Positions 1 through 64,000 of a DNA stretch of 64,000 nucleotides are shown piece after piece. The notes under the pieces were generated by a model. The model worked only from the letters and a program-made list of their open reading frames with translations. It was not told the DNA's origin and did not search any database. How positions within the stretch are numbered: the stretch's first letter is position 1; every line of letters starts with the position of its first letter. Source of the stretch: Sipunculus nudus (lineage: Eukaryota > Annelida > Sipuncula > Golfingiida > Sipunculidae); the NCBI GenBank assembly GCA_026874595.1, contig CM049308.1:24702367-24766366 (forward strand). Reading direction: 5' to 3'. A program made the translations under genes and the position numbers.

Positions 1-258
1 TTTCTTTGGGTGAGTCTCCCAGTTTATGCAAATTTTGTGCTTGCCAGGTGATTGACTGTTTACAATGCCAAAACTATATAAATAACTTGATTGGTTGCTC
101 GCAACTTGTTTGTTAATGATTATTCATTATATTAATATACGATTAAGTTCCCACTGAGTTCATGGTTAGGTCAATTCTCTAGCAAATTCATCATGATTGG
201 TCTGTTTTATATTGTATATGGGTCCAATTAAGTCATTCACTATATGCTCCATTCCATA
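1..258. repeat. Outer end of the left arm of the large inverted duplication
   Basis: This segment is the reverse complement of about 9371-9640. The two share the TGATTGGTTGCTCGCAACTT region and the stretch around GGGTCCAATTAAGTCATTCA. It also resembles, in direct orientation, 9990-10130 and 49000-49130. It therefore belongs both to the inverted gene duplication and to a dispersed repeat family. The arm probably continues beyond the left edge, because the first exon of the left gene copy is not in the window. No coding content was recognised. Confidence 0.8.
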
Positions 259-1213
259 AAACAAAATAAACTTTTCATCACGAACATGAATTTAACTAAA
301 ATTTATATGATTCTTAAGTGGAGGAAAAATATTCTTTCAGACGACGTTTAAATGTTGACATTGCACAACAAGGATAAATATCTGTAATCATATTGCTCCA
401 AATTCCAACCCCTTTAAATTTTAAAACTTTACTGCAGGGTGTATTTTTACATACTGACACATAGAAAAAATGCATTTTTCTTGTTCTGAAATGATGTAAA
501 TATAAGTTTTTGCAAAATAATTTAGATTCAATTTAAGGTAACATTTCATAATTAACCTTATACATACAAACCACCACTATAATTATAGATATTTTCTAGA
601 GTTAATATCCTAAGGGAAATAAACATCATGAGTTAGTTTATTTGCATTAAGCCCTTGAACAAGTTTCCTCAGTTCAGTATTCATGCAATCAATAAGATCA
701 GATTGTTAAAATGAGCATTCATTTATTTGTAAGTATGCCTTGACTGCATGCAATAAGTTTGTCTTAGATGTTTTAAGATGTGGACTGATTGTCATAATTT
801 TAAATAGTTCTGTTCCTTAAATAAGGTGTAAGGTTTTTTTTTTACATAATTAATAAAACTTTAACATTTTAGCCATATGCATGGATTCCTTGGAGCAAGA
901 GGAATGAATTAACACTAAATTGGATGGAATTATTTGGAAAATAATGTTTCCACGAGACTTTGAAATTTGCTGATCGAGATATTTTATCATTTTACATCTT
1001 TACAGATATGGTGCAAAATGTTTTACCTTTCATCCAAGGAACCATTTCATCATGCATTACAAAATTTAACGGACATGGTTGATTATGTGACTGGTCTTAT
1101 TCCCCGAAAATATGTGACTGTAGTTATAAAAGTTGATTTCAGAAGATATTTTAATTTTAGAAAAATACAGTTTAAAGGGAAATTTAAACTATTTGCGCAA
1201 GATCAACAACCGA
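259..1213. other. Left-arm-specific spacer, no gene recognised
   Basis: This AT-rich stretch has no counterpart in the right arm, where the equivalent interval (9004-9370) is different and shorter. It lies in what would be the intron of the left copy of the secreted-protein gene. An 86-codon open frame at 967-1227 has no recognisable similarity. Confidence 0.5.
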
Positions 1214-1418
1214 TGAGGTCTCATTGAAGTGTCCATTGAGAACTAGCAGACACTTAAATTGTAATTTCGTGTCCAAATTTTCTTAAATTATCTCTTTTTT
1301 ATGGCTCATTTCAATGAGGTAGACACAATATTATAAAATATAAGGTATGATATATAATTGAATTTGAATTTGAGTTTGCATCTAATTCATAAGTGTACTT
1401 CTAGGGAGCTTCTCCCAG

Positions 1419-1592
1419 AATCAATCGTATACCTATAATGACGCTCAATATTAATGCGTATAATTGCAGTAAGCCATTCACAGAATTCATGCGTAAAACT
1501 GCAGTCAGCCTCGCACAGAATTCCTGCGTATAATTACAGTGACTCTCTCAAAGAATTCTTGTGTATAATTGCAGTGAGCCTCTCGCAGGAAT
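1419..1592 (+). repeat. Tandem 35-bp units, left copy
   Basis: About five units of 35 bp, each containing TATAAyTGCAG followed by GCC and GAATTC-like sequence. The units lead directly into the second exon of the left gene copy, and the last unit contains its splice acceptor (CAG at 1572-1574). The same array is present inverted at 8619-8793. The first unit here is degenerate. Confidence 0.8.
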
Positions 1593-1758
1593 CATGCGGA
1601 CCAGATATGGGGGGGGGGGGGGTGCGTGTCAGGCACCAGAAGGTCCGGCTTGTCATCCACATTCGGCTTGCCCGAACCCAGGTGACAATGGCTGCCCTGA
1701 AGGCGAGTTTTGCTGTAACCAAAACGCAACGGCCCCAGAGGAGTGTACACAGCCGTGA
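1575..1758 (+). pseudogene. Second exon of duplicated secreted Cys-rich gene, frame broken by poly-G
   Basis: Near-identical inverted copy of the exon at 8466-8641. The acceptor is at 1574 and the TGA stop at 1756-1758. The peptide contains the same cysteine framework, but a run of 14 G at 1609-1622 replaces 6 G in the other copy. This changes the frame by +8 (equal to +2), so the signal-peptide end and the Cys-rich part are in different frames. Otherwise the exon is well conserved, with at least two amino-acid differences from the right copy (Thr to Ala after the second Cys, Tyr to Asn after the CC pair). It may be a recent pseudogene, a slippage polymorphism, or a homopolymer error in the assembly. 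The first exon would lie left of the window. Confidence 0.75.
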
Positions 1759-2399
1759 GACAGCCCTACCTAGGGTAAGCGGTCAGCACTGGATTAAGCA
1801 CAGGGTCAAAGTACATGCATATGAAATTATGAATATTCATAGGGATCGATAGACGAAACATGTACCTTGCTGCTTAGCAATTAAAAATTATATGGAATGT
1901 ATAACTGTATGTAAATGGAACTTTAATGCCAACATTGATTCTTTGTGCTTTTATTCTATATATGATTTATTGATAAATCGGTGTTAAATTAAATACTAAA
2001 AATGCTATTTCAGGTTATCAGCTGGATTGAAGAGAACCATGCAGTCATTTTGAAAGGACAAAATAAAAATGTTACCAATATGACTATTGTTGTTTGTATA
2101 AAGGTTGAGAAAATTGCCGTATATTCCATTTACTTTGCAGTATAATTATTATTAAAGGAACTAAAATTATGCGTTACGCAAAAGAGTGGTTGAACTTCAT
2201 GACTGCGTTCAGGGGCGTAGCCAGGATTTAGGTAGGGGAGGGGGCCATCATCAGTGGCGGATAAAGAAATTCGAAAACAGGGGGGGGGGGGTGTAGGGGC
2301 GCTAATATGCATGTATGGGTAATAGGAAAACGGATATATATATGTATATTGTTACGGGGTGACATAAAAGCGGACCGAACTGTCTCGCTAGTGAAGCTT

Positions 2400-2480
2400 G
2401 CTTTGCCAGCGAAGTGGTTGGTACGCCGGATTTGTGCGCCACCGTTTTGGGTTCGAGTCCCGGATCGGCCCAGTATATTC
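2400..2480 (+). repeat. tRNA-like sequence with pol III A and B boxes (SINE-related)
   Basis: GGTTCGAGTCC at 2450-2460 matches the pol III B box exactly. GCCAGCGAAGTGG at 2405-2417 is a weaker A box at the correct distance. The 5' end does not pair with the GGATCGGC 3' end as an acceptor stem, so this is not an intact tRNA. It looks like the head of a tRNA-derived SINE, or a degenerate tRNA pseudogene, carried inside the transposon. Confidence 0.55.
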
Positions 2481-3335
2481 CCCTGATCAATTTGTTTTCG
2501 TAACAATATATATTATTATTAATATTTACTATACTTTATATATTTTAGTGTATGAATATATATATATATATATATTTATTTTCTATTATGAACCATGGTG
2601 TAATTAAGGTAAGTTACAGGTACATGGGGAGGGTATGGGAGGGGGTTTCCCCCTCACATATTGGGAAAATTTTTAATATATATGTAAAGAGGACATTTTG
2701 AGGCATTTTTTAAAAAAAAAATAAGGATTTCCTGTTCCTGAAAACAGTTGCCTGACGTCATTGCGTTATGTAGTCAAACTGTTGAGAGGTTCAATATTTA
2801 ATATTTATATATCTTAAAATTAGGATATAAAATTTCATTCGCCTTCAAACGAGTCAATGGCGCAAAAGCGCAATCACGTTTGTAACTATCAAAATATTAT
2901 CTTTTAAATGTAATGCTCGTGGTGAAATAACTGATAAACTGAATTATTATGTTAAACTTTGCATTTAACCGGGTTCCGTGGTCTCGACAGCACACAGGAC
3001 TCCTGAGAGCTCAACACAGATTGCGAGTTTAAGTACCGGTATCACCAGAGGAGCCGTATTTTGTTCACGGTCGACCCCAACCAGGGCCCGGTGCTCGATC
3101 GATCTGCAGTTGTTCTGCAGCTGTAAATAAATATCCTAATACTCAATTAATAAATTTGAAAGTAATTGTAACTGCAGATAACTTAAATAAAGTCTAATTC
3201 CTTATTAATCATAAGAAACATGAAAAACGAAAATTAATCTAGAAAATCGAAAATATGATAAAATGAGAGATTTTGCAGCTCAACGGGGGCCGCGCGCCGA
3301 AGGCCACTGATAGCATATATCCACCACTGATTTAA

Positions 3336-3338
<3 letters not shown>

Positions 3339-3388
<50 letters not shown>
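3339..3388. repeat. (TA)n microsatellite
   Basis: Uninterrupted AT dinucleotide run of about 48 bp inside the 2210-3498 element. Confidence 0.95.
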
Positions 3389-3392
<4 letters not shown>

Positions 3393-3499
3393 ATCAGATT
3401 AAGTGAAATTCCGAAAGGACGGCGAGTACTGGATAGGACCGGGGCGGGGAAGGGGTGGCCATGGCCCCCTGCGGCCCCCCCCCTTTGCTACGCCCTTGG

Positions 3500-4653
3500 C
3501 GTTTAACATCCAACCGAAACTTCACTGATTGGCCATTTCCCTGTATTAACTAGTACCATAGTTATTGCAATGTCAGTATCCAACAAAAAAATTATCACAG
3601 ACAATCCAAATGAATACATTCAACACTTTTCTTATGTATGTAGGATGGTAACACATGTTCACTCGTCCTAGAATCGGATTCACATTTTAATTTTGCGTGG
3701 AACTGGGGGCGCTGTTCTAGTATGACCATTACTATTAGCACCACCAATAGCTGATATGCAAAGCTGCTATAAAAGGTCCGATTGTACTATAGGATATAGA
3801 TGGTATGAATCATAAAATGTGGGAAAAGCGTGCAACCCTATCAGAATGGTTTCTCTGGGGAACCCAAAGATGTCAGCAATATCTGTTTTTTAAAGGAGTT
3901 TGAATCTTAGTTAGAGTGGCGCAGTTCACAGTCCCAGAATCGGACTGACTGAAAGTGAAGTCGGCACTCGAGCCAGTCACAGGTCTCCGGAAAATCCAGC
4001 CTTCACTGGCTCCCTCAGCAACGACACTGTTTGACAGATTCAGTCTTTTTTTTTTTATTTACAGTTAGATATTTAAGGCGAAGGTAGAAGACACTGATAG
4101 AGTTATTGATCATATAGTGAGAGTATAGAGGAAGCCGGAGAACCCGGAGAGAACCACCGACCTTGGACGGGCAACTAAAGCCCGTTCTCATGGCAGCACC
4201 TGTGATCGAACCCGGATCGCCAGCGGAGAAGGCCGGGCGTTTTACCGCTCAGTTGCCCAGAATCGACTCGCAAATTCTTTTCGAGTAAAACTGGCGGCGC
4301 TATTCAGGTCGATCATTATTGTTGGCGCCATATATAGCTTATATCAAAGGCAGCGCGGATATCTAACGCTGCTATAAAAGCTCCATATAAACTATCAGAT
4401 ATAGGTGGGATGAATACAGAGCGTGCAACCCTATCAGAATGGTTTATCTGAGGAACCGAAAGACGTCAGCAATATCTGTTTTGTTTTTTTTAAAGATTTT
4501 CAGCATTTGAATTTACTTACTATATAACACCATAAAGGATTGTGAACAGCAGATTCAAATACACACTGGATAATATTCATCAACATATATCTATATGTCA
4601 TTATCCTTGGGAAGTTTTCCATAAAACTTAGCACGGCGACTTTTCTTATGGGT

Positions 4654-4654
<1 letters not shown>
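3500..4654. repeat. Composite repeat block (left copy, minus orientation)
   Basis: Reverse complement of most of 15370-16785. Its first part also matches 7610-7985 in inverted orientation. Read on the minus strand it comprises a segment ending in the CCATAAGAAAGTCGCCGTGC region, a CAGATATTGCTGACGTCTTT module, a tRNA-derived SINE, a second copy of the CAGATATTG module, and a segment ending near TTAACTAGTACCATAG. The SINE occupies the same place in all copies, so it inserted before the block was duplicated. Confidence 0.8.
3945..4262 (-). mobile_element. tRNA-derived SINE, minus strand
   Basis: On the minus strand it carries A-box-like GCAACTGAGCGGTAAAA (4240-4258), B-box-like GGTTCGATCAC (4203-4213), a stretch with GGTTCTCTCCGGGTTCTCC, and a tail region with ACTGTAAATAAAAAAAAAA. 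The same element is complete on the plus strand at 16188-16510 and truncated at 7535-7612. This layout (tRNA head, unique body, A-rich stretch) is that of a tRNA-derived SINE. The family name is not known to me. Confidence 0.75.

Positions 4655-4699
<45 letters not shown>
4655..4699. repeat. (TA)n microsatellite
   Basis: TA run next to the left end of the Penelope-like element. A matching TA run lies on the other side (6601-6657). Confidence 0.95.
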
Positions 4700-4701
<2 letters not shown>

Positions 4702-4882
4702 TAGAAATGATCTGCGGGTATGCAGTCTTTCCTGTGCGGTCACACAGCGCTCTATGTTTTGCAACAGAGCATGATATGATAGATATGTGATGAATCTGGG
4801 TCACGACCGTCGGTTTCGCCTCGTCGACTCGTCAGGTGACTGAAATTCAACTATTTGCGATATTGGTTTTTATAATTTCTTT

Positions 4883-5452
4883 TTAGCACGGTTGGGTGCC
4901 CTTGGACCATGGCGGCAGGTGGACACAATTTCCGAACGTTTGTTCAAAAGGTTCTTTTGTTTTGAGCTTATGATTGCTAGTTTCTCTGCCAAACACAGAT
5001 TGCACTGATGTGAAGAGGTCAAAAATGTGTTTGACTGCTAGATTATAGACCAGGTGATAGTGAAGCTTTGTTGCTTGTCTTTCAGGGTCCAAATGTATTT
5101 GGCAAGCTCGGTTTCGTTTGAATGGGTCCTGTGCGTGAATGATTTCTTGTGGTTGTAATACCTTTGTTTGAAGGTCCACCGGTCATGCCAATGTATGAGT
5201 TAACTGTACCGTTGCTGTGTACGTCGGCTTGGTAGACAATGGACGGGGTTAGGCACTTTCCATTGAGAGGAGAGTCAGATTTGTCACGGCAGTTGCATAG
5301 CCTTTGTTGGGTACTCCTTGTTGCCTTTCAGACAGTAATCTTGTGTTGTGGCTTTGTATTATTGATCTAACGTTCTTCATGCAGATATAGCTAATTTTCA
5401 GATTGTTTTTGTTGAATAATTTGTGCAATGCGTGATTTTTTGGAAAGTGTTT
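4883..5452 (-). pseudogene. Inverted partial copy of the Penelope-like ORF (GIY-YIG end)
   Basis: Reverse complement of 5923-6508. It starts inside the region encoding the HFPKNHALHKLF part and runs to the common stop. Just after the GIY-YIG signature the right copy has GGTGGCCCC, whereas this copy has GGTGGACC (plus-strand coordinates about 5175-5183). The result is a one-base loss that breaks the frame. It has no start region or RT domain and is non-functional as a gene. Confidence 0.75.
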
Positions 5453-5461
5453 GGAAAGTGA

Positions 5462-6508
5462 CCCGGAGCAGACAGGAACAGGAAAAAACTAATTGAAATC
5501 TTCACCACCATGGACCTGAAAATTAAAGTGGAAACAAACCTGACATCAGTCAACTACCTAGATGTCTCACTGGACCTCCAATCTGAAAATTTCAGCCCCT
5601 ACAGGAAGCCAAACGATCAGCCAATGTTTATTAATACAAAATCAGACCATCCCCAAGCTATTATTCGAAACATCCCTGCAGCTGTCAACAAGCGCCTTTC
5701 AGAACTCTCTCAAGATGAAAACACCTTCAGAAAAGCATCAAAAGAATACGAACAAGCACTCAACAATAGCGGATACGAGCAAAAACTTAGTTATATCGCC
5801 CCACAGGAAGCTGCCGGAAAACGCCGCAAAAACCGAACCAGAAATATCATTTGGTTTAACCCTCCGAACAGTGCAATCGTGAAAACAAATATCGGCAAAA
5901 TTTTCTTGAAACTTGTAGCCCAACACTTTCCAAAAAATCACGCATTGCACAAATTATTCAGCAAAAAAAATCTGAAAATTAGCTATAGCTGCATGAAGAA
6001 CGTTAGATCATTAATACAAAGCCACAACACAAGATTACTGTCTGAAAGGCAACAAGGAGTACCCACACAACAAAGTCTATGCAACTGCCGTGACAAATCT
6101 GACTCTCCTCTCAATGGAAAGTGCCTAACCCCGTCCATTGTCTACCAAGTCGACGTACACAGCAACGGTACAGTTAACTCATACATTGGCATGACCGGTG
6201 GCCCCTTCAAACAAAGGTATTACAACCACAAGAAATCATTCACGCACAGGACCCATTCAAACGAAACCGAGCTTGCCAAATACATTTGGACCCTGAAAGA
6301 CAAGCAACAAAGCTTCACTATCACCTGGTCTATAATCCAGCAGTCAAACACATTTTTGACCTCTTCACGTCAGTGCAATCTATGTTTGGCAGAGAAATTA
6401 GCAATCATAAGCTTAAAACAAAAGAACCTTTTGAACAAACGTTCGGAAATTGTGTCCACCTGCCGCCATGGTCCAAGGGCACCCAACCGTGCTAAAAAGA
6501 AATTATAA
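5462..6508 (+). CDS. Penelope-like element protein, 5'-truncated (RT tail plus GIY-YIG nuclease)
   Basis: The open frame extends from 5462, just after an in-frame TGA. The first ATG is at 5510 and gives 332 residues. Residues 1-60 resemble the end of a Penelope-like reverse transcriptase (VNYLDVSLDL, PYRKPND, then a SDHP..IIRNIP stretch). Residues 110-170 carry WFNPP, TNIGKIFLKL and HFPKNHALHKLF. Cys191, Cys193 and Cys205 precede a GIY-YIG-type endonuclease domain: SYIGMTGG at 224-231, then Arg236, His240 and the candidate catalytic Glu in ETELAKYIW (252-260). The QCNLC motif is at 289-292. The catalytic YADD part of the RT is missing, so the protein cannot be active by itself. The domain order matches the Penelope class and not LINE or LTR elements. 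The junction at about 5453 is where the inverted copy begins. Confidence 0.88.
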   Translation, partial: PGADRNRKKLIEIFTTMDLKIKVETNLTSVNYLDVSLDLQSENFSPYRKPNDQPMFINTKSDHPQAIIRNIPAAVNKRLSELSQDENTFRKASKEYEQALNNSGYEQKLSYIAPQEAAGKRRKNRTRNIIWFNPPNSAIVKTNIGKIFLKLVAQHFPKNHALHKLFSKKNLKISYSCMKNVRSLIQSHNTRLLSERQQGVPTQQSLCNCRDKSDSPLNGKCLTPSIVYQVDVHSNGTVNSYIGMTGGPFKQRYYNHKKSFTHRTHSNETELAKYIWTLKDKQQSFTITWSIIQQSNTFLTSSRQCNLCLAEKLAIISLKQKNLLNKRSEIVSTCRHGPRAPNRAKKKL

Positions 6509-6597
6509 AAACCAATATCGCAAATAGTTGAATTTCAGTCACCTGACGAGCCGACGAGGCGAAACCGACGGTCGTGACCCAGATTCATCACATATCG

Positions 6598-6600
<3 letters not shown>

Positions 6601-6657
<57 letters not shown>
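6601..6657. repeat. (TA)n microsatellite
   Basis: About 57 bp of AT dinucleotides between the Penelope-like element and the block at 6658. Confidence 0.95.
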
Positions 6658-6659
<2 letters not shown>

Positions 6660-7137
6660 AGCATTGTCTAACATAGTTAAGTCCTCCAGAAACCTCATTA
6701 AAGTCAGATCAACTTTCCTGCATTATTATTGGTATTACTCCATATTTCTCTTCTGAGAGACTGAAGTAATTATTCTAAGGTATAAAAATGAATATTTTAT
6801 AACTAGGGTTTCTATGTTTCCTGTGAGTTAATGCATCGTTTAACATGAAACAAGGGATGACTATGCAGTGACAGTGGCAAGCACACAACATTTTCTTAAA
6901 ATCAAGCTGAAGTACGGTATCCGTGTAGATGAAATATTATCATTAAATATTTTAAACACCTCAGTAAAACAAGAAGTATTCGCTAGTCAAAGACAAACTA
7001 CTAGATATTGTTACAGTTAAAGCAATATCTGGTCTCAATGTATTAGGCATCATATTAACATTATTATCAATTGAATATGGTTCGAAAGGTACCCTTAAGC
7101 TAATTATAAGTATTATCTCAAAGCAAAATGTGCCGCC
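6658..7137 (-). repeat. Copy of RSPH4A-intron-derived block, inverted relative to 15 kb copy
   Basis: Reverse complement of about 14820-15290 (CCAGCATTGTCTAACATAG at one end, CAAAGCAMAATG at the other). More distantly it matches 30720-31260, inside RSPH4A intron 4. Here it is joined directly to the 7138 block, while in the 15 kb copy the same pieces are separated by a TA run and another segment. An inversion has therefore occurred. Confidence 0.75.
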
Positions 7138-7998
7138 AGGCACGATTTTCTAAATGTCAGAAGTGTTAGAAAGCTCCGGCTTTTATTTTGTGTCCAAATG
7201 GCGAGCGCCATCAGCGGTTTCAAAATTTTTGCAGGGTCGGGGTTTGATAAGCGCACCGAAATACGACAGGAATATACTCCGAGGAAAGATTGAGAATGGA
7301 AATCAGTTTGGGTGCCATTACGTCCGCATCTTACGAGCAGAAGCGGAGAGAACGCCTTGGAAATGTCCAAACTCTCATCTTCGATTCACAGCAGGCCTCC
7401 TACCATGATCAGATAACGCCCTAACTAAGATTTGAAGTTCTTTCAAAAACCAGATATTGCTGACGTCTTTTATAGCAGTGTTAGATATCCGCGCAACCTT
7501 TGATATAAGCTATATATGGTGCTAACAATTGCCTTAAATATCTAACTGTAAATAAAAACACGACTGAATCTGTCAAACAATATCGTTGCTGATGGAGCCA
7601 GTGAGGCCGGATTGCTGACGTCTTTGGGTTCCTCAGAGAAACCATTCTGATAGGGCTGCACGCTCATCCCACATTTTATGATTCATACCACCTATATCCT
7701 ATAGTACAATCGGACCTTTTATAGCAACGTTACATATAAGCTATAGGTGGTGTTAATAGTAATGGTCATACTAGAACAGCGCCCCCAGTTCCACGCAAAA
7801 TTAAAATGTGAATCCGATTCTAGGACGAGTGAACATGTGTTACCATCCTACATACATAAGAAAATTGTTGAATGTATTCATTTGGATTGTCAGTGATAAT
7901 TTTTTTATTGGATACTGACATTGCAATAACTATGATACTAGTTAATATAGGGAAATGGCCAATTAGTAAAGTGTTTTGATATTGTGGCTTTGGTTGAA
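7138..7998 (+). repeat. Composite repeat block, right arm
   Basis: 7138-7450 matches 15650-15965 in direct orientation. Then come a truncated CAGATATTG module, a fused SINE remnant (about 7535-7612), a full CAGATATTG module, and a segment that is the reverse complement of 3505-3900. It lacks the SINE head that is present in the other two copies. Small frames here (for example around 7154-7408) are not recognised as genes. Confidence 0.75.
7535..7612 (+). mobile_element. SINE remnant, 3' part only
   Basis: Starts at TAAATATCTAACTGTAAATA and runs through GACTGAATCTGTCAAACAAT to CCAGTGAGGCCGG. It matches 16370-16445. The tRNA head has been deleted together with part of the preceding module (the join is near 7530). 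Confidence 0.7.
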
Positions 7999-8014
7999 TG
8001 TTCAACGCAGTCAT
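7990..8014. other. Empty target site for the 2210-3498 transposon
   Basis: On the minus strand this reads GACTGCGTTGAACATTCAAC with a single GCGTT. The left arm reads GACTGCGTT, then the element, then GCGTTTAACATCCAAC. It documents that the transposon inserted after the arms were duplicated. Confidence 0.85.
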
Positions 8015-8465
8015 CAAGTTCAACCACTCTTTTGCGTAAATGCATAATTTTAGTTCCTTTAATAATAATTATCCTGCAAAGTAAATGGAATATACGACAA
8101 TTTTCTCAACCTTCATACATGTAACGAAAAACAACAGTCATATTGGTAACATTTTTATTTAGTAAACCTTTCAAAATGACTGCATGGTTCTCTTCAATCC
8201 AGCTGATAACCTGAAATAGCAGTTTAAGTATTTGATTTAACACCGATTTATCAATAAATCATATATAGAATGAAAACACAAAGAATCAATGTTGGCATTA
8301 AAGTTCCATTTAAATACAGTTATACATTCCTTATTATTTTTAATGACTACGCAGCAAGGAACATGTTTCGTCTATCGATCCCTATGAATATTCATAATTC
8401 CATATGCATGTACTTTGACCCTGTGCATAATCCAGTGCTGACCGCATACCCTAGGTAGGGCTGTC

Positions 8466-8641
8466 TCACGGCTGTGTACACTCCTCTGGGGCCGTTGCGT
8501 TTTGGTAACAGCAAAACTCGCCTTCAGGGCAGCCATTGTCACCTGGGTTTGGGCAAGCCGAATGTGGATGACAAGCCGGACCTTCTGGTGTCTGACACGC
8601 ACCCCCCATATCTGGTCCGCATGATTCCTGCGAGAGGCTCA
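8466..8641 (-). CDS. Secreted Cys-rich protein, exon 2 (residues 13-70)
   Basis: Phase-2 start after CAG at 8644-8642 and TGA stop at 8468-8466. It contains all eight cysteines. It is duplicated in inverted orientation at 1575-1758 with few changes, so it is conserved across the two arms apart from the poly-G difference. Confidence 0.8.
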
Positions 8642-11099
8642 CTGCAATTATACACAAGAACTCTTTTAGAGAGTCACTGTAATTATACGCAGGAATTCTG
8701 TGCGAGGCTGACTGCAGTTATACGCATGAATTCTGTAAATGGCTTACTGCAATTATACGCATGAATTCTGTGAGAGGGTCATTACAAGTATACGAATGAT
8801 CCTGGGAGAAGCTCCCTAGAAGTACACTTAGGAATTATATGCAAATTCTAATTCAATTATATATCATACCTTATATTTTATAATATTGTGTCTACATCAT
8901 TGTAATGAGCCATAAAAAAAGAGATAATTTAAGAAAATTTGGACACGAAATTATAATTTAAGTGTCTGCTTGTTCTCAATGGACACTTCAATGAGACCTC
9001 ATTATTTTCTTTTTCTTTTTGCACATTGATAATACTGAGAGGACACATACCCAACCAGTCAGTCCTCTTTGTCACAGGTACAATGATATATGCATGAAAT
9101 GTTTCATGTATAATGTATATTCTCGTGGCAATAAAATGAATGAATTGAATTGAATTGAATCAAGGTGACTGGTCACAGGCAAAACAGCCTCAAATCACAG
9201 CTGCTGATTGGATGGTGTCATGTCAACACTCTAAAAATATAACCAGCCAAAACAAACATGGCTACTCATGCAGGGACATTTCTGAACATTCAGATCATTA
9301 TTCTAAAGTTAAGAGAAACATAAACCTTTGAGAAAACTATCTCAAAATAAACAGGTGGACACAAGATGCTGGAATGGAGCATACAGTGAATGACTTAATT
9401 GGACCCATATACAATATAAAACAGACCCATCATGATGAATTTGCTAGAGAATTGACCTAACCATGAACTCAGTGTGAACTTAATCGCATATTAATATAAT
9501 GAAGAATCATTGACAAACAAGGTGCGAGCAACCAATCAAGTTATTTATATAGCTTTGGCATTGTAAGCAGTCAATCACCTGGCAAACACAAAATTTGCAT
9601 AAACTGGGCGACTCTCCGAAAGGAAACACGTGCCCATGGTAGCAAGAGCTGCTTACAACATAATAATGACGTCCCAGGTCTATGACACATGACGTCGTAT
9701 TGAAAGACGTCATCGATTGGTATCGCCTGACCATTGTTTACTATAATGCAGTCATTATGAAATGTCTTACAATATTTTGGATTATTTGTCTCATACGAAT
9801 TACGTGCCAGATAAGACATTATTATACACCCGGTGGTCGGAGGAATGGCTCTTGCAACCTATAGCCAGAACTTTTTACACTGTCTCCTTTGTATAAAAAA
9901 TATCCCGGAAAACATGCCGACATGGGTACTGCTAGTATCTACAGCATACACGTGTTCTGTTTAAGAGAGTTCTGTCAGATTATGCAAAGTTTTGTTTTTG
10001 TCAGATTATTGACGCTTTACATTGTTTAAGGTCACCTGATTGGTTGCTCGTTATTCGAATGCTTATGATTATTCATTGAATGAATTTGCGATTAAGGTCG
10101 CATAGAGATCATGGATAGGTCAATTCAAGGTGATGACGTCAGTCAATGCGACTTCATATGCGACCGACCTTTGTGACGTCACTATTGTCTTATAAACTGC
10201 TGTCGCATCCATGCATAGACACAGAAAGCCTCCTGTGTAGGAGCGTTTTGTGGGCTCATCAGCACAATTAGGTCAAATGGGCGGAGCATAAGGGCTGTGG
10301 TGTATAGGTCAATGGTCTAATAATCAATTAAAATAATTACTATACTGTAACATTGGGATGAAATTGTTGGTATATACTGCAGTATGCTTAAGTAAAAAAA
10401 CTTAATTGAAATAAATACTGGTATATTGCAATTTATACTGCAAGATAAAGTCAGTGCAAAAACGGATGAAATTTTTGGTATATACTGTGATATATTAAAC
10501 GCAGACTCTTCGCGAATGAATCAGTCATAGAATATTTCTTAATAAGTATAACAAAAGATTACGATCCAAAAGACTGACCCTGTTGGCAAGCTAGAAGCAA
10601 GACTCTACGGACAAAACTAGGACTGGCATAAGCCTTTTGTCATCCAAGGTGAACACAAGGTTGTGGGTCCGCGTTCCGTTCTGACCGCCGTCTGCTCTCT
10701 CGACCCAGAAGTGAAGAGACACTGGTCATGGGCGGGAGGTGATCGTGGAAAGAATAACCCTCTTTCGCCTTTTTTTGGCTGCTTGTATTGTATGCTGGGG
10801 GGGGGGGGGGCAGGAAGACAAAATGTTAAGTCGGAGATGGGACTGACATCGCCGATTATATCAGACTTCAATGTAAACGTCATCCATGGCTAGTATTTCA
10901 GCCAGTACAGAACTTTCGGGCTCAGTTCCGTCTTAAGAAGTAAATAGGATTACGTTTAAGTTTCATATATTTATTGGGTTTACAGGTCTAGTTATCCAAA
11001 CCTTAAACTATATCATAATTTTTATACTGAAATTACTTGGAAGAAAATGATGCACACGTACCGGCAAGCAGCGCAGCAAGTACGATGACGAACTTCATA
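8466..11099 (-). CDS. Small secreted eight-cysteine protein, two exons (70 aa)
   Basis: Exon 1 (11099-11063, 37 nt) encodes Met-Lys followed by a ten-residue hydrophobic stretch and ends on phase 1 at a CCG|GTACGT donor. Exon 2 (8641-8466, 176 nt) starts at a TTGCAG acceptor. The join is in frame and completes a signal peptide of about 17 residues, probably cleaved after Ser-Gln. The mature part, about 53 residues, has eight cysteines spaced C-x7-C-x7-C-x5-C-x7-C-x5-CC-x9-C, which suggests four disulfides. It has a possible N-glycosylation site (NAT) near the C-terminus. A TATA box lies upstream and ATTAAA lies downstream at about 8345. The CC pair recalls WAP or knottin folds, but the spacing does not match a family I can name. 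An antimicrobial, inhibitor or signalling role would be a guess. Existence as a gene is fairly secure; function is unknown. Confidence 0.75.
8619..8793 (-). repeat. Five tandem 35-bp units carrying decoy splice acceptors
   Basis: Units 8619-8653, 8654-8688, 8689-8723, 8724-8758 and 8759-8793. The first unit is the beginning of exon 2 with its acceptor. The next three upstream units repeat the acceptor-like CAG (at spacing 35) and a coding-like stretch similar to Val-Ser-Leu-x-Gln-x-Ser-Cys. Use of any upstream acceptor leads within about ten codons to a stop, so only the proximal one gives the full protein. Confidence 0.85.
9004..9370. other. Right-arm-specific spacer within the Cys-rich gene intron
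   Basis: Has no counterpart in the left arm. It contains a short AATTG repeat run (9140-9160) and nothing else recognised. Confidence 0.5.
9371..10160. repeat. Dispersed repeat with partial palindrome
   Basis: 9371-9640 is the reverse complement of 1-258, and 9985-10130 is similar to 1-170 in direct orientation. The two halves therefore form an imperfect inverted repeat around 9650-9980. The whole unit 9690-10130 has a diverged copy at 48740-49130 in an intron of SAV1. I see no coding capacity and no clear terminal repeats. It is an unclassified repeat family. Confidence 0.7.
9667..10181. promoter_or_regulatory. Cluster of TGACGTCA-type (CRE/ATF) motifs
   Basis: Full TGACGTCA sites are at 10134-10141 and 10174-10181. 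Seven-of-eight matches are at 9667-9674, 9690-9697 and about 9705-9712. All lie in the intron of the secreted Cys-rich gene. Function is inferred from motif only. Confidence 0.4.
10200..11060. other. Remainder of Cys-rich gene intron
   Basis: Mostly unique sequence, with a G-run at about 10797-10810. Open frames around 10617-10893 on both strands depend on this low-complexity stretch and have no recognisable domain. Confidence 0.4.
11063..11099 (-). CDS. Secreted Cys-rich protein, exon 1 (signal peptide)
   Basis: ATG at 11099-11097, the last 37 nt before a GTACGT donor. It encodes Met-Lys-Phe and a run of Val, Ile, Leu and Ala, typical of a signal-peptide core. The exon lies about 70 bp downstream of the TATA box, a normal distance for a short 5' UTR. 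Confidence 0.75.
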
Positions 11100-11168
11100 T
11101 TGAAGAATCTCTTCTTGTTGTGTTCGGGCTACAAAGTTTTGGAATGTCCTGCTCAGCCGCCCCTCTTG

Positions 11169-11176
11169 TATATATA
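11169..11176 (-). promoter_or_regulatory. TATA box of the secreted Cys-rich gene
   Basis: TATATATA read on the minus strand within GCTATATATACAAG. A start site near 11140 would give a 5' UTR of about 40 nt before the ATG at 11099. A TATA box this well placed is usual for abundant tissue-specific secreted proteins. Confidence 0.65.
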
Positions 11177-11239
11177 GCAAAGTCCACCTTGGGAAAACAA
11201 CAGGTCTCTGAGAGAAAAAAAGCATATGGTTGCCACATC

Positions 11240-11973
11240 AATGCAACATCATCTTAAAATAGAATGGCAAAGACACTTTATTTGAGACGCCCTTTTGATT
11301 AAATCTCCTGACCTTTGATCTAGAATGGTAACAAGGTGTGGGAACTTAACCTTACGGACTATATATAAGATATTTGTGTATGTTAAAAATTCAATGCTAA
11401 TAGCAAGGGCCTCTGAATAATTTCCTTAATTGTTGCCGTGCGATCATTGTTAATTTTTAAGACATAAGTAGAAATACTATGTTTTTTAATTTCTCTTTAA
11501 AATTTGCAAATATAGCTCTCCCTGTTAAGTTCTTTTGCGCAGCTGGCCTTGTTTATAGAGTTGATCTTCCATTGTAAGGAAATAATGGACACATCTTTAT
11601 TTTATTACTGGCCTGTTAAATCCGAGATGTAAGCCAATATACCCATTTATATGGTAAGAGCAGGCTCTTTAATTATCTTTTGATTTATGTACACGGTATT
11701 AACAGATGCTCGTTTAAGGTGACAGTGTTAATTTTCACATTATTTATTTGCTGAAAGAAGGTGTTTAAATAAGTATAGGTATAAAGGATCTATAATTCAT
11801 GGATAATTATCAGAAATCACTACCGTTGTTTATTTTGGAACCTTTTCTTTATTCTCTTAATATCCATATGTTATAGACAGTTTGGGAACGTTAAAAGCTG
11901 GTCCTATAAATTTCGTGTGGGGTACAGGGGACCCCCTAACCTCCCTGTTTAATATGTATTATACATTTATTTA
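11240..11973. other. Upstream flank of the Cys-rich gene
   Basis: AT-rich single-copy-looking DNA. No gene or repeat was recognised. Confidence 0.4.
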
Positions 11974-11981
11974 CTGATTAA

Positions 11982-13774
11982 CAGGGCCTCCGAGAGGGGG
12001 GGGTTCAGCCGGTACATCGTACCGGGGCCCGGGGGCCGAAAAGGGGCCCGGGCTGGCGAAAAATTTCCAAGAAGGCATAAAAAAAGTTGGAAGTATGGAA
12101 GACTCATCTAAATTATTTATTTAAGTGACATATTGTTCTTAATTCGGATTCCAGAGTGCAAAGAAAGGGCCCGGCCGACCAGGATTTTCACTGGACCCTA
12201 TGCAATGCATGAACATTATATTTTTAACATGTATGTAAAGTGGGACCAATTGTTAAAGGGGACCCTATAGTGAATATATTGTCCAATAAAAAGCTTGTAA
12301 CTAAAAATAAGGAAAGACTTTCTTTTTTGCAATAACTTCTATATACATGTTTTGAATCAGGTAGGTCTGTGGGGCCCGGGCCACCAAGGAGTTGTATTCG
12401 GCCCGGGGACTATGTATATTTCATTTGTGGATGTGAGGTGGCCTTGGGAGGCCAAAGGATTTATCAGTCTAAAAATTACTTTAAATGACAATTTATTTTT
12501 GGGTTTGTGTGTATCTTTTTGTATGACTTTAATCATGCGGGACCGTTCAAAGGGGCTCGGGTCGGCCATAGTTTTCTGGAGAAGTTGGGCCTAAATACAT
12601 AAAATATGGAATATGCATAATTTGTTTTTAAGGGTTATTCTACTTTTAATCCAGAGTGATCGCTGCGAGGTTGGGGGGGGGGGGGGGTATCAAAGGGGGC
12701 CCGGCCTGGTGAAGGTGTCTTAATTAAGGCCCAATAAAAACTGAAAATAGGCCTATGGGGAGACTTTTATATATGAGTTATGTTTGAACAGGGTCTATAC
12801 ACGGGTTGACCCGTGAGAGTTCGAGAGGGCACGGCCGCCCGGAGCCTCGTGTTGACCAGAAATTCACTCTAGGGCCCGATAGTCTTTTTTTGTTACCTTA
12901 CGCATGTTTATAATGTTATTCAGGTCAGGAGGGTCTAAGTGGGCCATTTTAGTGGTCGCCTGTATAATTTTTGAATACACATGTTTACTATTATTGGTCC
13001 GATCATAGTAAAATAATATTCACAATCAGCAGTGATAATTTCTCTTTCAATGACCTTGCAATTAATGTATTCATTATAATTGTGTTTGCTTTCTTTGTAA
13101 TACCGATGTTGTCATCTGAATTCAGTTGCTTTGATTAAAAGGTTTATGAAAACTCCTAAACTACGCAATTGACGTTTCTGAGTTAAAACACATTCACAAG
13201 CGCCTGTGGTTTGGTTATTGTCTGCATGTCACCAAACGAAATATGAAAACGATTCCTAATGCCCATTATACAGAATTTATCCATATATGACCAGGAACCT
13301 TTTCCGAAAAAAAAATGCTAAAATTCACCACAAGTGGCTGCACCAGGGGTCCAATGATATCTGTATGGAAAGTTTTATCGGCTAGGTTATACCGCATGTT
13401 GCCTCGACTACATTTCCGTTTCTATTTCCTTAAAGCTATGATACATATTGAAATTTATATCCTCATTCCCATTAATTCCATATCCCCATCACCATGCAAC
13501 ATTTGGACAATCAAACTGCTCTGTTATTTAGATCCTTAGACTCTTTTGGACATTTTGTATTTCTTTTCTATTTTCTTATGCGGTGCTTTCAATCAAATGT
13601 TCTCAGTTACGTGTCACAAATAAGGCAACTTGTGCTCATCAGCTGCACAATAGGCAGTTGACCTATTGGTCACGTATAATTAATTTTAATATGTGCCAGG
13701 CATATTTTTAAATTTGATTTTCTCGGGTTTTTCATGACGTGTATTCCTAATTAAACCGTCTTTTCATAGTTTTT

Positions 13775-13810
<36 letters not shown>

Positions 13811-13811
13811 T

Positions 13812-13842
<31 letters not shown>

Positions 13843-13918
13843 TAATAATAGTGCTTGGAGGGGCAGGGGCCCGGCAACGTTTTTGTACCGCCTTAAAAGA
13901 ATCCTCTCGGAGGCCCTG
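11982..13918. mobile_element. hAT-family non-autonomous DNA transposon, 1.94 kb
   Basis: Perfect 16-bp terminal inverted repeats CAGGGCCTCCGAGAGG (11982-11997 and 13903-13918) are flanked by a perfect 8-bp target duplication CTGATTAA (11974-11981 and 13919-13926). This is diagnostic for hAT-type insertion. The interior repeatedly shows GGGCCCGG-like cores (near 12040, 12165, 12370, 12545, 12690, 12825) at about 130-200 bp intervals, and AT and AAT runs near 13780-13845. No transposase frame is present, so it depends on another element for movement. Confidence 0.92.
13779..13846. repeat. (TA)n and (AAT)n simple repeats
   Basis: TA run followed by about ten AAT units, inside the hAT element near its right end. 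Confidence 0.9.
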
Positions 13919-14469
13919 CTGATTAACCTTTTAAAAGGAATTTGTGGAAGAGGGAACCAACCCATTTTCGTAATTCAACTATTCTATCCTTACAGTCGCA
14001 TATCATTAGCAAGCATCTTGGGGGGTGTGCCTGTCAGATCTACAGATTGCTCAAGATTTAAACTAAAATAAAGTGAAGCGTTTTTAACCAGATTTGACGC
14101 TCGATGTGTGTTTTGGCCTTTATAATCATACTGATGAAACTGCATGTGTTAAGCGATACATACTTTGTCATAATCATCTACCACTGTGAAATGATTTATA
14201 GCTGTACTTGTAGAATTGATAAGCTGATCCACATTAATTTCCGACATTTGTTATGGATGGCTTTAATGTAATCATGCAGTCCTACAACTAACATATATCA
14301 ATCATATATGATAAATCTGTAAAATTACTTGGGTTATCTTTTGATAATAACATCATTTGAGATACACACAGTGGAAATATGCTAGTAGGTACAGAGTCAA
14401 ATGTGCTTCAGCTTATTATATAGGTATTTAACTCTTTTGACCAGGATATTGGTGTTGGTATCGGCAGAC

Positions 14470-15287
14470 GATGATGCTGATGATGATTGTATGTAACATT
14501 TTATATAACAGTCACACATATCATTAACTGTACCATGTTGGGTTGGAAAAGTGGCAAAATAACACTAGTGATGTGCTTTTCCCTTGAACACAAGTTACAC
14601 TATTGTATTGTAAGGAAGGTGGCCAAGTTCTGCCTAGTATATCTGTTGATCTCTGAGGAACACCTTTGGATTCATGTCTGTCGGAGCCAAGTTGCACATA
14701 ATTTACTGTTATATCTTTTTGTGTCAGTTTTATGTTGTACTCTAGTAGCTGGTGGTGCTTTTTCATATGCTCTTGTGTTGCTGGGCTTCTTGGTAGCCTG
14801 GCTATTTAGCAATATCTGCTGCTTCCTTCCATTGTGCTTTGAGATGTTTATAATTAGCTTTAGTGTGCCTTTCGAACCATATTCAATTGATAATAATGTT
14901 TATATGATGCCTAATACATGGAGACCAGATATTGCTTAAACTGTAACAATATCTAGTAGTTTGTCTTGACAAGCGAATACTTCTTGTTTTACTGAGGTGT
15001 TTAAAATATTAAATGATAATATTTCATCTACACAGATACCGTACTCCAGCTTGATATTAAGTATATGTTGTGTGCTTGGCACTGTCATGGCATAGTCATC
15101 CCTTGTTTCATGTTAAACGGTGGATTAACTCGCAGGAAATATAGAAACCCTAGTTATTAAATAATTATTTGTATATCTCAGAATAATTAAATCAGTCTCT
15201 CAGAAGATAAATATGCAATAATAATGCAGGAAAGTTAATCTGACTTTAATGAGGTTTCTGAAGGACTAAATTATGTTAGACAATGCT

Positions 15288-15355
<68 letters not shown>

Positions 15356-15680
15356 ATATACAATTATATATACATTCCATAAGAAAGCTCGCCGTGCTAA
15401 GTTTTATGGAAAACTTCCCAAGGCTAATGACATATAGGTATATGTTGATGAATATTATCCAGTATGTATTTGATTCAGCTGTTCACAATCCTTTATAGTG
15501 TTATATAGTAAGTAAATTCAAATCCTGAAATAAAAAAAAAGTCCCTGATGTTGGCTAATATGCAAATTATTTGCATGTGCTTGCAGACATTAATTTCCTA
15601 ACATATAAACCCTCAAGAAATGTATTGTGATTGATGATTGTGCGTTAGGCACGATTTTCTAAATGTCAGAAGGGTTAGAA
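14470..15680 (+). pseudogene. Duplicated fragment of RSPH4A: 3' end of exon 4 plus intron 4
   Basis: The plus strand here matches the minus strand of RSPH4A from about 31595 down to 30120. The match begins in exon 4 (GACGATGATGCTGATGATGA, then the donor region TGTATGTAACA). It continues through TCATTAACTGTACCATG, GTGGCCAAGTTCT and TTACTGTTATATCTT to the segment GGCAyGATTTTCTAAATGT. Identity is roughly 75-85 percent by eye. Sequence upstream of the exon 4 part does not match, so only about 25 nt of coding sequence is included. A TA microsatellite (15290-15363) interrupts it. Because exon sequence and the donor are included, the gene is the likely source and this copy is the derivative. Confidence 0.8.
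15290..15363. repeat. (TA)n microsatellite
   Basis: About 70 bp of TA with a few interruptions. Confidence 0.95.
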
Positions 15681-16785
15681 ATCTCCGGCTTTTATTTTGT
15701 GTCCAAATGGCGAGTGCCATTAGCGGTTTCAAAATTTTTGCAGGGTCAGGGTTTGATAAGCGCACCGAAATACGACAGGAAAGTACTCCGAAGACAGTCT
15801 GAGGGTGAAAATCTATTTGTTGAGAGAGTTTGGGTGCCCTTACAAGTAGGAGCCGAGAGAATGCCTTCGGAATGACCACACCCTCATCCTCAATTTACAA
15901 CAGGCTTCCTACCATGAACAGATAATGCCCTAACTCAAATTTGAAGTTCTTTCAAAAATCAGATATTGCTGACGTCTTTGGGTACCTCCGATAAACCATT
16001 CTGATAGGGTTGCACGCTCTTTGCAAAGTTTATTATTCATACTACCTATATCTGATAGTTTAGTCGGAGCTTTTATAGCAGTGTTAGATATCCGCGCAAC
16101 CTTTGATATAAGCTATATATGGCGCTAACAATAATGATCTACCTGAATAGCGCCGCCAGTTTTACTAAAAAAAATGCGAGTTGATTCTGGACAGCTGAGC
16201 GGTAAAACGCCTGGCCTTCTCCGCTGGCGATCCGGGTTCGATCCCGGGTGCTGCCATGAGAATGGGTTTTAGTGGCCCATCCAAGGTCGATGGTTCTCCC
16301 CGGGTTCTCCGGCTTCCTCCACCTCTCTCACTACGATCTTCAACTCTATCAGTGTCTTCTACCTTTGCCTTTAATATCTAACTGTAAAAAAACCCGACTG
16401 AATCTGTCAAACAATGTCGTTGCTGAGGGAGCCAGTGAGGGCCGGATTTTCCGAAGACCTGTGACTGGTTCGAGTGCCGACTTCACTTTCAGTCTTTCCG
16501 ATTTTGAAGTAAGATTCGAAATAATTCTTTAAAAAAACAGATATTGCTGACGTCTTTAGCTTACTCAGATAAACCATTCTGATAGGATTGCACCTTCTTT
16601 CAACAGTTTATTATTCATACCACCTATATCCTATAGTACAATCGGACCTCGATTCTGGGCAGTGTGAACATGTGTTACCATCCTACATACATAGGAAAAG
16701 TGTTGAATGTATTCATTTGGATTGTCAGTGACATTTTTTATTGGATACTGACATTGCAATTACTATGGAGAGAACTAGTTAATTA
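15370..16785 (+). repeat. Most complete copy of the composite repeat block
   Basis: Overlaps the end of the RSPH4A-derived part and continues through the 15680-15960 block (shared with 7165-7450), a CAGATATTGCTGACGTCTTT module, the SINE at 16188-16510, a second such module (16530-16650), and a segment equal to the reverse complement of 3540-3665. It is the reference for interpreting the two arms nearer the left end. Confidence 0.8.
16188..16510 (+). mobile_element. tRNA-derived SINE, full-length copy
   Basis: A box AGCTGAGCGGTA (16193-16204) and B box GGTTCGATCCC (16235-16245) are spaced as in tRNA genes. The body includes TCTCCCCGGGTTCTCCGGC and TATCTAACTGTAAAAAAACC, then TCGTTGCTGAGGGAGCCAGT. 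The tRNA-like part ends in GGGTGCTGCCA. It is flanked on both sides by copies of the CAGATATTG module. Confidence 0.8.
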
Positions 16786-16794
16786 CCTAGTTGC

Positions 16795-16833
16795 ATTTAA
16801 AAAAAGCACAATTTTACGTTGATATAGATGGTA
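16795..16833 (+). repeat. 39-bp exact direct repeat, copy 1
   Basis: ATTTAAAAAAAGCAC followed by AATTTTACGTTGATATAGAT and GGTA. It is identical to 17124-17162, which lies inside the adjacent hAT element, while this copy lies outside it. Confidence 0.9.
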
Positions 16834-16904
16834 CGTAAAATAATCGATTAATAATCGATCATCGGTTGATCATCGAATATGATTTACAACGGATCCTACC
16901 ACTA

Positions 16905-16931
16905 ATATATTATATATATATATATATTATA

Positions 16932-16969
<38 letters not shown>
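16905..16969. repeat. (TA)n microsatellite
   Basis: Interrupted TA run. Confidence 0.95.
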
Positions 16970-16971
<2 letters not shown>

Positions 16972-17070
16972 GTTTTCAAGATTTTAAGTATAGGTCCATC
17001 ACCTTATATTGTATAGCATTCATCTGGTACATTCTGGGTTTCGTCGTAGCTTATACTTTATTCAAAGCAC

Positions 17071-17738
17071 TAGAGGTGAGGACCGGACCAATTAGACCGT
17101 TACTCGATCAATACTTTTGTCATATTTAAAAAAAGCACAATTTTACGTTGATATAGATGGTATGTATTAGTAATATGACCAATTGGACCGGTGCAGTCCA
17201 CAAGTTCGGGCTTGACCAGACCGGCTTCATAAATTACTGGACCGCCTTCCTCTGGACCGGACCGGTCCTTCTGAAATTCAATGGTTTGTGAAATTGCCGA
17301 ATTTCTTTCATGTGAAGTTTCAACTTGAAGCCCTTGTTTTGAACAATGTGCTTGTGTGTGTAGGTAGTTTTGAGGAAAGAGTCCTTAACAACAATAATTA
17401 TATAGAACCAATGGAAATTTTGTTTCGAGCAATATGTTCCAGCTAGTTTAGACAGAATTTCAGGGTCTATAAATTGGGTTGGTGGGGTAAGCTGATTTAT
17501 TTACTTAATAACAATGAATATTTTTTTTTTTGCGTCAGCTTTATATTTTATTTTCATCTTGTATAATTTTATATATATCTATATATTTGAATAATTATTT
17601 TTTACTTGTTCTTAAACAAATTGACCGGACCGCTTGGAAAAGTCCACCCCGGTCCCTTTGTACCGGACCGCCTACAGCTCGAACCTGGACCAGGACCGGA
17701 CCTCTGTGATGGGGGACCCGGTACGCTCCGCGCCTCTA
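17071..17738. mobile_element. hAT (Ac-like) non-autonomous element, 668 bp
   Basis: Exact 8-bp target duplication CAAAGCAC at 17063-17070 and 17739-17746. The ends are TAGAGGTGAGGACCGGACC and, inverted, TAGAGGCGCGGAGCGTACC. TIRs starting TAGAG with an 8-bp duplication are typical of Ac-like hAT elements. ACCGGACC motifs recur near both ends (17090-17260 and 17625-17715), giving subterminal repeats. No transposase is present. Copy 2 of the 39-bp repeat is at 17124-17162. Confidence 0.9.
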
Positions 17739-17746
17739 CAAAGCAC

Positions 17747-18028
17747 AAGTGGCCATTCCCTGGTTGTTGTGTACCTGTTCCTCTAGTTCATGACGGCACG
17801 TCAGAAAATGGTAGTGACCCTCGCCATCTTGCTCGCAAGGAATTTCCTGGAAAAATTCCTATCAAAAGGACAAGTATTCATAAACTATACTGGTCAGTCC
17901 GTCACACTACTGAAAAGTTATATATTATAAAGATGTGGGAGCCGGACTTGAATGAAGCTAATCTAGCACAAGCTGTTCTATCCCTTTATACGCTTCGGAT
18001 TATATCATTCCATGCACTGTACAAATAG
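17747..18028 (+). pseudogene. Open-frame remnant, possible piggyBac-type C-terminus (weak)
   Basis: The frame that enters from the hAT element continues to 18028 with a peptide containing PRHLARKEFPGKIP and KRTSIHKLYWSVRH. The RHxxxxxFPxxIP order loosely recalls the end of piggyBac-like transposases just before their Cys-rich ribbon, but the cysteines are absent. The hAT inserted upstream of it. This is a suggestion only; it could be chance. Confidence 0.2.
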
Positions 18029-21000
18029 GAATCAATGAGAGGTCCAGGAAATATACGCACAGAGACCACACAGAGACTGAATTACTTGTTATTTTTATTT
18101 GCTGACTGCTTTTAGCTATCCTAAATCTAGATCAGATATTAGAGAAGAACACGCCTGCATATAGAATGAATAGGACCAAAAATAACGGGTAAATATAGCA
18201 TGCTATCATACAAGATCATGCGATATAGCGCAGTGGATAGTAGAATCTGATAAGCAAATGTACTTTTCTCATGGGTTTGGCACGGTAAATATCTTCAACA
18301 TTTGCAGCATGTTAGTATTATATTTTTTTTTATTTCTAAACAAAATTATATTTAAAATATTAAACATTTGTTGTCCCACCTCTTGGAATGAACTTCTTTC
18401 CATACGTACCCATTATTATAGGATTAATTGATATGATAGGTAGCGGACTTATCTGATAAACAACTAAAGCTTCATAAGATATTGATATTCCATGAATTAT
18501 TATTATTAATATGATTATTATTAAGATTATAATTATTATTATTATTACTATTCTGAATTAATTATATTAATCAAAAACATAATTATTTTTCCACACCGGT
18601 GTTACACCGTTTATATTTTAGGTTTAATTCCACTTAACTAGAAGGGCGACCACTGCATAAGAGCCCCGATACATATACACATGTAGAATTATACCTTGTA
18701 GGAGCGTATCCCCTTTAAAAATAGCTATAATTGTTTTCACTCCTAATGAGCAGAGTTTAAATGGTTAATAATTTATTAAGTTACAACTCAGCACTCAAAT
18801 TAATCTACACAAACTTTGAAGTATGGAGATGTGATTTATTTATACAGTTACATAGGAAATCCGCTATACGACCACATAACTATAACGAACACCAGGCTGT
18901 AAAGGTTTATGCTAATAATACAATTATAAAGGTGACATCCTGCACACTGATATTATAATATGTAGGCAAACTTTCATTAAGATTTGCGCCACGACTCATT
19001 AACGTGTCTAGTATCCAGTAGAAGGCGCGAGTGTTGTTAAAGGTGAATATTAAATCCGAGAACTTGGCGCCTCTACAACATTTATAACACTGGTATATAG
19101 GGGTCGCAAAGGTTAAAAGTATCTCTGTACGTATGAGAAACTATGTATATTAGATTCTTCATTGGCCTATTCCTGAAATCTTGAGATTTCGTTCAAAATT
19201 GCGTGGGTTATATGTTGTGCAGGTTTTAACTCTCACATTTCATTTCTCATTCTTCTGCAGAACAATTTGATTATTCTTGCTTTGGACCATGTTTTTGTAA
19301 CATTAACGGGAAATTATCTCACCTTACTGTATTAAAATGGACTTCAAGGGGTCCATCACATTTTCCAGGTTATTTAAACCGTTTTTACTTAAGACAAATA
19401 GGAGGACAATGTTTGATTCAGGAGATATTGTCTTTATTCGAACATGAAATGATATGATTTTTCAGTTCCGTTTGTGTTGAGTACTCTTTTGGGATTAAAC
19501 TATACAAAAAGAATTATGTACCGGTAATAGAAATTAGTATAAAGTTATGTACTTCCTGCTGATGACGAAAATGGCTTTGCGTACACATTGGTTCCTAGCG
19601 GGGGGTTCTTGACGGGCATATTCTGGGCTGTCACGCCTGCTAACGGATATACCGATTTCTGCGTTGGGCCTGTGGATGCTGTTGTTCCCCGGTCGCCTCA
19701 TATTTTTCTCTTGCTTGTCCCCCCTGGCACAATGGTGGCTGAAACGGCTCGCTGTTTAATTGGCTTGGTGGCATCTGCGTCTTAGACTCAAAGCAAAATG
19801 TTACGCCTAGGGAGCGCCAAGTGAACGGGTCCAAGACCCTTTTAACTGGAGCGCTCAGACCGCTTAATATATCTTCAGTCAGTTAGGATAGACTTTCTGG
19901 TACCCAGGTTGATATTTGCAATTACTAGACGGTGTCGCAACGCGTACCAGGACGAGTTCTGTAGACCAGTAAAACACATGCAGCCAGGGCCGCCTTTAAA
20001 CATTTTTTAAAAGTAAATTCCGTTAAAAATTCTTTATCTGAAATTTTTTTTCTAAAGGCCAAACAATGGGGTTTTACGGCTATTTGGTATAAGATATATA
20101 GCTAGAGCCAACTGGAGCAAGCCATACCATTTAAATCATTGCAGGTTTACGGCTTTGTGTCGCTAGGTCGTGTGAATAAATAGAACCACATGACCTGGAC
20201 TCGCAGCAACCCGTTTCTTTTAATATTTACAGCATTTTGCCTGTTCTTTTGCTGGGACAGGTCCAGAGGTACAAGGATGGGGACGGGTTGCCCATAGGCT
20301 GAGCTAACTCCTGGATATGAACAGGTGGTGTAGTTTAATTCTCATGTTTGGCACTGCGATAGACCTTTCTTTAAAATGATATGGAATTCTTCAAGATTAT
20401 GGGCTTATCGGGCAGAAATATTCCCTTAGGACACACTTTGCATGGTCCCTATTACCACAAGTCCAAAAACGCCATTCCCTATACCAAACCCTAGAAGCAT
20501 TGCATTAGGATTTAGTCCCTCAACCATCAGTTATTATATTAATTTTGATATATCGGTTTTGTATTATCTCACACTGCGCAGAATCACTCACAAAGAGTAA
20601 GACTGGTTGGGGTTTGTGGGTTTCAAAATCTGCAGTCCACAATGCACCAGGGCTGTAATATAGTCAGTTCAGGCACATTGGATAAGAACTGTTTAAAGGG
20701 AAATTACATAAACATGGGTAATTTTGTGGTTAGGACTTCATGGAATAACTACTATTTTATTTGCATACACATGTGATATGTAAACAGAAGATGATTACTT
20801 AAATGTAACAAATTTTGATTTTTGTGTTTTCAGTTGAGACGAGTAGTCCTGGCAGTCCCCCCCCCCAAAAGAGGTTTGTTTTGAGAATGATCGACTTCTG
20901 ATATAATAGAAGAGTAGTATTTTCTGTCCGTTTTCCTCATCATCCATCATATATTTAATGAGAGGATATATTAAAGTCTTCTGTCCACTCATTTATCAGT

Positions 21001-22378
21001 ACCACCCATTCTACATATTACCTGTGCTTGCACTATGAGATACCTGTGGGATTTCAGCCAGTTTCTTGTGGGACAGACTTTCACTGGGCGAGCTGACATA
21101 GACCAAGATCATTTTAAGTCAGTTATCCAGGGTTACAGAGCTATGAGGATGAAAAAGTTTATATTATAGTAAAGCTAGCTTTGGTTGGCTTTAGTCATAA
21201 TGCCAGGTGGTATAAAAACAATTTTGTTTTATATGCATTTAGCATAATCTTAACCAAAGTTTACAATACTGGCTAATTATTTTTTAAATCTGAAAGACAT
21301 GGTATCAAATTCTTGTTCAGAACTGGAGGGGTCATTTTGGCATCACTGCATTCAGGCCAGAATTATGTGAAAAGAAAGAGATGCACTTGTGCAAGTGTTG
21401 TGGAATTTAGTTATTAAGTCATTCAAAAGAAGCCAAAACCTTGATTTTTATAGATTCTATACAGACACATTTTAAAAGTGTCCCCGTTTCAAGCAATATA
21501 TGATTGAGTGCTGTCCCCTAGCGGTAAACATGTGTATTACAATTTTATCCTGACAGACCTGGTGCAGTTTGAAAGAGGGTGCTAGAATTGGCCTTAGAAA
21601 AATCATGTAAAATATCTTAGGATTTAAGTGAGAATATGGGAGATGCCCCCCCCCCTTAGAACACACCATAATTCCTGCTAGTTTAACATCAAAAATATGT
21701 ATATACTCCTATAAAAGGGTGGCCTAGGATGAGAAATGCTGGACAAAAGTAGAATGGGACTACTGTCAGTTATAATATAGATGCATCCAGAAAACATTGA
21801 TTGAAAGAAAACTAGTTGGAATTATACTGCCAAGAAGGTGTTTCAACATAAAATAATTTTCTGGCTAAACTTTTCTTCACCAAACAAATGTTGTCTTTAA
21901 AAACAGGTTTATTCACACATTTTATAACAAATGATATGTGGCCCAAGTAACACTTAATATTTATCAAAATGTTGACAAGTACAATATATGGAGTAGCGTG
22001 AAATTGTACACAATTGGATTTTCTATAACCAAAAGGATATACAGTTCATCCTGGAAGAAAATTTGATGATACACAAAAATGTAAATATCTTTACTGTTGA
22101 ATGCTAGCCGGCATGGTATGTATTGTTTTGGTCCTGTGTGTGTTTATATACATACTAAAGTGAAGAGCAGTTCTTATAGGATCTCGCTGCATTCACTTGC
22201 AGATTTGGAATATTTATGTGAAGCTCAAATAAGTTATTGATATGTGTCTTGCTGTACAAAGTGTACATTGGCACATTTTATCTTTGGCGAACTTATATGT
22301 TACAGTGTCACTATTGTCCTCAACAGTTTTGGTGTGATGTAATCGTTAACAAAAAGTTATCGTCAGGTGTTATCAGGT
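18029..22378. other. Intergenic stretch with no gene recognised
   Basis: AT-rich, with an ATT-rich run at 18490-18560 and a short inverted repeat around 19020-19077 (GTAGAAGGCGC and GGCGCCTCTAC). The C-run at 20857-20864 and the one at 21649-21655 are simple repeats. Frames at 19588-19834 have higher GC but no recognisable domain. The RSPH4A 3' UTR should occupy the last few hundred bases; an AATAAA on the minus strand near 21909 is the first clear signal noticed. Confidence 0.4.
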
Positions 22379-22607
22379 CTAATCATCCTCCTCGTCTTCC
22401 TCCTCTCCCTCCTCCATCTCCTCTGCTGCCTCCTCAGCTTCCTGCTGCGCGGCTCGTAGCGCCGCCTCCTGCTCAGGTGTTGGGTCCTCGTGTTCTGTAA
22501 TTTCGGGTCCACTTGGGAATTCCTCCTGGACAGCAGGTGCTGGTGGAGGGCTGTAATTATCTGCAGCGTACTTGTGACCCCAGCCAAGGTATACATTTTC
22601 GAATTTT
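22379..22607 (-). CDS. RSPH4A: RSPH4A exon 10 (residues 468-543) and stop
   Basis: Acceptor GTTACAG, TAG stop at 22381-22379. Encodes [40 protein letters not shown] and an acidic C-terminal tail. Confidence 0.95.
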
Positions 22608-25600
22608 CTGTAACAAAAGGGTTAATTTGCATATTATTAATTACATCATGAATCATCTGATGGAAAATTCTATATAGTTTATAGGGTTTTAAATAAAAAT
22701 AACCTGGCTAACAGTGAGTGAAGTTCAGGCCCTGAGAGATGATAATGATGCCAAAGGTGGCCCTGACCAATGATTGTAAATATATTGGTCTATTTCAACA
22801 AAGTGACTGAATTAAAGCAGTTTGCTGAAGTAAGAATATAAATATCATTGAAGAGATATTAACAATGAATATAACATCTTCATTATGCTTGATGATTTCT
22901 TCACTTTAGGCTCAATATCAAAACATTTTTGATATAATGAAAGTAGTGGTACAGGTACTGACTGTATTCTTTCATTTATATAAGGAATTGTATTCATGGT
23001 TCATATCAGGGCTGGGAACAAATTCAACGCTGTGTACATTTAAATATAATGTTTCAAATACAATAAATGCATATGCAACTTTAAATATCAAATACAAATG
23101 CAATAAATTAGCAAATGCAAATGGTCGTACATACACAATTACACTTGAAGTTTATTTTGCACCCTGGGTGTACCAAGGTAAGTGTTTATATTGCAATGAG
23201 TAACTTGAGTCTATGGTACTGCTGAATCCAACCATAACATATTACTGAAATATTATTTTACAATTCTTGAAGATTTTTATGATTATTTTGAGACAACACT
23301 TAAAGAAAAGTTTTTATATTTGTATTATGAAATCAAATGTGTTCAGCTCAGCATTTAAATGCAAAGCAGGGTTTCCTGCAACCCTACATTTATATGCAAA
23401 TGAAATATTTTCAAATGCAAATGCATCTGAACCAAAGAGTGGTTGATAACAAAATTTATGTATAACGGCCATGATGCAAATAGTGCTATATACACACATA
23501 TGATGATTCTGAGGATGGATTGAAAAAGTGTTGCGGAAAAAAAATGCTTCATAATAATATACAAAATAATATATTGCCAGACTTATTCAAATTTTTTGGT
23601 TTACAAACATTTTAAAAACAAGGTAGGAAGATGGAATTTTTTTTATTTCAAATGGTTGAACTGTCAAAAATTCCTGTTATATGTTTAACTGCCATGCAAA
23701 ATCATAAATAAGACCATATGTCAGTGAAAACTTTTAAACAAAAGACCCATAGGTCCTCAAGCTCAGCCTTCAGCTCAAGCAAGCAATAGCACTCCTGAAT
23801 CAGGAACACTCATATGTGCTTAAGTTATGTATAAAACCAGATGAGTGAAAATAATTTATAATTTTTCAAAATTCTTTTCAGTTTTAGGGTAAGAGTGTTC
23901 GTAAACCAAAAAATAAGAAATTTATGGCCTAGGTATGGCCATGTGTGCAATAACAAGTAGAAGTTTTATGACTTATACTCTAGATCTGTTCCATATGGGG
24001 TGCCTGATGAAATAGGTCAACATTTTATATATTGGGAGATCAATTAAAAAAGTGGAGAAATGAGGTATAGCTTTAATCAACAAGAAACAAACCAAAATCA
24101 TACCTCCCTCATTGTTTAAGAAATGCAATAAAATAAATATACAAATATTTTTAAAGAAAACATTTTTCCACAAAATTTCAATCCCACTGGGGCACAGGAG
24201 GGTCAGAGTCACTGGCAACATACACAAACTTATGCCTCTGTAAGCTGCTAACTGGCGCTCAACATGTGAACATCAAAGTGAGGCTGGCACACATGGAAGA
24301 TGCCATGTCACTGGGGTGGTTCCAGGATTAAGGAAAAGGAGGGGTCCAACCCACCAGGACTGAGGCAAAATAAAAGAAAAAGGTCCCTAGGTGTGCGAAC
24401 AGGCCACAAAAATTGGTCTTGAACCCTTTATAAAGGTTGCAGCGGCTAAAAACGGGTGGGTGTCTGGACCCCCTTGACCGCCCTCTGGTCCTGCTTCAGT
24501 GTGACATGGCCATAAGACCCATAAGAGCCTAGGTAGTGGTAACATATAAATTTTGGTTCTTACTTGAAGTTGGTAATAAAACATTTAGACCTCATTCCCT
24601 TTAGTGCCAAACTAAATGATCAAATTTACTCTTTTGGTGAATAATGACTGAATATCAATGCATGGGCACTCCTTGATGGAACAGACTACATGTATAGGTG
24701 AAGGTTATCCATTTTCAACCTTGTTTGTATCACCTCTTTCTGGAGTTGATATGAATGAAAAAGAAAATGCACCTGTCAAATGTTATCATGTGAACTCATA
24801 TGAATTTCTACAGGAAATGGGCACAAGTTAAATATATCCAATCCCTCCCATTACAAAGTTGGGAAAATTATACTTATTTCACATATTTCATATTTACAAA
24901 ATTGAAACTAAGAATGCAGGCATCCATTTGCCAAATAGATTCAAATAAAGGTTCCCACTCAGAAATATAACTTTTCACATCATTACATTGCTTTATTCTG
25001 GTACCCAATTAAAATCTAATATATATCTTAACCACAAAAACAGTTAATCAATAAACAATAAAGCCTCTGGAGCCCCAAGGGTGCAGTATTCACCGGGCCT
25101 GAATGACACCAGGATATAAATCTATGGAAGCATGTGCATCCACTTTGTCACTTAGTTGTAAAAAAAAAAGACCGATATTCTGCAGACTTAGTAAAGTCGG
25201 CCTTAAAACCTTACCTCCATACAAAAAAATCATATATAAACATAAATGTATGCCAGTGGAGGTCATACAGACAGACTGGTCATTTCATTAAAGTAATTCT
25301 ACAATGCCATTCAGCTGAACTTACTTTCCAACAGCGAATGCGCTAGCTCCAGGCCACAAATTGGAGCGCATGACAGAGATAGCATATTGTGGGATGAGGT
25401 TGCTGGACAACTTCGGGGTCCAGGGAGGCATGTTTTCTATCTCAGCATCCTCAGACAATGGAGTCAGCAGAGGAGGACCGTTTTCGGGCTCAGGTTCGTC
25501 TGGCTCCTCACGCTCCTCTTCCTCATCCTCATCCTCAAAGTCCTCCTCGTTCTTTTGTACTGGGTTCCACCAGAAGCAGCGACCCTGGAAATTATTCAAG

Positions 25601-28600
25601 TTGAGACTCATTTCTGGTGACCATCTTTAACCTTACAGTTGACCATCTGAATGACTGCATGTACATTTTTTTATTGATTTTAGAAAAAGTTTTCCAAGTA
25701 AGTTTTACATCAACTTAGATTCAAAGATTCCCCTTTTTCTTTTAAAGAAAAGCAGGATATTCCTCTCATTCCTGACACAATCAAGAACACCGCAGACATG
25801 CATAGTACACCTACTCAAGTCCAGTGACCTCATATAAAATGCATGAATTTAACTGAGGTTTAAATTAAGATGAGAAAATGTATTGGTCAATATTTATATC
25901 GATTTCATAAATATCCATAAGATTTTTGGTAAGTCATCATGGCACCACCAAAGTCTGGTGACCTCTGACCTCATTAAATATGCATGGATTTTTTCATGAA
26001 TCAACCTATGGTGAGATATTATATTGATCAATATTTCCTCTGAGTTTTATCAATATGCTTCATATTCCTGATAAGTTGTCACGGTGACACCACAAAGTAC
26101 CCTCTTGACCTCTGACCTCATTGAATTTACGTGGATTTTGCCTAAAATCGAACTCAGGTGTGATGAGCTATGAATAACCTATTGGACTTTTGTGAAAATT
26201 CATTAAAGCCCTGGTAAGTGATCACAGCGACAGAAAAAGTCAACGTACATACGGGCAGTGGGTAAATCATACAATACTTCTGTCATAGACAGGTAAAGCA
26301 ACAGTTCCAACCAGGGAATATACCAAGTACCTGCAGATCTGCTAACACAAGCCTGGTTAACACCAGCAGATGTACATACGTATTAAGATTTATTGGTCAG
26401 GAAAGAACTCATAAGGAGGCAGTTGCCACCACCTAAAAAAAATTATTAACAGAAAAAGATAAGACCAGCATACCTGTGGCAGGATGTGTAGGACATGGTG
26501 AACCCAACTGGACAGAGAAGGGTCACAGAGTTCTCTCAAAGGAAGGCCTTCAAAGTCAAGGTTCTCCACAAAGTTGTCACGACCTGTGAGAAAAAAAGGT
26601 TATATATAAATGATAAATGTTCATGCACACTTGTGTTACCTCAGTAACATCGTACTAGTAATCCAATAGTTGTATCGATGGAATCAATGTGCATTTTGTT
26701 TTCAAAATATTTGCAAATTCTGAGATAACCATGATCTGATGAAACTAGATGCAAACACTTTACACAGATTTAATCATTTTTTGCAGTATACATAGTGACT
26801 GATAATTTAAAAAAAAAAGTTGTGCTCACAAAATTACCAATTTTATTAATATTTTATTTCATCATGATATCAGCCAGCCACAAGAGGTATAAGGCACACT
26901 ATTCCAGTAGGCACAATTCTATACATCTCATATTAACACCTGCGTGTTGTAATCATAAATTTAATCTTTACAGAGTTTTTCTCATTTTAGTAAACTTGGC
27001 TCTATTAACAACAGAACAGACAATTAAATTTTTTTCAGTTTGTATTATTCCTGTACATATCATAGTACAAGTGGAGCCCTCTACCCACCCTCTCCTTCCT
27101 CCTCCTCCTCTTCCTCCTCATCAAACTGATAGAAGCCCAGCGGGGAGATGTGTGTTCCTGCGCTGATCCTGGCGATCTGGGCACGCAAGTAGTTGGACTC
27201 GTTGCCTGGGAATGGTGGATAGCTAATCACCTGCAAATGTGACAGCATTGAGAACAAGGGTTCAATTTCTGTTAATTTAAACAAAACTGAACAGTACCTG
27301 CAGAAGATATGGATCATTATCCTTATAATATATCATTTTCAGTATTTTACAATGCTGCTTAATCCATTGTGCACCTTTTTAAAACAAAGAGACATAGCTT
27401 GCAACAATTATGGAGAATATTTTTAAACAGTCATCTTAACAATGGTAACTGGTAAAATTTTGTCAATTTGTAATGCCTAATTACAATCCTGATTTTCAAT
27501 CCATGTTATACCATGTAAATGAATGTAACATAAGGAAGTTTAGGAATAAAGATTCAGTTTTGTCAGATGTTAAGATATTGTGGTTGGCTTTATAATGGCA
27601 AGGCTGAAATTTTACAATTTCTTAGTTTTGAACATTTTGCAAAGGTTTCATTTTCACAATTGAAACTATAAAATCAGCAGTATTTGTATTGATTTTAAAG
27701 TTAGAATGATCCTACAATACCAAATTTAATTACTGGTTCAGTCAGTAACTTATGACTTGTATCATAGTCTATATAGCCTGTGTGAGGATGGTGTGTTTTA
27801 CAATTATTGGATGTATGGGCGATTTTAGACATCATGCACAGATTTGGATGCTAATTAGGTTGATTCCAGAGGTCATCTTTGAAGACAGGACATCTTTTTT
27901 CCCAAAGGTTTCAGATACGCGATTATTTCCCCATTCGCAAATATCGTGAAATTTAAATCCTCGCAAATAAAAAGGCAACGCAGTATTGTTTCAGCAATTT
28001 GTGTGATGTTTCAATGTGTGTTAGCAGGAGAGAAAAAATTTTATTTTACACCTACATAAAACATACAAGACTTCTACTGACCTGAGCATCAAGGCGACCC
28101 GTGAAGAATTTCTTAATTTTACGAGCTGCTGCAATCTGTGCTGGAGTAACATGTGGCAGCTTGATCCATGCCTTACCAGCTGCAAAGTATACGAAAAACA
28201 AAGAGTATAATAAAACATAAAATTAGTTTATGATTATATAATGAACCTGATGGCATTATATTGAACTGGTAGAACATGTAAAATTGAAAGTTAAATCAAA
28301 CAAAATTTTATGATATACTGAAGAAGACTGGATGAAGAAGAACTGGAATAAAACATTTCATTGCCAAATGTTTTCCAAGGACGTAAAAATGCACTGCAGT
28401 AAGACTTGCCCTCCAGAATACGAAACATAATACAGATTAAAAAGTAACAAAATACAGATTACAAAGTAACAAATACCTGGATGTTTGCAATGGCTAAGCA
28501 ATCATCAGAAGCCTCCCAGAACAACCTTAACCTCAACCTTAATTAGGTCAGGGTCAAAAATAAATATTAGGTGAAAATATCAGATTAAATAAAAATCTGC

Positions 28601-31600
28601 CCCCTTGGACTAATATTGTGCCCAAAGTTCATATTTTGAAAATCAGCCATACTGGAGATTTTGCACACAAACAGGCTGAAGATTAATAAAAAATAATTTG
28701 AAAGTGAAGGTTTTGCACTTGGGAGGACCTAAGAATGCCCTCCCACATAAAACATTTGACCTAGATAGGGATACAGAATTATACTCACCATTCCCTATAA
28801 GCCTACCATGGGGGGGTAAGGGGGGGATGGTTAACAAACATTGCATAAAAGGCAAACACTATATGCTACTTCATGTATTACAATTATAAGATCATGGATC
28901 TGTTGCAATGACATTACTGCAAAGCTCTGAGAGTAGGACTGAGTATCACAGTTATTATTGGGACATCATTATTGCCACCAAGATCTCCCGCTTCAAAAGT
29001 TTCTCAAGTCAAAAATATGACTTACGTCATTTAATTGTAACAGACCCCATGTAATCCGGATAACAAGAGAAAATTAATCAAGTATATCAGCGTGAAGCAC
29101 CTAGAAATGGTTACTATAACAATGAAGTCTCAGTAATCACAATTCTAATATGGTAATAACATTAACTAACACACCTTAACACACCAGTGTGACATAACAG
29201 CTATTATGACAAATCACATTTCAAATATAAATAATTATAGTACACCATTTTCTTGAAATTTACCCCCTATGCTAAATACTTTAGTTTAGGAATTTCTCCA
29301 TTTTATGGCCAAGGCACTTATTTGCTTTGTAATATTTATTTGTTTTGCATGCAGCAAGGGCTCTGACCTTGACCTTCTGCCATACTTACGATCATTACAG
29401 ACGAAGTACGTCTTTTTGTTGGCTCCCGTTCTGTTGTCTTCCTTGGGGACTGTGGGAGGAGGTTTGTAGTCTGGTTTTGGTGTGTCATCTTCTTCAGCCT
29501 CTTCTGTAGCAATACAGACCATGCATTTACCAGTAAACGTCATCCTCCCCTTAACATACAGTAAATGCCTTATCACTGGGATGATTAGCATTACCAACAT
29601 TTTAATTTGCAGCAGATATTTCCCAATGATGAGGTTGTCACTCAATTCACTGCAATAAGCCATATGTCTAAAAGGTTACTAACCTGCCTGGAATTTATTG
29701 AAATCTTTCTCAACAGTCACAACCTTATCATGGTTAAGTAAAACAAAGTATTAAGTAAAAGCTGTGTGGTTCAGAAAAAAAACAGTTATGATAAGAAATT
29801 ACCCAGCATGGTTTTCAAATAATCTAAATAGAAGATATCCATAAGTATCCCAATGGACCTAATGTGACATTGCATGGGTAAATTATGTCATAATTAAGAA
29901 AGGTGAAAACAGATTTATTACAAAATAATTATAATTAAACTTTCATTGTATATTCATGAAATGATTATCAGAACTTTGCTTATATTATCTAAATATCAGA
30001 TTTGCAAAACTAATTCTCTTTACAAATCCTTTCATTTGACACACAATACATGTTTTTGTTCATTTCAGTGTACTACAGGAGGTTGGAGAGAAATAAAGAT
30101 GCACAAATCTAGTCATATGCTAACATTTCTAACATTTAGAAAATCATGCCTGAGGAATAAAATAATCATCAAACAAAATAAATTTCTTGAGGGTTTATAC
30201 GTTAGGATACTGAAGTCTGCATGCACATGCAAATAATTTGGATCTAGGCCTATATCAGGGCAAATCTTTTTTTCATATCAGGATTTGAATTTGCTCACTT
30301 TAATCATAAATGAATACTAGATAATAAAACCCAACATATCTATAAGTCATTATTTTAAATTATCATGTTGTTCTTTTGTAAAATTATTTTAAATTATTAT
30401 GTTATTCTTTTGTAAAATTAGAATGCTTGTTGCTTGTTTTTTTTTTATTTTGATAATGACACAATAAAACAAAACTTGAGAATGAGATGTCCTGAAAAAA
30501 TGGTTTGAAAGATCTATTAACTCAAATAGGAAAAAGACTTATTCTTAAAAGTTTTTTAGCATGCAGCCTGAAGCATTTGATGTTGGTATGTTTTCAGTTC
30601 TTAAATAAAAGGTATGTATTAATTAAATCTGCTTATACACAAGCCTTGGGGAATCTTTCCATGAAACATAGCACTTAGGCTTTTTCATGAAGCTGTTACG
30701 AAATGTATTTATTCACAAGCACTGTCTAACATGGTTTAAGAGTTCTCTTGGTACCTTATTAAAGTTAGATAAATTCTCATGCATTTTTATAAGTATTTAC
30801 CCTATATTTTCCTCCAAGAATGAAGTGTTTATTCTAAGGTAGCTACATAAATATTTAACAACAAGTGTTCCTATACATCCAGTGAGTTCATGCACCATTC
30901 ATGATTCAACATGTAACAGGGAGTGTGCATGTGGATGTACTAGATGCAAACATCACTTCTATGCAATGACAGTGACAAGCACACAACATTTACTTACTAT
31001 CAAGCTGAAGTATAGTATCTGTGTATATGAAATATTGTCATTAATATTTTAACATCTCAGTCAATAAAACAAGAAATGTCTGCCAGTAAAAGACAAACTA
31101 CTAGAAACTGTTAAGATTACAGCAAAATCTGGTCTCCATGTATTGAGTATTATATAACATTTATAAAAAAATAAGATTAGAAAGGCACACTAAAGCTTAA
31201 GTAATATAAGTTATTTCACAAAACACAATGGAAGGAAACAGCAGATATTGCTAAATGTTCAGGTTACCAAGAAGCCCAGCATAACAAAAGTATATGTAAG
31301 AGCACTACCAGATACTACAGTACAATATAAAACTGACACAAGAAGATATAACAGTAAATAGTGTGCAACCTGGCACGAACAGACATTAGTCCAAATGTGT
31401 TACTCATCCACCATAGATACTGGGTAGAACTTGGCCACCTATCTCACCATACAATAGTTTATTTTGGGCTCAAAGAAATAGCACATCACTTGTGTTTTTT
31501 TTACCACTATTCCAACACCACATGGTACAGTTAATGATATGTGTGACTGTGATATTTAAATGTTACATACCATCATCATCAGCATCATCATCTTTCTCTG

Positions 31601-34600
31601 TTGCATCTTCTTCATTTGCAGCTTCTTCCTACAAATAAATAATGGAGATCAATTAACTTTCCCAACAACATGCAAATGTTTTCTGAGAAAACTGCATACA
31701 TAAATAGACCATCAATTTGCACAAAATTTGTATATGCTACAAATGATAATTGTCTTTGAAATGGAAATATATTTTATGTGGCATACATAGTGATGACAAG
31801 CCAAGATGAACATTGAAAAGTTTATGGTTTAACAATAAATGATAATATATGTGAGGAGTGAGGACAGCAAGAAAAAAATCGAAAAAAATTCTCATAATAT
31901 CTCTGCTTGAAAATCTGTATGAAATGAGAAATATCTATAATCAGAATTAAGTTAATACATCAGTAACACAACATCAGTGACTGAAAATAAAATGGTTTAT
32001 AGATGGATCTATGCACCCTTGAAATTATTGTGTATTATTGTGATTATATTAATGATAAATTATAAGACAATGTGAAATAGTATCATGAGTGAACGTTGAC
32101 CTCTTCCTCTTCTTCTTCTTCCTCTTCTCCCTCACGGTATTCGACTTCAGCGATGATGTAGTTCTGTTCAGTGCCAAACACTTTACCCCAGAAGCGGACA
32201 TGCTGCAAAGGATGGTTGTCTACCAGGTTTTTCAGAGCTAACCAGATACGTATCATCTCCTCACGGTTCAAACCAACTCCAGCTTGCTCGAAGAAGAAGC
32301 AGAGCTCCATGATATTTGGAAGGGGTGTCTCGACATCTTCTTCCTCTGCTGGATCTCCGTCTTCTCCATCACCTTTCTACAGTAAAAAATTATAAATTTT
32401 ATAGCTGTAAGTTCAGATAAAACAAATGGGCGTTAAAAATTCCTGTTTATATTCAACTTAAACTATAACAAAGGTTTTTGCAGAAATCTTGATGCCTACA
32501 AAGTGTTTGGCAGAAATCTATGCTGTCATCAGACATGTGTAAAACATTAATTATTTACTGCAGTTGACTCTGGCATTTAGAGTTCTATTCAGATTCATGT
32601 TCACATCATAAAATCATTTTCTGCTGCATGAGTCTGTTTACATAATATACATTTATCTGCATAGGTTTTCATTTAATAAACATTTTAAAGACTTAAAAAA
32701 AGACAGCATAATTAAGCCTGGCTTTCAACAAAACTGTTATACTGATGTATATTAAAGCAGTAGTATTTATTCTGTTTTGCATTACCTTAAATAATTTCTC
32801 TTGAACTTCTGCAAGTGCAACTTCTGTGGACTTATCTATTTTGTTCTGAACTGTGTCAACTGATGATGTAAATTTGGCTCTTTTTTCTTCTTTGCTAATG
32901 TCTTCAAATGTGTCCACCACATTTTCAGGTCTTTCATCTAATACTTTTGTCAAAACTTTTGCTAGATGATCATATCTGCAAAGAACAAAGACAGTCATTC
33001 ATTGTTATATCTTAACTCATTAAATGGACATTATGGAAAAATAATGGATTCAAATCCTCTTTCAAATTTAAGAATCTGATTGTTTAAGTAAATGCATATA
33101 ATCACTGCATTCATGAAATAACAATTATTATAAATTATATGCTAACATCTCTTAATAGAGCATTCACAGCACTTAACATAATTATTTTCTTTTCACCTTA
33201 TTCCACCAATGGTTAAATCAAGATAAAGACCAAATGTTTTCTATGAAGCACCAGGCTGGTATAAGTTCTTTTAAGAATTACTGCATATGATTTTTTTTCA
33301 TCACCTGAAACCAGTTTAACTGGTTCAATATGGGAAAAGATGAAAACCCGGAAATACATTTTTTATCAAACCATCGCTTAATTAAATGTTGAAGTTGTTT
33401 CTATTACTATAGTATTAATCTTAAGAATAGAGGCAAGAACTGTGTTGCTATGATCAATATTTACAGAAATAATGATATAATGCAAACATACAGCTCCAAT
33501 GTTAAGTAATTAATCACTTAAGGATACATGTACCAGGCTTCTCCAATTCTAAAACTTGTGGAGGTTAGAGGCAAAACCAGCAGGCAATCAAAATGAACAT
33601 GCATTAAATTTGCAACAATGTTAATGAACTTTACATCATTTTGTCATTTTTTGCATAATTTTTTTATAGACAGCAATCTCTTTCGAAAAATCAAGCGAGG
33701 CGGCCCACCTCATTGTTTGAGGAATGGAGAACCCTGAATGGACTGATGGACATAACACATTGAATAAAAGGGTAATTGAGTATAACGAAGGGTTCCTTCC
33801 AATGGCCTTGATTTCACAATCTTGAACACAAATAAATACAAATGCAATATTCTGTAATATACAGGAGATGTATACTTGTATACTTAGAAAAATAAGAGTT
33901 ATACAATGAAAAGTGGTGCTGTTTGAGAGTCATTGTGTCTCCAAAGTCGAATTTATTGCTCAAAGTTTTGATTTTCAGCCATGACGTTATGCATTAGGTT
34001 GATGATGTCACCAAGACAACAAGCCATATTTGAGCATTCTTGGTCATTACATATCAAACATATTGCCATAATTGGTTATCACACTCTAGAAGTCTCATTC
34101 TTAGGTAATTGTGTAGTTTAGGGGGTTTTTATAAAAGGCCTATATTTCAATATTTAATGCAGATTATAAACAAATGGAATATTCTATAATATAGAGGGGA
34201 TGTATAGTTTTAGAAAAATAAGGGTTATATAATGACAGATAGTGTTGTGTGAGTCTCATTGTGACTTAAACTCGACTTTATTGGCTCAAATTTTGATCTT
34301 CTGCCATAATGTTATGGAGGACATTCATGACGTCGCCAAAAAAACAAACTATATTGGTGCAATTTATGTCATTATATATTGAATATATTGATTATTTACT
34401 TATATATGCCTCATGCTTATATAAGTATACAGATCTTCTTATTATAGAACAACACAAGTTTGGAAATAATGCGTTAACAATTGGTAATATACTGATATCG
34501 GCCTTGTATAAAAAACCCCTAAACTACATAATTACCCATTCTTATATGAATATACATTTCTCCTTTTCATAGAATAGTAAAATTTTGGAAATGTATTAAA

Positions 34601-34996
34601 AATAGTAAAATATGCCTTTTATAAAAACCCTCTAAAATACACAATTACCCATGAAAAAAATAGAAAACAGGATAATGGTAAGGTTTATAATAGATGCAAG
34701 GAGGCTTACTACAAAGTCTATGTTTATGGTTAACAGATCCCTGAAACTGGTTGTGGTTTGATAAATTTGATCTACTTCAATTCAATACTTGTGTACTGTA
34801 CTAAAAACTATTTTCAATTTAGGTTGACAAATATTACTCACAGATTCAGTCCTGTTTTTGTGCTCGTCGTCAACAAGTATGATTTCGCGTTGACGAATTC
34901 TTGTTCTGTTGAATTTAGGTTGAGTTCCATGTTTTGTGGTGTCTGGGGTTTTGAGGTGTTCACCTCAGTTTGGTTGTTGAGAACTTCAGTGGACAT
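22379..34996 (-). CDS. RSPH4A: Radial spoke head protein 4/6 (RSPH4A/RSPH6A), 10 exons, 543 aa
   Basis: Structural protein of the radial spoke head in motile 9+2 cilia and flagella, where it partners RSPH9 and RSPH1 and passes signals from the central pair to dynein arms. Coding exons are joined in consistent phase: 34996-34842, 32975-32786, 32376-32101, 31628-31571, 29503-29390, 28179-28082, 27230-27089, 26583-26474, 25584-25325, 22607-22379. The protein carries the family landmarks [27 protein letters not shown], the [16 protein letters not shown] block, [57 protein letters not shown] and VYLGWGHKY. It ends in an acidic Glu/Asp tail. 543 residues is close to other invertebrate and algal spoke-head proteins and shorter than the roughly 717 of the human pair. 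Family identity is near certain; the single gene probably represents the ancestor of both vertebrate paralogs. Confidence 0.96.
24310..24500. repeat. Decayed fragment resembling the CAGGGGCGTAGCCAGGATT-type element end
   Basis: GGGGTGGTTCCAGGATTAAG followed by a GGAGGGGTCC stretch resembles the left end of the 2210-3498 element. No right end or target duplication was found. It lies in the last intron of RSPH4A. Confidence 0.3.
25325..25584 (-). CDS. RSPH4A: RSPH4A exon 9 (residues 382-468)
   Basis: Acceptor TTCCAG, donor AA|GTAAGT. Encodes [14 protein letters not shown], an acidic low-complexity insert, [10 protein letters not shown], and [16 protein letters not shown] up to SNLWPGA. Confidence 0.95.
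25815..26255. repeat. Three degenerate tandem units of about 145 bp in RSPH4A intron 8
   Basis: Units begin near 25822, 25966 and 26105 with GTGACCTC(TGACCTC)AT, followed by a GCATGGATTT-like stretch and ATTGRTCAATATTT. They are strongly diverged. Confidence 0.65.
26474..26583 (-). CDS. RSPH4A: RSPH4A exon 8 (residues 345-381)
   Basis: Acceptor CTCACAG, donor CAG|GTATGC. Encodes [15 protein letters not shown] and [13 protein letters not shown]. Confidence 0.95.
27089..27230 (-). CDS. RSPH4A: RSPH4A exon 7 (residues 298-345)
   Basis: Acceptor TTTGCAG, donor G|GTGGGT. Encodes the most conserved block of the family, [20 protein letters not shown], then SPLGFYQF and a poly-Glu run. Confidence 0.96.
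28082..28179 (-). CDS. RSPH4A: RSPH4A exon 6 (residues 265-297)
   Basis: Acceptor TTTGCAG, donor CAG|GTCAGT. Encodes [20 protein letters not shown] and [11 protein letters not shown]. Confidence 0.95.
29390..29503 (-). CDS. RSPH4A: RSPH4A exon 5 (residues 227-265)
   Basis: Acceptor CTACAG, donor C|GTAAGT. Encodes a Pro/Lys-rich linker and [15 protein letters not shown], a conserved family block. Confidence 0.94.
30090..31560 (-). repeat. RSPH4A intron 4 region that is duplicated elsewhere
   Basis: Nearly the whole of intron 4 next to exon 4 has counterparts at 14490-15680 (inverted) and 6658-7170. The match to the 15 kb copy extends into exon 4, so this is probably the source locus and not a transposon insertion. 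Confidence 0.7.
31571..31628 (-). CDS. RSPH4A: RSPH4A exon 4 (residues 208-227, acidic)
   Basis: Short exon of Glu, Ala and Asp codons, acceptor TTGTAG and donor G|GTATGT, phase 0 to 1. Its 3' end and donor are duplicated at about 14470-14495. Confidence 0.85.
32101..32376 (-). CDS. RSPH4A: RSPH4A exon 3 (residues 116-207)
   Basis: Acceptor CTGTAG. It encodes an acidic lead-in, [40 protein letters not shown] and a poly-Glu tail. The donor GAG|GTCAAC is weaker than consensus and is chosen because it keeps phase 0 with exon 4. Confidence 0.93.
32786..32975 (-). CDS. RSPH4A: RSPH4A exon 2 (residues 52-115)
   Basis: Acceptor TTTGCAG, donor AAG|GTAATG. Encodes [20 protein letters not shown], then a Lys/Glu-rich helix-like stretch. 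Confidence 0.95.
33830..34660. repeat. Tandem and inverted repeat cluster in RSPH4A intron 1
   Basis: 33840-34020 and 34160-34345 are similar units about 322 bp apart (AATATTCTRTAATATASAGG through AAAATAAGrGTTATAyAATG). The 34100-34145 stretch recurs inverted at 34495-34545 and 34612-34655 (ACCCCCTAAACTACACAATT). Confidence 0.65.
34842..34996 (-). CDS. RSPH4A: RSPH4A exon 1 (residues 1-52)
   Basis: ATG at 34996-34994 and donor GTGAGT. It encodes a polar N-terminus rich in Asn and Thr and the start of the conserved spoke-head domain ([16 protein letters not shown]). It ends phase 2, completed by the A at the start of exon 2. Confidence 0.93.
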
Positions 34997-35059
34997 CGCG
35001 GCTTGATATGTAGCGATCCCAATTAAAAATCAGTCTATAAACGTCCCTCAATCAATTTC

Positions 35060-35079
35060 CACGTGTCTCCAAACACGTG
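35060..35079. promoter_or_regulatory. Paired CACGTG E-boxes upstream of RSPH4A
   Basis: CACGTG at 35060-35065 and 35074-35079, forming an inverted repeat CACGTGT..ACACGTG about 70 bp upstream of the start codon. Likely in the promoter or 5' UTR. bHLH binding is inferred from motif only. Confidence 0.45.
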
Positions 35080-35214
35080 CGAACGTTCTTCAGTGTCCAA
35101 CGCAGAGGGAAAGTCTTGTTTCTTGGCTCAAATTTTGCAGAACTGCTGAAATAACCCCAGACAAATTCCTCAACAACATTTACACACACAGCCTGTTGTG
35201 TGTCGCTGGGCCAC

Positions 35215-35230
35215 GGTTGCTAAGAGAGAG
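35215..35230. promoter_or_regulatory. Candidate RFX X-box upstream of RSPH4A
   Basis: GTTGCTAAGAGAG resembles the X-box RYYNYYWW(N1-3)RRNRAC with the last position off, about 220 bp upstream of the ATG. X-boxes drive cilia genes through RFX factors, so the place fits the gene, but the match is not perfect. Confidence 0.35.
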
Positions 35231-35239
35231 GTGAAGGTC

Positions 35240-37548
35240 GGGCATGCGTCATATTAACTGAGATAACTCAGATTTCTATGACGTAGACAAACAGTTTTTT
35301 CACTCTCCAGTCAGTACCAACCTAAAGCTCTATTTTCAGCACTGCTGCAGGCCTTGCGTGAAGATACTAAGCGGTATAACGGGAACTCGCCAAGCCTGTG
35401 ATATATGAGTGAGTGAATGTATGGAATTCAGTCCAGAAATAATCACAGAGTCACGGACAAGTCATTCCAAAGGTAATGACCTAAAAAGTGTACATTTTAA
35501 TATCAAACTGCAAGTGTTTTACACTGGAAACACTTGTGACAGGCCCCATACAACTGCGATGTAAGAGCACAGTACCATCGCTTGTCATGAAAAGGGAATG
35601 TGTTGACTGTACATATGAAAGTCTGCCAAATTTTACGGACTGCATTTGATTGTGATGAGGTGCTACTTGCATTTTAAGCACCAAGTGATATCAGTTATAT
35701 CTATTTTCCCTTTCCTCAAATAAAATACTTGTTACATTTATATTTAATTGTTAACGTCACCATGACACAGTGCATAGAACATTGCCCCAATCCTGAGGTC
35801 AATGAATCTTAGGCCAAACAGCAACACCCCCCCCCCCCCCGACCTAATCCTTGAGTCTGTGTCATAGCAATGATCAGTGATGATGATTGCATTTATCAAT
35901 CATGATTTTGTCAGTTATATTAGCGCGTCATTGTGCATGTGAAGTTTGTTGTATAATATTATTTTGAAAAAGTTTTATTAAAAGTAACATATTTCATTAT
36001 ATTTCACTTAAATGTTTTTGTTTACCAAATACCATTACAGTAATTTTACAAATGTTGCATTGTTAGGGATAAATATTTATGGTGAACTGGATTTAGTTCT
36101 TACTTTACAAAACAGGACAAATTGTGCATTAAGCAAACTGACCCACTGTAGAATGCCCCATCCCCAAATGTCAGCGATTGAAACAGTTTTAAACCTGTTC
36201 ATCATTTATGTATATTGAATGTGGGTTTGCCTTCTTAACCTGCTGGTTAACAGGCTAAGGAAAAATCTAATGCACAATTGTACCAGACAACTTGTAGCAA
36301 CAGGAATTATTCTGTGTTCAGGACCTAATGTCTGTTTGCTTAAAGAGGGAAAATTTTATTTCTGTATTGTTTAAGCGATGAAGGGAGAATATCATGTGAA
36401 AATACAAAATTACCATGGGAAGGGGCAGAAATAAGGCTTCTAGAAAGACCCAATATTTTCCCTGAGCAATGAAAACAAAATTTTCTGTGTGGCTGTGAAG
36501 TGATGAACTGCGATAGAATGTAACTGAAAGGGTGATAGGTAATACATTTTTGGCTTGTTCAATCAGTCCCAGGCTGTGAGAACATGGCTGGTTGATATTG
36601 TTAGGTCTAAATGAGTGACAGGTGTATTACATAACTGTTGTATCATGTGAATGGTGTTCAGTGAGCTGCTGTCACAGCTGCCTGGGCATACAGTATCTGT
36701 AAGTGGACAGACAGTAGTGCTGATTACATCATCTGGCTCCTAGCATAGCACAAGCAAGTTACATCAGACACCAGTCTGCACCCTGTCTCCCTGGTTCCTT
36801 AATTACAAGTAGCATATAGCACTCAGGTAATCATTCAGGTATAAGTTAATATTACTGATATGATTAGCTTTGATGAAGGACAAAAACCCTATATGATGAT
36901 GATGATGATAACTTTTCAGGCCTTGCCTTTTTAAAACAGCACGGGAGTGAAAAATCACTCCCCTCGTGGAGTTAAGGTGAGTGGTTCACTCGCCTGAAAT
37001 TAAAGTGTTAAAATGTCCTCTCTAATTCATTAATATATCATAATATAGTTCAGTAGGGTATAGTTTACCTTTCTGTGCAGTATCAGGTGAAAAATGTTTA
37101 CCCATAAGGTCAACAGATTAACTTATATTGTAATATAACTAATAACCATAATTTTAATGTTTACAAACAAAATTCAATGATCATTTACTAACAGCATAAT
37201 TTGTATTTTTATACACTAATAACTAAAATATTTTGGTTGTGATGGCATTATAACACATATATTTCAGAATACATTATTCAAAATTAAATATTCACAAACA
37301 AATATTTATTTAAGATATTTTTGTTGAAGTTGGGCCGCATGAAATCTCATCAACTGATGAATCCCGGGGATACTTCAGTTAATTGGCTCATTAAACATAA
37401 ATGAAAAGTCTTAACCAATAAAATGATAAGAAAGAAATTAGTATAAGAAGAGGAGAAGATAATATCAGAAGTGTTGAATTATAGGTATATCGTATGGTAT
37501 ATTAATCAATTAACATGCATGCAGGTATGGCCTCTGTGCTAAATCTTT
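35240..37548. other. Intergenic stretch, no gene recognised
   Basis: Contains a C-run at about 35827-35840, an ATG-type trinucleotide run at 36894-36908 and two adjacent hairpins at 36940-36995. No exon with splice signals and homology was seen. Confidence 0.4.
36940..36995. repeat. Two adjacent hairpins, copy 1
   Basis: CACGGGAGTGA(AAAA)TCACTCCCCTCGTG at 36940-36968 and AGGTGAGTGGTTCACTCGCCT at 36975-36995. A similar pair is at 42003-42073. Confidence 0.7.
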
Positions 37549-37617
37549 ATTTTTTAGCGAACCTGTGAGCTTATGCGATGGTGTGGCGTCGTCCGTCGTC
37601 CATCGTCTGTACGTTAA

Positions 37618-38620
37618 CCCAAGGAGTTTACAGGGATGGAGTACCAAGTGAGAGTCTGGCCGTGTCGGATGTTGCTGACGGGGGTCATAAAACTTGCTGC
37701 TCTAAGGCACAAAGAGATGCCGCTGATAAGCCCGGTGCTAATTGATACAGCGCGAGAGACCCCCTTCGGCGTGACTTTGGAACAGCATGTTATAGTACCG
37801 GTATTTTTTATAAATATTGTGACAAGGATGAGTAAGTTTCTCCCAAATTTTATCTCTAGTAGTATTTAGTATAAAATTTTAAACAATTATAAGTTTTAAC
37901 AACATATTTTCATATTTGTGGGAATCGTGTGTGAAGCTATTGTTGCTAATGACGCCTAAGCTATAGCTTGGCTGCGGTAAATATGGGCGATAATAAGAGA
38001 ACAACGCCGTCAGTGACAGAGGGGGCGATGGATCACTGTTATCCATCAAAATGAAAGTCATCCGAGCATAAGCTAAAATTTTTTTTTTATCGACGGAATA
38101 CTATAATACATGGCTAATTATTAATATAAGTCAGAAGTATGGGAACTGATGGAATTTTTTATAATTCCGAAGTTATTCAGGGAAAGTAAGGTTTACACTG
38201 ACCAGTCGTCCGTCATGAATCACGGCAGAAGTTGATGTAGAGTGACCGCATCTATCCTTAAATTGATCAAGTGATTCCTCAACACGAGACCTTTCTAGAT
38301 ATATATGTTGCGCATAATTCTTGACAAAACTAACCATCTGCGCATTCATAATTCCGGTCAATGTTATTCCAGTGATTTACTGCTCAGTTACTGGATATAT
38401 CGCTCTCCGCTTCAGCGAGCTACAGCGGACCACAGAAGTAACATCTAGCAGGCTCGCTTTATCAAAGGCGGTGCCGCCGCTGCGCCTGACACCGCAGCAC
38501 AATAGGCGCACAATAGAGTTAATGCGCTTATCATGTCTTAATTGCAATTAGCGCACGACTGACACTCGTGACCTGGCAGGGCTTCTGACAGTTGTTACTC
38601 CATCCCTGTAAACTCCTTGG
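37618..38620. mobile_element. TTAA-flanked DNA transposon, piggyBac-like, 1.0 kb
   Basis: Perfect terminal inverted repeats CCAAGGAGTTTACAGGGATG followed by GAGTA (37619-37643 and 38596-38620). Each end is bordered by TTAA (37614-37617 and 38621-38624). The homologous repeat copy at 42780 has an uninterrupted GTTAACCCATAC, so the insertion point is certain. TTAA duplication and C-rich ends fit piggyBac. The apparent duplication can also be read as 7 bp, GTTAACC, so hAT is not fully excluded. No transposase was recognised. A 62-codon frame at 38361-38173 on the minus strand is the longest internal frame that looks possibly coding, and I cannot assign it. Confidence 0.85.
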
Positions 38621-40139
38621 TTAACCCATACTATCTTGAAAATGGCAAGAGTTAGCATCAAGAAACTTTCTGCCAAAAATTAGTCATCTAAAAAACTCTA
38701 TCAGATTTTGCTTATTTTTTGGCTAACTGCATTTTCTTAGATTTTTTGGAGAAAAAGCTAAAAAAACTTTAAAAATCTTCTTCTCCGAAACTGTTCAGCC
38801 AAATTGTCCATTATTTCACAGAAATGATCCCTGGACCAATCTCTCTCAAGTTTGTTCAAATGGTTTAAGTTCGGAGATTTTTGGCCGAGTTACAGCTAGT
38901 TGAACTTAGTCATCTGACCAAAAAAGCGTACTAAAATTACAATCTTAGAAACGGCTGGAGCTGTCATCACCAAATTTTATGCCGATGTTGGTCACATGAG
39001 TCATGTCTGAAATTCAGGTATTGGTGGCGCCACCTGCATCGGCCTTTTTTGAACGGGGGTCATCAGTGCCCGTATCATACTGACAGCTACAAAAAACTTC
39101 TTCTCTGAAACCATTTGGCCAAATTGTTCAATATCACACAGAAATGATCCTAGGGTAATGCTTTCTGAAGTTTGTTCAAATGGTCTCAGTTCAGTGACTT
39201 TTGGCTGAGTTATGGGAAGCTGAATTTAGTCATATGCCATGACAGCCCATGTTAGCTAAGTGGCTACAAAAATCTTCTTCTCAAAAACCACTGGGCCAAA
39301 TTCTTATATCTCACACATTAATTATCCTTAGAAGTTGATAATTCAAATTTGTTCAAATGGTTTTGGTTCAATGATTTTTGGCTGAGTTATGGGAAGCTGA
39401 ACTTTGCCATTTTGCTGTATTTTCCCATATGACTGATGATACTGAGGCCAGTTTGTTTAATATTTTGCAAGAATAATTCCCTGAATCATTCTAATAATAA
39501 TTGTCTTTTATGGTTCCAAAAAATGAATTTTGGCTGAATTATAAAGATTGAATTGAGTCATTTTACCATATATGTTAGCTGTGTGAAGCAGATACATCTA
39601 GCCTAGCACCAGTTTATCAGCATCCATTACATCATGCCTCTAGACATTTAGATTTCAGAATATCTATGGAAAATATTGACAAGAATGTTTTTTAAAAGCT
39701 TTTAAAAAATGTAGCTTTATGATATTACATATCATATGTACACTATTCATAATTTCTCAGGAATAGCAGGAGCTACCATCCCCAAATTTTATGCAATTAT
39801 CAGTCACATATCAAATGTTGATGGACTCAGCTTATTTTTGCCCTCTGCATTTACTTAGATTTTACAGGGAAAAAGCTGATAAAAACTTCATCTTCTTGTA
39901 AAAAGTCCAGCCAAATTGTTCAATATTTTACAGAAATGATCCCAGAGGCGAGCCCTCTCAAGTTTGTTCAAATGGTTTGTGTTGGATAAATTTTAGCAGA
40001 GTTACATAACAGGCCAAGATTGTGTATGTTTCTTGAATAGGTTGAGAAACTGCCAACTGTTTCAGATTTGGCAACAGATCAAGAGTTCATTCAGTGCAGC
40101 CAGATTTAGGCCAAGAGTTCAATCAGTGCAGCCAAGCAC

Positions 40140-40235
40140 AAGGCATGTGATCACCTCATGGGCAGCATGTGATCATTTCATGGGTAGCATGTGATCACCT
40201 CATGAGTAACATGTGATCACCTCATGTTCATTCAG
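40140..40235 (+). repeat. 27-bp tandem repeat with palindromic TGATCA core
   Basis: Units such as GCATGTGATCACCTCATGGG are repeated about four times. A shorter version is at 44212-44280 in copy 2. Confidence 0.85.
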
Positions 40236-41284
40236 TGCAGCCAAGTACAGGTCAAAAGTTCACTCAGTCTAGCCAGGTGCAGGTCAAGAGTTCACTCAGA
40301 ACAGTAGCCTGAGCCAGTAATTTGTCACAGTACACTCGGGGCAACAGCCTTTCTCACCTAAGCCTGGTCAGCCCGGTGCATCAGACTCAAGGCCTGATAT
40401 TCTGACCTGTCTATGTGTCTTTAATGGCTTTCTTGTTCACAAGACAGGTGTCGCCATCTACAATGACTTTTGCAAAGTGTATGTGCCTGCTTAATTCTAC
40501 GGAGGAATTTGATATATCAGCCTGAAATTGGGCATATTTATACATGTCAAATAGCTTTGTCGTATACAAGACTGGTGGTGCCACCTACAATAATTTTTGT
40601 GTTGTGTGCACCCATGCCAGAATTTCAGCAGTGATGTTTGTGTATTGTTCTTGTTCAAAATGTTTAGTACTTGCATTGTTCATATATATGAAAAGTAGTG
40701 GTTCAGCATTGAAGCGTTATACCTGGTGTATATCCATATGCACAGGTTGCATTAGGCCTGTAGGCCTTGTTTTTTAGTTAACTGACGGAGTTTTAGTAGG
40801 TATGATGGAAAACCACGTGCCAATGTCAATCTGTTCATTCTTCTTCTTGATTCAATAAAAATTCGATGATAAAGTCAATAAAAAAAATATATATTTTAAA
40901 AAAATCTGTACGAATATTGCATCTAGTACCTGAACACTTCTAAAAATCAACTGTTTCCCCGTTTGTTAATTTAAATAAAGATATCAGATAGCCGTGTCAA
41001 AGTGAACATTTTTTCGTGGTGCCATGTGTCAGTTGACCATCGCTAAAAACGCGTATTATCAGTTCATATATTGTTCGACAAATGTCACCTGCAGAAACTG
41101 CCAAGCTTCATTTCAGAAAACAATAATTATAAATAGACCAAACTTGCGTTTTAAGCGGTCCTGACATGTTTAGTAAATTGCTCTTCAACGGCGGGAATTC
41201 ATGTCACATAGGGCCTCACTGCAGAAAGCGTCAGTCGGTAGCTGAAACATACAACAGGTCACAGAGGTCACGGGGCGATTAAGG

Positions 41285-41420
41285 CTTGCACATGCGAATA
41301 TTGACCTGAGGGAATTCCTATTCAAATTAAGACATGTGACAAATGTATCCAATAGCCCCCGAGAAAGTTCTGAATATTATAAAGAACATAAGACATGCGC
41401 AGAAAACGATTGAGTAGGCC
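41285..41420 (+). repeat. Segment shared with the 50.8-52.4 kb transposon
   Basis: TGCGAATATTGACCTGAGGG, ACAAATGTATCCAATAGC and CGAGAAAGTTCTGAATA have counterparts in the same order at 51430-51520. The flanking sequence does not match. Confidence 0.6.
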
Positions 41421-42002
41421 TATTGACGATCTCCGTCTAGACTAGACGCAGTCATGGACTCTGCAGTTGTGGCAGCGTGAAATATTCGCACGACAAAGAC
41501 AAGAAATTAACAAGATGCACTTTAAGTTGTCACGTTTTCATATATCATAAAAATTTAAAAGTTTTGGACTGGAGCGAATCTGTGACGGTCGGAAGTGACA
41601 GTTCCAGTTAAAATCATTCACCTGTTAACAGATATTCCATTGTAATTGAAGCCGGACTTGCGGACAGTGTATATAATTCTTAATTTATAATTTAGACTCG
41701 CGTGTTTCTTCATTGAACATTACACAAATGTTAACAAATTCATACAGATTCCATTGGCACCACGCGACATTTCGTCAAGTCGAAGTCGATACCCTCTCAG
41801 CTAGTCTGGCGGTTCCATCAAGCATACAGTGCGTCCAGCTAACAACATGACTTGCATCAAAATACCGGGAGGATGTCAATACCTGTAATGGCACTGCTTG
41901 GCTGCAACCGTCTTCTAATTCAAGTACCCGTACCCGCCCAACTCTGGACTTCGACCCAATCGTTTGAGATCCCAAAAAAAGTTTTGGAAGGCTCTGAATG
42001 CC

Positions 42003-42073
42003 AGGAGAGCGATTATTAGCTCTCCTAAAGTCTGTTTTAGGTGAGCGATGACGCGCGGGAGCGATCGCTCACC
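42003..42073. repeat. Two adjacent hairpins, copy 2
   Basis: AGGAGAGC(N8)GCTCTCCT at 42003-42026 and GGTGAGCGAT(N14)ATCGCTCACC at 42040-42073. The organisation is the same as at 36940-36995, with altered stems. Confidence 0.75.
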
Positions 42074-42716
42074 CCAAATGGCTAGGCCTGACTTTTATGA
42101 TATGTTTTTTAATTGAATTATTTTCAATGGTATGTTCTAGCTTGCATGTGCCTGCCCGACATTATTTTTTCTCACAATTGTTATCGCTTCATATTAAAAC
42201 AGGACAGTTTAAAATAAATCTCTTTATCTGCTTACTATGGACAATTTTAAGGAGATTTCAAATTTGTTACAGTCCTAAATAACTTGACAGGTTTGTAGAT
42301 ATGGTAACTGCTGATGAATTGCATAAAACGTTTAACAAAAAATATTCATTGGTGTTCATATTTATCAGATTTTAAAGCTGTATAATTTTTTTTTATCAGT
42401 GATGTTTCAGATACAATACATTTACTGTTTGTACCAGTTAATTTTAGAGTTGTTAAAGGGAATATACTGATTTATTCCTGTTAAATTTAAAGTTGCTTCA
42501 TGTCAGAAGTCACCAAACTTGCAGCATTGATGCACCTTATCAAGGGCTAATTCAGGTTTGAATATGGATGACCTTGATGCAGTTTTCAAGGTCACAGGTA
42601 AATTTGGTGGGTGACATTGACCCATCTCAGATTTCATACAGGTTTTCACAACTTTTTTCCAGCTATTAACACAACAGGCGGGGGGGCATTCTAGATCTGT
42701 TCCACAGATCAGCTTT

Positions 42717-45300
42717 TCCTTTGTTAGCGAACCGTTGAGCTTATGCGATGGTGTGGCATCAGCCGTTGTCCGTCTTCTGTAAGTTAACCCATACTATCTT
42801 GAAAACTGCAAGAGTTAGCATTACAAAATTTTATGCAAAAAATTAGTCATCTAAAAAACTCTATCGGATTTTGCTTATTTTTTGGCTAACTGCATTTTCT
42901 TAGATTTTATAGGGAAAAAGCTTAAAAACCTTTAAAAATCTTCTTCTCCGAAAATGTTCAGCCAAAATGTCCAATATTTCATAGAAATGATCCCTGGAAC
43001 AATCTCTCTCAAGTTTGTTCGAATGGTTCAAGTTCAGTGATTTTTGGCTGAGTTACAGGAGGTTGAACTTAGTCAACTGTCAAAAAAGCATACTAAAATT
43101 ACAATCTCAGAAACGGCCGGAGCTATCATCACATAATTTTATGCCAGTGTTGGTCACATGAGTCATATGAAATTCAGGTATTGGTGGCGCCACCTGCATT
43201 GACCTTTTCTTGTACAGGGGTCATTGGTCATCTGTACATTAAGCCATAATTTCTCAGGATTAGCAGAAGCTACCATCCCCAGATTTTATGCAGTAACCTG
43301 TCACATATCAAATGTTTAGGGATTCATATTTTTTTCTGCTATCGGCTAAAGCTGAAAAACTTTTAAAAGTCTCCTTCTTGTAAACGGTCCAGCCAATTTG
43401 TTCAATATTTTACAGAAATGATCCCAGAGGCAAGCCCTCTCAAGTTTGTTAAAATGGTTTGCATTTGATGAATTTTAGTGGAGTTACACGAATTTGAACA
43501 GTCATTTGACCAAGTAAGCATACTGACATAGTTATCTCAGATATGACAGAAGCTAGCCTTACCAAGTATTGTGCAAATGTTTGTCACATGACTCATATTT
43601 GAAGTTGCAGATTTTGTGGTGCCACCTACATTGACCTGTTTTCTTATGGGCAAAAAACCCATAATTTTAGCCTCTTTCAGTCTAAAATGTTTATGATGAA
43701 ACTGTCAAGTTGAATCGTTTAATTTTTCAAAAGAATTATCCTAGGACATGGTTCTTTCATTAATATCAGAAAAGCTTAATTTGGTCTTATTGGCATTATT
43801 ATGTCTATTTCAAACTGAGGACTGCAAAACTGTTCTTCTACAAAATTGTTGTTTCAGTTATAACTTCTGTAACGGTGCACAAAAATTATTCATAGGTGGC
43901 CTTTGTTCAAGTTTACTTGAATAATTTTTGGCAAAATTATTGGACCTTTAACAATGAAAGGATTGCATCTTTTATTATTCTAGATCTATATTTTGATAAA
44001 AAGTTTATGAATATGTCAGCTTGAAAAAAAGCATTTCAGCCAAAGTCTTTCAGTATGTGTAAACAGATTTACCAACAGGCCAATATTGTGTCTGTATCTT
44101 TAAATAGGTTGAGAAACTGCCAGCTGTTTCAGATTTGGCAACAGATCAAGAGTTCATTCAGTGCAGCCAGATATGGGTCAAGAGTTCAATCAGTGCAGCC
44201 AAGCACAAGGCATATGATCACCTCATGGGTGACATGTGAATACCTCATGGGCACCATGTGATCACTTCATGGGTGTCATGCCCCTCAGGTCAGGGCCCCT
44301 GCATGAGCTTATGCCATGATGTGGCTACTATTTCAGTTTTGGCAACAGGCTAGAGGTCAGTCTGTATCTATTTATAGCTTTGGCAGACTGCCAACTGTAT
44401 CAGATTAGGCAACAGGTCAAGAGTTCACCGAGTGCAGCCGGGGAATAGGTCAGGAGTTCACTCAGTGCAGTAGCTGCATTCTATTTATTGCGTTGGCAGA
44501 CTTCCCACTGCATCAGATTTGGCTCCAAAGTTCAGCCTGGATCTATTTATAGCTTGGCAGACTGCCAACTGTGTCAGATTATGCAACAGATCAAGAGTTC
44601 ACTCAGTGCAGCCAGGTACAGGTCAAGAGTTCACTCAGTCTAGCCAGGTGCACGTCTTGAGTTCACTCAGTGCAGTAGCCTGAGCCAGCAAATTTGTCAC
44701 AGTTGACTCGGGGCAACTGCCTTTCTCACCTAAGCCTGGTCAGCCCCATGCATCAGACTCCAGGTAAGTTTGATGTATTGGCCTGATATTTTGACCTGTC
44801 CATGTGTTTTTGATGGCTTTCTCATTCACAAGACAGGTGTCGCCACCTACAATGACTTTTGCACAGTGTATGTGCCTGCTTATTTCTACAGAGGAATTTG
44901 ATATATCAGCCTGAAATTGGGCATATATATATATATACAAATCGAATAGCTTTGTCGTATACAAGACTGGTGGTGCCACATACAATAATTTTTGTCACAG
45001 TGTGTGTCCCTGATTATTTTCAGGAGGGGTTTGATATGTCAGTCTGAAATTGGGCATATGTATATATCTCTGATAGCTTTGTTGTATACAAGACTGGTGG
45101 TGCCAGCTTCAATCATTTTGTGTTGTTTGCGCCCATGCTAGAATTTCAGCAGTGATATTTGTGTAATTGTTTCTTATTCAAAATGTTTAGTACTTGCATT
45201 GTTCATATACATGAAAAGTAATGGTCCAGCATTGAAGCATTATACCTGGTGTATTTCCCTATGCACAGGTTCACATTTGGCCTGTAGGCCTTGTTTAAAA
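42717..45300 (+). repeat. Dispersed 2.6 kb repeat, copy 2
   Basis: Uninterrupted relative of 37549-40785. It has the same start (TTAGCGAACCGTTGAGCTTA), the same internal degenerate subunits and the same end (GGCCTGTAGGCCTTGTTT). The CAAGAGTTCACTCAGTGCAG units are more numerous than in copy 1. Confidence 0.8.
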
Positions 45301-45304
45301 TAGA

Positions 45305-46655
45305 GATGAAAGATGGTTTATCAGAATTTCCTTTTTTAGTTTGTTGTGGTTTTGAGTTTTTGCATGGAAAGTAACCCTGAAGACACTGTGTTTCAACCAG
45401 TGTTCACTTCAACACAGTAACACTTATGCCTAATCCAGAGCCCTTGTTCATTTATGTTTTGGCCCTTGAATTTGGATTTTGTATGAGGGCTTAATGCGCC
45501 ATCTCTTGGTGCAGAACCAAGAATCATTCCTCAGCTTGGGTTGTTTGGGCTACTTGTTCAACCAAAGAAGTGAAGTTTAGTGAATCAGAGTGCCAAACAC
45601 CAAATCTTATCCTGACCAAGAGCTCTGTATTTTTAAATGCCACAGTCAAAACATGATGAACCCATTAATTTCCCTTTTTGTATCCATGAACCAGTACAAG
45701 TGAAAAATACAAAGATATTAGGCCTTTGATCTGTGAGAGGCCTTTGAATCAATTCAATTAATTCTTAACCTTTGATTCAGTTCTCGATTCAATCATTTCT
45801 TCAGTAGTAAATTTCAGACTTTCTTAGAAATAATAACCAATATTTTACCACAATGAATGTCGATGAATTTTAGCAGCTAAAGCCTAAAGGCAGCTTGCCC
45901 TCTATTCATTGGCACCCTTTATGTTTCTGTGTGAGTGGAGTGGTTTACCGGTGAGCATTGAAACTGGATCTTGAGCATATGCACAATACAGTCTTGACAT
46001 TTTATTGTGCTCCTCCAAAGTTGACAGCTAATGGCAGGTTTTTGGATGTACATGCAAAAGAGTTATAATTGAACCATATTGATTAGGAGGCTATGAATAA
46101 ATTATGATTTAATGAAGTTGCAATTTGATATATGGATTATTCAGTGCTTTCTTACACCCCTAAAAGATAAGGAATAGAAACGTATAAAACTGTAATGTAA
46201 AAATATTGTAATTTATTTGAAATTGTTGCTTAACTACCAATATTTAAAGTGCCTACTTCATAAAAATATAACCAAACTTTGGTTGAAATGCCATAGCACA
46301 CCCATAGTTATATATATTTATATAGCAGAGGGATACTCTATAGATCTGAAATCACAGGTATTGCATGTGCTCATGACAAAATGTTAGTCACCTTCACTTG
46401 TTCATTACCAAACAGTGTTTATTTTACATTTTGACTTGGACTTTTATTTCTAGAGAAAATGTATGTGCCAGCTGATGTTCATTATTTGGAATTTTTAGGG
46501 ATTTACTGGCAGTCAACATGCAGAAAACTGGTACTAAAGCTGTAATTAACAGAAATTTATTTTGAGTAAGTTTTTGTATGAGATACACTTTTAAAATTTA
46601 AGGTGAAAATGGAAGCGGCTGAAAGTTGTAAGACGGGGCAAGCAGAGAGGTGATA
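45305..46655. other. SAV1: Upstream region of SAV1
   Basis: No repeat unit and no other gene recognised. A pyrimidine-poor acceptor-like TTTAAG lies just before the start exon (about 46602), so an upstream non-coding exon is possible. Confidence 0.4.
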
Positions 46656-60122
<13,467 letters not shown>

Positions 60123-60148
60123 GTAAGTTAGGCCAAAAAAAAATAAAA

Positions 60149-60450
60149 GGTATGGTTCTAAGGCACCGCCCGCATCAATTTTAAACCCCTGCATCAAAAA
60201 TTTTTATTTTGATTTTCAATAGAAACTTGCCAATTTTGTGCTGCAACCGCTCGGACATTTCTTTCAAGAAGATTATATCATACAATTTCCTTTTTTTATG
60301 TAGTGCTTTTACTTGTTTAGCAAAATAAATCTGTTATTATCATGCTTTTCCCTAATCATTTGTCATTTTTATCGAAACATACAAAAAATTAAAAATAAAA
60401 AAACCGCCCGCCCGCATTGATTTCTGAAAAAAGTGCCTGAGAACCATACC
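60149..60450. mobile_element. 302-bp MITE with GGTATGGTTCT ends
   Basis: GGTATGGTTCTAAGGCAC at the left and, inverted, GGTATGGTTCTCAGGCAC at the right (18 bp, one mismatch), extended by A-rich flanks. CCGCCCGC motifs occur near both ends. It lies just downstream of SAV1 exon 7. Confidence 0.75.
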
Positions 60451-61107
60451 TTTTTTTATTGCTTGCCGGAATCAAAGATTTCGGCAAGCATATTGGTCAG
60501 TTGCGTATGTCTGTTTGTCTGTTTGTCTGTCTGTCTGTCTGTTTGTTTGTCATCACTCTCCTGGCCACAATTTCGCCACAATCACCTTGAAACTTTCAGG
60601 GATGATGGACAAACAAAATTCTAGGTGCCCTATTGTTTTTGGTCAAAATAAGTTGAAGGTCAAGGTCAAGGTCATCAAAACTTCTCAAAACGGTTTTTTC
60701 TTCATATCTTTGTGACTTTTAGTCGTATCTACTTCAACAATAGCTCATTTTAATCGTCATTCCAAGGCCTGTCATCTGGTGTGTAGCTGACTCAAATTTG
60801 CCGTAACCAGGGTTACAAATTTTGGGGGAAAAGTCATGATATTCGAAATTAAGGGGTCTTATTTTTCTAACTTTGTCAGTTTTAAAGCTAGAGAGACCTA
60901 GTTTTTTGCATCAGGTAGCATTCAACTAGTACTACAAGATTTTATTACAAGTCTTGCAGTATCTCGTAAAATATCTCGTGAATAGAGATATTTCGAGATT
61001 TCATTCATCTTGCGCCAAAGGCCACAATATTTCAGGAATCTTTTTGAAACTAACATATCATAAGTCCTACACTAGTATCTCGAAATTGTTTTTTCATTTT
61101 TTGAATA

Positions 61108-61126
61108 TGGCTGCTAGGGGGCGCTG
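61108..61126 (+). promoter_or_regulatory. CTCF-like core motif, unit 1
   Basis: TGGCTGCTAGGGGGCGCTG, close to the CTCF consensus TGGCCACCAGGGGGCGCTA. Motif similarity only. Confidence 0.4.
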
Positions 61127-61439
61127 CACACGACCCTCACACATATATCATTACATTGGCCATATCTCTAAAACCCAAAGCCTCAATTACATAAACTGTA
61201 GCTTATTTTTTTCCTCTGAGTCTTCTCCATAAACTGATAATGTCATCTGGTCTCAATCTTGTGTCACTTTGTCAGTGTGTCTGGCTGTTTCTCAGTTGTC
61301 CTGAAATTTGCCTGCTTGCTGGTTCTTGCATCTCACAATAGCATTCTACAGGCCACAGTTTTTTAAAGAAGCATTTGAAAACTGATGCATATTATGTTTT
61401 ACAGAAATATCTCAAAACATATTTTTCATTTTCCGGATA

Positions 61440-61458
61440 TGGCCGCTAGGTGGCACTG
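61440..61458 (+). promoter_or_regulatory. CTCF-like core motif, unit 2 (weaker)
   Basis: TGGCCGCTAGGTGGCACTG. The core GGCGC is changed to GGCAC. Confidence 0.35.
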
Positions 61459-61770
61459 CATATCACCCTCACACACACATATCATTATATTGACCATATC
61501 TCTAAAACCCAAAGCCTCAATTACAGAAACTATGGCTTATTTTTTTTCCCTTAGTCTTCTCCATGATCTAGTAATGTCATCTGGTCTCAATCTTATGTCA
61601 CTTTGTCAGTGTGTCTGTCTGTTTGTCAGTTGTCCTCAAATTCGCCTGCTTGCTCTTGGATCTCTCATATAGCATTCTACAGGCCGCAGTTTTGAAAGAA
61701 TCCTTTTGAAATTATTACATCTTAAGTCTTACACTAATATCTCAAAACCAATTTTTCATTTTTCCGGATA

Positions 61771-61789
61771 TGGCCGCTAGGGGGCGCTG
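61771..61789 (+). promoter_or_regulatory. CTCF-like core motif, unit 3
   Basis: TGGCCGCTAGGGGGCGCTG, differing from the consensus only at A to G, C to T and the last base. Confidence 0.45.
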
Positions 61790-62101
61790 AACTCAAACCT
61801 CTCCCAACATATCATGCTTTGGCAATATCTCCAAAACTATAAACCTCAGTTACATAAACTGTAGCTTTTTTCTTCCTTTGAGTCTTCTCCATAACCTGGA
61901 GTAATCATCTGGACTCAATCTTGAGTCACTTTGTCAGTGTGTCTGTCCGTTTGTCAGTTGTCCTTAAATTCGCCTGCTTGCTGGTTCTTGCGTCTCACAT
62001 ATAGCATTCTATAGGCCACAGTTTTGACGGAATCCTTTTGAAACTATAATATCTTATGTCTTACACTAATATCTAGAAATAAATTTTTCATTATCGGGAT
62101 A

Positions 62102-62120
62102 TGGCCACTAGTGGGCGCTG
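62102..62120 (+). promoter_or_regulatory. CTCF-like core motif, unit 4
   Basis: TGGCCACTAGTGGGCGCTG. Contains the CCACTAG half exactly, with T at one G position. Confidence 0.4.
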
Positions 62121-62432
62121 CACACGACCCTCACACACATACCATTGTATTGGCCATATCTCAACACCCAAAGCCTCAGATACATAAACTATAGCTTATT
62201 TTCTTCCTTTGAGTCTTCACCACAACCTGATTAAGGCATATGGTTTCAATCTTCTGTCACTTTGTCAGTGTGTTCATCTGTTTGTCCGTTATCCTCAAAG
62301 TCGCCTGCTTGCTGGTTCTTTCGCCTTACATATAGCATTCTACAGGCCACAGCTATGACGGAATCCTTTTGAAACTAGGACATCTCATGTCATACACTAA
62401 TAATACGAAACGCATTTGTCGTCTTCGGAATA

Positions 62433-62451
62433 TGTCCGCCAGAGGGCGCTA
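62433..62451 (+). promoter_or_regulatory. CTCF-like core motif, unit 5
   Basis: TGTCCGCCAGAGGGCGCTA. CCAGAGGGCGC is a common CTCF core variant. Confidence 0.45.
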
Positions 62452-63363
62452 CAATGGAGCCTCCCAAGTATATCATTAATTCGCCATACCTCCGAAACTA
62501 AAAATCTAAATTACATAAATTATAACTCATTTTCTTCCTTTGAATCTTCTCCATAACTAGGTTAAGTCATCTGGTGTCAATCTTGTCTCACAAAGTCAGT
62601 ATGTCTGTCTGTTTGTCTTTTGTTGTCAGCTTTGTCTGCTTGCCTGTTCTTTTGTCTCATATGTCATTTTACAGGCCACATATTCTCAGCAATGTCCCTG
62701 AGAGTCATTCCAATAATAGAAAACCGACAATATGTTCTGTCTGTCCGTCTGTGTTTCTCTTCCGAATTCCGGCAAGCGTTTGACCTATGGTCGTCTAGTT
62801 TGTTTGTCACCACTCTCCTGGCCACAATTTTGCCACAATAACCTTGAAACTTACAGGGATGATGAAAAACATAATTTCTAGGTGCCCTATTGTTTTTGGT
62901 CAAAATAGGTGAAAGGTCAAGGTCAAGGTCATCAAATCTTCCCAAAACGATTTTTTCTTCATATCTTTGTGACTATTAGCCGTATCTACTTCAACAATAG
63001 CTCATTTTAATTGTCATTCCAAGGCCTGTCATCTGGTGTGTAGCTGACTCAAATTTGCGGTAACCATGGTTACAAGTTTTGGGGGAAAAGTCATAATATT
63101 CGAAAATAAGGGGTCTTATTTTTCTAACTTTGTCAGTTTTAAAGCTAGAGTGATCTAGTTTTTTGCATCAGGTAGCATTCAACTAGTACTATAAGATTTT
63201 ATTATAAGTCTTGCAGTATCTCGTAAAATATCTCGTGAATAGAGATATTTTGAGATTTCATTCATCTTGCGCCAAGGCCATATTATTGCAGGAATCTTTT
63301 TGAAACTGACATATTACAAGTCCTACACTAGTATCTCGAAATCGTTTTTTCACTTTTTGAATA

Positions 63364-63382
63364 GGGCCGCTAGGGGGCGCTG
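63364..63382 (+). promoter_or_regulatory. CTCF-like core motif, unit 6
   Basis: GGGCCGCTAGGGGGCGCTG. Confidence 0.4.
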
Positions 63383-63662
63383 GATGCGAACCTCCCGAAC
63401 ATATCATATTTTGGCCTCAATTACATAAACTATAGCTTATTTTCTTCCTCTGAGTCTTCTCCATAACCTAGTGTAGTCATCTGGTCACACTTTGTCAGTG
63501 TGTCTGTCTGTTTGTCAGTTGTCCTCAAATTGGCCTGCTTGTTGGCTCTTGCGTCTCACATATAGCTTTCTACAGGCCACCGTTTTGAAAGAATCCTTTT
63601 GAAACTATTACATCTTAAGTCTTACACTAATATCTAGAAACTGATTTTTCATTTTCCGGATA

Positions 63663-63681
63663 TGGCCGCTAGGGGGCGCTG
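63663..63681 (+). promoter_or_regulatory. CTCF-like core motif, unit 7
   Basis: TGGCCGCTAGGGGGCGCTG, identical to unit 3. An eighth motif is cut by the window edge at 63995. Confidence 0.45.
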
Positions 63682-64000
63682 AACTCGAACCTCTCCCAAC
63701 ATATCATGCTTTGGCAATATCTCCAAAACTATAAACCTCAGTTACATAAACTGTAGCTTTTTTCTTCCTTTGAGTCTTCTCCATAACCTGGAGAAGTCAT
63801 CTGCACTCAATTTTGAGTCACTTTGTCAGTGTTTTCGTCTGTTTGTCAGTTGTCCTCAAATTTGCCTGCTTGTTGGCTCTTGCATCTCACATATAGCATT
63901 CTGTAGGCCACAGTTTTGAAGGAATCCTTTTGAAACTATTACATCTTATGTCTTACACTAATATCTAGAAATAAATTTTTTAATTTTCCAGATATGGCCA

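Follow-up and report, generated by a model that had tools for sequence, protein, structure and literature searches.

HINE elements have been described as comprising a 5' subterminal inverted repeat (subTIR) with an inverted repeat (IR), a microsatellite, central repeats, a 3' subTIR, and a palindrome (PMC7492417, PMC4067079). The element considered here lies in an intron of SAV1 in Sipunculus nudus. It shares subTIRs, a microsatellite, central repeats, a 3' stem-loop, and T-rich putative targets with DINE-1/HINE of Drosophila and a mite, and the IR with DINE-1, and differs by its CTCF-like unit and its 3' CTAG end, a terminus reported for proto-Helentron in the same account (PMC4067079). Cg_HINE of Crassostrea gigas and the bivalve Pearl-type elements, both non-autonomous Helentrons, have in common with the SAV1 element a 5' subTIR with a complementary IR, a GTCY-type microsatellite in the left flank, a short central satellite-like array, a 3' subTIR followed by a palindrome, and genome-wide dispersal (PMC7492417). 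The unit of the SAV1 element is 331 bp long, compared to ~160 bp in Pearl, and contains a CTCF-like site, whereas CTCF is absent as a word from the main text of the Cg_HINE paper (PMC7492417). The likeness described here is one of anatomy.

The B2 SINE is an example of a CTCF-bearing transposable element in mammals. DXZ4, which is bound by CTCF, and Firre are X-linked and resemble the SAV1 array in having repeated CTCF-associated units at one locus. Both are single loci with shown CTCF binding, whereas the SAV1 array consists of predicted sites in a dispersed family. Firre R0 is described as being without a canonical CTCF motif (PMC4820808). Mammalian transposons supply part of the CTCF sites of their genomes (PMC6598467); their occupancy has been measured, whereas the SAV1 element is a DNA transposon, each copy of which carries several predicted sites in tandem on one strand. 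The ISX Helitron of Drosophila miranda is a further parallel, as a Helitron family spreads the binding motif of a chromatin complex; the ISX motif functions in dosage compensation, as has been demonstrated, whereas the motif of the SAV1 element is a putative CTCF site (PMC6598467). On CTCF in spiralian chromosome organisation, two reviews name one squid study (PMC10658182 among them). Our literature searches yielded no paper joining CTCF and Helentron, and the titles and opening abstract lines of the listed papers on CTCF with Helitrons, transposable elements or satellites, and bivalves or molluscs revealed no such case.

The window analysed here is a 64,000-nucleotide stretch of S. nudus contig CM049308.1. 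An exon at 60058-60123 (+ strand) encodes the first part of the SARAH domain of SAV1 and is followed by a donor, read in the sequence as GTAAGT, and by the intron with the array. Since the next exon (window-equivalent 65415-66488) ends at a stop codon, the array sits in the last coding intron. In a search of the PDB, the peptide joined from these two exons matched Salvador chains (E 3.6e-18), and the intron that a preliminary description had assigned to a Hippo gene thus belongs to SAV1. Pfam returned no family for the joined peptide, and no domain for the SAV1 pieces searched or for a 348-aa ORF at 5462.

Judged by its sequence anatomy, the array consists of a non-autonomous rolling-circle transposon of Helentron (HINE/Pearl) type, present in two copies arranged head to tail. 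Element 1 (60455-62798, + strand) has both ends, as defined from other genomic copies and self-comparison, and five central units. Its 5' subTIR, GCTTGCCGGAAT, and the adjoining IR (60461-60490, + strand) form a strong hairpin (z -7.0) with complementary arms at 60460-60473 and 60477-60490. A TGTC/TGTT microsatellite of the left flank (60508-60551, + strand) precedes the head (60552-61018, + strand), which recurs in element 2 up to 63274 according to self-comparison. The central array of ~331-bp units occupies 61019-62672 (+ strand), and the 3' subTIR, ATTCCGGCAAGC, lies at 62766-62777 (+ strand). Over 12 nt (60461-60472 and 62766-62777) the two subTIRs are 100% complementary, and these ends recur at other loci. 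The right terminus is the palindrome GACC-TAT-GGTC followed by TCTAG (62781-62798, + strand); at many loci, CGACCTATGGTCG and then TCTAG likewise stand after the 3' subTIR. Alone, the 3' palindrome of a related end folds weakly (16 of 200 shuffles were equally good). Element 2 (62799-64000, + strand) is a tandem copy without the 5' subTIR that has four units and reaches its TCTAG end at window-equivalent 64691. SubTIRs at both ends, a 5' IR, a left-flank microsatellite, central tandem repeats, and a palindrome after the 3' subTIR, all described for HINE elements, were found at this locus. At many loci the copies are bordered by T-rich sequence on either side, and head-to-tail copies also occur elsewhere in the genome.

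The family is abundant. A word from the unit matched 16,764 times in the 1.43-Gb genome, compared to 1,878 matches for the reversed control, and roughly 15,000 units can therefore be estimated. The exact sequence GCCGCTAGGGGGCGCTG occurs 2,840 times and its reversed control 0 times; in viral contigs the exact 20-mer had 0 matches. Some form of the motif is present in each of the four unit types.

Seven complete CTCF-like 19-mers were found in the window, all on the + strand, compared to an average of 0.01 in 100 shuffles. The seven and one cut by the edge, in a single orientation, had already been noted in the preliminary description and were confirmed by the motif scan and, for the eighth, by flanking DNA. 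Scored with a 19-column CTCF matrix modelled on JASPAR MA0139.1, as had been suggested there, the seven are very strong matches of 17.4-26.8 bits (p 6e-7 to 4e-10), and the chance of one match as strong as the best of them in the window is ~5e-5. In element 1 they are TGGCTGCTAGGGGGCGCTG (61108-61126, 17.4 bits), TGGCCGCTAGGTGGCACTG (61440-61458, 24.2 bits), TGGCCGCTAGGGGGCGCTG of type B (61771-61789, 26.8 bits), TGGCCACTAGTGGGCGCTG of type C with T at position 11 (62102-62120, 22.8 bits), and TGTCCGCCAGAGGGCGCTA at the type D position (62433-62451, 23.7 bits). Element 2 contains GGGCCGCTAGGGGGCGCTG of type A (63364-63382, 24.9 bits) and again TGGCCGCTAGGGGGCGCTG of type B (63663-63681, 26.8 bits). 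An eighth motif on the same strand, cut by the window edge (63995-64000), is completed by flanking DNA as TGGCCACTAGTGGGCGATG (19.5 bits), and a ninth, also + strand, lies outside the window at window-equivalent 64326 (13.1 bits). Nine same-strand sites are thus found within 3.2 kb. The seven depart from the consensus by 0-2 letters rather than by the one to four changes given previously. The nearly constant spacing noted earlier holds for most intervals, which are 331-332 bp (332, 331, 331, 331, 931, 299, 332, 331), with two exceptions: the 931-bp gap combines the right end of element 1 and the head of element 2, and the 299-bp interval is one unit with deletions.

The host genome encodes a CTCF orthologue, whose best PDB match is CTCF (E 3.6e-109). 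Compared with human CTCF, ZF3, ZF4, and ZF5 have the same contact residues, ZF7 retains R and D, and ZF6 differs. CTCF words are 25-80-fold over-represented (2,859 vs 35 and 3,824 vs 152 in controls). Among the 100 listed matches, 48 places were examined, with close neighbours skipped, and 35 of these lay outside the transposon family. In the first 100 of the 3,824 words, G at position 6 occurs in 26, and in 21 of 90 after removal of possible family words, so the G of the array at this position is within host usage. Just 2 of the same 100 words have T at position 11, the base carried there by both type C sites of the array. Given an orthologue with kept contacts and the over-represented words, host CTCF could plausibly read the array sites. 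Other C2H2 zinc-finger frames are numerous in the genome, and a large share of those listed are on a single contig, C16.

The preliminary description also proposed to compare the motif with the rest of the unit across genomic copies. Its statement that preservation of the motif exceeds that of parts of the unit holds in the literal sense for the seven complete window units, although the motif is not exceptional there: by mean pairwise identity (0.852 vs 0.765) it ranks 37th among 314 windows of 19 bp. A parsimony tree was built from 188 units (149 distinct), mostly from young copies: 139 came from loci found by whole-unit similarity, motif included, 40 from loci reached via a 17-base seed that does not overlap the motif, and nine from the array of the window itself. 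On this tree the motif shows 2.68 changes per column vs 2.71, and 121 of 287 windows are slower; an earlier tree with fewer units gave 1.26 vs 1.25. When the tree-sample units were compared within the four types, 127 of 270 windows were slower than the motif. The motif looked better when a single unit type or the CpG columns were omitted, with 29 (without type A), 35, or 60 (without CpG columns) slower windows of 270, but was still not exceptional; for type B without CpG the count was 18 of 270. When distinct variants are tallied, the motif has more of them than 189 of 270 windows. Between unit-type consensuses the motif is kept (0.851 vs 0.709, with 38 of 305 windows better). Of 233 unit rows, 45 were excluded from the tree, unit-type, and within-type tests: 34 had a gap in the motif columns (25 without any motif column, nine partial) and the rest many gaps, and omitting rows with a gapped motif flatters the motif. 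CTCF-word loci, L010, the duplicate L011, and the zinc-finger loci L041-L044 were also kept out of the trees and unit-type tests. A further sample of 20 copies, picked by an 18-base seed ~75 bases upstream of the motif that is exact in all and whose columns were excluded, had 24 of 60 windows better conserved than the motif; these were 20 of 100 listed places among the 16,764 matches, with cluster neighbours skipped. Selection on individual copies was considered and rejected, as conservation was not exceptional in the tree, within-type, or seed-picked test.

In the unit beyond the motif, CpG columns have roughly double the changes of other columns (5.82 vs 2.59 per column), and those of the motif itself show 6, 3, 2, and 7 changes on the unit tree. 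Fast change at CpG columns would be expected under germ-line methylation of the copies, which would lower CTCF binding. For diverged subfamilies, 48 rows were compared, of which 10 with the searched word and nine with a motif gap were dropped, leaving 29 units. Here the CpG positions of the motif differ in 0.18 of cells vs 0.42 at CpG positions elsewhere. Changes toward tolerated letters reached P 0.006 per locus, 0.60 when counted once, and 0.75 without CpG; after two rows were dropped (one poor alignment and one zinc-finger locus), P was 0.005 and 0.15. Direction-of-change tests, which on the unit tree gave P 0.16 and 0.10, were inconsistent across samples. With each change counted once, none was significant (P 0.10, 0.60, 0.15). 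Some subsets hint at mild constraint on the motif. Overall, decay of the motif in these samples roughly keeps pace with that of the rest of the unit, and special preservation is not supported; motif positions evolving no slower than the rest of the unit, named in the preliminary description as speaking against its proposal, are therefore largely what was observed.

Several other explanations of the array deserve consideration. A classical satellite, amplified in place by unequal exchange, would suit the tandem 331-bp units, which are 73-83% identical to each other inside element 1. However, three of the four element 2 units match an element 1 counterpart at 93-94%, above any neighbour pair (the unit at 63275 has no counterpart above 79%), and at numerous loci such units are found again with identical termini. 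Such an origin is highly improbable. As a primary origin a satellite is contradicted; an array that expanded locally within an ancestral element is possible. The classical satellite array was rejected on the defined termini, the 4-5 units per element, and the copies at many loci, and what had been called satellite-like is better described as a transposon with internal tandem repeats, whose flanks and termini recur. Another proposal is that the same-orientation sites in the SAV1 intron bind CTCF, halt cohesin, and form a selected, strong directional boundary. It is favored by the cluster of nine sites, the presence of a CTCF orthologue, and the sites at 61771 and 63663, which score highest among the six commonest motif variants of the unit tree sample. 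On the other hand, the motif is not clearly slower-evolving, two of the nine sites have low scores (13.1 and 17.4 bits), the rare T at position 11 is present in both type C sites, and the SAV1 element is one among thousands. In addition, the single in-depth spiralian study, in squid, is described as having found no identifiable motif directionality (PMC10658182). We regard this proposal as unlikely and a strong directional boundary in SAV1 as unsupported.

Resemblance of a transposon repeat to the CTCF consensus by chance, with no binding of CTCF in vivo, is possible, though we lean against it. The near-average decay of the motif and the non-significant once-counted direction tests are consistent with chance, and p 4e-10 is less striking if every repeat family in a large genome scan is a trial. 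Nevertheless, the chance of such a match in the window is small (~5e-5, as above), the motif fits host G usage at position 6, and it is retained across diverged unit types and subfamilies. The motif might also serve the transposon via another protein, either the Rep protein of the element or a different zinc-finger factor, with the CTCF resemblance being secondary. The many further C2H2 frames in the genome and the greater persistence of the motif at the level of the element lineage than in copies would fit this role, but CTCF accounts for the match over all 19 bp and for the word usage of the host, and we regard such a role as improbable.

We consider it likely that a widespread Helentron/HINE-type element carries an ancestral CTCF-like unit and spreads potential CTCF sites, and that the SAV1 copy is, by default, not a maintained boundary. 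The alternative offered in the preliminary description, which treats the motif simply as part of the repeat, is better supported, as the motif belongs to the central repeat of a transposon with ~15,000 units and is found in some form in four types. In this model, the 331-bp unit would have carried a CTCF-like site before unit types and subfamilies split, as their common motif suggests, and the element would disperse same-orientation clusters of such sites, consistent with its anatomy, its copy number, and the motif in each type. Two head-to-tail copies would have landed in the last SAV1 intron. CTCF probably binds some young, unmethylated copies, because the sites fit the base preferences of host CTCF words. 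After insertion, the motif appears to decay about like the rest of the unit, as in the samples studied, so most copies, including by default that in SAV1, would not be kept as boundaries. In the transposing lineage the motif may persist by aiding the element, or it may be no more than a captured sequence that was copied along. A bolder version, in which the rolling-circle transposon is a main distributor of CTCF sites, is speculative and rather unlikely: host CTCF would read the sites of thousands of copies, with G at position 6 accepted, transposition waves would rewrite loop anchors, and the site would be kept because CTCF/cohesin binding aids spread or expression of the element.

This genome combines a CTCF orthologue and CTCF words in the thousands with a transposon family that has very similar young copies and contributes thousands more strong, oriented, clustered predicted sites. 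Comparison of young with decayed copies, and of loci with and without an insertion, represents a natural experiment on two questions, namely whether loops are stopped by CTCF in this lineage and whether its sites come from transposons. Should CTCF not bind, the array would warn against reading a boundary into a motif array, however close to perfect. Helitron_like_N domains, which mark possible autonomous partners, gave 143 matches in the genome, several within frames of >2,000 aa. The best-scoring 40 units are 98-100% identical to the query.

The array at 60480-64000, which the preliminary description called satellite-like, consists of two tandem copies of one element that span 60455 to window-equivalent 64691 (counted past the window end into flanking DNA). 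Element 1 (60455-62798) contains five units and both ends. Its 5' end is a subterminal inverted repeat and an adjoining inverted repeat with a strong fold; a TGTC microsatellite and then the left flank lie ahead of the five units, and the 3' end comprises a subterminal inverted repeat, a palindrome, and TCTAG. Element 2 has four units without the 5' end. Three of these are 93-94% identical to their counterparts in element 1, and the best counterpart of the first reaches at most 79%; units within element 1 are mutually 73-83% alike. Other loci share these termini, along with T-rich flanks and copies arranged head to tail. Such a layout is described for HINE elements, which are non-autonomous Helentrons (PMC7492417, PMC4067079), and that of the array's element is the same. 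Judged from their sequence, the array elements are HINE-like, that is, non-autonomous and Helentron-like. The host genome yields 143 matches to Helitron_like_N domains, several in open frames of more than 2,000 aa. At three other loci (L012, L028, and L032), some copies have the 5' hairpin block itself in tandem at their left end, with a step of 55-84 bp.

When the genome was searched with a single unit, 2,101 candidates came up at first look; 40 were scored, and the best of these were 98-100% identical. An 18-base unit word with up to three mismatches matched 16,764 times, and its reversed control 1,878 times, which puts the number of units in the genome at roughly 15,000. There are 2,840 exact occurrences of the 17-mer GCCGCTAGGGGGCGCTG (control 0), compared with 1,139 for one 17-mer taken from a well-conserved stretch of the unit. 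Among 100 places listed, elements are densely clustered at 64.3-67.6 Mb of contig C1 of the host assembly, perhaps a pericentromeric or low-recombination block.

Seven complete 19-mers in the window match TGGCCrCyAGGGGGCGCTr, all on the plus strand as first reported, with zero to two changes each rather than the one to four given earlier; shuffled sequence gave a mean of 0.01. The eighth starts at 63995 and is cut by the window edge; flanking DNA supplies the rest of it and also contains a ninth, at window-equivalent 64326. The nearly constant 331-bp spacing holds inside each element (331-332 bp) except for one 299-bp unit, and a 931-bp gap separates the two elements. Bit scores here and below are based on a CTCF matrix after JASPAR MA0139.1. 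The seven motifs score 17.4-26.8 bits, and six of them are the six best-scoring places in the window; the top place outside the array (50346) scores 18.0 bits.

Among zinc-finger matches to human CTCF, one host frame is far ahead (E 4e-109, 56% identity; next best 7e-56), and CTCF is also the best match of this frame in the PDB. Fingers 3, 4, and 5 have the same contact residues as human CTCF, finger 7 retains R and D, and finger 6 differs. The CTCF word CCASYAGGKGGCRS occurs 2,859 times in the genome versus 35 for the reversed control. Among 48 sites examined, all within the first 23 Mb of contig C1 and too few to reveal other repeats around such sites, 13 lie inside the array's repeat family and 35 outside; three of the latter form a chain of similar sequences. 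The 35 sites agree with CTCF outside the search word as well: at matrix position 18, 27 of them have a pyrimidine, and at position 19, 22 have A. A wider word, CCNSYAGNKGGCAG, occurs 3,824 times versus 152 for the control. Among its first 100 listed matches, position 6 is A in 55, G in 26, T in 15, and C in 4, so the array's G falls within host usage; host words use more G here than the human matrix does. Position 11 is G in 57, A in 38, C in 3, and T in 2, and the T of type C units is therefore disfavoured.

Better preservation of the motif than of parts of the unit, as initially described, holds between the four unit-type consensuses (0.851 versus an average of 0.709; 38 of 305 windows better). 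Copies show no exceptional constraint on the motif. Sample one comprised 188 mostly young units (149 distinct): nine from the window's array itself, and the others obtained either by whole-unit similarity or by a seed lying outside the motif; rows gapped in the motif were left out. It gave 2.68 changes per motif column versus 2.71 per column of the unit, with 121 of 287 windows changing less than the motif, and 180 and 130 of the 188 motifs scored at least 12 and at least 17 bits, respectively. By unit type, motif decay was 0.0286 versus 0.0371, and 127 of 270 windows were slower; this number was 60 with CpG columns removed, 29 with type A removed, 35 with both removed, and 18 for type B alone without CpG. 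Counted by distinct variants, 189 of 270 windows had fewer than the motif. In sample two, 20 copies picked by a seed outside the motif, motif identity was 0.78 versus 0.727 (24 of 60 windows better conserved); the motif was internally gapped in six copies and still reached at least 12 bits in 12. Diverged subfamilies, a sample that is not bias-free as its loci were mostly found via a neighbouring motif, gave a motif divergence of 0.120 versus 0.178 (59 of 270 windows less diverged; 35 of 270 without two rows), and of the 29 units that lack the searched word, 26 still reach 12 bits or more. Direction-of-change tests on the motif disagree with each other. The motif may be under mild constraint, seen most clearly at the level of the element lineage.

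In sample one, CpG columns outside the motif show 5.82 changes per column, compared with 2.59 in the remaining columns; the four CpG columns of the motif have 6, 3, 2, and 7 changes. This pattern is what germ-line methylation of copies would give, which would in turn weaken CTCF binding there. In diverged subfamilies, however, CpG positions of the motif differ in 0.18 of cells versus 0.42 elsewhere.

The HINE-like element is thus dispersed, and each of its four unit types bears some version of the CTCF-like motif, type D the weakest one (13.1 bits). By the word counts, the host genome contains many CTCF words of a compatible form, and CTCF probably binds some young copies. A maintained directional boundary in the gene that holds the array, SAV1, is not favoured. 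CTCF sites supplied by transposons are already known, as are Helitrons that disperse a motif for a chromatin complex (PMC6598467). Among the papers listed by the literature searches, we found no Helentron with a CTCF-like site in each tandem central repeat, and no paper naming both CTCF and Helentron.

The Hippo gene named in the preliminary description is SAV1, on the same strand as the array. Joined exons at 60058-60123 and window-equivalent 65415 match Salvador chains (E 3.6e-18), and the latter exon is open up to a stop codon (357 residues); the array therefore sits in the last coding intron. Beyond the SARAH part, this exon codes for a long tail that is Q/G-rich and contains short internal repeats (positions 5550-6488 of flanking locus L009). 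Downstream of SAV1, both copies of an exact 107-bp tandem duplication (window-equivalent 69619-69832) carry the CTCF-like word TCACCACTAGATGGCAGCA (22.1 bits).

Elsewhere in the window, arrays of one 35-bp unit, compared by eye, lie about 7 kb apart in opposite orientations (1450-1598 and 8618-8814). Between them is a 348-aa open frame (5462-6508), for which a Pfam search gave no match; its C-terminal part resembles, by eye, a GIY-YIG nuclease of a Penelope-type element. The arrays and this frame may belong to another mobile element. Two places 4 kb apart (40143-40299 and 44211-44675) have similar tandem repeats of 22 bp and 32 bp. On the minus strand, a frame at 29286-29675 has a match to a radial spokehead-like family (Pfam PF04712, E 2.6e-11) and is probably an exon of an oppositely oriented neighbouring gene.
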